Source: Saccharopolyspora erythraea NRRL 2338
GTDB taxonomy: Bacteria; Actinomycetota; Actinomycetes; Mycobacteriales; Pseudonocardiaceae
Reading direction: 5' to 3'
Assembly (NCBI RefSeq): GCF_000062885.1
Contig: NC_009142.1
Span: 3,895,584 to 3,959,583, forward strand
DNA: 64,000 nt
Notes under the pieces: generated by a model
Told to the model about the DNA's origin: nothing
Databases searched by the model: none
Seen by the model: the letters and a program-made list of their open reading frames with translations, nothing else
Shown here: positions 1 to 64,000 of the stretch, one piece after another
Layout of the letters: the number at the start of each line of letters is the position of its first letter
How positions within the stretch are numbered: the first letter of the stretch is position 1
Program-made: the position numbers and the translations under genes

Positions 1-100
1 CGGTGAGCGCGGCCTGGCCGACGGCCCACTGCAGCGCCGACTTCGACGACGAGGAACCGTCCACGCCGACGACGATCTCGCGCTCGGTCGGGTTGCTCAT
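1..100 (-). CDS. Universal stress protein (UspA family), N-terminal part only
   Basis: The gene reads leftward off the window edge, so only the first 33 codons are visible. They start MSNPTEREIVVGVDGS and continue into SSSSKSALQWAVGQAAL. The IVVGVDGS strand-loop followed by a helix with ALxWA is the usual N-terminus of UspA-fold proteins, where the Asp contacts ATP adenine. The ATG at 98-100 has a GGGAGG ribosome binding site just upstream (around 109-114), which fixes the start. Function is inferred from family: soluble nucleotide-binding stress protein, often two tandem domains in actinomycetes; the domain number cannot be seen here. Confidence 0.8.
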   Translation of the reverse strand, partial: MSNPTEREIVVGVDGSSSSKSALQWAVGQAALT

Positions 101-346
101 GGCGCATACCTCCCTGCCACTCGCCCCCGCGTCGCTGGAACGGGGCTTCACCGACCAGTGTGGGGATCAACCGGTCCGATGGCCATCCCCGGAGGACGCG
201 GACTTCCCGCCACGATCGGCGATTCGATCCACTGAGGACAGCCGGACCCGGGGTACGCGTACCCGTCCGGCCGCTTGCTCGGGGCTGTGACGCGCGATAC
301 ACCTGTGACAGGTGTGCCGTAGGAGCACCGCGACCAAGGGGGCGCT

Positions 347-1531
347 GTGGCCGGAACGGAAAGCTCATCCACCGGGCGTTATCTCGTACTGCTCGAAGAC
401 GACGCGACCGTCGTCGGCGCACGTGAACTGACCAGGCTGGCCGGTATCCGCACGGTCAACACCGCCGACGTGGTCGGCGCGTCGGCCGCGGAGCTGTTCG
501 GCGCCGCCGACGGCGTCGTGCTCAACGAGCTCGGCATCGCGCTGGTCACCGCCGGATCGGACCAGGCCAGCGCGCTGAGCGAGGCCGTGCGCTCGTCCGG
601 ACCGATCGCGGCGTTCGAGGCCGAACGCACGGTCTACGCCATCGACGACGCCGCGCCGGCGGCCGAGGCACCCCCGGCTCCCGTGGACGGGGCGCTCACC
701 TGGGGACTGCAGGCGGTCGGCGTCAACGGCTCGACCCCCACAGGCGCCGGCGTGCGGGTGGCGGTGCTCGACACCGGGCTTGACCTGCAGCACCCGGACT
801 TCGCCGGGCGTGACATCGTGACCGGCTCGTTCGTGCCGGGTGAGGATGTCCACGACGGCCACGGCCACGGCACCCACGTGATCGGCACGGCGTGCGGCCC
901 GCGCACCCCGGCCCAGGGGCCCGGTTACGGGATCGCCTCGGAGGCCAGCATCTACGCGGGCAAGGTCCTGGCCAACGGCGGCACCGGCAGCGACGGCGGC
1001 ATCCTGTCCGGCATCTCGTGGGCGATCTCCAACGGCTGCTCGGTGGTGTCGATGTCGCTCGGCGCGGCGACCGAGCCCGGTCAGCCGTTCTCGCAGGCCT
1101 TCGAACGGGTCGCGCAGCGCGCCATGGCCCGCGGCACGCTGATCATCGCCGCGGCGGGCAACGAGAGCAGCCGCGGGTCGGGCACCATCGCCCCGGTCGG
1201 GCACCCGGCGAACTGCCCGTCGATCATGGCGGTCGGTGCCGTGGACGCCCGGAACGCGATCGCCGAGTTCTCCTGCGGCACCGTGGACCAGATCGGCCAG
1301 GTCGACCTGGTCGGCCCGGGCGTCGACGTGCACTCGAGCTGGCCGGGCGCGGGCTCCAAGTCGCTGAGCGGCACGAGCATGGCCACCCCGCACGTGGCGG
1401 GCGTGGCCACCCTCTACGCCCAGCAGCACCACGAGCGGGCGTGGGGACTGTGGGCGCGGCTCGCGCAGAAGGCCAGGCGGCTCCCGCTGCCGTCCACCGA
1501 CGTCGGTGCCGGGCTGGTGCAGGTGCCCTGA
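347..1531 (+). CDS. S8 family (subtilisin-like) serine peptidase
   Basis: This 394-residue protein carries the full subtilisin triad: Asp142 in VAVLDTGLDLQHPDF, His174 in HGHGTHVIGT, and Ser344 in SLSGTSMATPHVAG, plus the oxyanion Asn272 in AAAGNES. About 110 residues precede the catalytic domain and could serve as a pro-domain. I see no hydrophobic signal peptide and no C-terminal anchor, so an intracellular or unconventional location is possible. The GTG start at 347 follows an AAGGGGG site. It stands alone, divergent from the stress protein gene and followed by the structured element at 1542-1681. Substrate is unknown. Confidence 0.85.
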   Translation: MAGTESSSTGRYLVLLEDDATVVGARELTRLAGIRTVNTADVVGASAAELFGAADGVVLNELGIALVTAGSDQASALSEAVRSSGPIAAFEAERTVYAIDDAAPAAEAPPAPVDGALTWGLQAVGVNGSTPTGAGVRVAVLDTGLDLQHPDFAGRDIVTGSFVPGEDVHDGHGHGTHVIGTACGPRTPAQGPGYGIASEASIYAGKVLANGGTGSDGGILSGISWAISNGCSVVSMSLGAATEPGQPFSQAFERVAQRAMARGTLIIAAAGNESSRGSGTIAPVGHPANCPSIMAVGAVDARNAIAEFSCGTVDQIGQVDLVGPGVDVHSSWPGAGSKSLSGTSMATPHVAGVATLYAQQHHERAWGLWARLAQKARRLPLPSTDVGAGLVQVP

Positions 1532-1541
1532 ACCTCCTCCT

Positions 1542-1681
1542 CACGTGTGCCCGCGCCCCCGGCGGGGTAGCCACCGGTAGCGGTTCGGCGCGCCTCTGAC
1601 GGGCGCGCCGGGGTGGAGAGCGGCATCATCGGCGGGTACGCCCGCCGGGTGATGGGACCCGCAGGAGCGCGGGCACACGTG
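1542..1681. repeat. 140-bp structured inverted-repeat element
   Basis: Perfect 15-bp inverted repeats CACGTGTGCCCGCGC (1542-1556) and its complement (1667-1681) close a region holding two further nested hairpins. One is a CGGCGCGCC arm pair inside CCACC/GGTGG (about 1571-1615). The other is CGGCGGG-TACG-CCCGCCG inside CATCA/TGATG (about 1624-1654). An inner GCGGGGT/ACCCGC helix stacks under P1. The result is a three-way junction fold. It lies between the protease stop and the next gene. It could be a MITE-like element, a structured RNA or a read-through barrier. Confidence 0.6.
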
Positions 1682-1697
1682 GTGGGGGCCGAGATCG

Positions 1698-2093
1698 ATG
1701 ACAGGCAGGGCGGCGTCCTCGGGGTGGCGGGATCTGGACGCCACCGCGCGGGCCATGGCGCGTGCGACGGAGGGGCTGGAGGAAGCCGCAGGCCCGACGC
1801 CGGGGACCCCCGAGGAGCTGGCCGCGGCCCAGGAGGCGCTGCTGGTGGTGACCGCGGCGGGCAACAAGCTCGCGCGGCAGCTCGACCTGCTGGCCCACCG
1901 CTACTCGGGTTCGGGCCTGGTGCAGCCGTCGGAGGTGCAGGTCGCGCTCGACCAGGCGGCCGCGGCCGCCGAGGACCTCGGCAACTGCACGAAGGTCGCC
2001 GCGCAGGCGATCGAGGACGAACGCGAGCCGCGGGCCGACGCACCTCCCTCAGGGCCCGGGCCGCAGCGCACGGGCGAGCAGGACGAACGCTGA
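1698..2093 (+). CDS. Hypothetical protein, helical
   Basis: A 131-residue, Ala/Glu-rich protein I do not recognise. It looks mostly alpha-helical: LDATARAMARATEGLEEAAG, then AAQEALLVVTAAGNKLARQLDLLAHRY and a third helix around QVALDQAAAAAEDLGNCTKVAAQAIEDE, ending in a disordered tail. No catalytic motif, signal or membrane segment. Coding is supported by strong third-position GC and lack of a better ORF; the ATG at 1698 follows GGGGGCC, a weak ribosome site. It is convergent with the squalene/phytoene synthase gene. Confidence 0.55.
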   Translation: MTGRAASSGWRDLDATARAMARATEGLEEAAGPTPGTPEELAAAQEALLVVTAAGNKLARQLDLLAHRYSGSGLVQPSEVQVALDQAAAAAEDLGNCTKVAAQAIEDEREPRADAPPSGPGPQRTGEQDER

Positions 2094-2112
2094 GCCGCGG
2101 CCAGCCTCTTGT

Positions 2113-3096
2113 TCAGGCGCGAGCGCGCTGTCGGCCGGCTCGGGACGAGGAACCGCTTCGCAAGCGCAGCCCGGAGGTCACCCGCGCGGCGGTTGCCGCG
2201 GAGGCGGCGGTGAGACCGATGCTCAACCTCCGCGAGTTCGCGACGGCGAGCCGCGAGCCGAACACCTCGTAGCCGGATTCCACCACCCGGTCCAGGATCT
2301 CCCCGTACAGGGTGAACGCGGTGGCCACGCACGGCCGCGAAGCCTCCGCGAGCAGCGCGATGCCCGGCTCGGCCGCCCGGTACGCGGCCTTGGTGCGTGC
2401 CACCTGGTCGGCCAGTGCCCGCCGCACGCGTGCGTCGGGACCACCGTGGCGGCGGCACCACGCGAGTCGCTCCCGGTCCACTCCGAACGCCGCGAGCTCG
2501 TCGGCGGGCAGGTAGACGCGTCCGCGGTCGAGATCCTCGCCGACGTCGCGGATGAAGTTGGTGAGCTGGAAGGCCCGGCCGAGCTCGGCGGCGTAGGGCG
2601 CGGCGGCCGCCACCTCGGAAACGGTGCCGAGCACCGGCAGCACCTGCAGGCCGATGACCGCCGCCGAGCCGTGCACGTAGCGCTCCAGCGCGGCGCGGTC
2701 GGGGTAGTCGCGGACGGTCAGGTCCATCCGCATCGAGGTCATGAAGTCGGTGAACAGCGCGCGGTCGATGGCGTGGCGGCGCACCGTGTCGACCAGGGCG
2801 GCCAGGATCGGGTGGTCGCTGCGCCCGGTGTCCAGTCCCGCCCGCAGCGCCCGGTCGAGCCGCCCGAGACGGCGTTCGCGGTCGTCGGTTCCGCGCGCGG
2901 GCTCGTCCACGACGTCGTCGACCCACCGCGCGAAGCCGTAGAGCGCGTGCACAGCCGGTCGCCGCGCGGGGCTCAGCAGGCGGGTGGCGAGGAAGTAGGT
3001 GCGGCCGTGCTCGGCGTTGAGCCGCCGGCAGCGCCGGTAGGCCGCCCGCATCGCCGGTTGCCGGATCCCGGCCGCGTCGAGCTCGCGACGGGTCAT
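2113..3096 (-). CDS. Squalene/phytoene synthase family protein
   Basis: About 327 residues from the chosen ATG (MTRRELDAAGIRQPAMRAAY). Family hallmarks are present: TYFLATRLL near the N-terminus, the first Asp-rich motif YGFARWVDDVVDEP, and the second, FIRDVGEDLDRGRVYLP, both of which bind Mg-diphosphate. The enzyme class condenses two isoprenyl diphosphates head-to-head. A longer ORF extends 19 codons upstream to 3153, but that extension is Arg-rich and unlike the family. No desaturase, cyclase or other carotenoid or hopanoid gene is nearby, so the product (phytoene, squalene or other) cannot be decided here. The gene follows a hypothetical minus-strand gene by about 90 bp. Confidence 0.82.
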   Translation of the reverse strand: MTRRELDAAGIRQPAMRAAYRRCRRLNAEHGRTYFLATRLLSPARRPAVHALYGFARWVDDVVDEPARGTDDRERRLGRLDRALRAGLDTGRSDHPILAALVDTVRRHAIDRALFTDFMTSMRMDLTVRDYPDRAALERYVHGSAAVIGLQVLPVLGTVSEVAAAAPYAAELGRAFQLTNFIRDVGEDLDRGRVYLPADELAAFGVDRERLAWCRRHGGPDARVRRALADQVARTKAAYRAAEPGIALLAEASRPCVATAFTLYGEILDRVVESGYEVFGSRLAVANSRRLSIGLTAASAATAARVTSGLRLRSGSSSRAGRQRARA

Positions 3097-3189
3097 CGAC
3101 GGCTTCCGGCAGCGGAGTGCATACCGGAATCTCAGCACACCGCGGGCGCGCACCGCGCCGGGCCGACGGCATCGTGAAGCCGGTCACCG

Positions 3190-3822
3190 TCAGCGGTCGA
3201 TGCCCGCCTGGGCCATCTCCTCGTCCAGGCCGTCGAGCAGCACTATCCCCAGCGTGTCGGCGACCGGGCCGGTGCGCAGCTCCTCGCGGAGCCTGCGGGC
3301 GAACAGCCGCACCCGGCGGGCGTCGGGATCCGGGCGGCGCGCGCATTCCCACAGCTGGCGCGCGGTGTGCTCGACGAGGTCGCCGTCGCCGGCGCGGGCC
3401 TGCACGGTGGGCAGCGTCAGCAACACCACCCGCGCGACGCGGGCCAGGCCCGCGAAGTCGGCGCGCGTCGGCGGAGCGGCCTGGGACGGGATCACCGGTT
3501 CGGACGGCTCGGGCTGTTCGAGCACGCCGACCGGGGCCTCGCGGGAGCGGGCCCACGCCTCGACGTCGCCGTCGTGGTAGCCCGCGCAGATCAGCCCGGA
3601 TCCGGTCAGCCCCGCGCGCAGGGGCAGACCCTCGGCGTCGGGCCCGCTGGTGGCGATGAGCTCCTTCTCCCGCAGCGACTCCACGATCGCGGCGAACTCG
3701 GCGTGGCTGATGCCGGCCTGCGGCCCCGACCCGTCGAGGAAGCCGGCGACCTCCGGGCGGAAGTGGCTGTCTTCGTAGAGGTAGCGGAGGAAGGCGCGGG
3801 CTATCGTCTCCGAACGTGACAC
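3190..3822 (-). CDS. Hypothetical protein
   Basis: A 210-residue protein beginning MSRSETIARAFLRYLYED from a GTG at 3822 preceded by GGAGG. The same frame stays open to 3993, but the upstream part lacks a ribosome site and reads as low-complexity. The first 60 residues (helices with EFAAIVESLREKELI) resemble a winged-helix-like N-terminus. A proline-rich linker follows, then a helical C-terminal half (ADFAGLARVARVVLLTLPTVQARAG to LDGLDEEMAQAGIDR). I cannot assign a family. It may be cotranscribed with the downstream synthase gene. Confidence 0.55.
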   Translation of the reverse strand: MSRSETIARAFLRYLYEDSHFRPEVAGFLDGSGPQAGISHAEFAAIVESLREKELIATSGPDAEGLPLRAGLTGSGLICAGYHDGDVEAWARSREAPVGVLEQPEPSEPVIPSQAAPPTRADFAGLARVARVVLLTLPTVQARAGDGDLVEHTARQLWECARRPDPDARRVRLFARRLREELRTGPVADTLGIVLLDGLDEEMAQAGIDR

Positions 3823-4096
3823 GGAGGCCTCCGGGTGCTGTGTGCATGTGCTGCGAACGCGCTGCGCGAGGGCGATGCCCGGTGGGCGTTGCAGTTCCCC
3901 AGTGCGACTTGCCCGGCCGACGGTAGGGGCCGCTCCGCTAGATCGCAGGAGGCTTTCGGCCCGGTCGCCGCGGTGTCGATCGCGCCCAGGCACGAACGGC
4001 GGCCTTCGTGGTTTACGTCACAGCACCGCGGGCGTGAGTCCATCGCGGCGCAGAAGTCACAGGCGTCCCAACGGGAACTTCCAGGTCCCGCACATG

Positions 4097-4129
4097 AAAA
4101 GAGTCCCCGACCGCTTGGATCGAGGACTC
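4097..4129 (-). terminator. Rho-independent terminator
   Basis: On the minus strand, a 6-bp outer stem GAGTCC/GGACTC with an inner CGA/TCG pairing is followed by TTTT (plus-strand AAAA at 4097-4100). It ends the small RNA candidate. Confidence 0.6.
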
Positions 4130-4181
4130 CGCCGACCCGGGCTGCACGCCCGGTGCGCCAACACCGGGCCCCGGTAAGGCT
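4097..4181 (-). ncRNA. Candidate small RNA ending in an intrinsic terminator
   Basis: Reading the minus strand, a TAGGAT -10 box (4188-4193) is followed about 7 nt later by an 85-nt stretch with no ORF. It can form an 8-bp hairpin GCCCGGTG-ttggcg-CACCGGGC and an alternative CCGGGC/GCCCGG pairing. It ends with GAGTCC...GGACTC and TTTT (4097-4129). Intrinsic terminators with a T run are uncommon in such GC-rich DNA. No good -35 is visible. It could instead be the trailing terminator of the paaR transcript, although that gene stops 360 bp earlier. I cannot match it to a known family. Confidence 0.4.
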
Positions 4182-4451
4182 GCCTCCATCCTAGGTGAGG
4201 CGGGCGCCGACTCGGGTGGCACGGCGCGGGGCCGCCGGCCGCAGCACGGGACTGGACTCCGGCGCGGCCGGCGGCCTGGCACGCGCGGAAGCCCCTCAAC
4301 GTCCCGCGCGCGGTGCGGGCGCTCCAGATCGCCCGCACGACAACGAGACGAACCAGCGCGGCCGTTATGACGCGGCGCCCGCCACTAGGTGTACTGCCAG
4401 GGGAGGTTGGGGACGCGGGTGGCGGGTGGTCAAAGGCTGAGTCCCACACCG

Positions 4452-4470
4452 CAAGCGGCTCCGCCGCTTG
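4452..4470 (-). terminator. Hairpin after the paaR-like gene
   Basis: Perfect 8-bp inverted repeat with a 3-nt loop, 17 bp beyond the stop codon of the TetR gene. There is no T tract, so it is a hairpin stop or RNA-stabilising structure rather than a canonical terminator. Confidence 0.4.
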
Positions 4471-4486
4471 TAGAACAGAGCCCAAC

Positions 4487-5110
4487 TCATCCGCCGGGTT
4501 CGCCCGCACCGTTGCGCAGTCCGTCGAAGGCGATCTTGGTGACCGCGTCGGCGATGGCCGGGGCCCGCAGCCCCCGGTTCGGCCGGTACCACTCGATGAT
4601 GGAGTTGACCATGCCGAACAGCAGCCGCGCGGTCAGCGCCGGATCGACGTCCGGGCGGATGCTGCCCTCGGCCTCGGCCTGCTTGACCAGGTCGCTGACG
4701 ATGCGGTCGAACTCGCGCCGCCGGGTCAGCGCCTGCCGCTCCACCTTGGTGTTGCCCCGCACCCGCAGCAGCAGCGTCACGAAGGGCAGGTCCTCCACCA
4801 GCACCTCGACGCTGCGCCGGACCACGTGTTCGAGCCGGTCGATGGCCTTGCCGGTGGTGGAGCGCTCCTCCTCGATGACCGCGAACAGGGCGTCCAGCGC
4901 CCGGTTGACGCTGAGCCGCAGCAGCTCGTCCTTGCCCGAGACGTGGTGGTAGATCGCGGACTTGGTGATGCCCAGCCGGTTGGACAGGTCCTCCATGCTG
5001 GTGCCCTCGTAGCCGCGCTCGATGAACACCTGCACCGAGACGTCGAGGAGTTTCCCGAGGTCGTATCCCGGCCGACCTCGGCGGTTGCGCTGACCGGCGT
5101 TGCCCTGCAT
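4487..5110 (-). CDS. paaR: TetR family regulator, PaaR-like
   Basis: A 207-residue TetR protein. The N-terminal HTH runs from about residue 20 to 65 (DVSVQVFIERGYEGTSMEDLSNRLGITKSAIYHHVSGKDELL). The C-terminal half is a helical ligand-binding domain with the pattern LLRVRGNTKVERQALTRRREFDR seen in PaaR-type repressors. It lies 24 bp downstream of paaK on the same strand, so it is probably cotranscribed with it. By analogy with actinobacterial PaaR it should bind phenylacetyl-CoA and repress both paa units; two matching operators flank the divergent promoters at 6.55-6.70 kb. Effector and targets are inference from family and context. Confidence 0.8.
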   Translation of the reverse strand: MQGNAGQRNRRGRPGYDLGKLLDVSVQVFIERGYEGTSMEDLSNRLGITKSAIYHHVSGKDELLRLSVNRALDALFAVIEEERSTTGKAIDRLEHVVRRSVEVLVEDLPFVTLLLRVRGNTKVERQALTRRREFDRIVSDLVKQAEAEGSIRPDVDPALTARLLFGMVNSIIEWYRPNRGLRAPAIADAVTKIAFDGLRNGAGEPGG

Positions 5111-5134
5111 GGCCCGGAGTATTCCAGCCGCCGG

Positions 5135-6472
5135 TCAGCGGCCGCGGGTGTCCACGATCCGCTGGAGCTTGCCGACCGACCGCTCCAGGGTGTCGGGGTC
5201 CACCACCGCGACGTCGGCGCTGACACCCACCGCGTCCTTGATGGCGCGGACCAGCTCGTCGGCGGCGCTGACCCGGCGCGGGCCCGGGCAGTCCGGCCGC
5301 GCCTCGACCCGCACGGTCATGTGGTCCATCCGCTCGTGCTTGCTCAGCACGAGCTGGAAGTGCGGGGACATCCCGCTGGTGCGCAGCACGATCTCCTCGA
5401 TCTGGGTGGGGTAGACGTTGACGCCGCGCAGGATGATCATGTCGTCGCTGCGGCCGGTGACCTTGGTCATCCGGCGCATCGGGCGTGCGGTGCCCGGCAG
5501 CAGCCTGGCCAGGTCGCGGGTGCGGTAGCGGATGATCGGCAGCGCCTGCTTGGTCAGCGAGGTGAACACCAGCTCGCCCTCCTCGCCGTCGGGCAGCACC
5601 TCGCCGGTGAACGGGTCGATCACCTCGGGGTAGAAGTGGTCCTCCCAGACGTGCAGGCCGTCCTTGGTCTCCACGCACTCGCCCGCCACCCCGGGGCCCA
5701 TCACCTCCGAGAGCCCGTAGATGTCCACGGCGTCGATGTCGAGCCGTTCCTCGATCTCCAGGCGCATCTGCTCGGTCCAAGGCTCGGCGCCGAAGATGCC
5801 GGTGCGCAGCGAGGTGGTGCGCGGGTCGATGCCCTGGCGCTCGAACTCGTCGATGAGGGTGAGCATGTACGACGGGGTGACCATGATGATCTCGGGCCGG
5901 AAGTCCTGGATGATCTGCACCTGGCGGGCGGTCATCCCGCCGGAGGCCGGGATGACGGTGCAGCCGAGGCGTTCGGCGCCGTAGTGCGCCCCGAGGCCGC
6001 CGGTGAACAGGCCGTAGCCGTAGGCGACGTGGACCTTGTCGCCCGGCCTGCCGCCCGCGGCGCGGATCGTGCGGGCCACGACGTCGGACCAGACGTCGAG
6101 GTCGTCGTCGGTGTAGCCGACCACGGTCGGCCTGCCGGTGGTGCCGCTGGAGGCGTGCACCCGGCGCACCTGCGACATCGGCACCGCGAACATCCCGAAC
6201 GGGTAGTTGTCGCGCAGATCGTGCTTGGTGGTGAAGGGCAGGCGGGCCAGATCGTCCAGGCTCTTGCAGTCCTCGGGGCGCAGGCCCGCCTCGTCGAAGC
6301 GGCTGCGGTAGTGCTCGACGTTGTCGTAGGCGTGCCGCAGCGTCCGGCGCAGGCGTTCGAGCTGGACGTGGGCCAGCTCGTCGGCCGAGTACCGCTCCGC
6401 GGGGTCGAGCTCCGATCGCGCGGGCGCGGCTCCCAGCCGGCGCGGTGTGCGAGACCCCGTCGTCCCCGTCAT
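5135..6472 (-). CDS. paaK: Phenylacetate-CoA ligase PaaK
   Basis: A 445-residue adenylate-forming enzyme converting phenylacetate, ATP and CoA to phenylacetyl-CoA, the first step of the aerobic hybrid pathway. Visible motifs are the P-loop ASSGTTGRPTVVGYT near residue 110, YGYGLFTGGLGAHYG, SYMLTLIDEF, GLSEVMGPGVAGEC (the motif before the hinge) and GRSDDMIILRGVNVYPTQIE, where the C-terminal lid begins. Length is normal for PaaK. It is transcribed away from paaZABCDE and shares the intergenic control region with that operon. Confidence 0.95.
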   Translation of the reverse strand: MTGTTGSRTPRRLGAAPARSELDPAERYSADELAHVQLERLRRTLRHAYDNVEHYRSRFDEAGLRPEDCKSLDDLARLPFTTKHDLRDNYPFGMFAVPMSQVRRVHASSGTTGRPTVVGYTDDDLDVWSDVVARTIRAAGGRPGDKVHVAYGYGLFTGGLGAHYGAERLGCTVIPASGGMTARQVQIIQDFRPEIIMVTPSYMLTLIDEFERQGIDPRTTSLRTGIFGAEPWTEQMRLEIEERLDIDAVDIYGLSEVMGPGVAGECVETKDGLHVWEDHFYPEVIDPFTGEVLPDGEEGELVFTSLTKQALPIIRYRTRDLARLLPGTARPMRRMTKVTGRSDDMIILRGVNVYPTQIEEIVLRTSGMSPHFQLVLSKHERMDHMTVRVEARPDCPGPRRVSAADELVRAIKDAVGVSADVAVVDPDTLERSVGKLQRIVDTRGR

Positions 6473-6544
6473 GGCGTGCTCCCTCGACGTGCTGGTGCGC
6501 TCGGCGGCCCGCCCGGTGCCCGCGGTAGCCGCGCGGCCCCGGTT

Positions 6545-6566
6545 ACTGACCGAGTAGTCGGTTATT
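6545..6566. promoter_or_regulatory. PaaR-like operator on the paaK side
   Basis: The dyad ACCGA-GTAG-TCGGT (6549-6562) sits within ACTGACCGAGTAGTCGGTTA, about 75 bp upstream of the paaK start. It keeps the ACCG...CGGT half-site spacing of the stronger site at 6681-6702 but has a degenerate centre. Confidence 0.5.
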
Positions 6567-6680
6567 TATGCAGTGCCGGACCGGGATGTCAATAGGGCGC
6601 TCACGTGCGCGGTTCTTGCTCGGTACAGCGGGGGATCCGGCGGCCGCGGAGCTGTCGGACCGGCCCGCTCGCTGCTATCG

Positions 6681-6702
6681 TTACCGAACGAACGGTCGGT
6701 AA
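6681..6702. promoter_or_regulatory. PaaR-like operator on the paaZ side
   Basis: A 22-bp imperfect palindrome runs from TTACCGAACGA to CGGTCGGTAA, with the core ACCGNNCGNNCGGT. From memory this matches the motif described for PaaR in corynebacteria. It lies 28 bp upstream of the paaZ ATG and would overlap its promoter. Confidence 0.65.
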
Positions 6703-6730
6703 AAGAATTCGTGCTGAGGAGGTTGGCTGG

Positions 6731-8773
6731 ATGGCCGCCCTGCGGAGCTTCGTCAACGGTGACTGGCACGTCCCTTCCGAGGATGGGGCGCCACTGCACG
6801 ACGCGGTGACCGGTGAGGAGGTCGCGCGGATCTCCTCGGCCGGGATCGACATTGCCGGTGCCCTGGAGTACGGGCGTGCCCGCGGGGGCCCGGTGCTGGG
6901 AGAGCTGACCTTCCACCAGCGCGCGGCGCTGCTGAAGGTGCTCGCCTCGCACCTGCTCGAACACCGCGAGGAGCTCTACGCCCTGTCGGCGCGCACCGGC
7001 GCGACGCTCGGCGACTCCAAGTTCGACATCGACGGCGGCATCGGCGTGCTGTTCGGCTACTCGGGCAAGGGCCGCCGCGAGATGCCCAACGCCAAGGTCT
7101 ACGTCGACGGCGCGGTGGAACCGCTGGGCAAGGGCGGCACCTTCGTCGGCCAGCACATCTGCACGCCCCTGCGGGGCGTCGCGGTGCAGATCAACGCCTT
7201 CAACTTCCCGGTGTGGGGCCCGCTGGAGAAGTTCGCGCCGGCGTTCCTGGCCGGGGTGCCGACCCTGGTCAAGCCCGCCAGCCAGACCGCCTACCTGACC
7301 CACCGGCTGGTCGAGCTGATCGTGGAGTCCGGCGTGCTGCCGGAGGGCTCGCTGCAACTGGTCTGCGGCGGGGTGGGCGACCTGCTCGACCACCTCACCG
7401 ACCAGGACCTGGTGTCCTTCACCGGCTCGGCGGCCACCGGCCAGCGGCTGCGGGCGCACCCGAACGTGGCCGCCCGTTCGGTGCGGTTCAACGTGGAGGC
7501 CGACTCGCTGAACTGCTCGGTCCTGGGGCCCGACGCGGCGCCCGGCACCGACGAGTTCGACCTGTTCGTCAAGCAGCTCGTCACCGAGATGACGGTCAAG
7601 GCGGGGCAGAAGTGCACCGCGATCCGGCGGGCGCTGGTCCCGGCCGGACGCGTCGACGACGTCGTGCAGGCGGCCTCGGAGCGGCTGTCGAAGGTCGTGG
7701 TCGGCAACCCGGCCTCGCCCGAGGTCCGGATGGGCGCGCTGGCCAGCCTCGAACAGCGCGAGGAGGTCCGCCGCTCGCTGAAGGCGCTTCTGGCGGCCGG
7801 GACGCTGGTGCACGGCGATCCCGAGCGGGTGGAGGTGGCCGGCGCCGACGCCGAGCGGGGCGCGTTCCTGCCCCCGATGCTGGTGCGTTGCGACGACCCC
7901 GACCGCGCCGAGCCGCACGAGGTGGAGGCGTTCGGGCCGGTCAGCACGATCATGCCGTACGACTCCGCCGCGCACGCGGTCGAGCTGGCCCGGCGCGGCC
8001 TGGGCAGCCTGGCGGGCTCGGTGGTCAGCGCCGACGCCGACTTCGCCCGCGAGGTCGTCCTGGGTGCGGCCTCCCGCCACGGCAGGCTGCTGGTGCTCAA
8101 CCGGCACAACGCCCGGGAGTCGACCGGGCACGGCTCCCCGCTGCCCGCCCTGGTCCACGGCGGGCCGGGCCGCGCGGGCGGCGGCGAGGAGATGGGCGGC
8201 GTGCGCGGCGTGCTGCACCACATGCAGCGGACCGCGGTCCAGGCCGACCCCGACACGCTGACCGCCGTCACCGGTCAGTGGGTGCCCGGCTCCGGCCGCA
8301 GCGTCACCGACGTGCACCCGTTCCGCAAGCACCTGGAGGACCTGCGCGTCGGCGACACCGTGATGGCGGGCCCGCGCGCGGTGACCCTGGAGGACGTCGA
8401 GCACTTCGCCGAGTTCACCGGTGACACCTTCTACGCCCACACCGACGAGGAGGCCGCGAAGGCCAACCCGTTCTTCGAGGGCCGGGTCGCCCACGGCTAC
8501 CTCGTGGTGTCCTTCGCCGCGGGTCTGTTCGTCGAGCCCTCGCCGGGCCCGGTGCTGGCCAACTACGGGCTGGAGAACCTGCGGTTCCTCACGCCGACCT
8601 ACCCCGGCGACGAGCTGACCGTGACGCTGACCGCCAAGCAGATCACCCCGCGCGTCAACGCCGAGCACGGCGAGGTCCGGTGGGACGCCGACGTGACCAA
8701 CCAGGTCGGCGAGTCGGTGGCCAAGTACGACGTGCTCACGCTCGTGGCCAAGCGACCCGAGGAGAAGGCATGA
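6731..8773 (+). CDS. paaZ: Bifunctional oxepin-CoA hydrolase / aldehyde dehydrogenase PaaZ
   Basis: A 680-residue fusion. The N-terminal aldehyde dehydrogenase (about 1-520) has the catalytic Cys295 in [12 protein letters not shown], the same position as in E. coli PaaZ. The C-terminal MaoC-type hydratase (about 530-680) has Asp565 and His570 in [19 protein letters not shown]. The hydratase opens oxepin-CoA and the dehydrogenase oxidises the semialdehyde with NADP, avoiding a toxic dead-end product. The ATG at 6731 follows GAGGAGG; the ORF stays open further upstream but across the operator. It is the first gene of paaZABCDE, and its stop overlaps the paaA start (ATGA). Confidence 0.96.
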
Positions 8774-9735
8774 CCGCGGTGCAGGAGTCCGGCGACGAGG
8801 TGCTGCAGGAGCACTTCGACCGCAGGATCGCCCACGACCAGCGCATCGAGCCCCGCGACTGGATGCCCGAGGGCTACCGCAGGACCCTCGTGCGCCAGAT
8901 CGCCCAGCACGCGCACTCCGAGATCATCGGCATGCAGCCGGAGGGCAACTGGCTGACCCGCGCGCCCAGCCTGCGGCGCAAGGCGATCCTGCTGGCCAAG
9001 GTGCAGGACGAGGCCGGGCACGGCCTGTACCTGTACTCGGCGGCCGAGACCCTCGGCGCCGACCGCGCCGAGCTGACCGGCAAGCTGATCAGCAGCAGGC
9101 AGAAGTACTCGTCGATCTTCAACTACCCGACGCTGAGCTTCGCCGACATCGGGGTCATCGGCTGGCTGGTCGACGGCGCGGCGATCTGCAACCAGGTGCC
9201 GCTGTGCCGCAGCTCCTACGGGCCCTACGCGCGGGCGATGGTGCGCATCTGCAAGGAGGAGTCGTTCCACCAGCGCCAGGGCTACGAGCTGCTGATGACG
9301 ATGATGCGCGGCACCGCCGAGCAGCGGGAGATGGTGCAGGAGTCGACCGACCGCTGGTGGTGGCCGTCGCTGATGATGTTCGGCCCGCCCGACGGCGACT
9401 CGCCGAACACACGGCAGTCGATGGCGTGGGGCATCAAGCGGCACACCAACGACGAGCTGCGGCAGAAGTTCGTCGACATGACGGTGCCGCAGGCCGACGC
9501 GCTCGGTGTGACCCTGCCGGACCCGAACCTGCGCTGGAACGCCGAGCGCGGGCACTACGACTTCGGCGAGCCGGACTGGTCGGAGCTCAAGCGGGTCATC
9601 GGCGGCAACGGGCCGTGCAACGCGCAACGGCTGGCGCGCCGCCGCCGCGCGCACGAGGAAGGGCAGTGGGTCCGCGACGCGGCCGCGGCGCACGCCGCCA
9701 AGCACGCCGCACGACGGGAGGCCGGCGATGAGTGA
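8770..9735 (+). CDS. paaA: Phenylacetyl-CoA 1,2-epoxidase catalytic subunit PaaA
   Basis: A 321-residue ferritin-like di-iron subunit. Iron-ligand segments are visible: [29 protein letters not shown] and [15 protein letters not shown]. The 1,2-epoxidase adds one oxygen atom to the ring of phenylacetyl-CoA using O2 and electrons from PaaE. The gene overlaps paaZ by ATGA and paaB by 8 bp, indicating translational coupling and fixing the start at 8770. The C-terminus is a basic, Ala-rich helix. Confidence 0.96.
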
Positions 9736-10033
9736 GGGAAGCGGGGCGCCCCGGTCGTCCTGGCCGCTGTTCGAGGTGTTCGTCCGCGGCAAGCGTGGGC
9801 TCAACCACGTGCACGTGGGGTCGCTGCACGCCGCCGACGAGGAGATGGCGCTGCACAACGCGCGCAACCTCTACACGCGGCGCAACGAGGGCGTGAGCAT
9901 CTGGGTGGTGCGGGCCGACGCGATCACCGCGTCGAGCCCCGACGAGAAGGACCCGTTCTTCGCGCCCAGCGGGGACAAGGTGTACCGCCACCCGACGTTC
10001 TACGCCATCCCGGACGAGGTCCCGCACATGTGA
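9728..10033 (+). CDS. paaB: Phenylacetyl-CoA epoxidase subunit PaaB
   Basis: A 101-residue small subunit of the epoxidase, with the typical sequence [20 protein letters not shown], then [23 protein letters not shown] and ending [11 protein letters not shown]. PaaB bridges the PaaAC heterodimers rather than binding metal. It starts inside the end of paaA and is followed by a 67-bp gap before paaC, the largest gap in the operon. Confidence 0.95.
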
Positions 10034-10100
10034 CCGGCCGGATCGCGGCGAGTCGGACGCTCCGAGGGCGGAGCTGGTTTTCAGACGGGAAGACGTGTCG

Positions 10101-10991
10101 ATGAGCGACGAGAACGCATACCAGGCGCTGACCGAGGCCGAGCCGGACGGCGAGTCGCGGTGGGCCTTCGGCACCGGGTTCGACGACCCGCTGTCCGGTG
10201 TGGACACCACGCTGCCGGACGGCGTCGACGGCGCCGCGCTGGGCGAGTACTGCACGATGCTCGGCGACGACGCGCTGGTGCTCTCGCACCGGCTCACCGA
10301 GTGGGTGACCAACGCGCCGGAGCTGGAGGACGAGCTGGCGCTGGCCAACATCGCGCTCGACCTGCTCGGCCAGGCCCGACTCCTGCTGTCGCGGGCCGGG
10401 CAGGCCGACGGTTCCGGGCGCGGCGAGGACGAGCTGGCCTACTTCCGGGAGGATCGCGCCTACCGCAACGTCCGGCTGGTGGAGGTGCCCAACGGCGACT
10501 TCGCCGAGACCCTCGCCCGGCTGCTGGTCTTCTCGACCTGGCGGCTGGCGCTGTTCAGCCGGCTGGCGGACTCCCGCGACCCGGTCGTGGCCGCGATCGC
10601 GGCCAAGGGCGTCAAGGAGCTGGCCTACCACCGGGAGTACGCCGCGCGGTGGGTCGTGCGCCTCGGCGACGGCACCGAGCTCTCCCACGAGCGCATGCGG
10701 GCGGGGATCGAGGCGGTGTGGCCGTTCGTCGACGAGCTGTTCACCACCCACGACGTCGAGCGGCGCATGACCGAGGCCGGGGCCGGAGTGGACCCGGCGC
10801 AGGTGCGCGCGGAGTTCGACGAGGTGCTGGCGCAGGTGCTGCGGACCGCACTGCTGCCGCTGCCGGAGATCGCGCCGCTGTCGGGAGTCAACGGTGCCGC
10901 CGGGCGCGACGGCATCCACACCGAGCACCTGGCCTATCTGCTCGCCGAGATGCAGAGCCTGGCACGAGCGCACCCGGAGGCGACGTGGTGA
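10101..10991 (+). CDS. paaC: Phenylacetyl-CoA epoxidase structural subunit PaaC
   Basis: A ferritin-fold protein of 296 residues and the non-catalytic partner of PaaA. Family features include YCTMLGDDALVLSHRLTEWVTNAPELEDE, NIALDLLGQARLLL, VKELAYHREYAARWVVRLGDGT and a C-terminal HTEHLAYLLAEMQSLARAHP. I chose the ATG at 10101 over an in-frame GTG at 10095 because GGGAAG (10087-10092) is 8 nt from the ATG and only 2 nt from the GTG. Its stop overlaps the paaD start. Confidence 0.94.
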   Translation: MSDENAYQALTEAEPDGESRWAFGTGFDDPLSGVDTTLPDGVDGAALGEYCTMLGDDALVLSHRLTEWVTNAPELEDELALANIALDLLGQARLLLSRAGQADGSGRGEDELAYFREDRAYRNVRLVEVPNGDFAETLARLLVFSTWRLALFSRLADSRDPVVAAIAAKGVKELAYHREYAARWVVRLGDGTELSHERMRAGIEAVWPFVDELFTTHDVERRMTEAGAGVDPAQVRAEFDEVLAQVLRTALLPLPEIAPLSGVNGAAGRDGIHTEHLAYLLAEMQSLARAHPEATW

Positions 10992-11503
10992 CCGGCACCA
11001 GCATCGACGCGCGGCGTGCGCTGGAGATCGCGCGCACGGTGCCCGATCCCGAGCTGCCCGTGCTGACGCTGGCCGACCTCGGGGTGCTGCGCGAGGTCGA
11101 GACCACCGAGGGCGGCGGGGTCGTCGTCTCGATCACGCCGACCTACTCCGGCTGCCCGGCGATGGCCGAGATGCGCGCCGACCTGCGCAGGCGGTTGCAC
11201 GACGCCGGGTTCGACGACGTCGAGGTCCGCACCGTCCTGCACCCGGCGTGGACCACCGACTGGATCAGCGAGGAGGGCAGGCGCAAGCTCGCCGAGTACG
11301 GCATCGCACCGCCCGGCAGCGCCCCGCGGCACGGGCCCGGACCCGTACCGCTGACGCTGAGCGCACCGGCGCCGCGCGTGCCGTGCCCGCACTGCGGATC
11401 GGCCGACACCGAGGAGGTCTCGCGGTTCAGCGCGACGGCCTGCAAGGCGCTGCGGCGGTGCCGCGCGTGTTCCGAACCTTTCGAGCACATCAAGGAGATC
11501 TGA
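10988..11503 (+). CDS. paaD: Phenylacetate pathway Fe-S assembly protein PaaD (MIP18 family)
   Basis: A 171-residue protein with an N-terminal DUF59/MIP18 domain (TVPDPELPVLTLADLGVLREV; PTYSGCPAMAEMRADL) and a C-terminal zinc ribbon made by CPHCGS and CRACSEPFEHIKEI. PaaD is required for a functional epoxidase complex and is thought to help Fe-S insertion. The start is GTG at 10988 in a GTGA overlap with paaC; a GTG one codon earlier is equally in frame. Confidence 0.93.
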   Translation: MTGTSIDARRALEIARTVPDPELPVLTLADLGVLREVETTEGGGVVVSITPTYSGCPAMAEMRADLRRRLHDAGFDDVEVRTVLHPAWTTDWISEEGRRKLAEYGIAPPGSAPRHGPGPVPLTLSAPAPRVPCPHCGSADTEEVSRFSATACKALRRCRACSEPFEHIKEI

Positions 11504-11504
11504 C

Positions 11505-12638
11505 GTGCCCCGTTCCGCTCCCGTCGCGGCCGACGCCTCCGACGCCGGTGCGCATCCGGTCACCCAGGCCCCGGTGCGCCGCCGCACGGCCTTCCACACG
11601 CTCACGGTCAGCCGGGTGGAGCGGCTGTGCGACGACGCGGTCGCCGTCAGCTTCGACGTGCCCGGTGAGCTCGCGGGCGAGTACGACTTCCGGCCCGGCC
11701 AGTCGCTGACGCTGCGGCGCGAGGTCGGCGGACGCGAGGAACGCCGCTCCTACTCCATCTGCGCGCCGCACGGCAGCGCGCCGCGCATCGGCGTGCGCCA
11801 CGTCCCCGGCGGGCTGTTCTCGTCGTGGCTGGTGCACGAGGTCCAGGCCGGGGACCGGATCGACGTCATGCCGCCCACGGGCGGCTTCACCCCGGACCTC
11901 GGCGCCGACGAGCGGCACGTGCTGGTCGCGGCGGGGTCGGGCATCACGCCGGTGCTGTCGATCGCGAGCTCGGTGCTGCGCGAGACCGCAGCGACCGTGA
12001 CGCTGCTCTACGGCAACCGCCGCAGCGACACGGTGATGTTCGCCGACGAGCTGGCCGACCTGAAGGACACCTACCCGGCCCGGCTGGAGCTGGTCCACGT
12101 GCTCTCCCGCGAGCCCCGCGAGTCCGAGCTGTTCACCGGCAGGCTCGACGCCGCGAAGCTGCGCGCGATCCTGGACGCGGTCGTCGAACCGTCCGAAGTG
12201 GACCACTGGTGGCTGTGCGGTCCGTACGGGATGGTCCGCGACGCCCAGCAGGTGCTGCGCGAGCGCGGCGTGGCGAACCGGTCGGTCCACCAGGAACTGT
12301 TCTTCGTCGACGACGTCCCGCCGGAGCCGGTCCGGCACGAGGAGCCCGCCTTCGAGGGCCCGACCAGCGAGGTCACCGTGGTGCTCGACGGCAGGGCGAC
12401 GCCGCTGTCGCTGCCCAGGGACGTGCCGGTGCTCGACGCCGCCCAGCGGGTCCGCCCGGACCTGCCGTTCGCCTGCAAGGGCGGCGTGTGCGGGACGTGC
12501 CGGGCGAGGGTCACCGACGGCGAGGTCCGCATGCGGCGCAACTTCGCCCTGGAGGAGTCCGAGGTCGAGCAGGGATTCGTCCTGACCTGCCAGTCGCTGC
12601 CGGTAACCGACACCGTCACGGTGGACTTCGACTCCTAG
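11505..12638 (+). CDS. paaE: Phenylacetyl-CoA epoxidase reductase PaaE
   Basis: A 377-residue flavin reductase that delivers NADPH electrons to PaaABC. The order is an FAD-binding domain (RRSYSICAPH near residue 83), an NAD(P)-binding domain (VAAGSGITPVLSI, then WWLCGPYGMV), and a C-terminal plant-type 2Fe-2S ferredoxin domain with ACKGGVCGTCRARV and the fourth Cys in VLTCQSLP. AAGGAG upstream of the GTG at 11505 and a 1-bp gap after paaD support the start. It is the last gene of the operon; the lower-pathway genes paaF, paaG, paaH and paaJ are not in the window. Confidence 0.95.
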   Translation: MPRSAPVAADASDAGAHPVTQAPVRRRTAFHTLTVSRVERLCDDAVAVSFDVPGELAGEYDFRPGQSLTLRREVGGREERRSYSICAPHGSAPRIGVRHVPGGLFSSWLVHEVQAGDRIDVMPPTGGFTPDLGADERHVLVAAGSGITPVLSIASSVLRETAATVTLLYGNRRSDTVMFADELADLKDTYPARLELVHVLSREPRESELFTGRLDAAKLRAILDAVVEPSEVDHWWLCGPYGMVRDAQQVLRERGVANRSVHQELFFVDDVPPEPVRHEEPAFEGPTSEVTVVLDGRATPLSLPRDVPVLDAAQRVRPDLPFACKGGVCGTCRARVTDGEVRMRRNFALEESEVEQGFVLTCQSLPVTDTVTVDFDS

Positions 12639-12684
12639 GCGACGCTGGGGATCACTGATCCGGCGTGATGCGGGGGCGAGACCT

Positions 12685-13038
12685 TCAAGGGTTCGAGGGT
12701 TCGCCCAGCGTGGCCTTCCGGACTTGGCGCGGAAGGACCAACGCGGTGAGGGCGATTGCTACCAGACCAAGGCTGCCGACAGCGGCCGCGGTCATCGTCA
12801 CATCCAGGCCGATTTCCAACGCCGCAGGCGTCGGTTGGAACGCCTCCTCATAGTCATATGCCACCCGCCACAGGATCCAGTACCCCACGAAGCCGGCTGC
12901 CACGACGAACGTCAGCGCCACACCGAGCCGCACTGCCCACCGACGGCGCGGGCGAACGCCCAGCACCACTATGGCTGCAGGCGCGATCACAACAGCACCG
13001 ACGGGCCCGAGCAGGAACACGACTTCGGCGAAACTCAT
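12685..13038 (-). CDS. Small integral membrane protein, hypothetical
   Basis: A 117-residue protein from ATG at 13038 with three hydrophobic segments: EVVFLLGPVGAVVIAPAAIV, LGVALTFVVAAGFVGYWILW, and TMTAAAVGSLGLVAIALTAL. It ends in a basic tail. The ORF is open 31 codons further upstream, but that part is hydrophilic and lacks a ribosome site. It is convergent with paaE. I recognise no family. Confidence 0.6.
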   Translation of the reverse strand: MSFAEVVFLLGPVGAVVIAPAAIVVLGVRPRRRWAVRLGVALTFVVAAGFVGYWILWRVAYDYEEAFQPTPAALEIGLDVTMTAAAVGSLGLVAIALTALVLPRQVRKATLGEPSNP

Positions 13039-13153
13039 GCCGCGTGAGGTTACCCCTGTGGGCGAGTGCCCAGGCAACAAATCATCGGGATGGACTTGAG
13101 AACTGCTCGTCCAGGCAACCGGCACCGCCACACGAGCAAGTTCGCCTCGCGCA

Positions 13154-14083
13154 TCACAGCGGGGTGGGCGAGTCCTCCATGTCGGCCATGAGGTCGCCGT
13201 GGCGGTCCAGCCGCCGCAGCACGTCGTCGCTGGTGAAGACCAGCTCGTCCGGTTTGGTGCAGCCGCGGACCTCGTCCCAGGTGACCGGTGTGGACACCGT
13301 CGGCCTGGCCCGTGCGCGCAGCGAGTACGGGGCGACGGTGGTCTTGGCGGTGTTGTTCTGGCTCCAGTCGATGAACACCTTGCCCTCGCGCTCGGCCTTG
13401 GCCATCTTCGCCACGACCGACTCCGGGTGTTCGGCCTGCATGTGCTGGGCGATCTCCTTGGCGTACTCCGAGGTGCGCTTCGGCGAGTCCACGCGCACCG
13501 GGCAGTAGAGCTGGAGTCCCTTGGAGCCGCTGGTCTTGGGGTAGGGGCGCAGCCCCTCCGCGCGCAGGACGTCGTGCAGCAGCTCGGCCACCCGGCAGCA
13601 GTCCACGATGGTGGCGGGTTCGCCGGGGTCGAGGTCGAACACCAGGATGTCGGGCGGGTTTCGGGTCCCGTCGGCGTCGACCTTCCACTGCAGCACGTGC
13701 AGCTCCAGCGCGGCCAGGTTCGCCGTCCACACCAGCGTCGGCAGGTCGTTGACCACCACGTGGTGGTTGAGCGCGCGCCCGGTGCCCTCGGCGCCGCTGA
13801 TCAGGGCGACGGTGGGCAGCCAGTCGGGCGCGTGGCGGCCGACGTTCTTCTCGTAGAAGGAGAACCCGCCCACGCCGTCCGGGAACCGGATCAGCGTGGC
13901 GGCGCGGTCGCGCAGGTGCGGCAGCATCGCGGGCGCGACCCGCTGGTAGTAGTCGACCACGTCGCGCTTGGTGAACCCGGTCACGGGGTAGAGGACCTTG
14001 TCCAGATTGGACAGCTTGAGCCGGCGGCCCGACACCTCGACGGTGACGTCGCTGCCCGCCATCGCCGCCTCCTGCCCGCTCAT
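13154..14083 (-). CDS. ligD: NHEJ polymerase module (LigD polymerase domain, stand-alone)
   Basis: A 309-residue primase-polymerase of the LigD family. The catalytic Asp pair is visible in ILVFDLDPGEP, the nucleotide-binding strand in YPKTSGSKGLQLYCPV, and the C-terminal motif in VFIDWSQNNTAKTTVAPYSLRARARPTVSTPV. Ligase and phosphoesterase domains are absent, so a separate ATP-dependent ligase must act elsewhere. It overlaps the ku gene by 4 bp (ATG at 14083; a second ATG at 14062 is possible), and the two form an end-joining operon: the polymerase fills ends held by Ku. Confidence 0.93.
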   Translation of the reverse strand: MSGQEAAMAGSDVTVEVSGRRLKLSNLDKVLYPVTGFTKRDVVDYYQRVAPAMLPHLRDRAATLIRFPDGVGGFSFYEKNVGRHAPDWLPTVALISGAEGTGRALNHHVVVNDLPTLVWTANLAALELHVLQWKVDADGTRNPPDILVFDLDPGEPATIVDCCRVAELLHDVLRAEGLRPYPKTSGSKGLQLYCPVRVDSPKRTSEYAKEIAQHMQAEHPESVVAKMAKAEREGKVFIDWSQNNTAKTTVAPYSLRARARPTVSTPVTWDEVRGCTKPDELVFTSDDVLRRLDRHGDLMADMEDSPTPL

Positions 14084-15054
14084 GACGCCCTGCGGCGGCG
14101 CCTGCCGCCCGAAGCCGAGCCCTGCGACTCGGCGACCGCGGCCTCCAGGTCGGCGCGCTTCATCTTGGAGCGGCCCTTGATGCCGAGCTCCTTGGCCTTC
14201 TTGTCGAGCTCGGCCTTGCTCAGCGCGGAGACGTCCTGCTCCTCGTCGCGCTGGCGGGGAACCTGGCCGCCCCGCCCGCGGCGGGCCTGGTCGACGCTGC
14301 GGCGCAGGGCCTCGGTCAGGTCGATGACGTCGCTGGGCTCGGCGGGCGCCTCCTCGACCTCCGGGGCGCGGCCCTCGGCCTTGTCCTCCAGCAGCTTCTC
14401 CACCCGCGCGGTGTAGGTGTCCTCGTACTGCTCGGGCTCCCAGTCCCCGCTCATCGACTCGATGATCATGGTGGCCATCTGGATCTCCTTGTCGCTGGGC
14501 TTGGCCACCGAGGACGCGTCGCCGACCAGCTCGCCGGGGTCGCGGATCTCGTCGGCGAAGAACATCGTGTTCAGCGCCAGCACCGAGTCCTCGGCGCGCA
14601 CCGCGGTCAGGTACTCCCGGCCGCGCATGACGAAGGTGGCGATGCCGACCTGGTTGGTCTCGTCCATCGCCCGCCGCAGCAGGTTGTAGGGGCGGAAGTG
14701 CTCCTTGCTGCCGGGCGCGAGCCAGTAGGTCTTCTGGAAGTACACCGGGTCGATCGCGTTGAGGTCGACGAAGGTGTTGATGTCGATGGTGCGGGAGAGC
14801 TTGGGTGCGATCTCGTCCAGCTCGGACGGTTCGACGGCGACCAGCACGCCGCCGACCTCCCGGCCCTTGACGATGTCGTTGTAGCCCACCTCGTCACCGG
14901 TGCGTTCGTTTACCCGCTTCATCCGCACCCGGTCGGTGGTCCCGCGCTCGTACTGGTGGAACTGGATCGAGTGGTCCTCGGTCGCGGCGTAGAGCCCGAC
15001 CGGGATGGTCACCAGGCCGAAGTTGATCGAACCGGTCCAGATCTTTCGCGGCAT
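14080..15054 (-). CDS. ku: DNA end-binding protein Ku
   Basis: A 324-residue bacterial Ku starting MPRKIWTGSINFGLVTIPVGLY. The core beta-barrel ring spans about residues 1-255 (for example HFRPYNLLRRAMDETNQVGIATFVMR and MATMIIESMSGDWEPEQYEDTY). An acidic linker follows, then a SAP/HeH-like C-terminal domain (LSKAELDKKAKELGIKGRSK) and a terminal GGRRRRRAS basic tail. Ku threads onto broken ends and recruits LigD activities. The start at 15054 is preferred over the longer ORF because all Ku proteins begin near this motif. Confidence 0.96.
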   Translation of the reverse strand: MPRKIWTGSINFGLVTIPVGLYAATEDHSIQFHQYERGTTDRVRMKRVNERTGDEVGYNDIVKGREVGGVLVAVEPSELDEIAPKLSRTIDINTFVDLNAIDPVYFQKTYWLAPGSKEHFRPYNLLRRAMDETNQVGIATFVMRGREYLTAVRAEDSVLALNTMFFADEIRDPGELVGDASSVAKPSDKEIQMATMIIESMSGDWEPEQYEDTYTARVEKLLEDKAEGRAPEVEEAPAEPSDVIDLTEALRRSVDQARRGRGGQVPRQRDEEQDVSALSKAELDKKAKELGIKGRSKMKRADLEAAVAESQGSASGGRRRRRAS

Positions 15055-15150
15055 GGCGCGCCTCCCTTGCCATCGCGCTTCAACCATGCGGCCCGCCGCG
15101 CAAGATCGCAGCACCAGCCACCGTCGCGGTCGGTACCTCGAAATGCCCGG

Positions 15151-16914
15151 TCAGCGGGTGCGCGAAACGACCTGGTGGGTGCCGTCGGGCAGTCGCCTCG
15201 TGCGCCCGCGGCGGGCGAGGAACTCCAGCAGCACGACCGCGACCCGCCGGGTGGTGCCCAGCGCGCGGCGAGCCTGGCTGACGGTGAACGGCGCGGGCAG
15301 TTCGGACAGCAGGTCGACGGCGTGGTCGTCGGCACCCGGCAGCAGCACGATTCCCGGCGCGATCCGCAGCAGTTCGCCCGCGCGTTCGGCCGCGGCGAGC
15401 TCCTTCTCGCCCACGCCCAGCTCGGTGAGCTCGTCGGCTGTCGGCGCTTCGAACGGGCGGGCGGTGAGCTTGTCGCGGACGGTGGCCAGCGCCCGGCGCA
15501 GCGGCTCCGGCAGCGGGGCCGGGCCCAGCCGGAGCCGGCCGCCGTCCAGGGAGATACCGGAGGCCGCGGGTGCGGCCAGCACGACGGGCAGCAGGTCCGG
15601 GTCGGGAAGGTCGAGCGCGCGCCGGGCCATCTCGGCCGGGACGCCGTCCTCCAGCGGGTGCTCGCGCCGGTGGCGGTCGAGCAGGCCGGTCAGCTCGGCG
15701 GCCAGCTGGTCGCGGTGGGCGGGGTCGATCAGCCAGTCGCCTCCGGCGGGCGGGACGGCGCCCATCGCGCGCAGCTCGTCGGCGCGGACCACGCGGCGCC
15801 TGCGCAGCTCGGCCGCGCCGTCGGGGCGGCCGTCCATCGTGGCCAGCTCCAGCGCCCGCCGCTGCGCGGCTCCGCGCCGGTCGAGCGCGGGCGGCCGGAC
15901 GTCCAGGACGAGCGCGCCCGCGCGTGCCTGCCGCCCACCGGACTCGCGCAGGAGCGCGCGGTCGCCGATGCGCAGCGGCAGCGGCGCGCGCAGCGCGAGG
16001 CGCGCGGTGTCGACGTCGAGCGGGCGGACACGGACCGGCACCGAGGCCGAACCGATGTGCAGCGCTAGCTCGCGCGGCAGCTCCTTGGCGACCGATCCGC
16101 TCAGCCGGACGTCGACCAGATCGGTGTCCAGCCAGCGGCCGGGTGAGAGCAGCACGTCGCCCCGGCCGATGTCGTCGGCCTCCACGCCGCGCAGGTTCAC
16201 CGCCACGCGGGACACCGCGCGCGCCTCCTGCACCGGGGAGCCCAGCGCCTGCATGCCCCGGATCGCCACCCCACGTCCCGACGACCCGAGCCGCAGCCGC
16301 ATGCCGGTGCGCAGCGTGCCCGCGGCCAGCGTGGCGGTGACGACCGTGCCCGCGCCCCGGATCGTGAAAGCGCGGTCGACCCACAGCCGGACGTCGGCGT
16401 CGGGGTCAGGCGCGGGCAGGCGGTGCAGCAACTCGTCGAGCGCGCCGCGCAGGTCGTCGAGCCCCGCGCCGGTCGCGCCGCTGACCCGCACGACCGGGCT
16501 GTGCGCCAGCGAGCTCTGGTCCAGCCGGTCCCGCGCCTCGGCGATCGCCGGCTCCGGGTCGGCGAGGTCGCAGCGGGTCACCGCCAGCAGGCCGTGGCGC
16601 ACCCCGAGCGCGTCGAGGGCCTCGAGGTGCTCGGTCGACTGGGGCATCCAGCCCTCGTCGGCGGCCACGACGAACAGCACCGCGGGCACCGGCCCGATCC
16701 CGGCGAGCATGTTCGGCACGAAGCGGTGGTGCCCGGGCACGTCGACGAAGGCGACGGTGCAGCCGTCGGCCAGCGTGGTCCAGGCGAAGCCCAGGTCGAT
16801 GGTCAGACCGCGGCGCCGTTCCTCCGACCAGCGGTCGGGCTCCATCCCGGTCAGTGCCCTGACCAGGGTCGACTTGCCGTGGTCGACGTGTCCGGCGGTG
16901 GCGACGACGTGCAT
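15151..16914 (-). CDS. selB: Selenocysteine-specific elongation factor SelB
   Basis: A 587-residue translational GTPase that carries Sec-tRNA to UGA codons marked by a SECIS hairpin. The G domain shows MHVVATAGHVDHGKSTLV (P-loop), VAFVDVPGHHRFVPNML (G3) and VTRCD (G4). EF-Tu-like barrels follow to about residue 340, then C-terminal winged-helix domains that read the SECIS (the last one near LPAPFTVSQARRALGTTRRVAVVLLEFL). It starts with a TGATG overlap with selA, so the two are translated together. Matching tRNA and target gene are within 10 kb. Confidence 0.96.
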   Translation of the reverse strand: MHVVATAGHVDHGKSTLVRALTGMEPDRWSEERRRGLTIDLGFAWTTLADGCTVAFVDVPGHHRFVPNMLAGIGPVPAVLFVVAADEGWMPQSTEHLEALDALGVRHGLLAVTRCDLADPEPAIAEARDRLDQSSLAHSPVVRVSGATGAGLDDLRGALDELLHRLPAPDPDADVRLWVDRAFTIRGAGTVVTATLAAGTLRTGMRLRLGSSGRGVAIRGMQALGSPVQEARAVSRVAVNLRGVEADDIGRGDVLLSPGRWLDTDLVDVRLSGSVAKELPRELALHIGSASVPVRVRPLDVDTARLALRAPLPLRIGDRALLRESGGRQARAGALVLDVRPPALDRRGAAQRRALELATMDGRPDGAAELRRRRVVRADELRAMGAVPPAGGDWLIDPAHRDQLAAELTGLLDRHRREHPLEDGVPAEMARRALDLPDPDLLPVVLAAPAASGISLDGGRLRLGPAPLPEPLRRALATVRDKLTARPFEAPTADELTELGVGEKELAAAERAGELLRIAPGIVLLPGADDHAVDLLSELPAPFTVSQARRALGTTRRVAVVLLEFLARRGRTRRLPDGTHQVVSRTR

Positions 16915-18206
16915 CACAGCGCCGCCTCCCGCACCGCGCGGACGAGCACCTCGTCGTGTTCGGGGTCCAGGGCGGCCAGGTCGAGCAGGCAGTGGCCGCG
17001 TTCGAGCCGGGCCAGCACCGGCGGGTGCCCGGCGCGCAGCCGCTCGGCGAACAAGCGCGGTAGCCGCACCGCGGCGCTCGCCAGCTCCACGCCCGGCGCG
17101 CCACCCCCGCCCACGGTCGCCGACGAGTGCTGCACGTGGGCGTCGACGCCCGCCTCGTTGAGCGCCGCGGCGATCTTCTCCGCGCGGCCCAGCAGGCTCG
17201 CCCGGTCCCGGCGCAGCGCGTTCTCGACGGGCGTGTCGGGTCCGCGCAGCGTGGCCTCCAGCGCGGCGAGCGTGAGCTTGCCGACCCGCAGGGCGCGGGC
17301 GAGCGGGTGCCGGGCGAGCCTGCGCACGAGCTCGGCGCGGCCGAGGACGATGCCGGCCTGCGGCCCGCCCAGCAGCTTGTCGCCGCTGGCGATCACCAGG
17401 TCGGCGCCCGCGGCGAGCGTGGTCGCCGCGTCGGGTTCGCCGGGCAGCGCGGGGTGCGGTCGCAGCAGCCCGGAGCCGATGTCGACGACCAGCGGTACGT
17501 CCAGGCCGCTCAGCTCGGCCACCGGGACCGAGGAGGTGAAACCGCTGATCACGAAGTTGGACGGGTGGACTTTGAGGACGAACCCGGTCTCCGGTCCGAC
17601 GGCGTCGAGGTAGTCGGCGCGGTGGACCCGGTTGGTGGCGCCGACCTCGCGCAGCCGGGCGCCGGTGGAGGTGAGCAGTTCGGGGATGCGGAACCCGTCG
17701 CCGATCTCGACCAGTTCGCCGCGCGCCAGCACGATCTCCCGGTCCCGCGCCAGCGCGGTCGCCGCCAGGGCCAGGGCGGCGGCTCCGTTGTTGACCACGT
17801 GCGCGGCCTCGGCGCCCGGCACGGCCTCCAGCAGCGCCGCCAGAGCCGACTCGCCGCGCTTGCCGCGCGCGCCGGTCGTCAGGTCGAGCTCGACGTTCGT
17901 GGTGCCCGCGGCCTCGCGCACCGCGTCGATCGCCGCCTGCGACAGCGGTGCCCGGCCGAGGTTGGTGTGCAGCACGACGCCGGTCGCGTTGAGCACCGGC
18001 CGGATGCCCGAGGCCGACTCCGGCAGCGCCTCCAGCGTCGCGGCGAGCACCTGCTCGGGCTCGATCTCCCCGGCACGCGCTCTTCGCTGGGCGTCGTGCA
18101 CCGCCCGCTTGACCAGATCGCGGCCGAGGCGGGAGGCGGCCGCCGCCACCGGCGCGGCGCCGAGGACGTCGTCGGTGGCCGGTACGCGCCTGCGCGGGTC
18201 ACCCAT
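16914..18206 (-). CDS. selA: L-seryl-tRNA(Sec) selenium transferase SelA
   Basis: A 430-residue PLP enzyme that converts Ser-tRNA(Sec) to Sec-tRNA(Sec) with selenophosphate. The PLP lysine is Lys277 in VIASGDKLLGGPQAG. Other family motifs are VLNATGVVLHTNLGRAPL, LDLTTGARGKRGES and VHPSNFVISGFT. I placed the start at ATG 18206; the ORF runs on far upstream but across an AT-richer promoter region. A TATAGT -10 box (18214-18219) lies exactly 7 nt before the ATG, so the transcript is probably leaderless. Operon with selB. Confidence 0.96.
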   Translation of the reverse strand: MGDPRRRVPATDDVLGAAPVAAAASRLGRDLVKRAVHDAQRRARAGEIEPEQVLAATLEALPESASGIRPVLNATGVVLHTNLGRAPLSQAAIDAVREAAGTTNVELDLTTGARGKRGESALAALLEAVPGAEAAHVVNNGAAALALAATALARDREIVLARGELVEIGDGFRIPELLTSTGARLREVGATNRVHRADYLDAVGPETGFVLKVHPSNFVISGFTSSVPVAELSGLDVPLVVDIGSGLLRPHPALPGEPDAATTLAAGADLVIASGDKLLGGPQAGIVLGRAELVRRLARHPLARALRVGKLTLAALEATLRGPDTPVENALRRDRASLLGRAEKIAAALNEAGVDAHVQHSSATVGGGGAPGVELASAAVRLPRLFAERLRAGHPPVLARLERGHCLLDLAALDPEHDEVLVRAVREAAL

Positions 18207-18314
18207 GCGCCGCACTATATGTGCTCCGGCGGTAGCGGGCACGAAGATCAACGCCACATTGGACCAACGCATATTGTTACAACAGACATTGACAACGTTG
18301 GTACTGTCCCAGGC
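18207..18314. promoter_or_regulatory. Divergent promoters of selA and the M24 peptidase operon
   Basis: The relatively AT-rich 108-bp spacer holds TATAGT (minus, 18214-18219) for selA and TACTGT (plus, 18302-18307) for the peptidase gene, each 7 nt from its start codon. Between them, around 18266-18301, repeated CAACG/TTGT half-sites (TTGTTACAA, TTGACAACGTTG) could be a regulator site. Confidence 0.45.
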
Positions 18315-19151
18315 ATGTCCAGCAGCCCTGTTCCCGACCCGGCGCAGTACGCCCGGTTCCGGGAACTCCAGCAGCTCGCGTACTCGGCGGCCGAGGCCGT
18401 CGCGCGCGGACTCGAGCCCGGCGTCACCGAACGGGAGGCGGCCGCGCGGCTGCGGCACCACCTCGTGGAGCGCGGGGTGCAGGACTGGTTCCACACCCCG
18501 TTCGCCTGGTTCGGCGACCGCACCGCCTTCCGCGGGTTCAAGGTGCCGCTGCAGTTCTTCCCGACCCGCAGGCGGCTCGAGGAGGGCATGCCGTTCATCC
18601 TGGACTGCGCACCGGTGCGCGACGGCTACGTCGCCGACATCGGCTACTCGGGATGCCTCGGCGCCAACCGGATCCACGACAAGCTGATGGACGACCTCGC
18701 CGCCTACCGCGAGCTGATCGTCGAGCAGGTTCGGGCCGGGCGCAGGCTCAGCGACATCTACCGCGCCGTGGACGCGCTGATCAGCGAGCAGGGCTACGAC
18801 AACCGGCACCGGGTCTACCCGGGGCGGGTGATCGCCCACCAGGTCGGCATGGTCCGCTCCCGGCTGCCGAGGTTCGTCGCGGCGGGCTTCGGCGTCCGGG
18901 CGCTGCAGACGCTCGCGCAGGACCTCCTCGTCGAGCGCATGCACCACCGCTCACCGCTGTGGGCGGACGGCAGGATCTCCCGGCACCCGGCGACGCCGGG
19001 CATGTGGGCGGTCGAGCCGCACATCGGATTCCGCGGCGTGGGAGTCAAGTTCGAGGAGATCCTCGTGGTCGAGCAGGACGGTGACGCGTTCTGGCTCGAC
19101 GACGACCTCCCGCACGTGCGCCGCAGGCAGGACAGGAAGGTGACGCGATGA
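18315..19151 (+). CDS. M24 family metallopeptidase (Xaa-Pro peptidase-like)
   Basis: A 278-residue pita-bread protein. Metal ligands of the aminopeptidase P class appear in order: Asp in ILDCAPVRDG, Asp in YVADIGYSG, His in VIAHQVGM, Glu in AVEPHIGF and Glu in KFEEILVV. It is shorter than aminopeptidase P and lacks its N-terminal creatinase domain. It overlaps the next gene by 4 bp (ATGA) and heads a four-gene operon with an EphD-like fusion, a metal-dependent hydrolase and a ferredoxin reductase. Its substrate in that context is unclear. The likely promoter gives a leaderless transcript. Confidence 0.85.
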   Translation: MSSSPVPDPAQYARFRELQQLAYSAAEAVARGLEPGVTEREAAARLRHHLVERGVQDWFHTPFAWFGDRTAFRGFKVPLQFFPTRRRLEEGMPFILDCAPVRDGYVADIGYSGCLGANRIHDKLMDDLAAYRELIVEQVRAGRRLSDIYRAVDALISEQGYDNRHRVYPGRVIAHQVGMVRSRLPRFVAAGFGVRALQTLAQDLLVERMHHRSPLWADGRISRHPATPGMWAVEPHIGFRGVGVKFEEILVVEQDGDAFWLDDDLPHVRRRQDRKVTR

Positions 19152-20887
19152 CGCGCCGAGTGGTGACCACCGGCGACGGGCTCTCCCTCGCGGTCTGGGA
19201 GCACGGCGACCCGGACCGGCCGACCGTGGTCGCGGTGCACGGCTACCCCGACGACCACTCGGTGTGGGACGGCGTCGTTCGCGTGCTCGCCGAGCACTAC
19301 CACGTCGTCACCTACGACGTCCGCGGCGCGGGGGAGTCGGACAAGCCCCGTGAGCGGGCGGCCTACCGGCTCGACCGGCTCGTCGGCGACCTCGCCGCGG
19401 TGCTCGACGCGGTGAGCCCGGACCGGCCCGCGCACCTGCTCGCCCACGACTGGGGCTCGATCCAGGCCTGGCAGGCGGTCACCGAGGAGCAGCTCCGGGC
19501 GCGCATCGCCTCGTTCACCTCCATCTCCGGGCCGTGCCTGGACCACGCCGGGGCGTGGATGCGCGGGCAGTGGCGCAGGCCGACGCCCCGCAACCTGCGC
19601 CAGTTGCTCACTCAGCTGGCCTTCTCCGGCTACATCGGTTTCTTCCAGCTGCCGGTCCTGCCGGAGCTGGCCTGGTACAGCGGCGCGATGTCGCGGCTGC
19701 TGTCCACTGTGGAGAAGATGGACCCGGTGGCGGACGGGACCCCGCCGCGGCCGCGGATCGCCGACGGCGTGCGCGGGCTGGAGCTGTACCGGGCGAACAT
19801 GATGCCTCGCCTGTCCGCTCCCCGCGTCCGGCGCACCAGCGTGCCGGTCCAGGTCCTGGCGCCGACCGGCGACCCGTTCGTGAGCACTCCGCTGCAGGCC
19901 GCCGCGGCGCGCTGGGTGCCGGAGATGCGGCTCCGGCGGCTGCCCGGAGGGCACTGGCTGCCCCGCACCCGGCCCGAGCTGATCGCCCGGTGCGCCGCCG
20001 AGCTGGTCGAGAACGTGGAGTCCGGCGCCGAACCGAGGTCGCTGCGGCAGGCCCGGGTGGGTTCGGGCCGGTTCGCCGACCGGCTGGTCGTGATCACCGG
20101 CGCGGGCAGCGGCATCGGGCGCGCGACCGCGCTGGAGCTGGCCGAGCGGGGCGCCGAGATCGTCGCCGCCGACGTCGACGAGAAGGCCGCCGCGCGCACG
20201 GCCGAGCTGGCGGCGCTGCTCGGCCCCGGTGCGACGCCGTACCAGGTCGACGTCTCCGACGGCGAGGCGATGCAACGCTTCGCCGAGGACGTCCGCACCC
20301 GGCTCGGCGTGCCCGACATCGTCGTCAACAACGCCGGGATCGGGATGGCCGGCGCCTTCGCCGACACCACGACCGAGGACTGGGAACGGGTCATCGACGT
20401 CAACCTGTGGGGCGTCATCCACGGCTGCCGCCTGTTCGCGCGGCAGATGACCGAGCGCGGCGAAGGAGGCCGGATCGTCAACATCGCCTCCGCCGCGGCG
20501 TACCTGCCCTCGCGCACGCTGCCCGCCTACTCCACGACCAAGGCCGCGGTGCTGGCGCTGAGCCAGTGCCTGCGCGCCGAGCTGGCATCCGCGGGCATCG
20601 GAATCACGGCGGTCTGCCCGGGGCTGGTCAACACCGGCATCACGTCGACGACCAGGTTCGTCGGCACCGGCGAGGAGGAGCAGGGCAGGCGCAGGCTGGC
20701 CGCGACCGCGCTGTACCGGCGGCGCGGCTTCACCCCGGAGCGGGCCGCGGCGGGCATCGTCCGCGCCATCGAACGGGACGCCGCCGTCGCGCCGATCACC
20801 GCCGAGGCCCGCGCCGGCCTGGTGCTGTCACGGCTGACACCCGGTCTGCTGCGCGCCGCAGCGCGCATCGAGGCGAACCCGAGGTAA
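19148..20887 (+). CDS. Alpha/beta hydrolase - short-chain dehydrogenase fusion (EphD-like)
   Basis: A 579-residue two-domain protein. The N-terminal alpha/beta hydrolase (about 1-290) has VVAVHGYPDDHSVWDGV and nucleophile Asp101 in LLAHDWGSIQAW, as in epoxide hydrolases. The C-terminal SDR domain (about 310-579) has VVITGAGSGIGRATAL, NNAGIG and the catalytic Tyr461/Lys465 in YSTTKAAV. The same fusion is known in mycobacteria as EphD, linked to lipid metabolism. It sits in an operon with a membrane-associated metal hydrolase and a reductase, suggesting a lipid or hydrophobic substrate pathway; the substrate is not known. Confidence 0.88.
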   Translation: MTRRVVTTGDGLSLAVWEHGDPDRPTVVAVHGYPDDHSVWDGVVRVLAEHYHVVTYDVRGAGESDKPRERAAYRLDRLVGDLAAVLDAVSPDRPAHLLAHDWGSIQAWQAVTEEQLRARIASFTSISGPCLDHAGAWMRGQWRRPTPRNLRQLLTQLAFSGYIGFFQLPVLPELAWYSGAMSRLLSTVEKMDPVADGTPPRPRIADGVRGLELYRANMMPRLSAPRVRRTSVPVQVLAPTGDPFVSTPLQAAAARWVPEMRLRRLPGGHWLPRTRPELIARCAAELVENVESGAEPRSLRQARVGSGRFADRLVVITGAGSGIGRATALELAERGAEIVAADVDEKAAARTAELAALLGPGATPYQVDVSDGEAMQRFAEDVRTRLGVPDIVVNNAGIGMAGAFADTTTEDWERVIDVNLWGVIHGCRLFARQMTERGEGGRIVNIASAAAYLPSRTLPAYSTTKAAVLALSQCLRAELASAGIGITAVCPGLVNTGITSTTRFVGTGEEEQGRRRLAATALYRRRGFTPERAAAGIVRAIERDAAVAPITAEARAGLVLSRLTPGLLRAAARIEANPR

Positions 20888-20900
20888 GGGAGGAACAGCG

Positions 20901-21794
20901 ATGTCCGATCAGGACCGGCACCTCGACCCCGGTGAGCCGGACCGGGTCGCGCTGCACGCCCGCGACGTCGATTTCGACTGGGCGGACCTGCCGATGCACT
21001 GGATCCCCGGCGAGCCCTTCGCCACCCACATGATCAACGTGCTGCACCTGCTGCTGCCCGAGGGCGAGCGGTGGTTCGTCGAGGTGTTCAAGCAGGCGCT
21101 GCCGCTCATCAGGGACGAGCACCTGCTGGAGGACGTGCGGGGCTTCATCGGCCAGGAGGCCGTGCACGCCGAGTCCCACCAGGGCGTCATCGACCACTTC
21201 GACGCCCACGGCCTGGACACCACCCGCTACGTCGAGCAGGTCACCTGGATGTTCCGCAAGGTGCTCGGCGACCGCCCGTACGAGGGGGAGCGGCGGGAGG
21301 AGTGGCTGGTCGAGCGGCTGGCGCTGGTCGCGGCCATCGAGCACTTCACCGCCTTCCTCGGGCAGTGGATCCTCGACGCCGACGCGCTCGACGAGGCCGG
21401 CGCCGACCCGACGATGCTGGACCTGCTGCGCTGGCACGGAGCGGAGGAGGTCGAGCACCGGTCGGTGGCCTACGACCTCTACATGCACGTGGACGGCCGG
21501 TACGGGCGCCGGGCGCGGGCGATGGTGATCGCCGGGTTCGCGCTGTTCGTGCTGTGGACGCGGGGAGTGCGGTACCTGATGCGCCACGACCCGGTGCTGC
21601 GCGGTTCGCGCAAGGCGCGCTGGCGCGACCTGATCCGCTCCGGCCGGCTGGGCATCACGCCGTCGCTGTGGCAGCTTCTGCGTGCGTTCCCGGCGTTCTT
21701 CCGCCGCTCCTACCACCCCTCGCAGCACGGGTCGACCAGCCAGGCGATCGCCTACCTGGCCAAGTCGCCCGCGGCCCAGGCCGCCGAGCACTGA
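20901..21794 (+). CDS. Metal-dependent hydrolase family protein (PF10118-like)
   Basis: A 297-residue protein with DLPMHWIPGEPFATHMINVLHLLLPEGERWFVEV near the start. It has a set of His/Glu motifs: FIGQEAVHAESHQGVIDHF, AAIEHFTAFLG and WHGAEEVEHRSVAYDLY, typical of the family called predicted metal-dependent hydrolase. A hydrophobic stretch (VIAGFALFVLWTRGVRYLM) may touch the membrane. GGGAGG sits 8 bp before the ATG. The gene is followed by a TGATG overlap with the reductase, so the reductase may supply electrons to this di-metal protein (inference). Confidence 0.82.
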   Translation: MSDQDRHLDPGEPDRVALHARDVDFDWADLPMHWIPGEPFATHMINVLHLLLPEGERWFVEVFKQALPLIRDEHLLEDVRGFIGQEAVHAESHQGVIDHFDAHGLDTTRYVEQVTWMFRKVLGDRPYEGERREEWLVERLALVAAIEHFTAFLGQWILDADALDEAGADPTMLDLLRWHGAEEVEHRSVAYDLYMHVDGRYGRRARAMVIAGFALFVLWTRGVRYLMRHDPVLRGSRKARWRDLIRSGRLGITPSLWQLLRAFPAFFRRSYHPSQHGSTSQAIAYLAKSPAAQAAEH

Positions 21795-22876
21795 TGGACG
21801 CCACGTTCGGCGGCGAGGTCCCGCCGCACCTGCACACCGGGCGCGGCGCGGACCCGTTCCTGCGGTTCCTCGCCCGCGCCTCGGCGGGACTGGAATGGCT
21901 CAACCGGCGCGGTTCGCGGCGCAGGCCGCCGGTGGTGGCCGTCGACCGGGATCTGCGCGTGGTCGTCGACCGGGTCCGCGCCGAGGCCGAGGAGGTGGTC
22001 AGCCTCCGGCTCCGGGCGGCCGACGGCTCGGCGCTTCCCGCATGGCAGCCGGGCGCGCACCTCGACGTCGTGCTGCCGTCGGGCCGGATCCGCCAGTACT
22101 CGCTGTGCGGCAGCACCGCCGACCGCCACCACTACCGCGTCGCCGTCCGGCGGATCGCAGACGGCGGCGGTGGGTCCCGCGAGGTCCACGACGAACTGGG
22201 GGAGGGCAGCGCGCTGGTGGTCCGCGGGCCGCGCAACGCCTTCCCCTTCGTCACCGCCGCGCGCTACCTGTTCGTGGCCGGCGGCATCGGGATCACCCCG
22301 ATCCTGCCGATGGTGCGCACCGCCGCGGCTCGCGGCGCCGACTGGCGGCTTGTCTACACCGGACGGTCGCGGGACTCGATGCCCTTCCTGGACGAGCTCG
22401 CCGCGCTCGACCCCGCGCGGGTGTGGATCCGCCCCGACCGCGAGTACGGCGTGCCCGCCTCCGGCAGCGAGTTGCTGGAGCACGCCCCCTCCGACCCGGC
22501 GATCTACTGCTGCGGGCCTACACCCATGATCACCGGGGTGCGGATCGACGCCCGGCGCACCGGGCAGTGCGCGGTGCACTGGGAGCGGTTCTCGGCTCCA
22601 CCGGTCGTCGACGGCAGGCCGTTCCAGGTGGAGCTGGCAACCGACGGCCGGGTCCTGGACGTGCCCGCCGACCGCTCGGCCCTCGACGTGATCCGCGAGC
22701 TCCGCCCGCAGGTCGCCTATTCCTGCCGTCAGGGATTCTGCGGCACCTGCCGGGTCGAGGTCGTCTCCGGCGCGGTCGAGCACCGCGACCACGTGCTGAC
22801 CGACGACGAGCGCGGCGGGCACATGATGATCTGCGTGTCCCGAGCCCGCGGCGACCGCCTGGTGGTGGACCTGTAG
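21794..22876 (+). CDS. Ferredoxin reductase (PDR/VanB-type oxidoreductase)
   Basis: A 360-residue reductase. It has a flavin domain (VLPSGRIRQYSLCG near residue 100), an NAD-binding domain (FVAGGIGITPILPMV, IYCCGPTPMI), and a C-terminal 2Fe-2S domain (YSCRQGFCGTCRVEV with the last Cys in MMICVSRA). This domain order is that of phthalate dioxygenase reductase-type proteins. It is translationally coupled to the preceding di-metal protein, the likely electron acceptor. Last gene of the operon and convergent with the CGNR gene. Confidence 0.87.
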   Translation: MDATFGGEVPPHLHTGRGADPFLRFLARASAGLEWLNRRGSRRRPPVVAVDRDLRVVVDRVRAEAEEVVSLRLRAADGSALPAWQPGAHLDVVLPSGRIRQYSLCGSTADRHHYRVAVRRIADGGGGSREVHDELGEGSALVVRGPRNAFPFVTAARYLFVAGGIGITPILPMVRTAAARGADWRLVYTGRSRDSMPFLDELAALDPARVWIRPDREYGVPASGSELLEHAPSDPAIYCCGPTPMITGVRIDARRTGQCAVHWERFSAPPVVDGRPFQVELATDGRVLDVPADRSALDVIRELRPQVAYSCRQGFCGTCRVEVVSGAVEHRDHVLTDDERGGHMMICVSRARGDRLVVDL

Positions 22877-22896
22877 TTCGCGGCCGGGCCCGAGCC

Positions 22897-23484
22897 TCAG
22901 CCGCGCTCCTGCCTGCGCCGGCGGTAGGACCGCGTCTTCATCCGGTTCCCGCAGCCGCTGCTCGCGCACCAGCGCCCGTTGCGGGGCTTGGAGTGGTCGT
23001 AGAAGACGTTCCGGCAGTTGTCGGCCGCGCACATCTTGATCCGGGCCCACGTCCCGTCGATGCTCGCGCGGACGGCGTCGGCGAGCAGCCGGGCGAGTGC
23101 GCCGCGCACGCCGTCCTGGACGGGCCGCAGGCCAACGCCGCCGTCGTCGCCGACCACGGCGCGCAGCGGGAGCTCCCGGCCGAGTTCTGCCATCGCGTCT
23201 TCGGGCGGGCTTTCGCGGGTCCGGTTGGCGTCCGCGCAGTCCCGCAGCACCTCGCGCAGCCGCAGCGCGATCCGGAAGTCGGTCGCGTCGGCGTTCGTGC
23301 CGGGCGGCACCAGGTCGCGAGCGGAGAGCCAGCCGGCCAGTTCGGCGGGTGAGGTCAGCTCGTCGTACGGGGTCAGCCCGCCGAAGGTGCGCTCGTCGAG
23401 CGTGTTGAGGAAGTCGAAGAGCACCACCCGCGCCTCTGGCACCTGGTGGTGCTCGGACCAGCGGATTCCGTGTCCGGGCGGCAT
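22897..23484 (-). CDS. CGNR zinc finger domain regulator
   Basis: A 195-residue protein of the ABATE/CGNR class. The N-terminal half contains LFDFLNTLDERT and a helical region. The C-terminal zinc finger is KMCAADNCRNVFYDHSKPRNGRWCASSGCGNRMKTRSYRRRR, with the Cys pairs and the CGNR motif intact. The family is thought to act in transcription control. GGAGG precedes the ATG. It is divergent from the oxidoreductase gene, with a strong dyad between them, so it may regulate that gene and itself. Confidence 0.85.
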   Translation of the reverse strand: MPPGHGIRWSEHHQVPEARVVLFDFLNTLDERTFGGLTPYDELTSPAELAGWLSARDLVPPGTNADATDFRIALRLREVLRDCADANRTRESPPEDAMAELGRELPLRAVVGDDGGVGLRPVQDGVRGALARLLADAVRASIDGTWARIKMCAADNCRNVFYDHSKPRNGRWCASSGCGNRMKTRSYRRRRQERG

Positions 23485-23511
23485 GGGCGACCTCCTTCCG
23501 CGATGCTAGCT

Positions 23512-23540
23512 GACACCAGCATACGCGGTTTGCTAGTGTC
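23512..23540. promoter_or_regulatory. Dyad operator between the CGNR gene and the oxidoreductase
   Basis: GACACCAGCA and TGCTAGTGTC form an inverted repeat with one mismatch and a 9-bp spacer. It is 28 bp upstream of the CGNR start and about 200 bp before the oxidoreductase start. Confidence 0.5.
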
Positions 23541-23737
23541 GCAATTATTCGATCAGAGCCGGCCTCGCGCCGCGCCTGCTACGCCGCCCCGGCGCGGGTC
23601 GTTCGCGGCGGGCGCGCTGGTGGTCGTGCTCCTCGGCTGCGGGCCGGGAGAGCGGTCCCGCCTGCGGCCCTCCTCGTCCCGGCAGGTCGCGCCGGGAGCA
23701 GCGAAGTGCGAGAACGACAACGAAGAAGGGAAGTCCG

Positions 23738-24616
23738 ATGTCGACCGAACGTGGGCGCACCGTGGCGGTGCTGGGCACCGGCATCATCGGCGCCGCCGTT
23801 GCGCGCAACCTCGCCCGGGCCTCGTTCGACGTGCGGGTCTGGAACCGCACGCGCTCGAAGGCCGAACCGCTGACCGACGCGGGTGCGGTCGTCGCGGCCA
23901 CCCCGGCGGATGCCGTCCGGGGAGCGGAAATCGTGCTGACCGCGCTCAACGACGGACCTCGGGTGCTGGAGGCGGTCGAGGCCGCCGCGCCCGGCCTGGC
24001 CGAGGGCACCGTCTGGGCTCAGCTCAGCACCGTCGGCGTCGACGCGGTGGGGCCGCTGGCGGCGTTCGCCGAGAAGCACGGCCTGGTCTTCGTCGACTCG
24101 CCGGTCGTGGGAACCCGCCAGCCGGCCGAGCAGGGCCAGTTGGTGGTGATGGCCTCGGGGCCGGAGCCGGTGCGCGAGGCTTTGCGTCCGGTGTTCGAGG
24201 TGATCGGCAAGCGCACGCTGTGGGTCTCCGACGACGGTGCGGGCGGGGCGAGCTCCCGGCTCAAGCTCGCGCTGATGAGCTGGGCGTTCGCGCTGACCCA
24301 CGGCACCGCGGAGTCGCTGGCCATCGCCGAGGGCCTGGGCGTCGATCCCCGACAGGTCCTCGACGTGATCGCGGGTGGTCCTATGGACAACGCCTACCTG
24401 CAGCTCAAGGGTGCGGCGATCCTCGGCGAGGACTACACGCCGAGCTTCACCGTCGACAACGCCGAGAAGGACTCGCGGCTGATCGTGGAAGCCGCCGAGC
24501 AGGCCGGTGTCCGGGCCGACCTGGTGGAGGCGGGCCTGCGGCGCTACCGCAGGGCGGCCGAGGCCGGGCACGGCGGCAAGGACATGGCCGCCAGCTACCT
24601 GGCGAGCTTCGGATGA
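23738..24616 (+). CDS. NAD(P)-dependent oxidoreductase, beta-hydroxyacid dehydrogenase family
   Basis: A 292-residue protein. The Rossmann motif VAVLGTGIIGAAVARNLARA is at the N-terminus, the substrate loop is VDSPVVGTRQPAEQGQLVVM, and the catalytic Lys lies in SRLKLALMSWAFALTHGTAE. The C-terminal helical domain ends GGKDMAASYLASFG. These are features of the 3-hydroxyisobutyrate / 6-phosphogluconate dehydrogenase family; the particular acid cannot be told. AAGAAGGGAAG precedes the ATG at 23738. A 16-bp hairpin terminator follows. Confidence 0.88.
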   Translation: MSTERGRTVAVLGTGIIGAAVARNLARASFDVRVWNRTRSKAEPLTDAGAVVAATPADAVRGAEIVLTALNDGPRVLEAVEAAAPGLAEGTVWAQLSTVGVDAVGPLAAFAEKHGLVFVDSPVVGTRQPAEQGQLVVMASGPEPVREALRPVFEVIGKRTLWVSDDGAGGASSRLKLALMSWAFALTHGTAESLAIAEGLGVDPRQVLDVIAGGPMDNAYLQLKGAAILGEDYTPSFTVDNAEKDSRLIVEAAEQAGVRADLVEAGLRRYRRAAEAGHGGKDMAASYLASFG

Positions 24617-24619
24617 CCG

Positions 24620-24658
24620 GCGGGCCGGCGGGATCACCCTGCGATCCCGCCGGCCCGC
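24620..24658. terminator. Strong 16-bp hairpin between the oxidoreductase and selC
   Basis: A perfect GC-rich inverted repeat (GGGCCGGCGGGATC type arms, 7-nt loop) starts immediately after the oxidoreductase stop and ends 5 bp before the 3' end of tRNA-Sec. It probably terminates both convergent transcripts. Confidence 0.65.
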
Positions 24659-24663
24659 GGAGC

Positions 24664-24759
24664 TGGCGGAGGCGGACGGGAATCGAACCCGCCTGACCGA
24701 GATGCCCGGCCACGTCGGTTTTGAAGACCGCGGGGTCCACCAGGAGCCCTTACGCCTCC
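24664..24759 (-). tRNA. selC: tRNA-Sec (anticodon UCA)
   Basis: The minus strand reads GGAGGCGTAAGGGCTCC at the 5' end. The anticodon loop is CTTCAAA within CGGT/ACCG, with TCA pairing to plus-strand TGA at 24722-24724. A long variable arm (GGCCG...CGGTC), a T arm GCGGG-TTCGATT-CCCGT, acceptor CCGCCTCC, discriminator G and an encoded CCA complete the 96-nt gene. The long variable arm, UCA anticodon and extended acceptor/T stack are specific to bacterial tRNA-Sec. The eighth acceptor pair is a mismatch as I align it. A TATGCT -10-like box lies at 24767-24772. Confidence 0.95.
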
Positions 24760-24892
24760 GCCGCCGAGCATATGAGCTGCCGCGCCGCCGCGTCGGAGCG
24801 GGCCTTCCACAGAGGCCGGACGCCGCCGGAAATCCGCTCAGGAGACGTGATCATTTGTCGTAGGCTCGTGCTGGGAGAAGAGGGGGCACCTG

Positions 24893-25519
24893 GTGCACAC
24901 CGATCAATTCGTCGAGATCAACTCCGAAGCCGAGATGCGCGAGCTCGTCGGCCCGCCGTTGCGGCGGGCGGTGGACAAGACCCGGCCCGCGCTGCACGAG
25001 CTGGACCGCCAGTGGCTGGCGGAGTCGCCGTTCTGCCTGATCGCGACCTCCGGGGCGGACGGCTCGTGCGACGTCTCGCCCAAGGGCGACCCGGCCGGTT
25101 TCACCGTGGTGCTCGACGACCGCACTATCGCCATCCCCGACCGCAAGGGCAACCGCCGCGTCGACGGGTTCCGCAACGTGCTGGCCAACCCGCACGTCGG
25201 GCTCATCTACCTGCTGCCGGGCCGCGGTGACACGCTGCGCGTCAACGGCAGGGCGAGGCTCCTGCGCGACGCGCCGTTCTTCGACCGGATGGCGGTCGAG
25301 GGAGTCCGCCCGTCGCTGGCGCTGCTGGTGGAGATCGACGAGGTGTTCCACCACTGCTCCAAGGCGTTCCTGCGCTCCGGCCTGTGGAAGCAGGAGACCT
25401 GGAACGGCGAGTCCGTGCCGTCCCGCGCCCGGATCGCCAAGGCGCTGGAGACACCGGACCTCTCGCTGGAGGAACTCGAGCGCTACTACGGCCCGGACTA
25501 CGCCAGGAACCTGTACTGA
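24893..25519 (+). CDS. PPOX-class flavoprotein (pyridoxamine 5'-phosphate oxidase family)
   Basis: A 208-residue split-barrel protein. Family features include SPFCLIATSGADGSCDVSPKGDPAGFT, IAIPDRKGNRRVDGFRNVLANPHVGLIYLLPG (FMN phosphate region) and a C-terminal HHCSKAFLRSGLWKQETW. It belongs to the FMN-binding group of PPOX-type proteins of unknown reaction. The GTG at 24893 follows GAAGAGGGGG. It lies 45 bp upstream of selD on the same strand, between selC and selD, but no selenium role is established. Confidence 0.85.
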   Translation: MHTDQFVEINSEAEMRELVGPPLRRAVDKTRPALHELDRQWLAESPFCLIATSGADGSCDVSPKGDPAGFTVVLDDRTIAIPDRKGNRRVDGFRNVLANPHVGLIYLLPGRGDTLRVNGRARLLRDAPFFDRMAVEGVRPSLALLVEIDEVFHHCSKAFLRSGLWKQETWNGESVPSRARIAKALETPDLSLEELERYYGPDYARNLY

Positions 25520-25564
25520 GCGATCAGCGATGCGCCGTGGGCCCGCGGCGAATAGCGTCGGGGC

Positions 25565-26560
25565 ATGGACCTCGAAGCTGCGACCACGCACCGGCTCACG
25601 CAGTACGCGCACGGCGGCGGCTGCGCCTGCAAGATCCCGCCGGGCGAGCTCGAAGCCATGGTCTCGGGCCTGGCCGAGCCGCACCCGGAGCTGCTGGTCG
25701 GACTGGACGGCGGTGACGACGCCGCGGCCGTGCGTATCGGCGTGGACGGGGCCGTGCTGAGCACGGCGGACTTCTTCACCCCCGTCGTCGACGACGCCTA
25801 CGACTGGGGGCGGATCGCCGCGGCCAACGCGCTCTCCGACATCTACGCCATGGGAGGGCGTCCGGTCCTGGCGATCAACCTGCTCTGCTGGCCCAGGGAC
25901 GTGCTGCCGGTCGAGCTGGCGCGTGAGGTGCTGCGCGGCGGCGCCGACGTCGCCCGGGCGGCGGGCTGCCCGGTCGCGGGCGGGCACAGCGTCGACGACC
26001 CCGAACCCAAGTACGGCATGGCGGTGACCGGACTGTGCGATCCGGACGCGCTGCTGCGCAACGACGCCGGGCGCCCGGGGCTGCCGCTGTCGCTGACCAA
26101 GCCGCTGGGGATCGGTGTGCTCAACACGCGGCACAAGGCGACGGGTGAGGTCTTCCCGCAGGCGGTCGAGGCGATGACGACGCTCAACGCGAAGGCCGCC
26201 GCCGACGCGGTGGCGGCCGGGGTGCGCTGTGCGACCGACGTGACCGGCTTCGGGCTGCTCGGCCACCTGTTCAAGCTGGCCAGGGCCAGCGGGGTGTCGG
26301 CGGTGGTCGACGCCGCGGCCGTGCCGTACCTGCCCGGTGCGCGCGGGGCGCTGCGCGACGGCTACGTCAGCGGCGGCACCAAGCGCAACCTTGACTGGGT
26401 GCGCCCGCACACCGACCTGTCGGCGGTCGACGAGGACGAGGCGCTGCTGCTGGCCGACGCGCAGACCTCGGGAGGTCTGCTGGTCGCCGGTGAGGTCCCG
26501 GGTGCTCCGGTCGTCGGCGAGCTGGTGCCGCGCGGCGGGCACGTCGTCACGATTCGCTGA
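25565..26560 (+). CDS. selD: Selenide, water dikinase SelD
   Basis: A 331-residue enzyme making selenophosphate from selenide and ATP. The catalytic loop reads YAHGGGCACKIPPGEL, with Cys20 at the Sec/Cys position, Cys22 and the essential Lys23. Other motifs are VGLDGGDDAAAVRIG, STADFFTPVVDDAYDWGRIAA, ANALSDIYAMGG and CATDVTGFGLLGHL. It uses Cys, so it needs no UGA decoding itself. A TAGCGT box 6 nt before the ATG suggests a leaderless start. The formate dehydrogenase follows 100 bp downstream. Confidence 0.97.
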   Translation: MDLEAATTHRLTQYAHGGGCACKIPPGELEAMVSGLAEPHPELLVGLDGGDDAAAVRIGVDGAVLSTADFFTPVVDDAYDWGRIAAANALSDIYAMGGRPVLAINLLCWPRDVLPVELAREVLRGGADVARAAGCPVAGGHSVDDPEPKYGMAVTGLCDPDALLRNDAGRPGLPLSLTKPLGIGVLNTRHKATGEVFPQAVEAMTTLNAKAAADAVAAGVRCATDVTGFGLLGHLFKLARASGVSAVVDAAAVPYLPGARGALRDGYVSGGTKRNLDWVRPHTDLSAVDEDEALLLADAQTSGGLLVAGEVPGAPVVGELVPRGGHVVTIR

Positions 26561-26660
26561 GCGGCGCCCGACCTGCGATCACGGAATCCGTCCCCTCCTC
26601 GCGTTGCGAGCGGTGGGAGGTGGTGGTCTCCTGGAGATCAAGCGGTTCGAGGAGTGGTAC

Positions 26661-29600
26661 ATGGCCGAGTGGCTGCGGTGGCCGGTGATCCGCCAGCTGA
26701 CCGGGTCCGACCCGCTGGGTCGCGGCTCGGCGGCGCGGTCGCGGCGCACCGATGCCCTGCGTTCCCGGACCGAGGACGCCGACGGGGTCGTGCGCTCGGT
26801 CTGCCCGTACTGCGCGGTCGGCTGCGGCCAGCGCGTCTTCGTCCGCGACGGCGAAGTCACCCAGATCGAGGGTGATCCCGACTCGCCCATCAGCCGCGGC
26901 AGGCTCTGCCCGAAGGGCTCGGCGAGCCGCGAGCTGGTCACCTCGCCGTCCCGGCAGACCAGGGTGCGCTACCGCAGGCCGCACGGCACCGAGTGGGAGG
27001 ACCTCGACCTCGACACGGCGATGGACATGATCGCCGACCGGGTCCTTGCGACCCGCGACCAGACCTGGCAGGACACCGACGGCAACGGCAGGCGCCTGCG
27101 CCGCACGATGGGCATCGCGAGCCTCGGAGGAGCGACCCTCGACAACGAGGAGAACTACCTCATGAAGAAGCTCTACACCGCCCTGGGCGCGCTGCAGGTC
27201 GAGAACCAGGCCCGCATTTGACACTCCTCCACGGTTCCCGGTCTGGGGACCTCCTTCGGGCGCGGCGGCGCCACCACCTTCCAGCAGGACCTCGCCAACG
27301 CCGACTGCATCGTCATCCAGGGGTCCAACATGGCCGAGGCGCACCCGGTCGGCTTCCAGTGGGTGATGGAGGCCAAGCGGCGCGGCGCCAGGATCATCCA
27401 CGTGGACCCGAGGTTCACCCGGACCTCGGCCATGGCGCACCAGTTCGTGCCGCTGCGCGCGGGTAGCGACATCGCGTTCCTCGGCGCGCTGATCAACCAC
27501 GTGCTGACCAACGACGCCTACTTCCACGACTACGTCGTCGCCTACACCAACGCCGCGATGATCGTCTCGGAGGAGTTCGAGGACACCGAGGATCTCGACG
27601 GGGTGTTCTCCGGCTTCGACGCCGAGGCCGGCAGCTACGACATCCAGACCTGGCAGTACGAGGGCAGCGACGCGATGTCGGCGGTCGGCGGGCACGGGCC
27701 CGAGCGGGAGCCGTCGAAGAGCCACTCGCGGGAGCGGGAGGCCAGCCGCCCCGAGCGCACCGGATCGGGCGGGCCGGTCTACCACGGGCAGCCCGAGACG
27801 GACCCGACGTTGCGGCACCCGCGGTGCGTCTTCCAGATTCTCAAGCGCCACTACGCCCGCTACACGCCGGAGATGGTCGAGGAGGTCTGCGGGGTCCCGC
27901 GCGAGCAGTTCCTCGCGGTGGCCGAGACGATCGTGGCCAACTCCGGGCGCGAACGCACGACCGCCTTCGCCTACGCGGTCGGCTGGACCCACCACACGGT
28001 CGGGGTCCAGTACATCCGGGCGGCGTCGATCCTGCAGCTCCTGCTGGGCAACATCGGCAGGCCCGGCGGCGGCATCCTCGCGCTGCGCGGGCACGCCAGC
28101 ATCCAGGGCTCCACCGACATCCCGACGCTGTTCAACCTGCTGCCCGGCTACATCCCGATGCCGCACGCCCACACCGACACCGACCTGGACGCCTTCGTGG
28201 CCCAGGACGAGTACGCCAGCGGGTACTGGGGCAACATGCGCTCCTACATCGTCAGCCTGCTCAAGGCGTGGTGGGGCGAGCACGCCACGGAGGACAACGA
28301 CTTCTGCTTCGACCGGCTGCCGCGCCTGACCGGCGACCACGGCTCCTTCCAGACCGTGATCGACCAGATCGAGGGCAAGGTCAAGGGCTACTTCGTCATC
28401 GGCGAGAACCCCGCGGTGGGCACCGCCAACGCGCGCCAGCAGCGGCTGGGGCTGGCCAACCTGGACTGGCTCGTGGTGCGCGACCTGAACATGATCGAGA
28501 CCGCCACCTTCTGGAAGGACGGCCCGGAGATCGAGAACGGCGAGACGGCTCCGGAGGACATCGGCACCGAGGTGTTCTTCCTGCCCGCCGCCGCCCACAC
28601 CGAGAAGGACGGCACGTTCACCAACACCCAGCGGCTGCTGCAGTGGCACCACAAGGCGGTGGAGCCCAAGGAGGATCAGCGCAGCGACCTGTGGTTCTAC
28701 TACCACCTCGGCCGCAAGCTCCGCGAGAAGCTGCGCACCGCCGAACGCACCACCGAGCTGCGCGAACGCGACCGGGCGCTGCTGGAGCTGACCTGGGACT
28801 ACCCGACCGAGGGCGAGCTCGACGAGCCGAGCGCGGCGGCGGTGCTGCGCGAGATCAACGGCTTCGGCCCGGACGGGTCGCTGTCCAGCTACACCCAGCT
28901 GCGCAGCGACGGATCCACCCGCTGCGGGTGCTGGATCTACTGCGGTGTCTTCGCCGACGGCGTCAACCAGTCCGCGCGGCGCAAGCCGGGCCGCGAGCAG
29001 AGCCCGGTCGCACCGGAGTGGGGCTGGGCCTGGCCGGCCAACCGGCGGATCATCTACAACCGCGCCTCGGCCGACCCCGCAGGCAGGCCCTGGAGCGAGC
29101 GCAAGGCCTACGTCTGGTGGGACGAGGCGCGCGGCGAGTGGACCGGCCACGACGTGCCGGACTTCGACAAGGGCAAGCGCCCGGACTACGTGCCGCCCGA
29201 AGGCGCCGTCGGACCCGACGGCATCTCCGGCACGGACCCGTTCATCATGCAGAGCGACGGCCGCGGGTGGCTCTACGTGCCCGCCGGACTCGTCGACGGC
29301 CCGCTGCCCGCGCACTACGAGCCGCAGGAGTCGCCGCTGTCCAACCGGCTGCACACCCACCAGCAGCGCAACCCGGCGCGCCAGGTGTACTCGCGGCCGG
29401 AGAACCGCTACCAGCCCAGCGGCGACGAACCGGGCGCGGAGGTCTACCCGTACGTGTTCACCACCTTCCGGCTCACCGAGCACCACACCGCGGGCGGGAT
29501 GAGCCGCTGGCTGGCGCACCTGTCGGAGCTGGCGCCGGCGATGTTCCTGGAGGTCTCCCCGGAGCTGGCCGCCGAACGCGGCCTGGAGCACCTGGGCTGG

Positions 29601-29960
29601 GCGACGGTCGTCACCGCGCGCAGCGCCATCGAGGGCCGCGTGCTGGTGACCCCGCGGATGCGTCCGCTGCGCCTCGGGGGCCGCACGATCCACCAGATCG
29701 GGATCCCGTGGCACTGGGGGTCCAACGGCCTGACCACCGGCGACGCGGCCAACGAGCTGATCAACGTGGCGCTGGACCCCAACGTGCACATCATGGAGAC
29801 CAAGGCGGGCACCTGCGACATCCGTCCCGGCCGGCGACCGCGGGGCCCGGAGCTGGCCAGGTTCGTCGAGGACTACCGCAGGCGGGCGGGCATCACCGAG
29901 CTCACCGGCACCGAGTACTCCGACGACCCGCGGCGCACCGGCGAAGGACGAGGGGAGTGA
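26661..29960 (+). CDS. Selenocysteine-containing formate dehydrogenase, alpha subunit
   Basis: A 1,099-residue molybdopterin oxidoreductase read through an in-frame TGA at 27219-27221 as Sec187 (NQARI-U-HSSTVPGLGTSFGRGGAT). Both sides of the TGA are clearly one protein: the first part has the 4Fe-4S motif VCPYCAVGCGQ...GRLCPKGSAS and the rest the MoCo domains (GNIGRPGGGILALRGHASIQG, VVRDLNMIETATFW). It oxidises formate to CO2. The ATG at 26661 follows GAGGAG at 6 nt. Unlike E. coli FdnG there is no twin-arginine signal. It overlaps the beta gene by GTGA. If the TGA were read as stop it would look like two truncated ORFs. Confidence 0.95.
27219..27251 (+). promoter_or_regulatory. UGA(Sec) codon and bacterial SECIS hairpin
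   Basis: Eleven nucleotides after the TGA, GGTTCCC (27233-27239) pairs with GGGGACC (27245-27251) around the loop GGTCT. The outer bases and GGUCU loop resemble the E. coli fdhF SECIS upper stem, and the spacing from UGA fits SelB recognition. The hairpin lies within coding sequence. Confidence 0.9.
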
Positions 29961-30868
29961 CGGCAGTGACCGACAACCGGCTCAGCGGGCCGCTGGCCGA
30001 CCCCGCGGGCGATGCGGGCTACCCGGCCGACCACCCGGAACGGGTCGGGTTCTTCACCGACACCAGCGTCTGCATCGGGTGCAAGGCGTGCGAGGTCGCC
30101 TGCAAGCAGTGGAACCTGCTGCCCGAGGACGGCGTGGAGCTGACCGGCATGTCCTACGACAACACCGGTGCGCTGGGCGCGAGCACGTGGCGCCACGTCG
30201 CGTTCATCGAGCAGCACGTGGACTCCGAGGCCGCGGCTGCCGCGGCCCCGGAGTCGGTGGACCTCGGGATGCCGGGCATGGGCCCCTCGGGCGGCGACGG
30301 GTCGGTGCGCTGGCTGATGTCGTCGGACGTGTGCAAGCACTGCACCCACGCCGCGTGCCTGGACGTCTGCCCCACCGGCGCTCTCTTCCGCACCGAGTAC
30401 GGAACCGTCGTCGTCCAGGACGACGTGTGCAACGGCTGCGGGTACTGCGTGCCCGCCTGCCCCTACGGCGTGATCGACATCCGGCCCGGCGACGGCGGCG
30501 CGTTCAAGTGCACGATGTGCTACGACCGGCAGGGCGCCAGGCTGGCACCGGCGTGCGCGACGGCTTGCCCGACCGAGTCGATCCAGTACGGCCCGCTGGA
30601 GGAGCTGCGGGAGCGCGCCGCGGCCAGGGTGGACGAGCTGCACGCCCAGGGCGTGACCGAAGCCAGGCTCTACGGGCACGAGCCCGACGACGGCGTCGGC
30701 GGTGACGGCGCGTTCTTCCTGCTGCTCGACGAGCCCGAGGTCTACGGGCTGCCGCCGGACCCGGTGGTCACCACGCGGGACCTGCCGTCGATGTGGCGGT
30801 GCGCGGCGGCAGCGGCGGCCACCGGCGCCGCGCTCGTCGCGGGCTGCTTCCTGGGGAGGAAGAAGTGA
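29957..30868 (+). CDS. Formate dehydrogenase beta subunit (4 x 4Fe-4S)
   Basis: A 303-residue electron-transfer subunit. Sixteen cysteines in four clusters are visible: CIGCKACEVAC, CKHCTHAACLDVC, CNGCGYCVPAC and CTMC with CATAC. The C-terminus ends in a hydrophobic helix (WRCAAAAAATGAALVAGCFLG) and RKK, which would tether it to the membrane as in FdnH. The GTG at 29957 overlaps the alpha stop; another GTG three codons later is possible. It passes electrons from the alpha subunit to the NrfD-like protein encoded next, whose start also overlaps (GTGA). Confidence 0.94.
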   Translation: MTAVTDNRLSGPLADPAGDAGYPADHPERVGFFTDTSVCIGCKACEVACKQWNLLPEDGVELTGMSYDNTGALGASTWRHVAFIEQHVDSEAAAAAAPESVDLGMPGMGPSGGDGSVRWLMSSDVCKHCTHAACLDVCPTGALFRTEYGTVVVQDDVCNGCGYCVPACPYGVIDIRPGDGGAFKCTMCYDRQGARLAPACATACPTESIQYGPLEELRERAAARVDELHAQGVTEARLYGHEPDDGVGGDGAFFLLLDEPEVYGLPPDPVVTTRDLPSMWRCAAAAAATGAALVAGCFLGRKK

Positions 30869-31785
30869 CCGAAGTGGACACCGGCACCGACTTCCGCTCG
30901 TACTACGGCAAACCGGTGCTCAAGGAGCCGGTGTGGAAGGTCCCCGACGTCCCGGCCTACCTCTACATGGGCGGTCTGGCGGGCTCGTCGTCGACGATGG
31001 CGCTGCTGGCGGATCTCACCGGTAGGCCGGAGCTGGCGCGCAACGGCCGCATCGCCGCGGCCGCGGGCGCCGCGGCGAGCGTGGTCGCGCTGGTGCACGA
31101 CCTGGGCCGGCCGACCCGCTTCCTCAACATGCTGCGCGTTTTCAAGCCGACCTCGCCGCTGAGCGTCGGTTCGTGGATCCTGGCGCCGTTCTCCGCGCTG
31201 GCCGGCGCCGCCGCGGCGAGCGACCTCACCGGGTACCTGCCGGCGCTGGGGCGGCTGAGCGCCGGGGCGGCGGGCGTCATCGCCCCGGCGATGACCACCT
31301 ACACCGCGGTGCTGCTGGCCGACACGGCGGTGCCCGCCTGGCACGAGATGTACCGGGAGCTGCCGTTCGTCTTCGCGGGCAGCGCGGTGGCGAGCGCGGG
31401 CGGCATGGGGATGATCACCACGCCGGTGGCCCAGGCCGGGCCCGCCCGCCGGATGGCGGTGGCGGGTTCGGCGCTGGAGCTGGCCGCCACCGAGCGGATC
31501 CACCGGCGCGAGGGGATCGTCGGGGAGGTCTACGAGAAGGGGCGTGCGGGCAAGGTGCTGCGGATGGCCAAGGCCCTGACCGTGGCGGGTGCGGCCACGG
31601 CGCTGTTCGCCGGCCGCAGCAGGACGCTCGCGGTCGCCTCCGGGCTGTGCCTGACGGCCGCGGGCGTGGCCACCCGCTACGGCATCTTCGACGCCGGCCG
31701 GGTCTCGGCCCGGGATCCCCGCTACACCATCGTCCCGCAGCGCGAGCGCAAAAGCGCCGAGGAACGCCTCGGGGTGAGCAGCTAG
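30865..31785 (+). CDS. nrfD: NrfD/PsrC-type membrane subunit of formate dehydrogenase
   Basis: A 306-residue polytopic membrane protein. It begins FRSYYGKPVLKEPVWKVPDVPAYLYMGGLAGSSS, followed by about eight hydrophobic helices (AAAAGAAASVVALVHDLGR, SVGSWILAPFSALAGAAAA, AGVIAPAMTTYTAVLLADT, PFVFAGSAVASAGGM). NrfD proteins pass electrons to menaquinone without heme, replacing the cytochrome b gamma subunit of FdnI. The start overlaps the beta stop, with GGGGAGGAAG upstream. Third and last gene of the operon. Confidence 0.9.
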   Translation: MTEVDTGTDFRSYYGKPVLKEPVWKVPDVPAYLYMGGLAGSSSTMALLADLTGRPELARNGRIAAAAGAAASVVALVHDLGRPTRFLNMLRVFKPTSPLSVGSWILAPFSALAGAAAASDLTGYLPALGRLSAGAAGVIAPAMTTYTAVLLADTAVPAWHEMYRELPFVFAGSAVASAGGMGMITTPVAQAGPARRMAVAGSALELAATERIHRREGIVGEVYEKGRAGKVLRMAKALTVAGAATALFAGRSRTLAVASGLCLTAAGVATRYGIFDAGRVSARDPRYTIVPQRERKSAEERLGVSS

Positions 31786-31881
31786 GCCCGAGCATCAGCC
31801 AGGTCCCGGAACGGCGCACCGGCCGGGATGTCCGCAGTGGACGATCCCGCCGGGCAGCGCCGCTCTTCGCCACCGTGCCGG

Positions 31882-33090
31882 CTACTTCAGGTCCTTGGAG
31901 GACTTGCCGAGCAGCCTGCGCGCGATCACCAGCTGCTGGATCTGCTGCGTTCCCTCGAAGATGTCCAGGATCTTGGCGTCCCGGCTCCACTTCTCCAGCA
32001 GGCTGTTCTCGGAGTAGCCCAGCGTGCCGCACAGCTCGACGCAGCGCAGCGTCACGTCGGTGCCGGTGCGTCCCGCCTTGGCCTTGGCCATCGACGCCTG
32101 CAGCGAGTTCGGCCTGCCGTTGTCGGCCATCCACGCCGCCTGCAACGTCAGCAGGTATCCCGCCTCCCAGTCCGCCTCCAGCTCCAGGAAGGTCGCCGCG
32201 GCCGAGGACTGCCGGTGCGGCGGGCGGTCGTAGTCGGGGGCCAGACCTGCCTCGGTGAGCTTTTCCCGCGTCTCGTCCAGCGCCGCCCTGGCCACGCCGA
32301 CGGCCATCGCCGCGACAAGCGGCCGGGTGTTGTCGAAGGTCTGCATGACCCCGGCGAAGCCCTGCTCGGTGTTGATCTCCGGACTGCCGAGCAGGTTCTC
32401 CTTCGGGACCCGCACGTCGTCGAGCCGGAACTCGGCGGTGTCGGACGCGCGGATGCCGAGCTTGTGCTCCAGCCGGACCAGCTCGAATCCCGGCGTGCCC
32501 TTCTCCACGACGAACGACTTGATCGCGCCACGGCCCTTCGAGCGGTCCAGCGTCGCCCACACCACGACGGCGTCGGCGCGCTCGCCGGAGGTCACGAAGA
32601 TCTTCTGCCCGTTGAGCACGTACTCGTCGCCGTCGAGCCGGGCGGTGGTGCGGATTGCCGCGGAGTCCGAACCGCAGTCGGGCTCGGTGATGGCCATCGC
32701 CGCCCACTTGCCCGCGAAGCGCTCGAGCTGCTCGTCGTCGGCGACCGAGGCGATCGCCGCGTTGCCCAGCCCCTGCCTGGGCAGCGACAGCAGCAGCCCC
32801 ACATCGCCCCAGCACAGCTCGATCGTGCCGAGCGCGGTGGACATGTTGCCGCCGTTGCGGACCCCGTCGCCCTTGTCCGAGGCGCGCCGGACACCGCCGG
32901 CGCCGGAGGCGCCGCCCTGCCCGGAGGAATTGAGCCCGTCGAGCACCGCCGCGAGCATGTCCAGCTCGTGCGGATAGCTGTGCTCGGCGTGGTCGTACTT
33001 GCGCGAGTTGGGCCGGAATACCTCGGCCGCCGACTGCCGCGCCTGGTTCACCAGCGCGGCGAACTTCTTCGGCACTTCCAGGTTGATCAA
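31882..33090 (-). CDS. Acyl-CoA dehydrogenase, FadE23-like
   Basis: A 402-residue flavoenzyme starting MINLEVPKKFAALVNQARQ and containing RPNSRKYDHAEHSYPHELD, a pattern I associate with mycobacterial FadE23. FAD/substrate motifs are MAITEPDCGSDSAAIRTTA and FVTSGERADAVVVW. The C-terminal catalytic loop is ILDIFEGTQQIQQLVIARRLLG, with the Glu base. It is paired with the next upstream ACAD gene on the same strand, suggesting a heteromeric enzyme. The N-terminal region has a Gly/Ser-rich insertion (GLNSSGQGGASGAGG) near residue 55. Confidence 0.88.
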   Translation of the reverse strand: MINLEVPKKFAALVNQARQSAAEVFRPNSRKYDHAEHSYPHELDMLAAVLDGLNSSGQGGASGAGGVRRASDKGDGVRNGGNMSTALGTIELCWGDVGLLLSLPRQGLGNAAIASVADDEQLERFAGKWAAMAITEPDCGSDSAAIRTTARLDGDEYVLNGQKIFVTSGERADAVVVWATLDRSKGRGAIKSFVVEKGTPGFELVRLEHKLGIRASDTAEFRLDDVRVPKENLLGSPEINTEQGFAGVMQTFDNTRPLVAAMAVGVARAALDETREKLTEAGLAPDYDRPPHRQSSAAATFLELEADWEAGYLLTLQAAWMADNGRPNSLQASMAKAKAGRTGTDVTLRCVELCGTLGYSENSLLEKWSRDAKILDIFEGTQQIQQLVIARRLLGKSSKDLK

Positions 33091-33297
33091 GACGGCTCCC
33101 TAGAGCTGGTCAGGTCTGGATGTTGGGGGAGGGGAGGGGCTGGTGCGGCTGTGGCGATCCGGCCGGGGCGCAGCGCCATCGGCCGCGGGGCCAGTGGATC
33201 CGCCTGCGGGGAGGGCATCCGTTTCGGGGAGGGGAGGCTCAGTGGATCCGCCTGCGGCGGATGGTGCGGAGCGCCGTTTGAGGCTCCATCTGGAGCC
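33091..33297. repeat. Spacer with an 18-bp direct repeat
   Basis: The 207-bp gap between the two dehydrogenases holds CAGTGGATCCGCCTGCGG twice (33192-33209 and 33240-33257, 48 bp apart) in a GC-rich, G-run-rich context. No ORF. Confidence 0.55.
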
Positions 33298-33303
33298 TCA
33301 AAC
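33276..33303 (-). terminator. Perfect 13-bp hairpin at the end of the FadE24-like gene
   Basis: GTTTGAGGCTCCA and its complement are separated by two bases and overlap the stop codon (33298-33300). No T run follows, so this may be a processing or partial terminator structure within the ACAD operon. Confidence 0.5.
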
Positions 33304-34629
33304 CATCACGATTCCCTCCGCCACGCCGATGGCGCGGAGGTCGCGGTACCAGCGTTCGACGGGGTGTTCCTTGACGAAGCCGTGGCCGCCGAGCAGCTGG
33401 ACGCCGTCGCTGCCGATGGCCATGCCCTTGGCGGCGCACAGGCGGCGGGCGAGCGCGGTCTCGCGTGCGTGCGGCAGCCCCTGTTCGGCGCGGCTCGCGG
33501 CGCGGTAGGTCGCCAGCCGCATGCCCTCCAGCTCGGTGGCGATGTCGGCGACCCTGAACGCGACGCCCTGGCGGTGGCTGATCGGCTCGCCGAAGGCGAC
33601 CCGGTCGTTGACGTAGGGGATGACGTAGTCCAGCACCGCCTGCCCGGTTCCGACCGCCAGCGCGCACCACGCGATCCGAGCCGAGCGGACGCACTCCACA
33701 TAGGACTCGCGCTCGCCCAGCAGCGCCGTCGCGGGCAGGTGCACGCCGTCGAGCACGACGCGGCCCATGGCCGCACCGCGCAGCCCCATCGACGGCTCGG
33801 CCTCGATCGACAGCCCCGCGGTGCCGGACTCCACCAGGAACAGCCGGGGCGCGCCGTCGAGCTCGGCGGCCACGACGAACAGCTCCGCGTCCGCCGCGCG
33901 CGGCACCAGCGACTTGACCCCGTCCAGCACGAAGCCGCCGCCCGTGCGGCGAGCGCGCGTGCGCAGGTCGAAGGGGTCGAACAGCGGGCGCGGCTCGAGC
34001 ACGGCCAGTGCGGCCGCGGGGACGTCGTCACCGACGAACGAGGGCAGGTACTGCGCCTGTTGCGTCTCGTCGCCCCAGGCGACCAGCGCGGTGCTCACCG
34101 CCGAGGGCGCCAGGCACGACACCGCCAGGCCCATGTCGCCGTGCGCCATCGCCTCGGCCACCAGCACGCCGGTCACCGCGGAGCGTTCGTCGCCGATGCC
34201 GCCCGCCTCGCCGGGAATCCCGACGAGCGTGACGCCGAGCTCGGCGGCCTGCTGGAGCAGCCCGTCGGGCGGCGCGCACTTGGTGTCGGCGTCGGCGGCC
34301 GCCGGGCGCAGCTTCTCGGCGGCGAACTCCCGGACCGTCTGCCGGATCATCTCCTGCTCGTCGGTCGGAGTGAGGTCGAACAGGTCCTGCCGGGGCGCGG
34401 CGGGGAGGCGGGCCGGCTTGCCGCCGCGCCGGACCGCCTTGAACGAGCGGCTCGCGGCGCCCACGGTGCGGAAACCGGCCTTGGTGGTCTCGAACATCAC
34501 CCGCTCGGCGGGCTTGCGCAGGCCCAACCGGTCCACGACGCGGTTGCCGGCGAACCGGTTGAGCGCGGCGAGCGCGTACCCGATCGCGTCACGTCCCGAG
34601 CGCTGGCCGCTCAGGTTCTTCCCGCTCAT
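33298..34629 (-). CDS. Acyl-CoA dehydrogenase, FadE24-like partner
   Basis: A 443-residue protein starting MSGKNLSGQRSGRDAIGYAL, with RVVDRLGLRKPAERVMFETTKAGFR, an N-terminal pattern I recall from mycobacterial FadE24. The dehydrogenase core is clear (DLTPTDEQEMIRQTVREFA, LVGIPGEAGGIGDERSAV, GMAIGSDGVQLLGGHGFVKEHPVERWYRDLRAIGVAEG), but the usual EGTxQI catalytic loop is cut short at VAEGIVMV. With the neighbour retaining that loop, the pair fits the alpha2beta2 heteromeric ACADs of actinobacteria. The start at ATG 34629 follows GGAGG; nine further upstream codons are open. Confidence 0.87.
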   Translation of the reverse strand: MSGKNLSGQRSGRDAIGYALAALNRFAGNRVVDRLGLRKPAERVMFETTKAGFRTVGAASRSFKAVRRGGKPARLPAAPRQDLFDLTPTDEQEMIRQTVREFAAEKLRPAAADADTKCAPPDGLLQQAAELGVTLVGIPGEAGGIGDERSAVTGVLVAEAMAHGDMGLAVSCLAPSAVSTALVAWGDETQQAQYLPSFVGDDVPAAALAVLEPRPLFDPFDLRTRARRTGGGFVLDGVKSLVPRAADAELFVVAAELDGAPRLFLVESGTAGLSIEAEPSMGLRGAAMGRVVLDGVHLPATALLGERESYVECVRSARIAWCALAVGTGQAVLDYVIPYVNDRVAFGEPISHRQGVAFRVADIATELEGMRLATYRAASRAEQGLPHARETALARRLCAAKGMAIGSDGVQLLGGHGFVKEHPVERWYRDLRAIGVAEGIVMV

Positions 34630-34759
34630 CGGCGTCCTCCGGAACTCGAACAACACTTTACTTGCAAGTAATGCTACTCAGGAGTAGGTAAGGCGCCAAG
34701 GTGGGGCGCAGAATGTTGATCCGAACGGTACAAGTGCAGGTCGGCGCACTATTCTTCAA

Positions 34760-34794
34760 GTGTATGTACTCGGTGTATAGACCGTGTGTATAGT
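34760..34794. promoter_or_regulatory. Triple 13-bp-spaced repeat and -10 box before the padR gene
   Basis: GTGTATG, GTGTATAG and GTGTATAG start at 34760, 34773 and 34786, exactly 13 bp apart. The last overlaps a TATAGT -10 box (34789-34794), which is 7 nt from the ATG. This looks like a binding array for the PadR repressor on its own promoter. Confidence 0.55.
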
Positions 34795-34801
34795 CGCCGG
34801 C

Positions 34802-35326
34802 ATGTCGATCGGTCACACCTTGCTCGGGTTGCTGGAAGGCGGCTCGCGCCACGGGTACGACCTCAAGCGCGCCTACGACGAGCGCTTCGGCCACGCCAAG
34901 TCGCTGGCCTACGGGCAGGTGTACTCGACCCTCTCCCGGCTGCTGCGGGACGGTCTGGTGGCCGTCGAGGGAGTCGAGTCGGGCGAGGGGCCGGAACGCA
35001 AGCGCTACTCGATCACCGACGCGGGTGTGCGCAAGGTCGAGGAATGGCTGGCCACGCCGGAGAAACCGGTCGCCAGCCTGCAGAACACGCTCTACACCAA
35101 GCTCGTGCTGGCGATGCTCTCCGGCCGGGACGCCACCGAGGTCCTCGACTCCCAGCGGCAGGCGCACCTGGAGGTCATGCGCGACCTCACGCGGCGCAAG
35201 AACGAGGCCGAACCGGGCGAGCAGCTCGTCCTGGACTTCGCGCTCTTCCACCTCGAGGCGGACCTGCGGTGGCTCGAAGTCGCCGTGCGGCGCCTCGGTC
35301 GACTCACCAAGGAGGTTCCCTCATGA
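34802..35326 (+). CDS. PadR family transcriptional regulator
   Basis: A 174-residue PadR protein: winged HTH MSIGHTLLGLLEGGSRHGYDLKRAYDERFG...YGQVYSTLSRLLRDGLV, wing GPERKRYSITDAG, and a C-terminal helical dimerisation domain (Vir_C-like) from about residue 90. It overlaps the ABC ATPase gene by 4 bp, so it is cotranscribed with the transporter it probably represses. A longer start at 34784 would run through the -10 box; the leaderless ATG at 34802 is preferred. Confidence 0.9.
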   Translation: MSIGHTLLGLLEGGSRHGYDLKRAYDERFGHAKSLAYGQVYSTLSRLLRDGLVAVEGVESGEGPERKRYSITDAGVRKVEEWLATPEKPVASLQNTLYTKLVLAMLSGRDATEVLDSQRQAHLEVMRDLTRRKNEAEPGEQLVLDFALFHLEADLRWLEVAVRRLGRLTKEVPS

Positions 35327-36033
35327 CGGGTGACTCGCGGACCGACCGGTCCCCGGGTACCGAGATCCTGCTGACCGCTTCCGACCTGCACCTGTCGTTC
35401 GGGGCCACTCCGGCGCTGCGCGGTGCGGGGCTGGCGGTGACCGCAGGCGAGATGGTCGCGGTGATGGGCTCGTCCGGCTCGGGGAAGTCCACGCTCCTGC
35501 ACTGCCTGGCCGGGATCCTGGTGCCCGAGAAGGGCGAGGTGCGCTACCGCGGCCGCGACCTGGCGCGGGCCTCCGACGAGGAGCGCAGCGAGCTGCGCCG
35601 CGGCGACTTCGGATTCGTCTTCCAGTTCGGCCAGCTCGTACCCGAGCTCACGGTCGCCGAGAACGTGGCACTGCCGCTGCGCCTGTCCGGCGTCGGCCGC
35701 CGCCGCGCCGAGCGGCAGGCCGCGGAGTGGCTGGAGAAGCTGGAGATCGCCGCGATCGCCGGCCAGCGGCCGGGAGAGGTCTCCGGCGGTCAGGGCCAGC
35801 GGGCCGCGCTGGCGCGCGCCCTGGTCGGCAACCCCTCGGTGATCTTCGCCGACGAGCCGACCGGTGCACTGGACTCCGAGGGCGGTGAGCACGTCATGCG
35901 GCTGCTCTCCGACGCCGCCCGCAACACCGGCGCCGCGGTCGTCCTGGTCACCCACGAACCCCGGGTCGCCGCCTACGCCGACGGCGAGGTCGTCATCCGC
36001 GACGGCCGGACCAAGGCGCGGGAGCTGGTCTGA
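35323..36033 (+). CDS. ABC transporter ATP-binding protein (MacB/LolD type)
   Basis: A 236-residue ATPase with Walker A VMGSSGSGKSTLLHCLAG, Q-loop FGFVFQFGQLVPELT, signature VSGGQGQRAALARALVGNPS, Walker B VIFADEPTGALDSEG and the H-loop VLVTHEP. Sequence type is that of FtsX-partner ATPases that drive mechanotransmission or lipid/antibiotic export. It overlaps both neighbours (ATGA with padR, TGATG with the permease), so the three are one translational unit. Confidence 0.93.
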   Translation: MTGDSRTDRSPGTEILLTASDLHLSFGATPALRGAGLAVTAGEMVAVMGSSGSGKSTLLHCLAGILVPEKGEVRYRGRDLARASDEERSELRRGDFGFVFQFGQLVPELTVAENVALPLRLSGVGRRRAERQAAEWLEKLEIAAIAGQRPGEVSGGQGQRAALARALVGNPSVIFADEPTGALDSEGGEHVMRLLSDAARNTGAAVVLVTHEPRVAAYADGEVVIRDGRTKARELV

Positions 36034-38354
36034 TGCGCACGATCCGCAACTGGGTGGCCGACCTGGCCTTCGGCGTGCGGCTGTCGGTCGGGGGCGGCCG
36101 CACGCCGTGGGGCAGGCTGGCGCTCACCGCGGTGGGCATCGGCCTCGGCGTGGCGGTGCTGCTGTTGGCGTCGTCGGTGCAGCACGTCGACGACGAGCGG
36201 CGGACGCGGCAGGAGGCCAGGAGCGGCCAGGTGTACGTCCAGGACCCGGCCGCGATCGCGGGCGCGGCTGTCCTGGCGGTCGACAAGTCGGATGTGTTCG
36301 ACGGGCGCCAGGTGGTGGGCGTCGTCGTCGACCCGCAGCGGCCGGGAGCGCCGCACCCGCCCGGGATCGCCGGCAACCCGGCGCCGGGAGAGGTGCTGGT
36401 ATCACCCGCGCTGAAGGCCCTCCTCGACGGCCCCGGCGGTGAGCTGCTGCGTCCGCGACTGCCCGGGGCGGTCACCGGAGTGGTCGGACAGGAAGCGCTG
36501 GTCTCACCGGACGAGCTGTTCTACTACGCGGGTTCGGACCGGTTGCTGCAAGAGAGCATGTCGGTGTCGGTGATCCGCGACCACTTCGGCGAGTCGTCGC
36601 CGTCGCGCCTGGGACTCGACAGCGAGCAGTGGATGGTCCTCGCTCTCGGGGTGAGCGCCCTGCTGGTGCCCGTGGTCGTATTCGTGGCGTCGACGGCGCG
36701 GCTGGCCGAGTCGGCCCGGGAGCGCAGGCTGGCCGCCCTGCGGCTGGTCGGCTCCAGCCGCAGGCAGGTGCGCCGCATCGCCGCGGGCGAGGCGCTCGCG
36801 GGGGCCCTGGCGGGGGTCGTGCTCGGCTGGGGGATCTTCCTGGCCGGACGACTGGCCGCCGGCGGGGTCGAGGTTGTCGGCTTCACCGTGTTCAGCTCCG
36901 ACATCCGGCCGGAGTTGTGGTATGCCGCCGCGGTCACCGCGGGCGTACCGCTGGTCGCGGTCGTCACCGCGATCATGGCGATGCGCGGCACGATCATCGA
37001 ACCGCTGAGCGTCGTGCGACGCACCCCAGCCGGTCGCCGCCGCCTGCTCTGGCGTCTCGTGCCGATCGTGCTGGGCACCGCCCTGATGCTCGCCGTCCGC
37101 CAAGGCGCGGGCGACGAGCGGGAGCTGATGTTCGTGACCGCGGTCGTGCTCATCCTGGTCGGAGTGCCGCTGGTGCTGGCGTGGGTGTTCGAGCGGGTCG
37201 TGGGCAGGCTCCGGGGCGGCTCGCTCCCCGGCCAGCTCGCCGTGCGCGGCCTCCAGCTCAGCAGTGGTTCGGCGGCCCGGTCGGTCAGCGCCATCGCGGT
37301 GGTGCTGACCGGGGTGATCGGGCTGCAGACGGTCCTGGCGAGCATGGAAGCCACCGAAGTGCGGCGGAGCGCGCCCGCGGACCCGTCGACGCTCTCGGTC
37401 AACGGCTCGCAGGCTCGCGACATCCCCGTCGACCCGGCCGGAGCCACTGGCCGGGCGCTGTCCGCGGTGCCCGGAGTCGTCGGCGTCGAGCCCGTCTCCT
37501 CCAGCTCGCTAACCCAGGGCGAGGATCCGCAGGCGCCCTACCACGGTGCGCTCATCGCCGACTGCGCCGTGCTGGCCAGGAAGGCCGCGGTCGGTTCCTG
37601 CCAGGACGGGGACATCTTCTACAGCAGCGGCACCGACCAGGCACCGGCTCCGGCGGCGGGGACCCCGATGCGCGTCGAACCGGGCTTCATCGGGGAGCGG
37701 GCGACGACCTGGACGACTCCGGCCGGCATCCGGCAGGTCGGCCCCCTCGCGGATGGATCCGGCTCCGCGGGGTTCCTGCTCACCCCGAAAGCCGCGGAAG
37801 GGATACCCGTGTCGGCGCGATCGGTCAACATCGCCGTCCGGCTCGGGGAGGACTCCTCGCCGGACACCGTCGAGCACGTCCGCAACGTCGCCGCCGCGCA
37901 TCTGGTCGGCTGGTCGGTGACGCGCGGCGAGGGGCCGGACACGGCGCAGTCCGGTGCCTTCGACCTGATCCGGTACGGGCTGCTGCTCGGCGCGCTGGTC
38001 ACCTTCGCGCTCATCGGGTGCAGCCTGTTCGTGTCCGCCGCCGAGCAGATCCAGCAGCGGCGCAGGCAGATGGCGGTGCTGGCGGCCGTCGGCGTGCAAC
38101 GCCGGACGCTGGCCTGGTCGGCGCTGTTGCAGAACGCGTTGCCGATGCTCGCGGCGGTGGTCGTGGCGCTGGTGGTCGGCGCGTTGCTCGGCGGCCTGGT
38201 GCTGCTGGTGCTGGAGCCGAGCCGGGTCGCGTTCGACCTGCCGGGCCTGGCCGGTCTGCTCGGCATCGCGGTCGCGGCGGTGGCCGTGGTCACGGCCCTG
38301 ACCCTCCCGGCACTCGGCCGGGCGATGCACCCGGAGGGCCTGCGCACGGAGTAG
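36033..38354 (+). CDS. ABC transporter permease, FtsX family
   Basis: A 773-residue membrane protein. A first TM helix (LTAVGIGLGVAVLLLASSV, about 30-50) is followed by an extracytoplasmic domain, then a FtsX core (about 205-340: MVLALGVSALLVPVVVFVASTARLAESARERRLAALRLVGSSRRQVRRIAAGEAL). There is a second periplasm-facing region and a C-terminal FtsX core (about 640-760: LLLGALVTFALIGCSLFVSAAEQIQQRRRQMAVLAAVG). The R-x-LaxLrlvG motif that touches the ATPase is present in both halves. A substrate cannot be inferred; PadR-controlled systems often export toxic compounds. Confidence 0.9.
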   Translation: MRTIRNWVADLAFGVRLSVGGGRTPWGRLALTAVGIGLGVAVLLLASSVQHVDDERRTRQEARSGQVYVQDPAAIAGAAVLAVDKSDVFDGRQVVGVVVDPQRPGAPHPPGIAGNPAPGEVLVSPALKALLDGPGGELLRPRLPGAVTGVVGQEALVSPDELFYYAGSDRLLQESMSVSVIRDHFGESSPSRLGLDSEQWMVLALGVSALLVPVVVFVASTARLAESARERRLAALRLVGSSRRQVRRIAAGEALAGALAGVVLGWGIFLAGRLAAGGVEVVGFTVFSSDIRPELWYAAAVTAGVPLVAVVTAIMAMRGTIIEPLSVVRRTPAGRRRLLWRLVPIVLGTALMLAVRQGAGDERELMFVTAVVLILVGVPLVLAWVFERVVGRLRGGSLPGQLAVRGLQLSSGSAARSVSAIAVVLTGVIGLQTVLASMEATEVRRSAPADPSTLSVNGSQARDIPVDPAGATGRALSAVPGVVGVEPVSSSSLTQGEDPQAPYHGALIADCAVLARKAAVGSCQDGDIFYSSGTDQAPAPAAGTPMRVEPGFIGERATTWTTPAGIRQVGPLADGSGSAGFLLTPKAAEGIPVSARSVNIAVRLGEDSSPDTVEHVRNVAAAHLVGWSVTRGEGPDTAQSGAFDLIRYGLLLGALVTFALIGCSLFVSAAEQIQQRRRQMAVLAAVGVQRRTLAWSALLQNALPMLAAVVVALVVGALLGGLVLLVLEPSRVAFDLPGLAGLLGIAVAAVAVVTALTLPALGRAMHPEGLRTE

Positions 38355-38379
38355 GGAAGTGCGGGGTGAGGGGGGACAG

Positions 38380-38420
38380 CTCGTCGCTGAAGCAATAGCG
38401 ACTATTGCTTCAGCGACGAG
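38380..38420. terminator. 19-bp perfect hairpin after the ABC operon
   Basis: CTCGTCGCTGAAGCAATAG (38380-38398) and its complement (38402-38420) flank a 3-nt loop. It lies 25 bp after the permease stop. No T tract; the long perfect arms make it a strong terminator or a transposable-element relic. Confidence 0.65.
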
Positions 38421-39252
38421 TGAAATCAGTCCTATTGGGAGAAGGGCTTCCGGTTGCGTGAAGCACGGAGTCGAGCCAGGAAGCCCGGCTCGCGGCGTGG
38501 GGGACGAGGAGGCGCGCGGCGGCGGCCGGGGTGCGGCGTGCGGGCTCTCGGAACGTGGGCGGCACGCGGTGCCGGGCGCGCTGGCACGTCTCAAAGGGCA
38601 CGCGCTGCCGAAACTGCGGTCAACGGGGGATAGCGGATGGCGCGGCGGCCCGACAGCTAGCGGGGAGCGGCGGATAAGCGCCCGTTAGCGGGGAGATCGG
38701 CCGATAGCGCGGCAACCCGGCGGCTAGCGGGGTAGGCCAGTGAGACCTTGCGGGCTGGCCGATAGCGGAACACATCGACGGTGAGCCGGGGGAGCCGACG
38801 GAGCGCGCGATGCATCGACGGAGAGCGCGGCGGGGCGACGGGTAACGGGAGTGGTCGATGTCACCGCGCGGCCAGTCCGGTGGGAGAGACGCCGCTGAGC
38901 GGAATCCGCCCGCTGGGGAGTTCCGGCGACGGGGCGGGTCGGCGGGCCCTGCGTGACCGGCGGGCTGGTGAGCGGCGCGGCCGCCAGCCGCTTCCTCCGC
39001 GTTCCGTCCTCCACGCCGGCTTCCGCTGCGCCGCCGGGCGTCCGCCCCGTCGGCTACCTCCGCGCCGTCGGCTTGCTCCGCCTCGCGCGTCCGCTGTGCG
39101 TGCCCGCTGTTCACGTGTCCGCTGTGTATGCGCCCGTCACGCCGCAGCGCTGTGACGGCGGCTTTCCCCGCTCCGCCGCTGTGTCGATGTGTTCCAGCGT
39201 TGGGAGTGTTCGGTCACTCGATCCGGGAAGCACTTGCGCGGATGAGGGTTGG
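38421..39252. other. Gene-poor intergenic tract
   Basis: About 830 bp without a convincing gene: ORFs present are short, with poor codon position bias, and overlap on both strands. The 5' part (38629-38770) carries degenerate TAGCGGGG repeats. The remainder shows no recognisable motif until the iron box. Confidence 0.5.
38629..38770. repeat. Degenerate TAGCGG(GGAG) repeat cluster
   Basis: Copies of TAGCGG or close variants begin at 38631, 38658, 38686, 38705, 38725 and 38763, with TAAGCG at 38675. Three of them continue as TAGCGGGG. Spacing is irregular (about 19-38 bp). Because TAG is rare in GC-rich DNA, this density is unexpected by chance. Confidence 0.5.
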
Positions 39253-39271
39253 TTAGGCTAGGCTACCTTTT
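39253..39271. promoter_or_regulatory. Iron box (IdeR/DmdR-type operator)
   Basis: TTAGGCTAGGCTACCTTTT closely matches the actinobacterial iron-repressor site TTAGGTTAGGCTAACCTAA. It lies 84 bp upstream of the siderophore-interacting protein gene. Confidence 0.8.
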
Positions 39272-39354
39272 GTTGATCAAGGTATCGGCCGGTCGGCGCG
39301 CTTGCTCCGTCCGGTCCGCCGAGCCTTTCCCGTGAACGAAGCCGGAGCCCGCGC

Positions 39355-40194
39355 ATGACCATCCAGACCCAGCCGCGGCCGAAGACCTCCACGGCGTTCA
39401 GGCTGTTCCCGGTCGAGGTGACCGGTGTGCGGCGGCTCGGCACCAACCTCGCGCGGATCACCTTCGGCGGGGCGGAACTGGGCGCCATGGCCACCGGTGG
39501 GCTCGACCAGCGGATCAAGCTGGTCTTCCCGCTGCCGGGGCAGGACCTGGTGCTGCCCGGAGGTGAGCAGCCGTTCCAGGCGCTTCGTGCGCTGCCGGAC
39601 GGCCTGCGGCCGCACCTGCGCACCTACACGCTGCGCGCGCACCGTCCGGAGCAGCGCGAGTTCGACGTCGACTTCGTCCTGCACGCGACATCGGTCCCGG
39701 CTCGTCGTTCGGCATGCGCGCCCGCGTCGGCGACCGCATCGCGGTGTACGCGCCGAACGCCGAACATCCGCACGGGAGGCGCTTCGCCGGCGTGGAGTAC
39801 GACTTCGACCGGCTGGGGGAGCGGACCCTGCTCGTGGGCGACGAGACGGCGCTCCCGGCGATCGCGAGCATCCTGGAGGCGCTGCCGTCCGGGGTGCGCG
39901 CCGAGGTCTTCGCCGAGGTGCCCGACTCCGGCGACGTGCTCTCGATCCCGACCGCCGCCGATGCCCGCGTGCAGTGGCTGCCGAGGCTGGGCTGCGAGGC
40001 GCCCGGTGTGCTCGTGGCCGACGCGCTCCGGGCCGCGGCCCGCTCCCGGCGCGTACTGCTGGATCGCGGGGGAGCGCGACATGGTGACCGCGACGCGGCG
40101 TCACCTGCTCGGCGAGTGCGGCTTCGACCGCGAGTCGATCACGTTCATGGGCTACTGGCGTCGCGGTGTTCGCGGGGACCTCCCCGCGAACTGA
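39355..40194 (+). pseudogene. Siderophore-interacting protein (FAD/NADPH ferric reductase), with two frameshifts
   Basis: The reading frame starting MTIQTQPRPKTSTAFRLF encodes a normal SIP N-terminus to VDFVLHA (about residue 111), with the FAD motif LRTYTLRAHRPEQ. The family sequence then continues in another frame (DIGPGSSFGMRARVGDRIAVYAPNAEH ... TLLVGDETALPAIASILEALPSG) and returns near 40045 to the first frame for the C-terminal AYCWIAGERDMVTATRRHLL. A missing base near 39686 and an extra base near 40045 would explain this. Total length (about 280 residues) is normal, so a sequencing error or a recent mutation is likely. If intact, it releases iron from siderophores under control of the iron box. 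Confidence 0.8.
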
Positions 40195-41247
<1,053 letters not shown>

Positions 41248-41279
41248 TTGCTCACCCGGTCCGCGCGACCGGGTGCGAC

Positions 41280-41324
41280 GAGGGACCCCGCCAGCCTCTC
41301 TCCGGCGGGGTCCCTCTTCTTCTC
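41280..41324 (+). terminator. Rho-independent terminator of the Rpf gene
   Basis: GAGGGACCCCGCC (41280-41292) pairs with GGCGGGGTCCCTC (41304-41316) and is followed by TTCTTCTC. It lies 33 bp past the stop. Confidence 0.85.
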
Positions 41325-41327
41325 GCC

Positions 41328-41432
41328 CTACTTGGGTCGGTGCCGCCGCAGATCGCTGCGGATGTCCCAAACCGTCCAGGCGACCCCTCCCGCTACGATG
41401 ACCGACATCAGCAGCAGCACCAGCTCGGTCAC
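41328..41432 (-). CDS. Putative 34-residue membrane peptide
   Basis: A small ORF starting GTG at 41432, encoding a peptide that begins MTELVLLLMSVIVAGGVAWT and ends in the basic tail DIRSDLRRHRPK. One hydrophobic helix followed by Arg/Lys gives a classic N-out/C-in small membrane protein layout. Upstream on the minus strand, GGAGGGAGGG lies about 7 nt before the GTG. Third-position GC is high. It is convergent with the Rpf gene and separated only by the terminator. Function unknown. Confidence 0.5.
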   Translation of the reverse strand: MTELVLLLMSVIVAGGVAWTVWDIRSDLRRHRPK

Positions 41433-41890
41433 GGGCGGTCCCTCCCTCCGGAGCGGTCGGGCTTCCCGACCCGGCGTCCTGTGCTCCCGAGCCTGAATTG
41501 CGCGGTCGTTGATCGCTGTGCGTGCAGGGTCATTGAACCCGGACGAGTGTTCCGCGTTGTGAGTTCACTCGCCGCGCACAGCCGTGATCAGTGCGTTGAG
41601 CTGCGATCAGCAGCGGGTCTCGGTATGAATGCGGAAAGTAGTCAGGGGAATTCTCCTAACGCTTCGTAGATCGAAAGAGACCCCAAGGGCTGCAATAGCT
41701 ATCTGACCGGGCGATCGCCCGCGTGTCGGCTGGATCGGACTTGCTTTCGGCGGGCTAATACGCGCCTGCCGGGCCACACTGACGGCAACGCGACGCGCGC
41801 CAGATCAGTCCATCGGGCGGCGGTGCCGAACCGTGCGCCCGCGCAGCCACAACGCGCACCGGCGGCACCGCCCGCCAAGGGGAGGGCTGA
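41433..41890. other. Intergenic region upstream of murT
   Basis: This 458-bp region contains the likely murT promoter and no clear gene. A near-palindrome AGGGGAATTCTCCT lies around 41644-41657. Otherwise nothing recognisable. Confidence 0.4.
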
Positions 41891-43234
41891 ATGACAGAAA
41901 CCACGTGGGGCCGCGGGAGCACGGCCGCGGACCCGTCGGAGAGCACTGCCACCGACCAGCGGTGGCAGCTCGTCGCGCCGCCCCTGGTGCGACGTCCCGT
42001 GCGGTTCCACCGCAACGATCCCCGGACCGCGCTGGCGGTGGATCTCGGCAGGATCGCGGCGGCGATGTCCCGGCGGCTCGGCATGGGCAGCGGCGGCATG
42101 ATCGGCGGCAGGCTGGCACTGGGCCTGCAGCCCAAGGCGCTGCAGAAGCTCGCGATCGGACGCCGGGTCGTGATGGTCACCGGAACCAACGGCAAGACCA
42201 CGACGACGCAGATGGTGGCCGAGGCGCTGCGTTCGCGCGCGCCCGCCGTCAGCAACGCCACCGGCGCCAACATGCTCGACGGCCACGTCGCCGCGCTGAT
42301 GACCCACCTCGACGCCCCGTTCGCGGCGCTGGAGGTCGACGAGCTGCACCTGGCGCAGGTCACCGAGCGCTTCGGCCCCGCCGTGATCGTCCTGCTGAAC
42401 CTCAGCCGGGACCAGCTCGACCGCGTCGGCGAGATCCGCACCGTCGAGGCGAGCCTGCGCCGTGCGCTGGCGCAGGCGCCCGAGGCGCACGTGGTCGCCA
42501 ACCGGGACGACCCCAACATCGTCTCCGCCGCGTTCGACCACCCCAACGTCACCTGGGTCTCGGGCGGGGCGCGCTGGAAGGACGACGCGGTCAACTGCCC
42601 GCGCTGCGGAGCCCACCTCGGCGACGGCGACCAGGAGTGGCGGTGCGCGTGCGGGCTCACGCGGCCGGACGCGCACTGGACGGTCACCGACTGCGGCCTG
42701 CGCGGCCCGGACGGGCGGATGCGGTCGCTGTCGCTGAACCTGCCCGGCCACGTCAACCGCATCAACGCCGCGTTCGCGCTGGCGGCGGCGCTGGAGAGCG
42801 GCTGCGAGCTGGCACCGGCGCTGGAGCGCATCTCCCGGGTGCACCAGGCCAGCGGCCGCTACAGCACGGTCGCGCTTTCCGGCCGCACGGTGCGGTTGCT
42901 GTTGGCCAAGAACCCGGCGAGCTGGCTGGAGATGCTCGACCTGGTCTCGGCCCACGAACGGCCGCTGGTGCTGTCGGTGAACAGCCGCGAGGCAGACGGG
43001 CACGACGTGTCGTGGCTGTGGGACATCGACTTCGAGTCGCTGCGCGGCCGCGTGGTGGCGGTGACCGGTGAGCGCGCGCTGGACCTGGCCGTCCGGCTGC
43101 ATTACGCGGGTGTGCGGTGCCGGGTCGCGGGCAGCGTCGAGGAGGGCCTGCCTCCCGAGGGCGGCGACGTGCCCGACGTCATCGCCAACTACACGGCGTT
43201 CCGGGACCTGTTCGCGAGGAGCGTGGGGGCATGA
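41891..43234 (+). CDS. murT: Lipid II isoglutaminyl synthase subunit MurT
   Basis: A 447-residue Mur ligase-like protein. The P-loop is MVTGTNGKTTTTQMVAEAL, with ALEVDELHLAQVTERFGPAVIVLLNLSRDQLDRVGE. A Cys4 zinc ribbon, typical of MurT, is inserted around residue 235 (CPRCGAHLGDGDQEWRCACG). The C-terminal DUF1727 domain ends in VIANYTAFRDLF. With GatD it amidates D-Glu of lipid II to D-iso-Gln in the cytoplasm. Its stop overlaps the gatD start (ATGA). Confidence 0.95.
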   Translation: MTETTWGRGSTAADPSESTATDQRWQLVAPPLVRRPVRFHRNDPRTALAVDLGRIAAAMSRRLGMGSGGMIGGRLALGLQPKALQKLAIGRRVVMVTGTNGKTTTTQMVAEALRSRAPAVSNATGANMLDGHVAALMTHLDAPFAALEVDELHLAQVTERFGPAVIVLLNLSRDQLDRVGEIRTVEASLRRALAQAPEAHVVANRDDPNIVSAAFDHPNVTWVSGGARWKDDAVNCPRCGAHLGDGDQEWRCACGLTRPDAHWTVTDCGLRGPDGRMRSLSLNLPGHVNRINAAFALAAALESGCELAPALERISRVHQASGRYSTVALSGRTVRLLLAKNPASWLEMLDLVSAHERPLVLSVNSREADGHDVSWLWDIDFESLRGRVVAVTGERALDLAVRLHYAGVRCRVAGSVEEGLPPEGGDVPDVIANYTAFRDLFARSVGA

Positions 43235-43953
43235 CGGAGGCTTTGCGGATCGCGCTGGTCCTGCCGGACCTGCTGGGCACCTACGGGGACCGCGGCAACG
43301 TGCTCGTGCTGGAGAAGCGGCTGCGGTGGCGGGGGATCGCGACCGAGACGGTCACCATCCTCTCGTCGTCGGAGCAGCTTCCGTCATCGTGCGACCTCTA
43401 CGTGATCGGCGGGGGAGAGGACGTCGCCCAGCAGGCGGCCGTGCGCTTCCTCAACCGCGGCAAGGGGCTGCGGCGAGCCGTCGAGCGCGGGGCTCCGGTG
43501 CTGGGCATCTGCGGCGGGCTGCAGGTGCTCGGGACGGAGTTCACCACCGGCGACGGGGTGCGCCACGACGGTCTGGGGCTGGTCGACGCGGTGACGAGCC
43601 CGGGGCAGGGGCGCGCCATCGGTGAGGTGAGCACGGAGTCGACGATCGACGGCGTGGGCATGCTGACCGGCTTCGAGAACCACCTCGGCCGCACGGTGCT
43701 CGGCAGCGGGTCGAGCCCGCTGGGCAGGGTCCTTCGGGGGACCGGGAACGGGCACGACGACGCCGAGGGGGCGGTGACGGGGCGCGTGGTCTGCACCTAC
43801 CTGCACGGGCCGGTGCTGGCGCGCAACCCGACGCTTGCCGATCTGCTCCTGGAGTGGGCCGTCGGCCGGCCGCTGCCGGAACTGCCCGAACTGCCGGTGC
43901 TGGAGGCGTTGCGCGCCGAGCGCACGCGACCGCCCGCACGGGCCCGCAAGTAG
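43231..43953 (+). CDS. gatD: Lipid II isoglutaminyl synthase glutaminase subunit GatD
   Basis: A 240-residue class I glutamine amidotransferase-like protein. Start motif is LVLPDLLGTYGDRGNVLVL, nucleophile Cys in VLGICGGLQVLG, and catalytic His in CTYLHGPVLARNPTLADLLL. It supplies ammonia from glutamine to MurT. Translationally coupled to murT. A strong hairpin (43955-44000) follows and is shared with the convergent murJ gene. Confidence 0.95.
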   Translation: MTEALRIALVLPDLLGTYGDRGNVLVLEKRLRWRGIATETVTILSSSEQLPSSCDLYVIGGGEDVAQQAAVRFLNRGKGLRRAVERGAPVLGICGGLQVLGTEFTTGDGVRHDGLGLVDAVTSPGQGRAIGEVSTESTIDGVGMLTGFENHLGRTVLGSGSSPLGRVLRGTGNGHDDAEGAVTGRVVCTYLHGPVLARNPTLADLLLEWAVGRPLPELPELPVLEALRAERTRPPARARK

Positions 43954-43954
43954 T

Positions 43955-44000
43955 CGCCTGGTCCGCCGCCCGCGCGCGGTCGCTAGCGGCGGACCAGGCG
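43955..44000. terminator. 14-bp hairpin between gatD and murJ
   Basis: CGCCTGGTCCGCCG (43955-43968) pairs with 43987-44000. The right arm lies inside the last codons of murJ. Probably a bidirectional stop for the convergent genes. Confidence 0.55.
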
Positions 44001-45653
44001 GCGCAGCCGGGCCAGCGCCGGGGCGAGCTCGGGCGCGCGGAACAGCGCCAGCAGGCCGAATCCGACCGCGAGGACGATGACCGCCTGCACGCCCAGCGTC
44101 AGCCACGCGCCGCCCACGGGTCCGGCCGCGGCCACGACCCCGCTCATGGCCGCGGCGGCCAGGACTGCGCATCCGCATCCGGCCGCCGAGGCCACGAGGG
44201 CGCGCAGGACACCGCCGAGGGTGCGCATCGTGCCGAGCCTGCCGACCCGCAGGTGCAGCCACACCTGGCCGACGACCGCGCCTACGACGAAGCTCAGCGA
44301 CATCGCCAGCGCGACGCCGGTGACCAGCGCCTCCGGTCCCACCACCGCCAGGAAGACGTAGCAGAGCACGCTGCGGAACAGCACCATGACCACGTTGATC
44401 CAGGCAGGCGTGCGGGCGTCCTTCATCGCGTAGAACGCGCGGAGCTGGAGCATCGTGATCGCGAACGGCACGATGCCCAGCGCGAGCGCACCGAGGGTGA
44501 CGCCGAGCCGGCCGGCGGCCTCCACGCCTGCGGCACCGGTGGAGAACAGCGCGACGCCGATCGCGCCGCCCGCCACGACCATGAGCGCGCTCACCGGCAT
44601 GAGCAGGACCGCGCTCATGCGCACTCCGAGGGAGAGGTCGTCGACGAAGTCGCGGGTGCGCCCGTCGGCGACCGCGCGGCTGAGCCGCGGCATCAGGGCG
44701 GTGAGCAGCGAGACTCCGAGCACGCCGTAGGGCACCTGCGACAGCAGCCACGCGTAGTTGAAGGTCGCGACGCTGCCTTCGGTGCCCTGCCCGGTGACCC
44801 TGGTGATCACCACCATCCCGGCCTGGCTGATCGCGGTGTAGAGCACGACCCAGAACGCCAGTCCCGCGAACTCGGAGAGGCGGCGGTCCCAGCCCCAGCG
44901 CCACCGGAAGCGGAAACCGCCGCGTCGCAGCGCGAGCACCATGACCAGGCTCTGCGCCGCGATGCCCGCGACCGTGCCGATGCCCAGCACCAGCAGCTTC
45001 GCCTCGCCCATGCGCACCGGGTGCGCCGAGATCTCGCCCGGCACCACCGCGTACACGCCCAGGGTGGCGATCACGACCAGGTTGTTGACCACCGGAGCCC
45101 ACGCGGGGATGCCGAAGACCTCGCGGACGTTGAGCACCGCCGACAGCAGCGCAGAGAGGCCGTAGAAGACGATCCCGGGCAGCACCAGGTAGGCGAAGGC
45201 CGTGGTCAGCGCGGCGTTGGCGCGGGTGTCCGAGCCGAGGTAGAGCTCGGTGAGCAGGGGAGCGGCGGCCACGGCGAGCACGGTCGCGGTGCCGAGCAGC
45301 ACCACTCCCATGGTGACCATCCACTGCGCGTAGGACTCGCCCTGCTCGGTGCCCTCCTGCTGAGCCCGCACCAGCAGCGGAACCGCGATGCTGGTCAGCA
45401 CCCCGCCCAGCAGCAGCTCGTTGACCACGGTCGGCAGGGTGTTGGCCACGGTGTAGGAGTCGTTGACCACGCCCAGGCCCAGCACGGCCACCAGCAGCAC
45501 CTTCGAGGCCAGTCCGCTGACCCGGCTGACGGCGGTGGCAAGCGCCATGGTTCCGCTGGCCCGGGCCAGCGACTGGCCGCGCGCCCGGGACTCGGCCTGC
45601 TCGACCACGCTCGCCCCCATCCTCCAGTCGTCGCCGCTTGTCGACCGTGCCAC
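43983..45653 (-). CDS. murJ: Lipid II flippase MurJ (MviN family)
   Basis: A 556-residue polytopic protein with about 14 TM helices of the MOP superfamily. Typical sequences are MALATAVSRVSGLASKVLLV, NTLPTVVNELLLGGVLTSIAVPLLV, VLPGIVFYGLSALLSAVLN and YGVLGVSLLTALMPRLSRAVADG. It flips lipid II across the membrane and fits beside murT/gatD. The start is uncertain: GTG 45653 gives the longest form but has no ribosome site; ATG 45620 has GGAGG directly abutting. Unlike mycobacterial MviN there is no fused pseudokinase domain. Confidence 0.9.
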   Translation of the reverse strand: MARSTSGDDWRMGASVVEQAESRARGQSLARASGTMALATAVSRVSGLASKVLLVAVLGLGVVNDSYTVANTLPTVVNELLLGGVLTSIAVPLLVRAQQEGTEQGESYAQWMVTMGVVLLGTATVLAVAAAPLLTELYLGSDTRANAALTTAFAYLVLPGIVFYGLSALLSAVLNVREVFGIPAWAPVVNNLVVIATLGVYAVVPGEISAHPVRMGEAKLLVLGIGTVAGIAAQSLVMVLALRRGGFRFRWRWGWDRRLSEFAGLAFWVVLYTAISQAGMVVITRVTGQGTEGSVATFNYAWLLSQVPYGVLGVSLLTALMPRLSRAVADGRTRDFVDDLSLGVRMSAVLLMPVSALMVVAGGAIGVALFSTGAAGVEAAGRLGVTLGALALGIVPFAITMLQLRAFYAMKDARTPAWINVVMVLFRSVLCYVFLAVVGPEALVTGVALAMSLSFVVGAVVGQVWLHLRVGRLGTMRTLGGVLRALVASAAGCGCAVLAAAAMSGVVAAAGPVGGAWLTLGVQAVIVLAVGFGLLALFRAPELAPALARLRRLVRR

Positions 45654-45742
45654 GAAACCGGTCGCCGCGCGCTTCGGCGGACACGCACCCGCCCCGGCGT
45701 GGCAGGGTGGCGGTGGGACGACGCTGGAGCGCGGAGGTCGAG

Positions 45743-46216
45743 ATGGTTGTCTTCGGGGTGGTGCTCGTCGTGGTGGGGCTGGTGGCCTACGCCGCGGGTC
45801 TCGGCGACCCGGCCGGGAGCTGGTGGCTGCTGCCGCCCGGGCTGATCGCCGCCGGGATCGGCATCGTCATCGCCGGTGCGGTCGCCACCGCGCGCCGCAG
45901 GCTCGCGCCGCTGCGCCGGGCGGCCGGCGGTGGCGCGGCCGCCGGCGGGCCCGTGGCGCGCGTGCGCGCGGTGCCCGCGATGATCGGTGAGGCGTGGCGC
46001 GGCCGGAACCCCGCAGTGCCCCGCTACCAGGCGGTGCTGTGGCTGGTAGCGGCGGTTTACCTGGTCTCGCCGGTCGATTTCATCCCCGAGTTCCTGCCGC
46101 TGATCGGCATCGGCGACGACATCGGGGTGGGGGCGTGGCTGCTCAGCAGCCTCTACGCCGAGTCGGGCAACTACCTGGGCAGGCAGCGCGAACAGGTCGA
46201 GCGCCGCCCGGGCTAG
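45743..46216 (+). CDS. DUF1232 (YkvA-like) membrane protein
   Basis: A 157-residue protein with two N-terminal hydrophobic helices (VVFGVVLVVVGLVAYAAGL and LLPPGLIAAGIGIVIAGAVATA) and a C-terminal DUF1232 domain with the signature YLVSPVDFIPEFLPLIGIGDD. Function unknown. GGAGG precedes the ATG at 45743 at good distance. Divergent from murJ and overlapping the 3' end of the DoxX gene by 4 bp. Confidence 0.82.
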   Translation: MVVFGVVLVVVGLVAYAAGLGDPAGSWWLLPPGLIAAGIGIVIAGAVATARRRLAPLRRAAGGGAAAGGPVARVRAVPAMIGEAWRGRNPAVPRYQAVLWLVAAVYLVSPVDFIPEFLPLIGIGDDIGVGAWLLSSLYAESGNYLGRQREQVERRPG

Positions 46217-46650
46217 ACCTCGGGCGAGGCCGGCTCGGGCGCGGGCTGACGGGTCCGGCGGGCGAAGACGAGCTGGTCCAGCGTCCAGCGCCCGCCGTTG
46301 AAGCCGAGCGCGAGCACGGTGACCAGCAGCGTCAGCACGTACTCGAACCCCTCCGGCAGGAACAGGCCGTAGGGCAGGTGCACCAGCACCAGGGCGCCCA
46401 GCATGTTGAGGGCCAGCAACACCCCCACCACCGGCAGGAACAGGCCCAGGATGAACAGGATGCCGCCTACCAGTTCGACCAGGGCGTTGAACCAGGCCGA
46501 GACCGGGGCCAGCGGGATGCCTGCCTGCCCGAAGCCCTGGACGACCATGTCCATGCCCATGACGAAGAACTTCTGCGACCCGTGGGCGATGAAGATGACG
46601 CCGATGGCGAGCCGGGCCAGGAACGCGAAGAGATCGCGAACGACGTTCAT
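46213..46650 (-). CDS. DoxX family membrane protein
   Basis: A 145-residue four-helix membrane protein: DLFAFLARLAIGVIFIAHGSQKFF, then WFNALVELVGGILFILGLFLPVVGVLLALNMLGALVLVH and YVLTLLVTVLALGF. The N-terminal RLAIGVIFIAHGxQK pattern is typical of DoxX. GGGGAGG precedes the ATG. Family members are linked to redox or thiol homeostasis, but no specific role can be read here. Confidence 0.85.
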   Translation of the reverse strand: MNVVRDLFAFLARLAIGVIFIAHGSQKFFVMGMDMVVQGFGQAGIPLAPVSAWFNALVELVGGILFILGLFLPVVGVLLALNMLGALVLVHLPYGLFLPEGFEYVLTLLVTVLALGFNGGRWTLDQLVFARRTRQPAPEPASPEV

Positions 46651-46752
46651 GGCTGCCTCCCCAGTGGGTGAAACGCGAGCACCACAAGTGTGGTGGCACG
46701 TGCGCTGAGCAGCACCCCGAACGAAGCGGCCCCGGGTTCGGCGGATTCAAGG

Positions 46753-48205
46753 GGTCGTCGCAACACAGATGGTCAACTGGCTTTGGTCAGGAGCATAGCG
46801 AGGCGCTCGGCTGGGGAGTCCCAGCCGAGCGTTTTGCGTGGTCGCCCGTTGAGCTGTTGGGCGACGTGTTCAAGGTCCTCGGGTCCGTAAGTGCCGAGGT
46901 CGGTGCCCTTGGGGAAGTACTGGCGCAGCAGTCCGTTGGTGTTTTCGTTGGTACCGCGCTGCCAGGGACTGGCCGGGTCGCAGAAGTAGACCGGCATGTC
47001 GGTGGTCATGGTGAACTGCTTGTGGCGGGCCATCTCGGCTCCCTGGTCCCAGGTCAGCGAGCCACGGAGGTGATTCGGCAGCGTTGTGATCGTCGCTACG
47101 AGTCCGTCCCGGACCGTTTCGGCGTCGTGCCCGTTCGGTAGGTGGACCAGCATGGTGTACCGCGTGGTGCGCTCTACCAGGGTGCCGATCGCGGACTGGC
47201 TGCCAGCGCCAATGATCAAGTCTCCCTCCCAGTGGCCGGGCACGGCCCGGTCGGCGACCTCGGCGGGGCGGTCGCTGATCATCACCATCGGGTCGATGAA
47301 CCGCGCGGTGCGCTGGTTCGGGTTGCGGCGTGGCTTGCGGCGGGTCCGGCCGGTGCGGATCGCGGCCTGTACTTCGCGTTTGAGACCACCGCGGGCCTGG
47401 AAGTACAGCGCCTGGTAGATCGTCTCCACGCTCACTCGCATCCTCTGGTCGCCGGGATGCTCCTTGCCTAGAGCGTGGCAGATCTGCTCCGGTGACCAGC
47501 GCTCGCGCAGGCCATCGGCCACGAACTGGCGTAACGGGCCCTGCACGATCAGCTTGCGTTGCTTCGGGCGTGGCCGACGGGCGGCCGCCGCGCGGTGGGC
47601 CGCATATGGCTGGTAGCCGCCGTGGGTGGAGTTCGCGCGGATCTCCCGCAAGATCGTGCTGGCTGAGCGCCCCAACGCGCTCCCGATGTCCCGCAGTGAG
47701 TGGCCCTCGGCCCGCAGGTCCCGGATCCGCTCCCGCTCTGCCAAGGTCAGCAGCCGGGGATGCAACTGCTTGTCCAGTGCGGACAGCTTGGGCGCTGGGG
47801 AGTTCACGTCGACGATCGTGCTGGTGCCCGTCGCGTAATCGACACGAACCCCGTTCGGGTAGGTCCGCGCGTTCCGGCTCTTGCGGACCCCGTAGTCCCA
47901 GTCCTTCGCCGTGCGCTCGTTGATGCCCACCCGCTCGGCCGCCCGACGTCGGGCCACACCCTCTGCACGCAACCGCTCGTACTCCTCGCGCCGTGGGTGT
48001 CGACGCGACGCCCGAATCGACCGCCGCCCAGCCTGCCGGGCCCAACTAAAGGCCGTGTTCCGGTTCAGGCCCAGCTCACGGGCCGCCACAGTGACGCTCC
48101 CAACCGCATCAAGCCGGTCCAGGAAGCGTTGCTTCAGCTCGGCACGGTCACCCTCACATGCCACGGTCCTCGCAACTCCCACAGGTCGCAGGTGTTGCGA
48201 GGACC
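46753..48205. mobile_element. IS30-family insertion sequence
   Basis: The element carries one transposase gene and terminal inverted repeats GGTCGTCGCAACAC (46753-46766) and GTGTTGCGAGGACC (48192-48205), matching at 13 of 14 positions. The right terminus also forms a perfect 12-bp hairpin with GGTCCTCGCAAC at 48165-48176. No target duplication is obvious. It lies between the DoxX gene and an acyl-CoA dehydrogenase and does not break a recognisable gene. Only one copy is in the window. Confidence 0.82.
46773..48182 (-). CDS. IS30-family transposase
   Basis: A 469-residue DDE transposase. N-terminal helix-turn-helix regions (TVAARELGLNRNTAFSWARQAG; LTLAERERIRDLRAEGHSLRDIGSALGRSASTILREI) bind the ends. 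The catalytic domain shows Asp in VPGHWEGDLIIGAGS, Asp in LTWDQGAEMARHKQF and Glu in WQRGTNENTNGLLRQYFPKG, the IS30 signature. All three acidic residues and full length suggest an active enzyme. The GTG at 48182 is the longest start; later GTGs are possible. Confidence 0.93.
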   Translation of the reverse strand: MGVARTVACEGDRAELKQRFLDRLDAVGSVTVAARELGLNRNTAFSWARQAGRRSIRASRRHPRREEYERLRAEGVARRRAAERVGINERTAKDWDYGVRKSRNARTYPNGVRVDYATGTSTIVDVNSPAPKLSALDKQLHPRLLTLAERERIRDLRAEGHSLRDIGSALGRSASTILREIRANSTHGGYQPYAAHRAAAARRPRPKQRKLIVQGPLRQFVADGLRERWSPEQICHALGKEHPGDQRMRVSVETIYQALYFQARGGLKREVQAAIRTGRTRRKPRRNPNQRTARFIDPMVMISDRPAEVADRAVPGHWEGDLIIGAGSQSAIGTLVERTTRYTMLVHLPNGHDAETVRDGLVATITTLPNHLRGSLTWDQGAEMARHKQFTMTTDMPVYFCDPASPWQRGTNENTNGLLRQYFPKGTDLGTYGPEDLEHVAQQLNGRPRKTLGWDSPAERLAMLLTKAS

Positions 48206-48245
48206 GCTAGAACCCCCGCCGGCCGGGGCCTCCTCGTCGCCGCGG

Positions 48246-49406
48246 TCAGCCCTTGAGCAGGGCCCGGGACATCACCATCCGCTGGATCTGGTTGGTGCCC
48301 TCGTAGATCTGGGTGATCTTGGCGTCGCGCATCATGCGCTCGACCGGGAAGTCGCGGGTGTAGCCCGCGCCGCCGAACAGCTGCACCGCGTCGGTGGTGA
48401 CCTCCATCGCGACGTCGGAGGCGAAGCACTTCGCCGCGGCCGAGATGAACCCGAGGTTGCCCTCACCGCGTTCGGCGCGGGCGGCCGACACGTAGACCAT
48501 GTGCCGGGCCGCCTCGATCTTCATCGCCATGTCGGCGAGCATGAACTGCACGCCCTGGAAGTCCGAGATCGCCTTGCCGAACTGCTTGCGCTCCTTGACG
48601 TAGTCCAGCGCGGCGTCGAGCGCGCCCTGTGCGATGCCGAGGGCCTGCGCGCCGATCGTGGGCCTGGTGTGGTCGAGCGTGCGCAGCGCGGTCTTGAAGC
48701 CGGTCCCGGGCTCGCCGATGATGCGGTCGGCCGGGATGGTGCAGTCCTCGAAGTACAGCTCGACGGTGGGCGAACCCTTGATGCCGAGCTTCTTCTCCTT
48801 GGGGCCCACGGTGAACCCGGGGTCGTCGGCGTGCACCGCGAACGCGCTGATGCCGTTGGCGCCCTTGTCCGGCTCGGTGACCGCCATGACGGTGTACCAC
48901 TTCGAGACACCGCCGTTGGTGATCCAGCACTTGGTGCCGTTGAGCACCCAGTGGTCGCCGTCGAGGCGGGCGCGGGTCTTCATCGCCCCGGCGTCCGAGC
49001 CGGCCTCGCGCTCCGACAGCGCGTAGGAGGCGGTGGTCTCACCGGAGGCGACCGAGGACAGCACCTTGTGCTTGAGCTCCTCGGAGCCCGACAGGATGAT
49101 CGGCATCGTGCCGAGCTTGTTCACCGCCGGGATCAGCGACGAGGACGCGCACACCCGGGCGACCTCCTCGATCACGATGCAGGTCGCCACCGAGTCGGCA
49201 CCCTGGCCGCCGTACTCCTCCGGCACGTGCACGGCCGCGAAACCCGACTTGACCAGCGCGTCGAGCGCCTCGCGCGGGTAGCGTTCCTGCTCGTCGACCT
49301 CGGCGGCGAAGGGCGCGATCTCCTTCTCGGCCAGCGCCCGGACCGCTTCGCGAAGGGCATCGTGCTCGTCGGCCAGTCGGTAGGTCTCGAAGCTCGGATC
49401 CACCAC
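48246..49406 (-). CDS. Acyl-CoA dehydrogenase, FadE25-like
   Basis: A 386-residue enzyme of normal medium/short-chain ACAD length. Motifs: ALSEREAGSDAGAMKTRARLDGD and CWITNGGVSKWYTVMAVTEP (FAD and substrate), YVKERKQFGKAISDFQGVQFMLADMA, and the catalytic Glu loop ITQIYEGTNQIQRMVMSRALL. It introduces the C2-C3 double bond in acyl-CoA and passes electrons to ETF. The start is GTG 49406 or 49403 after GGGAGG. It is divergent from a TetR gene whose operator (49516-49528) lies in the shared spacer, so it may be that regulator's target. Confidence 0.92.
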   Translation of the reverse strand: MVDPSFETYRLADEHDALREAVRALAEKEIAPFAAEVDEQERYPREALDALVKSGFAAVHVPEEYGGQGADSVATCIVIEEVARVCASSSLIPAVNKLGTMPIILSGSEELKHKVLSSVASGETTASYALSEREAGSDAGAMKTRARLDGDHWVLNGTKCWITNGGVSKWYTVMAVTEPDKGANGISAFAVHADDPGFTVGPKEKKLGIKGSPTVELYFEDCTIPADRIIGEPGTGFKTALRTLDHTRPTIGAQALGIAQGALDAALDYVKERKQFGKAISDFQGVQFMLADMAMKIEAARHMVYVSAARAERGEGNLGFISAAAKCFASDVAMEVTTDAVQLFGGAGYTRDFPVERMMRDAKITQIYEGTNQIQRMVMSRALLKG

Positions 49407-49515
49407 GCGCCTCCCGTCTCCGGCGTCGCCGCCGGTCTCGTTTGTTCACCAGCTCGGTGCGCGGTCGGGCCGGGATGGCGTCCGAGTGGGCGCACGCTGC
49501 GCCCGGAATCCTAAC

Positions 49516-49528
49516 GGCACTGAGTGCC
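49516..49528. promoter_or_regulatory. TetR operator, upstream copy
   Basis: Perfect palindrome GGCACT-G-AGTGCC, 31 bp before the TetR start and 110 bp before the divergent acyl-CoA dehydrogenase. A TAGCAT -10 box (49547-49552) sits 7 nt before the TetR ATG. The same motif recurs at 50300. Confidence 0.65.
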
Positions 49529-49559
49529 ACGAGCAATCCTCCCCTGTAGCATCCTGGCC

Positions 49560-50297
49560 ATGACCCAGGCAGCGACTCCGGCCACCAGGCCACGGGCGGG
49601 GCGGACCGCCCACGGGCGGCGCCGGGTGCGCAGCGCGCTCGCGCTGGCGGCGATGGACCTGTTCGCCTCGCAGGGCTTCGAGGCGACCACTGTGGATCAG
49701 ATCGCCGACGCGGCCGGTGTCGGGCGGCGCACCTTCTTCCGGTACTTCCGGTCCAAGGAGGACGTCGTGTTCCCCGGCCACGACGAGCGGCTGGCCGAGG
49801 TGGTGGAGCTGCTCGATGCCGCGGAACCCGACGAGCCGCCGCTGACCGTGGTCTGCCGCACCGCCGAGGTGGTTCTCGACATGTACCTGTCCGAGCCCGA
49901 GGTCTCGCTGAAGCGCTTCGTGCTCACCCGGCAGGTCCCCGCCTTGCGGGACAAGGAGATCGCCAGCATCGACAGGTACCAGCGGGTCTTCGCCCGCTAC
50001 CTGCGGTCGCGACTGGCATCCGAGGACAACGGCGACCTGCGGGCCGCCGTGATCGCGGCATCCGTCGTCGCGGTGCACAACCACGTGCTGCGCGAGTGGC
50101 TGCGCAGCGGGGGAGCGGTCGACGCCCCCGCGGCGCTGCGCGAAGCGCTCGGCCAGGTCCGGGAGGCGTTGTCGTCCACTTGGGACTCCGGCGCCGGAGC
50201 CGACGAGCACGTGGTGGTCGGCGTCGTGCGGACCGGCGCCTCGCCGGGCGTGGTTCTTCAGCAGCTCGAGGACGCCCTGCGGGGGCTCTCCAAGTAG
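49560..50297 (+). CDS. TetR family regulator
   Basis: A 245-residue TetR protein. The HTH runs from about 30 to 75 (ALALAAMDLFASQGFEATTVDQIADAAGVGRRTFFRYFRSKEDVVF), and a helical ligand domain (LDMYLSEPEVSLKRFVLTRQVPALRDKEI) follows. The RTFFRYFRSKEDVVFPGHDERL form is common among acyl-CoA-responsive TetR proteins of actinomycetes. I chose ATG 49560, which the TAGCAT box makes leaderless, over the upstream ATG at 49524 that lies next to the operator. Probable targets are itself and the divergent dehydrogenase. Confidence 0.85.
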   Translation: MTQAATPATRPRAGRTAHGRRRVRSALALAAMDLFASQGFEATTVDQIADAAGVGRRTFFRYFRSKEDVVFPGHDERLAEVVELLDAAEPDEPPLTVVCRTAEVVLDMYLSEPEVSLKRFVLTRQVPALRDKEIASIDRYQRVFARYLRSRLASEDNGDLRAAVIAASVVAVHNHVLREWLRSGGAVDAPAALREALGQVREALSSTWDSGAGADEHVVVGVVRTGASPGVVLQQLEDALRGLSK

Positions 50298-50299
50298 TC

Positions 50300-50312
50300 G
50301 GCACTCAGTGTC
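50300..50312. promoter_or_regulatory. TetR operator, downstream copy
   Basis: GGCACTCAGTGTC starts two bases after the TetR stop codon and matches the upstream operator with one arm mismatch. A possible control site for the downstream region or for DNA looping. Confidence 0.5.
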
Positions 50313-50881
50313 GAACCGGGGCTACGCCTGCGCGCCCGTGATGCTTTGTAACCCCTATGGTTTCAGTGTCGACTAAAACAAACACAAGCCAACGGCGGTC
50401 CGGCAACCCAAAAAGCCAGGACGCGACGAAATCCTCTTCGTGGGTTTGCGCCGTTGCTGCTCGCTTTGGGGATGCCGGAAGAACTGTGCTCGGTAAGCGA
50501 TGCGGAGATTCGTGCGATCACGTTGCCCGAACGTGTCGGCGGCGCTAGAGTCGATCACGTGACTGCCGGGTCGGCCATGGGCCACGAGCGAGAGAGGCAC
50601 CCGGCCGCGGCGTGATCGCAGGGCGGCCGAGAGGTCCGCCCTCCTGTTCCCGCACTTCGCGCGAGTTCTTCCCCTTGTGCTGCGGCCGTTGCCGCCCTGT
50701 CCGCGCGAAGCCTCCTCCTGAGCGGAGCCGCTTTCGGCTTCCTTTCCGCTTTCCTGTGCGATTTCGCGATTCCTGCGCACCGCGGTCGATCGCGCCGTGG
50801 TGATCTCCTCCGCCGTGCCGGCGGTATTCCGTCATGCCCGCGAACAGTTCGCGGGCCCTTGAATGCTGGAGAACAACAGTC
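50313..50881. other. Intergenic region, AT-richer than its surroundings
   Basis: About 570 bp with no convincing gene. The first 240 bp are unusually AT-rich for this window (TTTGTAACC..., ACTAAAACAAACAC). They carry TTCAGTGTCGACTAAAA (50362-50378), which recurs with one change at 54379. A 63-codon ORF from 50357 has poor codon bias. Confidence 0.4.
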
Positions 50882-51718
50882 ATGCCGAACGATTTCAACC
50901 TGAAGATCATCGAGGAGTTCCGGGCCAGAGGCGGGCGGGTCGGCGGCCCGTTCGAGGGCGGCCGGTTGCTCCTGCTCACCACCACCGGCGCTCGCACCGG
51001 TGCCCGGCACACCACGCCGGTGGGCTACCTGCCGGACGGCGACGGGCGGACCCTCGTCATCGCGTCGGCCGGCGGTTCGCCGAGGCATCCGGACTGGTTC
51101 CACAACGTGGTGGCCAACCCGCGCGTGACGGTCGAGGACGGCGTCTTCACCTACGAGGCGGACGCGGTGGTGCTGGAAGGCCCGGAGCGGGATCGGGTCT
51201 TCGCCCGCGCGGTGGAGTTCGAGCCCGGCTGGGGCGAGTACCAGGCCGGAACCACGCGCGTCATCCCGGTGGTCGCGCTGGAGGCGGTCGCGGGCGGGCC
51301 CCCGTTGGCGGGATCGCTGGGGGAGACGCTCAGGCGCACCCACGATGCGTTCCGCCGCGAGCTCGAGCTGATCCGCGGGGAGGTCGCGGCGACGGGTCCG
51401 CGAATCGGCGCGCAGCTGCGGGTGAACTGCCTGACGCTCTGCCAGGGCCTGCGCAACCACCACGCCGGTGAGGACGGCGCGCTCTTCCCCCTCGTCCGCG
51501 ACCGCCATCCCGAGTCGGCGTCGGCGCTGGCGCGGCTGGACCAGGAGCACCGCAGGCTCGCCGCGTTGCTCGCGGAACTGCAGGCGGTCGTTTCCGGCGA
51601 GCACGCCGACCGCGAACGCACGTCGAGCGAGGTCGACCGGCTGGCGGAAGAGCTGAAGGCTCACTTGGCCTACGAGGAGGAGCAACTGCTCCCGGTGCTC
51701 GACGCCGTTACCGCCTGA
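50882..51718 (+). CDS. Nitroreductase (Ddn/F420-type) - hemerythrin fusion protein
   Basis: A 278-residue two-domain protein. The N-terminal split-barrel (about 1-140) is of the deazaflavin-dependent nitroreductase family: RVGGPFEGGRLLLLTTTGARTGARHTTPVGYLPDGD and ASAGGSPRHPDWFHNVVANPRVTVE. The C-terminal four-helix domain (about 150-278) is a hemerythrin/HHE domain with iron ligands likely in RTHDAFRRELEL, LRNHHAGEDGALFPLV, DQEHRRLAALL and HLAYEEEQLLPVLD. The fusion suggests F420-linked redox coupled to oxygen or iron sensing; this is inference. Start is ATG 50882; an upstream ATG at 50834 is possible. Confidence 0.87.
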   Translation: MPNDFNLKIIEEFRARGGRVGGPFEGGRLLLLTTTGARTGARHTTPVGYLPDGDGRTLVIASAGGSPRHPDWFHNVVANPRVTVEDGVFTYEADAVVLEGPERDRVFARAVEFEPGWGEYQAGTTRVIPVVALEAVAGGPPLAGSLGETLRRTHDAFRRELELIRGEVAATGPRIGAQLRVNCLTLCQGLRNHHAGEDGALFPLVRDRHPESASALARLDQEHRRLAALLAELQAVVSGEHADRERTSSEVDRLAEELKAHLAYEEEQLLPVLDAVTA

Positions 51719-51785
51719 GCGCCTGCGGCTGCGGGTGTGGGCTCCGCCGTACCCGCCCCCGCAGCAAGTTGCCGAAACGGCATCT

Positions 51786-51800
51786 TTGCCTTCAAGGCAA
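51786..51800. promoter_or_regulatory. Operator palindrome before the TetR gene
   Basis: TTGCCTT-C-AAGGCAA is a perfect 15-bp palindrome. It is followed by TAGGTT (51808-51813) as a -10 box 7 nt before the start codon. Typical TetR autoregulation layout. Confidence 0.7.
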
Positions 51801-51820
51801 CTAGTGCTAGGTTGGCGGTC

Positions 51821-52441
51821 ATGGTCGAGGAGCCCCGAGCCGGTCTGCGGGAACGCAAGAAGCGACAGACGCGCCTGGCGCTGAGCACGGCCGCGATCCG
51901 GCTGAGCGTCGAGCGCGGGGCGGGCAACGTGACGATCGAGGACATCGCCGCGGCGGCCGACGTGTCCGTGCGGACCTTCCGCAACTACTTCTCCAGCAAG
52001 GCCGAGGCGATCGCGGGCATGCACCTCGACCGGATGCTGGCGATCGCCGACGACTTGCGCGGACGCCCGGCGGAGGAACCGCTGTGGGACGCCATCACCG
52101 AGGCGGTGATCGCCCACTTCGCGCCGGGGCAACCGGAGGCCGACCACGACGCGCAGCGCAAGCGGGTCGACGCGATCCGGCTGATGCTCACGGATCCGTC
52201 CCTGCAGGGCGAGTTGGCCAGGGCCAACGACGCCGCGCGGACCGCGGTCGCCGCGGCGGTAGCCGAGCGCACCGGCACCGACGCCGAGCAGGATCTCTAT
52301 CCGAAGCTGGTCGCCGCGGCGGTCGGTTCGGCCACCGCCGTGGCGACCGAGCACTGGCTTCAATGCGAACCGGGCGCGCAGGTCACCGCACTGCTGCGCG
52401 AGGCGTTCGACCGGGTCAGGGCCGGTCTGCCCGTCCCGTAG
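51821..52441 (+). CDS. TetR family regulator
   Basis: A 206-residue TetR protein: HTH GLRERKKRQTRLALSTAAIRLSVERGAGNVTIEDIAAAADVSVRTFRNYFSSKAEAI, then a ligand-binding helical domain ending in HWLQCEPGAQVTALLREAFDRVRAGL. ATG 51821 was chosen over a longer ORF that would cover the operator and promoter. It probably represses itself and the FAD monooxygenase located 93 bp downstream on the same strand, a common pairing in actinomycete detoxification loci. Confidence 0.88.
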   Translation: MVEEPRAGLRERKKRQTRLALSTAAIRLSVERGAGNVTIEDIAAAADVSVRTFRNYFSSKAEAIAGMHLDRMLAIADDLRGRPAEEPLWDAITEAVIAHFAPGQPEADHDAQRKRVDAIRLMLTDPSLQGELARANDAARTAVAAAVAERTGTDAEQDLYPKLVAAAVGSATAVATEHWLQCEPGAQVTALLREAFDRVRAGLPVP

Positions 52442-52534
52442 GGCGTCCGGCCCGCTTCCACCAGCGGTTCTTCCCGGCCCGGTGCGATCGGGCCGGTACG
52501 CGTCATGCCCTTCTAAGCCGTGGAGAGGACCTCG

Positions 52535-54098
52535 ATGATCGCCGATGTCGTCATCGCCGGAGGGGGCCCGAACGGGCTCATGCTGGCCTGCGAGCTGAGC
52601 CTGGCCGGTGTCCGGCCGGTGGTGCTGGAGGCGTTGCCGGAGCCGAGTGCGGAGCCGAAGGCCAACGGCCTACTGGGGCAGGTGGTGAGGATGGTCGACC
52701 GGCGCGGTCTGCACGAGCGGCTCAGCGGGAGTCCGGAGCCGCCGCGTCCGAACTCGGCCTACTTCATGTTCGCCGCGATGGGCCTGGATCTGAGCCTGCT
52801 GGAGGACAGCCCGATCTACGCCCTGCCGGTGCCGCAGCGGCGCATCGTGCAGGTCCTGGACGAGCGCTCGGCCGAGCTCGGAGTGGACGTCCGCAGAGGC
52901 CACGAGCTGGTCGGGCTGTCACAGGACGACGAGTCGGTCACCGCCGAGGTCATGGGGCCGGACGGGCGGTACGAGCTGGAAGGTCGCTATCTCGTGGGGG
53001 CCGACGGGGCCCACAGCATCACCCGAAAGCGTTCCGGGATCGGCTTTCCGGGCGTCACCTACGACCGGGCCACCCGGCGCAGTGCCCACGCCGCGGTTCC
53101 GAAGGAGTGGGTGGATCCGGCGACGGGCGCTTTGGAGGTGCCCGGCTACGGCCGCGTGCTGCCGTTCCTGCCGCAACGCACCGAGCGCGGCGGGTTCTCC
53201 TACGCGCCGTTGCCGGGGCAGCCGCCGTTGGTCACGACGGAGGAGTGGGACGAGCCTGCCTGCGACGAGCCTATGAGCATGGGGGAGATGCGGGGGAGCG
53301 TTCGCCGCGTGCTCGGGGTGGATGTGCCGCTCGAAACGCCGGCGGGTGACGGGCCGTACGTGTTGCGCCGGCTGCACGGTGGCAATACCCGCATCGCCGC
53401 ACGTTTCCGGGACCGGCGGGTGTTCCTGGTGGGCGACGCGGCGCACGTGTACACCGCCGGTGGCGGGCCGGGGCTCAACCTGGGCATGCAGGACGGGGTC
53501 AACCTCGGCTGGAAGCTCGCCGCCGCGCTTCGCGGCGACGCCCCGGCGGACCTGCTGGACACCTACGACGTCGAGCGCCGGTTGGCGGCTCGGCGCATGA
53601 GCATGTACTCGCAGGCGCAGTCGGCGTTGCTCGCGCCGGGCGGCGACGTCACCGCGCTGCGGGAGCTGTTCGGCGAGCTTCTCGGTGACCGCGGCACGGT
53701 CCAGCGCCTCGCCGAGCTCACCGCGGGTGCCGACGTCCGCTACGACATGGGGTCGGCCGGTCAGCATCCGCTGGTGGGCCGGTTCGCGCCGGACCTGGAG
53801 CTGTCAACGCCGACCGGCAGCGTCCGGCTCGCGGAGCTGACGCGGGACGCGCGTCCGCTGCTGCTCGACCTGACGGCGGACGGAGCGCTCGCCGACGTGT
53901 TGTCCGGCCGGTGCGAGCACGTGGACGTCGTCACGGCGAGCGCGCCGACCTCCGAGGTGACCGGGCTGTTGCTCCGCCCGGACTGCTACGTGGCGTCGGC
54001 GTCGCCACATCCCGGTCCCGCTGAGGTGGAGGCTCTCCAGGCGGCGCTGCGACGGTGGTTTCGCCGCACCTGTCCGGCCGGTCGCTGCTCAGTCGTAG
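52535..54098 (+). CDS. FAD-dependent aromatic monooxygenase, 3' end frameshifted
   Basis: A class A flavoprotein monooxygenase of about 520 residues. It has the GxGxxG motif VVIAGGGPNGLMLACELSLAG, the DG motif YLVGADGAHSITRKRSGIGF and the GD motif VFLVGDAAHVYTAGGGPGLNLGMQDGVNL, followed by a thioredoxin-like C-terminal domain. The ATG at 52535 follows GGAGAGG. After ALRRWF (54061) the frame runs on for 1 kb antisense to the next gene. Skipping one C gives AAPVRPVAAQS and a stop at 54096-54098, a normal ending. I therefore end it there and take the longer 840-residue ORF as an artefact of a 1-bp insertion. Confidence 0.82.
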
Positions 54099-54250
54099 CC
54101 GCGGATCAGGTGGCTCTCGTCGAACTCGTCGATCTCGGTGGTGACCGGCACGCGCCGCTCGGGGGAGAGGGGGTCTCTGGGCCGCGGTGCCAGCTCCGCG
54201 GGGAGCAGGTGCTGGGGAGGAGCAGCAGAGGGGGAGTCGGAGCGTTCCAT
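54089..54250 (-). CDS. Small acidic-tailed protein, hypothetical
   Basis: A 53-residue ORF starting MERSDSPSAAPPQHLLPAEL at 54250, with AGAGG about 7 nt upstream. It is Pro/Ser-rich, then ends in VTTEIDEFDESHLIRGYD. Third-position GC is high only from this ATG on, so the longer start at 54352 is less likely. The conserved-looking acidic C-terminus after a leader-like half is the layout of some RiPP precursors, but no maturase is nearby. Convergent with the monooxygenase, overlapping its corrected 3' end by 10 bp. Confidence 0.45.
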   Translation of the reverse strand: MERSDSPSAAPPQHLLPAELAPRPRDPLSPERRVPVTTEIDEFDESHLIRGYD

Positions 54251-54442
54251 TCCGGCACCTCTCGTTCGGGGAACCATCTGTCGATATTGCTCGGTCGGCA
54301 GGCGGTTCGCACGTTCGATACTCCACAAGTAGGACGAACCGACCTCGTGCACCCATTGAGTTTGAATGCATTCATTGCTTCAGTGTTGACTAAAATCAAT
54401 CCAAGATCACCAAAAACAAAGACCAGCAACGAGAATGAGCAC

Positions 54443-56005
54443 TCACCAGGCCGGGGTGAGACGTCGACCTCTGCGGAGGCCGACATACATCCCGTGGTCG
54501 ACGACGGTGTAGCCGGCCAGTGCGACCCATGGGATGCCCGCGGGCGGGTGGACCGGGTCCCGGTAGTCGCCGACGTCGGTCACGGTGGTCGCGTTGAAGG
54601 CCACCAGGTCGGCGATGTGGCCGGGGGCGACCAGGCCGCGTTCGGGGATGCGGAAGGCTTCCGCCGGCATCGAGGTCATCCGGCGCACCGCTTCGGGCAG
54701 CGAGAGCACGCCGCGTTCGCGGCAGTAGCGGCCGAGGACGCGGGGGAACGTGCCGTGAAGGCGGGGGTGCGGCTTGCCGCCGATTCCCGGCGGGAGACCG
54801 TCGGAGCCGATGGCGGTGTGCGGGTCGGCCAGCGCGGCGACGAGGTCGTCCTCGTGCATGGAGAAGTGGACCATGGACGCGCGCAGCCGTTCGCCGACGA
54901 GGATGTCGGCCAGCACATCGACGGGCCGCGCGTCCTGTTCGGCCGCGAGTTCGGCGATCGTGCGGCCTTCGTGGCGATGGCTGGCCGTGGTGGCGATGAG
55001 GATCGTGTCCCAGTCGCGGTCGCGGTTGGCCTCGGCGAGCTCGGTCCGGCCCGATGAGCTGTCGAGCCTGGCCACGAGTTCGTCGGCCTCGCAGGCCAGG
55101 AAGTGCTTGGGCAGGGTGGCGGTGAGCATGGTCGAGGACGCCGTGTACGGGTAGACGTCCTGCATGACGGGGTGTCCGTCGCGGCGGGCGTCCTGGAGCT
55201 TGGTGAGTGCCTCGGGAACCGTTCCCCAGTTCTCGGCGCCCGCGGCCTTCAGGTGCGAGATGTGGGTGCGGCCGGCCGCGCGTCCGATGCGCAGGGCCTC
55301 GTCGACGGAGTCGAGCAGGCCGGAGCCTTCGTCGCGCATGTGGGTGGCGTAGAGGCCGTCGCCGCCGAGCGCTTCGGCGAGCGCGAGCAGTTCGCCGGTG
55401 GTGGCGAAGACGGCGGGCGGGTAGATCAGCCCGCTGGAGAGGCCGAAGGCGCCTGCGGTCATGCCTTCTTCCAGCGCGTCGCGCATGGTGCGCAGGGCGT
55501 GGTCGTCGGGGGCGGCGTCGCTCATGCCGGTGGCGGCGATGCGCAGGGTGCCGTGGCCGATGAGCGGGCACTGGTTGGTGACGTATCCGGCGGTGTCGGT
55601 GGCGGCGTAGAGGTCGTGGAAGCCGGTCCAGGTGAGGTCGATGGGCGGGAAGATGCGCTGGAGGAAGGTGGCGAGGGTGGTGGTGCGGGCGGGGTCGTTG
55701 GGTGCGAGGCTGAAGCCGCAGTTGCCGACGATCTCGGTGGTCACGCCCTGCAGGATCTTGGTGGTGTCGTCGTGGTCGAGCAGGGCGGCGTTGTCGGCGT
55801 GGGAGTGGACGTCGATGAAGCCGGGGGCGAGCACGAGTCCGGTGAGGTCGCGCGCCGGGTGGGTGCGGGGCAGGACGCCTGGGGGTTCGACGGCGGCGAC
55901 GCGACCTTCGAGGACCAGGACGTCGGCGGGGCGCAGTGGGCGGCCGGTTCCGTCGGCGAGCAGGGCTCCGGTGAGCAGTGCGGTGTCGGTGAGCGTGGGG
56001 TTCAC
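54443..56005 (-). CDS. N-acyl-D-amino-acid deacylase (amidohydrolase superfamily)
   Basis: A 520-residue amidohydrolase. Zinc-ligand motif is LAPGFIDVHSHADNAALL, with further family segments GVTTEIVGNCGFSLAP, GLYATHMRDEGSGLLDSVDEALRIGRAAGRTHISHLKAAG, MVHFSMHEDDL and AIGSDGLPPG (the catalytic Asp). The C-terminal barrel ends with RGLVAPGHIADLVAFN. It hydrolyses N-acyl-D-amino acids; D-aminoacylase or a related amidase is likely. The GTG at 56005 is preceded by AAAGGCGG. Confidence 0.9.
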   Translation of the reverse strand: MNPTLTDTALLTGALLADGTGRPLRPADVLVLEGRVAAVEPPGVLPRTHPARDLTGLVLAPGFIDVHSHADNAALLDHDDTTKILQGVTTEIVGNCGFSLAPNDPARTTTLATFLQRIFPPIDLTWTGFHDLYAATDTAGYVTNQCPLIGHGTLRIAATGMSDAAPDDHALRTMRDALEEGMTAGAFGLSSGLIYPPAVFATTGELLALAEALGGDGLYATHMRDEGSGLLDSVDEALRIGRAAGRTHISHLKAAGAENWGTVPEALTKLQDARRDGHPVMQDVYPYTASSTMLTATLPKHFLACEADELVARLDSSSGRTELAEANRDRDWDTILIATTASHRHEGRTIAELAAEQDARPVDVLADILVGERLRASMVHFSMHEDDLVAALADPHTAIGSDGLPPGIGGKPHPRLHGTFPRVLGRYCRERGVLSLPEAVRRMTSMPAEAFRIPERGLVAPGHIADLVAFNATTVTDVGDYRDPVHPPAGIPWVALAGYTVVDHGMYVGLRRGRRLTPAW

Positions 56006-56152
56006 GGCTGGGTACCGCCTTTCGCGTGCCCGCGGTGTCCTCGTTCATCTTGCCCCGGTGCGGTGCCGGGGGCGCGTGGTGTGGCGGGAATACGTGCCGG
56101 GTGCTGGTGTTCGTGTGTGTTGGCAGGGCTGGTCGTTCGGTGGGGGTGCGCG

Positions 56153-57202
56153 GTGCACGGTGAGTACAAGGTTCCGGGTGGCAAGCTGGTCGTGGTCGAC
56201 GTGGACGTCGAGGACGGGCGGTTGGCCCGGGTCCGGTTGAGCGGGGACTTCTTCCTGGAGCCGGATGAGGCCTTGGAGGACATCAACCGGGCTCTGGAGG
56301 GGGCCGCGGTGGGTTCGGACGCCGAGTCGCTGGTGCGGCGCATCCACAGTGGACTGGGGCCTGAGGTGCGGATGGCGGGCTTCAGCGCGGAGGCGGTGGC
56401 GGTCGCGGTGCGGCGGGCGGTGACGCGGGCCAGCGACTGGGGTGAGCACGACTGGCGGTTGGTGCACGACGGTCCGCAGTCGCCGCTGATGCACATGGCG
56501 TTGGACCAGGTGCTGGCCGAGGAGGTGGCGGCGAGTCGCAGGCCGCCGACGTTGCGGTTCTGGGAGTGGGCCGCTCCGGCGGTGATCATCGGGAGTTTCC
56601 AGTCGGTGCGCAACGAGGTGGACGCGGAGGGTGCGCGACGTCTGGGTGTGGAGGTGGTGCGGCGGATCACCGGTGGTGGGGCGATGTTCGTGGAGCCGGG
56701 CAACACGGTGACGTACTCGTTGTACGCGCCGGTGTCGTTGGTGGCGGGGATGTCGATGGCGGAGTCGTATGCGTTCCTGGACGACTGGGTGCTGGGTGTG
56801 TTGCGGGAGCTGGGGTTGAACGTGTGGTACCAGCCGTTGAACGACATCGCCTCGGATACCGGGAAGATCGGTGGTGCGGCGCAGAAGCGGGTGTCGGGTG
56901 GGGTGGTGTTGCACCACGTGACGATGTCCTACGACATCGATGCGGACAAGATGGCCGAGGTGCTGCGGGTGGGCGGGGAGAAGCTGTCGGACAAGGGTGT
57001 GGCGAGCGCGAAGAAGCGGGTGGATCCGCTGCGCAGGCAGACGGGGTTGGCGCGGGAGGAGGTCATCGCGCGGTTGATCGCCGGGTTCGGTCAGCGCTAC
57101 GGGTTGTCCGGGGGTGCGGTGACCGAGGCCGAGCGGCTGCGTGCGCAGGAGCTGGTGGCCGCGAAGTTCGGGACCGCGCAGTGGCTGGGCCGGGTGCCGT
57201 GA
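56153..57202 (+). CDS. lplA: Lipoate-protein ligase A with N-terminal accessory domain
   Basis: A 349-residue enzyme. The first 95 residues (EYKVPGGKLVVVDVDVEDGRLARVRLSGDFFLEPDEAL) match the small accessory domain usually found at the C-terminus of LplA, here in front. The catalytic domain follows (WRLVHDGPQSPLMHMALDQVLAEEV; GVEVVRRITGGGAMFVEPGNTVTYSL; the Lys region DIASDTGKIGGAAQKRVSGGVVLHH). It attaches lipoate to 2-oxoacid dehydrogenase E2 subunits. The GTG start at 56153 is the best guess because the accessory domain begins there. Confidence 0.9.
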   Translation: MHGEYKVPGGKLVVVDVDVEDGRLARVRLSGDFFLEPDEALEDINRALEGAAVGSDAESLVRRIHSGLGPEVRMAGFSAEAVAVAVRRAVTRASDWGEHDWRLVHDGPQSPLMHMALDQVLAEEVAASRRPPTLRFWEWAAPAVIIGSFQSVRNEVDAEGARRLGVEVVRRITGGGAMFVEPGNTVTYSLYAPVSLVAGMSMAESYAFLDDWVLGVLRELGLNVWYQPLNDIASDTGKIGGAAQKRVSGGVVLHHVTMSYDIDADKMAEVLRVGGEKLSDKGVASAKKRVDPLRRQTGLAREEVIARLIAGFGQRYGLSGGAVTEAERLRAQELVAAKFGTAQWLGRVP

Positions 57203-57206
57203 CGGG

Positions 57207-57428
57207 TCAGGTCAGCAGTTCGGGGACGCCGGGGGTGCTGCGGCGGCGGCGCAGCCAGACCTTGCGGGTTCCGTCGGCGTAGAGCAGGACGCGGGAGAGT
57301 TCCCATCCGGCGAACTCGGCGTGGATGCTGAGCTGGGTCGCTGCGTTGCGGCGGGTGACTCCCGGGGGCAGGCGCAGCGGCCGGTACTCCCAGTCCTGGT
57401 CGTGGGTTCCTTCGGCGTTGTCGATCAC
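57207..57428 (-). CDS. DUF5703 family protein
   Basis: A 73-residue protein with the family pattern DWEYRPLRLPPGVTRRNAATQLSIHAEFAGWELSRVLLYADGTRKVWLRRR. Small and basic, of unknown function. It overlaps the lipoprotein gene (57425) by 4 bp and follows it on the minus strand. A similar lipoprotein / small protein / uppP / phosphatase order occurs in mycobacteria (lppL-Rv2137c-uppP-Rv2135c, from memory). Confidence 0.85.
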   Translation of the reverse strand: MIDNAEGTHDQDWEYRPLRLPPGVTRRNAATQLSIHAEFAGWELSRVLLYADGTRKVWLRRRRSTPGVPELLT

Positions 57429-58468
57429 ACTTTCACCACCTGTGTTCCTTGGCCGGTCGCGGAGGTGACGTAGACCTCGCCGGTGTCGGGGTCGACGGTC
57501 ACCGAGTCGGGTTGGTGGACGGTGGGCAGGCGGTGGCGTTGGCGGGGTTCGCCGCCTGCGATGTCGTAGGCGATGAGTTCGTTGGTCGCGGTGAGGGTGA
57601 TCCAGGCGAGGTCGCGGTGGGGGTCGTAGGCGATGTCGTAGGGGGCGCCTGGGACGGGGTAGCGCTGTTTCATGATCAGCGGGCCGACGGAGAAGGCGAG
57701 GAGTTCCTGGCCTCGGGTGTCGACGGTGAGGATGCGGTGGTAGCGGTCGGTGACGGCGTTGGTGGCGCCGTCGCCTGCGCGTAGTCCTGCGCCTTTTTCG
57801 CCGGTGGCGGGGTCGACGGGGGTGATGGCGGTGGTGAGGCGGTCCAGGACGTAGAGGTCGTTGCCGGTGGTGAGCAGTTGGGCGGGGCCCTGGAAGCCGG
57901 TGGCGGTGGTGGTGGCGCGGTTGCCGTCGAGGATGGTGACGGTCTTGGTGGTGCGCAGGGCGACTGCGGTGCGTCCGTCGGGCAGGGTGGTGGCGTCGGT
58001 GGGGCCGCCGGGGACGTGGGTGGTGGTGGTCTGTCCGGTGCGCAGGTCGGTGCGGGCGAGCAGGTCCTGGTCGGGAAGTGCCGCGAGCAGGGTGCCGCCG
58101 GTGGCGTGGAGTGCGGCGGGGGTGCCGGGCAGTCCGATGGTGCGTGGGGCGCCGCCGGGTGCGCGGGTGTCGGTGAGGGTGAGGGTGGGGCCGCCTGCGG
58201 TGATGAGGGTGTGGGTGGTGGTGTCGTAGGCGCTGTGCTGGGCTGCCGGGGTGGGCAGGATCGTGCCTGCCGGGGGCTGGGTGGGTGGTGCGGTGGCGGG
58301 TGTGGCGGCGCTGAGCTGGGCGGTGACCTGGAGGGGGTCGCTGGGGGTGTTGGCCGCGCAGCCGGTGAGCGCGAGTGACGCGGTGATGCAGGTGGCTGCC
58401 AGACGACGCAACGAGGACCTCCCGGTTCTGCGTGCCCGCGGGGTGCGGTGCGGTGCTGCGTCCAGCAT
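57425..58468 (-). CDS. Lipoprotein with beta-propeller repeats (LppL-like)
   Basis: A 347-residue lipoprotein. The signal peptide RSSLRRLAATCITASLALTGCAAN has the lipobox LTGC. A Thr/Pro-rich linker leads into repeated propeller blades (TLLAALPDQDLLARTDLRTG, DGRTAVALRTTKTVTILDG, DLYVLDRLTTAITPVDPATG, DLAWITLTATNELIAYDIAGG, GEVYVTSATGQGTQVVKV). It should be anchored outside the membrane and act as a binding scaffold. The start is ATG 58468; the ORF is open 17 codons upstream. Coupled to DUF5703. Confidence 0.85.
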   Translation of the reverse strand: MLDAAPHRTPRARRTGRSSLRRLAATCITASLALTGCAANTPSDPLQVTAQLSAATPATAPPTQPPAGTILPTPAAQHSAYDTTTHTLITAGGPTLTLTDTRAPGGAPRTIGLPGTPAALHATGGTLLAALPDQDLLARTDLRTGQTTTTHVPGGPTDATTLPDGRTAVALRTTKTVTILDGNRATTTATGFQGPAQLLTTGNDLYVLDRLTTAITPVDPATGEKGAGLRAGDGATNAVTDRYHRILTVDTRGQELLAFSVGPLIMKQRYPVPGAPYDIAYDPHRDLAWITLTATNELIAYDIAGGEPRQRHRLPTVHQPDSVTVDPDTGEVYVTSATGQGTQVVKV

Positions 58469-58566
58469 CCCCGATGTGGGGGTGGTGGTGTGGGTGGGGG
58501 CGAACTTCCAGCTTGACATCGGTGGTGGCGTTCGGGGTAGGGGGTTGGTCCGGTCGGTGGGTGGTG

Positions 58567-59550
58567 TCAGCGGCGGGCGGGGCCGCGTTCGGGGTAGCCC
58601 TGTTCGGGTTCGCTGACGTCGTCGAGGGCGGCTTGGATGGCTGGGGGCAGGGTGAGTTCTTCGGCGTTGAGGGCGGCTTTGAGCTGGGTGGTGGTGCGGG
58701 TGCCGATGATGGCGGCGGTGATGCCGGGGCGGTCGCGGACCCAGGCGAGGGCGACGGTCAGCGGTGTGGTGCCGAGTCCTTCGGCGGCGGTGGCGGCGGC
58801 CTGGACGATGCGGTTGGCGCGTGGGGTGCGGTGGTGGTCGACGTAGCTGGCGAGGTGGGGGTCGGCGCCGCGGGAGCCGGCGGGGGTGGTGTTGCGGTAT
58901 TTGCCGGTGAGCACGCCGCGGCCGAGTGGGGCCCAGGCGAGGGTGCCGATGCCGTGGTGGGTGGCGGCGGGCAGGGCTTCGCGTTCGATGCCGCGTTCGA
59001 CCAGGGAGTATTCGGCTTGGTGGGAGGTCAGTGGGGTGCGGGTGGGGTGGGCTTGCTGGTGGGTGGCGGCGGTGGCCAGTTGCCAGCCCGCGTAGTTGGA
59101 GACGCCGGCGTAGCGGACCCTGCCGCTGGTGATGGCGGTGTCGAGGGCGGCGAGGGTTTCGTCGAGGGGGACGGCGGGGTCCCAGGCGTGCAGTTGCCAG
59201 AGGTCGATGTGGTCGGTGCGCAGGCGGCGCAGTGAGCCGTCGAGGGCTGACAGGAGTGCGGCGCGGGAGGCGCCGCCGCCGAAGGGTCCGTCGTGGCGGC
59301 GGGCGACGGCTTTGGTGGCCAGGACGACGTCGTCGCGGGTGAGGACGGTGGTGAGAAGGTCGCCGAGGATTTCCTCGCTGTGGCCGTCCTGGTAGACGTC
59401 GGCGGTGTCGACGAGGGTGCCGCCGGCGTCGTGGAAGGTGACGAGCTGGTCGGCGGCCTGTTCGGCGTCGGTGTCCAGTCCCCAGGTCATGGTGCCGAGG
59501 GCGAGGCGGGAGACGCGCAGGCCGCTGCGGCCGAGCTGTCGGTGTTCCAC
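58567..59550 (-). CDS. Aldo/keto reductase
   Basis: A 327-residue (alpha/beta)8 reductase. The tetrad is visible: Asp and Tyr in TLVDTADVYQDGHSEEILG, Lys in VVLATKAVARR, and His in IDLWQLHAWDP. Cofactor loop segments are YAGVSNYAGWQL and AIIGTRTTTQLKAAL. It reduces aldehydes or ketones with NADPH; substrate unknown. It starts GTG at 59550, so the N-terminus MEHRQLGRSGLRVSRLALGTM is standard. Confidence 0.92.
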   Translation of the reverse strand: MEHRQLGRSGLRVSRLALGTMTWGLDTDAEQAADQLVTFHDAGGTLVDTADVYQDGHSEEILGDLLTTVLTRDDVVLATKAVARRHDGPFGGGASRAALLSALDGSLRRLRTDHIDLWQLHAWDPAVPLDETLAALDTAITSGRVRYAGVSNYAGWQLATAATHQQAHPTRTPLTSHQAEYSLVERGIEREALPAATHHGIGTLAWAPLGRGVLTGKYRNTTPAGSRGADPHLASYVDHHRTPRANRIVQAAATAAEGLGTTPLTVALAWVRDRPGITAAIIGTRTTTQLKAALNAEELTLPPAIQAALDDVSEPEQGYPERGPARR

Positions 59551-59793
59551 GGTGTTGGAGCGTATTCGCTGCGTGGTCGTGGTGGGTTCATGGTGTGGTC
59601 GGTCGGCGTTTCGGTGGTGGTGCGGGTCACGCGGTGTGTGCTGGGGTGGCGCGGTCGTGGGGCTGGTAAGGGCGGGCCGCTACCGGGTGGGTGAAGGCGA
59701 TACTGCAAGATCTCTGGCCGGAGGAGCGAGGTGGCCGGCGCGTGGGGCCGGTGCCGCACAGGAAATCTCTCGATCGTGCTGGAGTGGGTTTAG

Positions 59794-60624
59794 TTGTCGT
59801 GGTTGCAGGCCATGGTGCTCGCCGTGGTCCAGGGGCTCACTGAGTTCCTTCCGATTTCGTCGTCCGGGCATCTGTCGATCGTGTCGAAGTTGTTCTTCGG
59901 CTCGGATGCGGGTGCGTCGTTCACCGCGGTCACGCAGATCGGCACGGAGCTGGCGGTGGTGATCTACTTCGCCGGCGACATCGTGCGGTTGGTGGTGACG
60001 TGGTTCCGCGGTCTGGTCAACGCCGAGGTGCGCAGGACGCAGGATTACCGGTTGGCGTGGTATGTGATCGTGGGCAGCTTGCCGATCGGTGTGCTGGGTT
60101 TTCTGTTCCAGGACTACATCCGGGGTGCGTTGCGCAGCCTGTGGATCACGGGTGCGATGTTGATCCTGTTCGGGATCCTGATGGGGTTGGCCGAGCGGTT
60201 CGGTGCGCAGCGGCGTGGTCATGACAAGTTGACGATGCGGGACGGCGTGTTGATGGGGTCGGCGCAGGCGTTGGCGTTGATCCCGGGGGTGTCGCGTTCG
60301 GGCGGGACGATCACGGCGGGTCTGTCGCTGGGGTTGGACCGTCCGACGGCCGTGCGGTTTTCGTTCCTGCTGGCGATTCCGGCGGTGTTCGCCGCCGGGG
60401 TGTCGGAGGTGTCGCACGTATTCGAGCCGAGTGCGCACGGTCTGCAGCCGACGGGTGCGCAGATGATCGTGGCGACGGTGGTGGCCGGTGTGGTCGGGTA
60501 CGCGGTGATCGCGTGGTTGTTGCGGTACGTGCAGAAGCACAGCGTGTACCTGTTCGTGTGGTATCGGATCGTGCTGGGTCTGGTGCTGTTCGGGCTGCTC
60601 GGTTTCGGGGTCATCCAGCCGTGA
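59794..60624 (+). CDS. uppP: Undecaprenyl-diphosphatase UppP (BacA)
   Basis: A 276-residue integral membrane enzyme that recycles the wall lipid carrier by removing one phosphate from undecaprenyl diphosphate. Motifs: [19 protein letters not shown] and [24 protein letters not shown], the two catalytic loops. About eight TM helices. The best start is a TTG at 59794 ([14 protein letters not shown]), since no ATG or GTG precedes the first helix; GGAG lies 11 nt upstream. An intrinsic terminator follows. Confidence 0.94.
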
Positions 60625-60642
60625 TCGGGTGAGGTGGCCGTG

Positions 60643-60679
60643 GGGCGGTCCGGTGCGTTGCGCCGGGCCGCCCTTTTTT
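60643..60679 (+). terminator. Rho-independent terminator of uppP
   Basis: GGGCGGTCCGG (60643-60653) pairs with CCGGGCCGCCC (60663-60673), followed by six T. Confidence 0.85.
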
Positions 60680-60732
60680 CGTGCGCCGGGGTGTGTGGGG
60701 TGGCCGGTGGTGGTGGGCCTACCCTCGGCGGC

Positions 60733-61434
60733 GTGGCGACTCTCATCCTGCTGCGGCACGCGCGGTCGGCGGCGAACGGTTCCGGGACGCTGGCGGGTCG
60801 TACCGCCGGTGTGGGTTTGGACGAGACGGGGCGGGTGCAGGCCGAGGGGCTTGCGGGCAGGTTGTCGGGGATTCCGGTGAGCGCGTTGGTGGCTTCGCCG
60901 TTGCAGCGGTGCCAGGACACGGTGGCGGGGCTGGCCGAGAAGCTGGGTGTGCCGGTGGCGGTGGAGGACCGGTTGGCCGAGGTGGACTACGGGCAGTGGA
61001 CGGGCCGGGCGGTCAAGGACCTGACGCAGGAGCCGTTGTGGAAGGTCGTGCAGCAGCATCCGTCGGCGGCGGTGTTCCCGGGTGGGGAGGCGCTGGCGCA
61101 GGTGCAGGCGCGGGCGGTGGAGGCGGTGCGTGAGCACGATCGGCGGATCAGCGGCGAGTTCGGGCCGCACGCGGTGTGGGTGGCGTGCAGCCATGGTGAT
61201 GTGATCAAGGCGGTGCTGGCCGATGCGCTGGGGCTGCACCTGGACGGGTTCCAGCGGATCGTGGTGGATCCGTGTTCGGTGAGCGTGGTGCGCTACACCG
61301 AGACGCGGCCGTTCGTGTTGCGGGTCAACGACACCGGTGGGGACGTGTCGGGGTTGCTGCCGCCGAAGGAAGAGGACTCGGGTTCGTCGTCGTCTGATGC
61401 GGTGGTGGGGGGTTCGACGGGTGCCGGAGCCTGA
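60733..61434 (+). CDS. Histidine phosphatase family protein
   Basis: A 233-residue phosphoglycerate mutase-like enzyme: catalytic RHG-type motif LILLRHARSAANG, ASPLQRCQDTVAGL, the acid in LAEVDYGQWTG, and the second His in VACSHGDVIKAVLADALG. It fits the MSMEG_4193-type phosphomutase group commonly next to uppP; its substrate is unknown. The Ser-rich C-terminus overlaps the next gene by 14 bp. A TACCCT box 7 nt before the GTG at 60733 suggests leaderless translation. Confidence 0.9.
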   Translation: MATLILLRHARSAANGSGTLAGRTAGVGLDETGRVQAEGLAGRLSGIPVSALVASPLQRCQDTVAGLAEKLGVPVAVEDRLAEVDYGQWTGRAVKDLTQEPLWKVVQQHPSAAVFPGGEALAQVQARAVEAVREHDRRISGEFGPHAVWVACSHGDVIKAVLADALGLHLDGFQRIVVDPCSVSVVRYTETRPFVLRVNDTGGDVSGLLPPKEEDSGSSSSDAVVGGSTGAGA

Positions 61435-61873
61435 GCTGTGGGGTGTGCGGGACCTGGTGGGGTTCTTCGGGGGGCGCTGGCGGCTGGAGCGGAAGATCGT
61501 CGATGCCGCGGGGGTGCGGATCGGGTCGTTCTCGGGTGTGGCGGTGTTCTCGCCGGTGGAGTGGGGGTTGGAGTTCCGGGAGGAGGGTCTGCTGGAGCTG
61601 GGGGCGCATCGGGGGCCGGCGCACCGGTGCCTGCATTACCGAGTGTCCGGCGAGGGGCGCGCCGATGTGTATTTCGACTACGGCACGTTCTTCCACGACC
61701 TGGACCTGCGGACCGGGCTGTGGCGGGTGGGCCATCCGTGCCGGGACGATGAGTACCGGGGTGAGTTCCGGGTGTGGGACCGCGACCGGTGGCGGCAGGA
61801 GTGGACTGTGGTCGGTCCGGCCAAGGATCACGCCTTGTTCACCGACTTCGTCCGGGAGCCCGGCGGTTCCTAG
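61421..61873 (+). CDS. DUF6314 family protein
   Basis: A 150-residue protein starting from GTG at 61421. Family features: ELWGVRDLVGFFGGRWRLERKIVD, HRGPAHRCLHYRV, DYGTFFHDLDLRTGLWRVGHPCRDDEYRGEF and a final VVGPAKDHALFTDF. This is a lipocalin-like beta-barrel of unknown role. It overlaps the preceding phosphatase gene, so it is cotranscribed and probably coupled. Confidence 0.82.
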   Translation: MPEPELWGVRDLVGFFGGRWRLERKIVDAAGVRIGSFSGVAVFSPVEWGLEFREEGLLELGAHRGPAHRCLHYRVSGEGRADVYFDYGTFFHDLDLRTGLWRVGHPCRDDEYRGEFRVWDRDRWRQEWTVVGPAKDHALFTDFVREPGGS

Positions 61874-61906
61874 GGCTGCCTTGCACGCCCGTCGTGTTCG
61901 GTGACT

Positions 61907-61970
61907 CCTGACGTTCCCTAGTCGCGCAGCTCGACCAGCCTGACGTTCCCTAGTCGCGGAGCTCGACCAG
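61907..61970. repeat. Tandem 32-bp duplication at a gene 3' end
   Basis: CCTGACGTTCCCTAGTCGCG plus CAGCTCGACCAG occurs at 61907-61938 and again at 61939-61970 with one base changed. The second copy contains the LVELRD-stop end of the minus-strand gene; the first repeats the same end after the stop. Confidence 0.85.
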
Positions 61971-62897
61971 GTGGCAGCGGGTGCCCGCGGGCACGACGCG
62001 GCGGGTGCCGCCTTCGTAGTCGATGCGGACGCGGTCGCGGCGCGCGGGCTGGACGCGTTCGACGATGCCGACGGGCCCGATGGGTCCGTGCAGGCGCACG
62101 GCCGTGCCGGGCAGCAGTTCTTCGGCGGGGGCGCGGCCGCGGTTGACCGCGCGGGTGGCGGGCCAGATCCAGCGGGTGCTCACGCGCCAGACGAGGTAGA
62201 AGGCCAGGGGCAGCGCCGCCGCGAACCACGGCGAGACCGGCAGCAGAGCCAGACCGAGGGCCAGCCCGGCCAGCAGCGCCCAGAGGCCGGAGCTGACCAT
62301 GCGCCCGCCGATCTGAAGCCAGCCCGTGGTGCGGATGATGCCGTCGCGGCGCTGTCCGCGGGTCGGGCTGCGCGGCGCGGTGACCGGCTCCTCGATGTCG
62401 TCGCGGGTGCCTTCGGCGCGGGCTTTCCACAGGGTGTCCAGTAGCAGCCGCTGGGTGTCGTCGTCGGCCAGGGCTGCCGACGGCTCGTCGGGTCCGGCGG
62501 CGGGAGTCTGCGGTACGCAGGCTGTTGCCTGAGCCCCGGCGGGTTCCTCGGGCGCGGTGGGCTCGTCGGCCTCAGCGATTTCGTCGGTGGCGAGCACGGG
62601 CTCCTTGACCACGGGGATCTCGGTGGTCTGCTCAGTCGAGGATGGCGAGGGAGTGTCGGGGCCGACCGCAAGCGGGACGTCGAAGCGGGAGGCCGGGCCG
62701 CCGGGGTTGAGCAGGGTGCTCAGCATGGTGACCTCGAGCCCGCGACGGGCGCCGCAGGTGGGGCAGACCATGGCCGCGCCGGTGGGCGCCTGGGGGTCGG
62801 TGGTGGCGGCCAGCGGGCCGTGGCCGTGCGGGCAGCGCGGCGCGTAGGGGCCGTGTTCGAGCAGGTGCAGGGCCCCGGTGGGGCGGGAGTCGTTCAC
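61950..62897 (-). CDS. Zinc-ribbon membrane protein, hypothetical
   Basis: A 315-residue protein from GTG 62897 (MNDSRPTGALHLLEHGPYAP). A zinc ribbon RCPHGHGP...MVCPTCGARRG comes first, then a long Pro/Glu-rich disordered region. A hydrophobic pair follows (WALLAGLALGLALLPVSPWFAAALPLAFYLVW), and a C-terminal beta domain (ELLPGTAVRLHGPIGPVGIVERVQPARRDRVRIDYEGG) ends LVELRD. It overlaps the upstream proline-rich gene by GTGA, so the pair is one operon. I cannot name a family. Confidence 0.65.
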   Translation of the reverse strand: MNDSRPTGALHLLEHGPYAPRCPHGHGPLAATTDPQAPTGAAMVCPTCGARRGLEVTMLSTLLNPGGPASRFDVPLAVGPDTPSPSSTEQTTEIPVVKEPVLATDEIAEADEPTAPEEPAGAQATACVPQTPAAGPDEPSAALADDDTQRLLLDTLWKARAEGTRDDIEEPVTAPRSPTRGQRRDGIIRTTGWLQIGGRMVSSGLWALLAGLALGLALLPVSPWFAAALPLAFYLVWRVSTRWIWPATRAVNRGRAPAEELLPGTAVRLHGPIGPVGIVERVQPARRDRVRIDYEGGTRRVVPAGTRCHLVELRD

Positions 62898-63427
62898 CAC
62901 TGCGTGGTCCACCTCAGATCGCCGTCGTCGTCGGGTTGGCAGCTGGCCGCGGCACCCTCGTAGGTGCGGCCGGCATCGCCCTGGCGCTCGCAGCGCTTGC
63001 CGGGGGTGACCACCGGGACCGCCTCCTCGGTGGTGGTCGTCGTGGTCGGCTCCGGCGGTTGCGGCCGTGGTGGTGGCGGCGGAAGCGGGGCCGGGCGAGG
63101 TGTGGTCGTGGTGGGCGCCGGGCTCGACGGCTCCCCGGTCGTCGTGGTGGTGGTCGACCGTGGCGCGGAAGGTGTGGTCTCCGGCGGCGGCGCCGGGGGA
63201 GGCGGTGTGGTCGGCGAGGGCGCCGGAGGAAGCACCGGAGCGCTGGTGGGTGCCGGGGCCGGGGCGAGGTGGCGCGCGGCCGGTGCCGTGGCGGGTGCCG
63301 GGTCGGGCAGGGCACCGACGGCGGTGAAGGCGACCGCCGCGACCAGTCCCGAGGCGGGGACCAGCCGCGCGGCTAGCGGGCTCTTCCACCACCAGCGGCG
63401 CAGCAGACCGGGGTGATCCGAAGACAA
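62894..63427 (-). CDS. Proline/threonine-rich secreted or membrane protein
   Basis: A 177-residue protein if started at TTG 63427. A basic stretch (LRRWWWKSPLAARLV) and one hydrophobic helix (PASGLVAAVAFTAVGALP) look like a signal anchor. A long low-complexity Pro/Thr linker follows (TTTTTTGEPSSPAPTTTTPRP type), then a short Cys-bearing C-terminus KRCERQGDAGRTYEGAAASCQ. The open frame extends to 63901, but that portion is unlike protein. GAGGAG lies 11 nt before the TTG. Likely extracellular; function unknown. Confidence 0.5.
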   Translation of the reverse strand: MSSDHPGLLRRWWWKSPLAARLVPASGLVAAVAFTAVGALPDPAPATAPAARHLAPAPAPTSAPVLPPAPSPTTPPPPAPPPETTPSAPRSTTTTTTGEPSSPAPTTTTPRPAPLPPPPPRPQPPEPTTTTTTEEAVPVVTPGKRCERQGDAGRTYEGAAASCQPDDDGDLRWTTQW

Positions 63428-63754
63428 CGTCGCCGACTCTCCTCGCGTGCATCTCGTAGCCAACCCCGACCTGGCCGCCGAATCGTAGCGAATGCGTGAT
63501 CTTCCCGTGTCCGAATCGGTGATCGACACGCCCGGGCGAGTCGGATCTTTCGAGCGCACGAGCTCGCGGAAGCCGATGTGTGAGGTGGGGCACGTGTCGA
63601 TCAGGGCTATGCGGTGATCGCGCAGGGCGGTGCCGCGGTCACCGGACGTGGCGGGTGTGGGCGCGGTGGATCCGGGGAATTCGGTTGTCGTCGAACCCGG
63701 CGGACCGGCATGATCACCGCCTGGCAGCTCGCGCCGCACCGGGAGGAGGCACCC
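63428..63754. other. Intergenic region
   Basis: No clear gene. An 11-bp inverted repeat TGATCGACACG / CGTGTCGATCA (63520-63530 and 63593-63603) may be a regulatory site. Otherwise nothing recognised. Confidence 0.4.
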
Positions 63755-63826
63755 GTGGTCACCGCACAGCAACCACGGCAGGCCTGCCGCCGTGCCCCCG
63801 GTCGCCGCGCGAGACCACCACGCTGA
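63755..63826 (+). CDS. Possible leader peptide upstream of rtcB
   Basis: A 23-residue Arg-rich peptide starting MVTAQQPRQACRRAPGRR from GTG at 63755, with a very strong GGGAGGAGG ribosome site five bases ahead. It stops 20 bp before the intrinsic terminator and 111 bp before rtcB. This is the arrangement of a translated leader controlling a terminator, but a real small protein or chance cannot be excluded. An ATG at 63710 in the same frame would give a 38-residue form. Confidence 0.4.
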   Translation: MVTAQQPRQACRRAPGRRARPPR

Positions 63827-63846
63827 TCCACACCGAGTCCAGCAGT

Positions 63847-63888
63847 GGCAGCCGCCGGGGCGAGCGACCCCGGCGGCTGCCGCTTTTT
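63847..63888 (+). terminator. Rho-independent terminator in the rtcB leader
   Basis: GGCAGCCGCCGGGG (63847-63860) and its complement (63868-63881) flank a 7-nt loop and are followed by GCTTTTT. Located 50 bp upstream of the rtcB start on the same strand. Confidence 0.85.
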
Positions 63889-63937
63889 CGTTCGCCACCA
63901 CCGCGGATCCGGTGGTGGCCCGATCAGGGAGGACGAT

Positions 63938-64000
63938 GTGTTCACCGCCGTGCAGGGCAGCCGGGTGCCCATCCGCATGTGGGCCGACCCGCGCCGGGTC
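63938..64000 (+). CDS. rtcB: RNA-splicing ligase RtcB, N-terminal part only
   Basis: The first 21 codons read MFTAVQGSRVPIRMWADPRRV, the characteristic RtcB N-terminus. The GTG at 63938 is preceded by GGGAGGA. An overlapping ATG at 63936 is out of frame. RtcB joins 2',3'-cyclic phosphate and 5'-OH RNA ends with GTP and Mn. The gene continues past the window edge. Confidence 0.85.
   Translation, partial: MFTAVQGSRVPIRMWADPRRV

Follow-up and report, generated by a model that had tools for sequence, protein, structure and literature searches.

Selenocysteine (Sec)-containing formate dehydrogenases (FDHs) accompanied by sel genes are in print for actinomycetes. One is reported from Streptomyces incarnatus (PMC4498112). 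Another, FDH1 of Actinomycetospora chiangmaiensis DSM 45062, is described in PMC7176365 as a membrane-bound Sec-FDH with an FdhA of 1078 aa; formate was built up in this organism without selenite and hardly with selenite. In Geodermatophilaceae, Sec is encoded by UAG and accompanied by a CUA tRNA-Sec, according to PMC5330540. The finding presented here is correct and, as such actinomycete enzymes are already described (PMC4498112, PMC7176365), ordinary in kind. No paper describing the FDH of Saccharopolyspora erythraea as a selenoprotein was found, judging by passages, titles and abstracts.

The locus lies in a 64,000-nucleotide stretch of S. erythraea NRRL 2338, hereafter the window, which comprises bases 3895584-3959583 of a genome consisting of one contig of 8,212,805 bases. 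It contains the following features.

15151-16917, minus strand: selB, selenocysteine-specific elongation factor (271 bits, cut-off 242)
16914-18191, minus strand: selA, selenocysteine synthase (419.5 bits, cut-off 267.9; 5' limit from the profile match)
24664-24759, minus strand: selC, tRNA-Sec with anticodon UCA (tRNA search)
25565-26560, plus strand: selD, selenide water dikinase (388 bits, cut-off 125)
26661-29960, plus strand: fdhA, predicted Sec-containing FDH alpha of 1099 residues (NF041513 match, Pfam, Desulfovibrio-type alignments)
27216-27218, plus strand: ATT codon preceding the TGA; this codon ends in A/U in 204 of 211 recoded genes (gene comparison)
27219-27221, plus strand: in-frame TGA, codon 187, probably read as Sec at the catalytic Sec/Cys position (translation, structure-chain alignments)
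27233-27251, plus strand: putative SECIS hairpin of 7 bp, 27233-27239 with 27245-27251, loop GGUCU 27240-27244 (Rfam match, covariation)
29966-30868, plus strand: FDH beta, 4Fe-4S ferredoxin type (end from the ORF list, GTG start inferred)
30865-31785, plus strand: FDH gamma, NrfD-type membrane protein (start inferred; PF03916 42.5 bits, cut-off 25.8)

Like the window, A. chiangmaiensis FDH1 groups its beta and gamma subunits with SelA/SelB in one cluster. The two are likened by description, and A. chiangmaiensis differs in genus, in having SelD outside the cluster, and in possessing two further Sec-FDHs (PMC7176365). The Geodermatophilaceae share the FDH family and the hairpin with the window, where, however, the codon is UGA and the tRNA-Sec has the anticodon UCA.

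The fdhA gene most probably encodes a complete FDH alpha in which UGA 27219 is decoded as Sec at residue 187 via the hairpin and SelB, a reading that rests on sequence comparison and to which we assign a probability of about 0.97. Because the family match, the catalytic position, the hairpin covariation and the sel genes agree, the locus appears to encode a membrane-type FDH whose Sec is decoded in the usual bacterial way. The same four lines of evidence support the first-pass annotation of the window, which had proposed that the alpha subunit is a selenoprotein.

The fdhA frame was read directly from the sequence. It runs on the plus strand from ATG 26661, which is preceded by a ribosome-site-like GAGGAG, to the stop TGA 29958-29960, and spans 1099 residues. 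Codon 187 is the in-frame TGA 27219-27221, after which the frame stays open up to the terminal stop at 29958-29960. Translation reproduces the residue order reported earlier for this site, NQARI-U-HSSTVPGLGTSFGRG. The frames on either side of the TGA had been proposed to form one FDH, and the joined frame indeed scores 1983 bits against NCBIfam NF041513 (formate_DH_Act; cut-off 1400) over residues 5-1075. The match is near full-length, and nothing was found that distinguishes the window protein from this family. TIGR01553 (FDH-N alpha) is also above cut-off, as are PF04879, PF00384, and PF01568, which together denote a molybdopterin oxidoreductase with a 4Fe-4S N-terminal domain. Contigs named Saccharopolyspora, among the best 80 of 561 stretches, show 81-86% identity to the window FdhA. 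The best match of the beta subunit is TIGR01582 (153.9 bits, below the cut-off of 334.7), and NCBIfam profiles gave no match to the gamma subunit. An acyl-CoA dehydrogenase-like gene is located just past the FDH operon, at window positions 31882-33090 on the minus strand.

Codon 187 aligns with the X or C of the Desulfovibrio-type FdhA chains 8cm4, 6sdr, and 9qm0, inside the RI-x-HS motif, in agreement with the earlier placement of the UGA at the catalytic Sec/Cys position. The chains are homologous to the window FdhA over residues 45-334 and 375-1056 and bear Sec or Cys at the same place; the window protein contains ~40 additional residues between 334 and 375. The periplasmic Desulfovibrio-type enzymes bear a Tat signal. 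In contrast, the Tat signal on the alpha subunit that defines the periplasmic FDH-N type is not seen in the window: no Tat-like motif is visible by eye at the N terminus of its FdhA. A simple motif search, run with no positive control, likewise found such a motif in none of the 128 relatives whose upstream sequence was long enough (window excluded). The lack of a Tat-like motif, together with the NrfD-type gamma subunit, suggests that the FDH is membrane-bound with its active site on the cytoplasmic side.

The four genes that define the Sec-decoding trait, selA, selB, selC, and selD, are all directly observed in the window, where the first-pass annotation had mentioned none of them. The selA gene lies inside a longer open frame, 16914-18947, on the minus strand. 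The UGSC selenoprotein family PF24696 gave no match in the S. erythraea genome, in a search whose controls were silent too.

The comparison covers 211 recoded FDH genes drawn from three sets, a class draw (window included), a named set, and a phylum draw; because species may recur between these sets, the 211 genes cannot be taken as independent. The class draw contains 394 genomes, 107 of which have NF041513 above cut-off. From it, 110 places were fetched (L009-L038 and L041-L120). One of them, L045, is the window and was dropped, and the motif failed to catch two, L069 (ATT-TGA, loop GGTCT) and L070, so that 107 remain, or 108 with the window. Partial matches, such as those in G074, G079, and G150, lie outside the fetched loci. 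The named set consists of the best 80 of 561 confirmed stretches, with 68 TGA, 9 TAG, and 3 Cys codons. The phylum draw adds 48 further recoded genes, a subset of those listed for it. Eleven loci that repeat class-draw genes (L203-L207, L211, L212, L216, L219, L223, and L226) were removed. All trees are quick FastTree trees built on short stretches.

The 108 class-draw codons comprise 85 TGA, 22 Cys, and 1 TAG, and the NF041513 matches above cut-off thus include both recoded and Cys genes. In total, 201 TGA and 10 TAG genes (window included) carry a stop codon at the Sec site. This count bears on whether fdhA is a decaying gene cut short by the TGA, the usual meaning of a stop inside a conserved frame. 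A mechanical ORF list does break fdhA into 26337-27221 and 27330-29960, much as the first-pass annotation had predicted of automatic annotation in general; annotation by curated families need not split the gene, because NF041513 spans nearly the whole protein. However, the fdhA frame is otherwise intact over its full length at the family score given above, the stop recurs at the same place throughout the recoded genes, and sel genes lie nearby, which together make a pseudogene scarcely credible. With the TGA read as Sec, the gene model for S. erythraea is settled as a single 1099-residue enzyme and not two fragments. A second Sec site in FDH genes with two TGAs was also considered and rejected: in the 20 genes read from this family, the next stop lies 847-868 codons past the Sec codon and is the ordinary end.

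Recoded FDH and tRNA-Sec tend to occur together. A strong tRNA-Sec, defined as a listed match of at least 64 bits, is found in 84 of 88 genomes with recoded FDH versus 2 of 20 with Cys FDH only, as counted on hand-compiled genome lists in which G079 was entered as recoded from the listing. The 64-bit limit was chosen because many genomes have matches of ~50 bits, which were taken for serine tRNAs. The four recoded-FDH genomes without a strong tRNA-Sec are all multi-contig drafts. Seventeen class-draw genomes (G005, G015, G043, G108, G140, G151, G158, G183, G206, G275, G285, G307, G313, G315, G354, G369, and G377) have a strong tRNA-Sec and no recoded FDH; they may contain other selenoproteins, or an FDH that was missed or unassembled.

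The class-draw TAG gene belongs to genome G390 (L090, L121), whose tRNA-Sec has the anticodon CUA. Nine more TAG genes, among the best 80 of 561 stretches, are on contigs named Blastococcus, Modestobacter, and Geodermatophilus (L154, L164, L167, L174, L177, L180, L183, L184, and L191). The TAG genes fit the UAG-encoded Sec of Geodermatophilaceae described in PMC5330540.

The hairpin begins 11 nt past the TGA and reads GGUUCCC-GGUCU-GGGGACC. The 7-bp stem and GGTCT loop that the first-pass annotation had placed there hold at their exact coordinates, and covariation supports them. Bacterial SECIS elements are stem-loops lying a short way past the UGA, whose apical loop has a G among its first positions. 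The window hairpin has these features, with a G early in the loop and a stem kept by pairing, and it is a SECIS element on comparative grounds and a putative SelB target. The Rfam family SECIS_3 (RF01989) matches the same spot, at 27216-27274, with an E-value of 3.4e-4 and 31 bits, below its gathering score of 63. The window hairpin differs from SECIS_3 in pairing the U, located ahead of the upper stem, that is unpaired in that family. In the 211 recoded genes this U faces A in 164, G in 43, and U in 4. An earlier description of the element as an E. coli-like stem shifted to GC pairs with the loop kept is thus right as to its SECIS-like character but leaves out this additional pair. A search of the S. 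erythraea genome with model R1, in which scoring covered 150 of the 11224 first-look candidates, returned this hairpin as the sole match at E<=1.

Folding energy was discarded as support for the hairpin. The 48-nt stretch folds at -13.7 kcal/mol with a z of +1.40, less stable than most shuffles, and 188 of 200 are at least as stable. The hairpin is revealed by comparison between genomes, since energy alone would not show it. Across 70 distinct class-draw sequences, 94.9% of the 490 cells are paired, both partners have changed in 36 cells, and covariation scores 0.242. None of 500 shuffles attains any one of these three values, and each of the six slides falls below every one of them. Two other measures are less distinctive: pairs in which both partners have changed number 2, which is unremarkable (reached by 223 of 500 shuffles and equalled by slides +1 and +3), and further pair types number 7, which is not strongly unusual (36 of 500 shuffles). 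Four of the seven pairs are invariant in these 70 sequences.

The most informative pair is formed by columns 18 and 30, both third codon positions (Val192 and Gly196). It is the top mutual-information pair, with 1.09 bits on 165 distinct rows against 0.33 for the runner-up, and it has changed at least 44 times on the quick tree. The 211 recoded genes contain C-G in 86, U-A in 67, G-C in 27, U-G in 19, G-U in 10, and the unpaired G-G in 2. The two columns are paired in 209 of 211 recoded genes versus 9 of 25 Cys genes, a contrast that counts once because the Cys genes form a single clade with one Sec/Cys change on the tree. In addition, the apical pair 21-27, also at third codon positions, has G-C in place of C-G in 11 of 211 recoded genes. 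The outermost pair, 15-33, is weak and forms in 133 of 211. The loop is GGUCU in 170, AGUCU in 29, and AGUUU in 12 of the recoded genes, and GGGCU, GGCCU, GGUCU, or GGACU in the 25 Cys genes. Compared with one another, the recoded genes show clearly what the actinobacterial SECIS looks like.

These data also bear on ordinary suppression, by which the TGA would be read as, for example, Trp or Cys and the hairpin would be irrelevant. Sec at this site is indeed deduced from sequence, and the weak folding energy is compatible with an irrelevant hairpin. But at synonymous sites the hairpin pairs show covariation in recoded genes that the Cys genes lack, recoded FDH co-occurs with tRNA-Sec, and the TAG site of G390 is accompanied by a CUA tRNA-Sec. 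Ordinary suppression is accordingly considered highly improbable.

Under Sec decoding, one mRNA from 26661 would encode the complete FDH alpha. At UGA 27219, where a ribosome normally stops, the hairpin 11 nt downstream would hold SelB-GTP with Sec-tRNA-Sec (UCA), which SelA would make from selenophosphate supplied by SelD. Sec would go in at residue 187 and ligate the Mo/W of the bis-MGD cofactor, and electrons from formate would pass via the beta Fe-S subunit and the NrfD-type gamma subunit to the quinone pool. We infer SelB binding, Sec insertion, metal ligation, and the electron path from established knowledge.

The base immediately 5' of the recoded codon is also strongly biased, and this is the only point of the analysis that may be new. 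A or U occupies it in 204 of the 211 recoded genes, including 41 of the 48 from the phylum draw. The seven exceptions, six AUC and one AUG, all come from phylum-draw genomes outside the class. In the 85 class-draw TGA genes, codon 186 is AUU in 55, AUA in 27, and GUU in 3, and never AUC, GUC, or GUG. The 25 Cys genes, which are one clade, all have C or G before the codon. A description of the base before a bacterial Sec codon was not found in the open-access literature, searched mostly by title and abstract and including PMC4513850.

We tentatively propose, at somewhat below even odds, that actinobacterial Sec decoding uses an upstream element in which A or U is kept at the position directly 5' of the recoded codon, UGA or UAG. 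With C or G at this position, pairing to the GC-rich mRNA would hide the codon beside a SECIS lacking the bulged U in its upper stem. The predicted mean unpaired probability of the recoded codon, calculated on 211 stretches of 90 nt, is 0.655 and 0.716 with U and A before it, versus 0.489 and 0.527 with C and G. Because of this difference, A or U may keep the recoded codon open. No specific pairing partner emerged for the base and the idea of one was dropped; all downstream columns have at most 0.11 bits, and the strongest link, of 0.33 bits, is to the last base of codon 185.

Alternatively, the base may be A or U merely through common descent or codon choice, without function, an explanation we rate as appreciable but clearly short of even odds. 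The sequences are related, and residue 186 itself differs, being mostly Ile in Sec forms and Val in the single clade of Cys forms. The exceptions outside the class point the same way. In E. coli fdhF, GUC precedes the UGA, so the upstream-base rule is no general law, and the SECIS_3 consensus likewise begins GUC-UGA. However, AUC accounts for 1242 of 1293 (96%) other Ile codons in the class-draw frames and 0 of 82 at codon 186, and the quick tree requires no fewer than 31 changes of the base among recoded rows, or 26 with U/A rows only. If the upstream-base proposal is true, GC-rich genomes pay with otherwise rare Ile/Val codons (AUU, AUA, GUU) at one site; if the base is functional, Sec insertion in actinomycetes would follow a rule that is simple and can be tested.

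A group of more remote FDHs that score below the family cut-off (L262-L269) was excluded from the 211 genes. L262-L265 have ATA-TGA and no GGUCU-type loop, so their SECIS must differ. L266 has ATC-TGT, and L267-L269 were left unscored by the script, with a TGA visible in context. Finally, L256 (G522) contains an extra in-frame TAG 59 codons past its Sec TGA within a long FDH match, which may reflect decay, an assembly error, or another cause.
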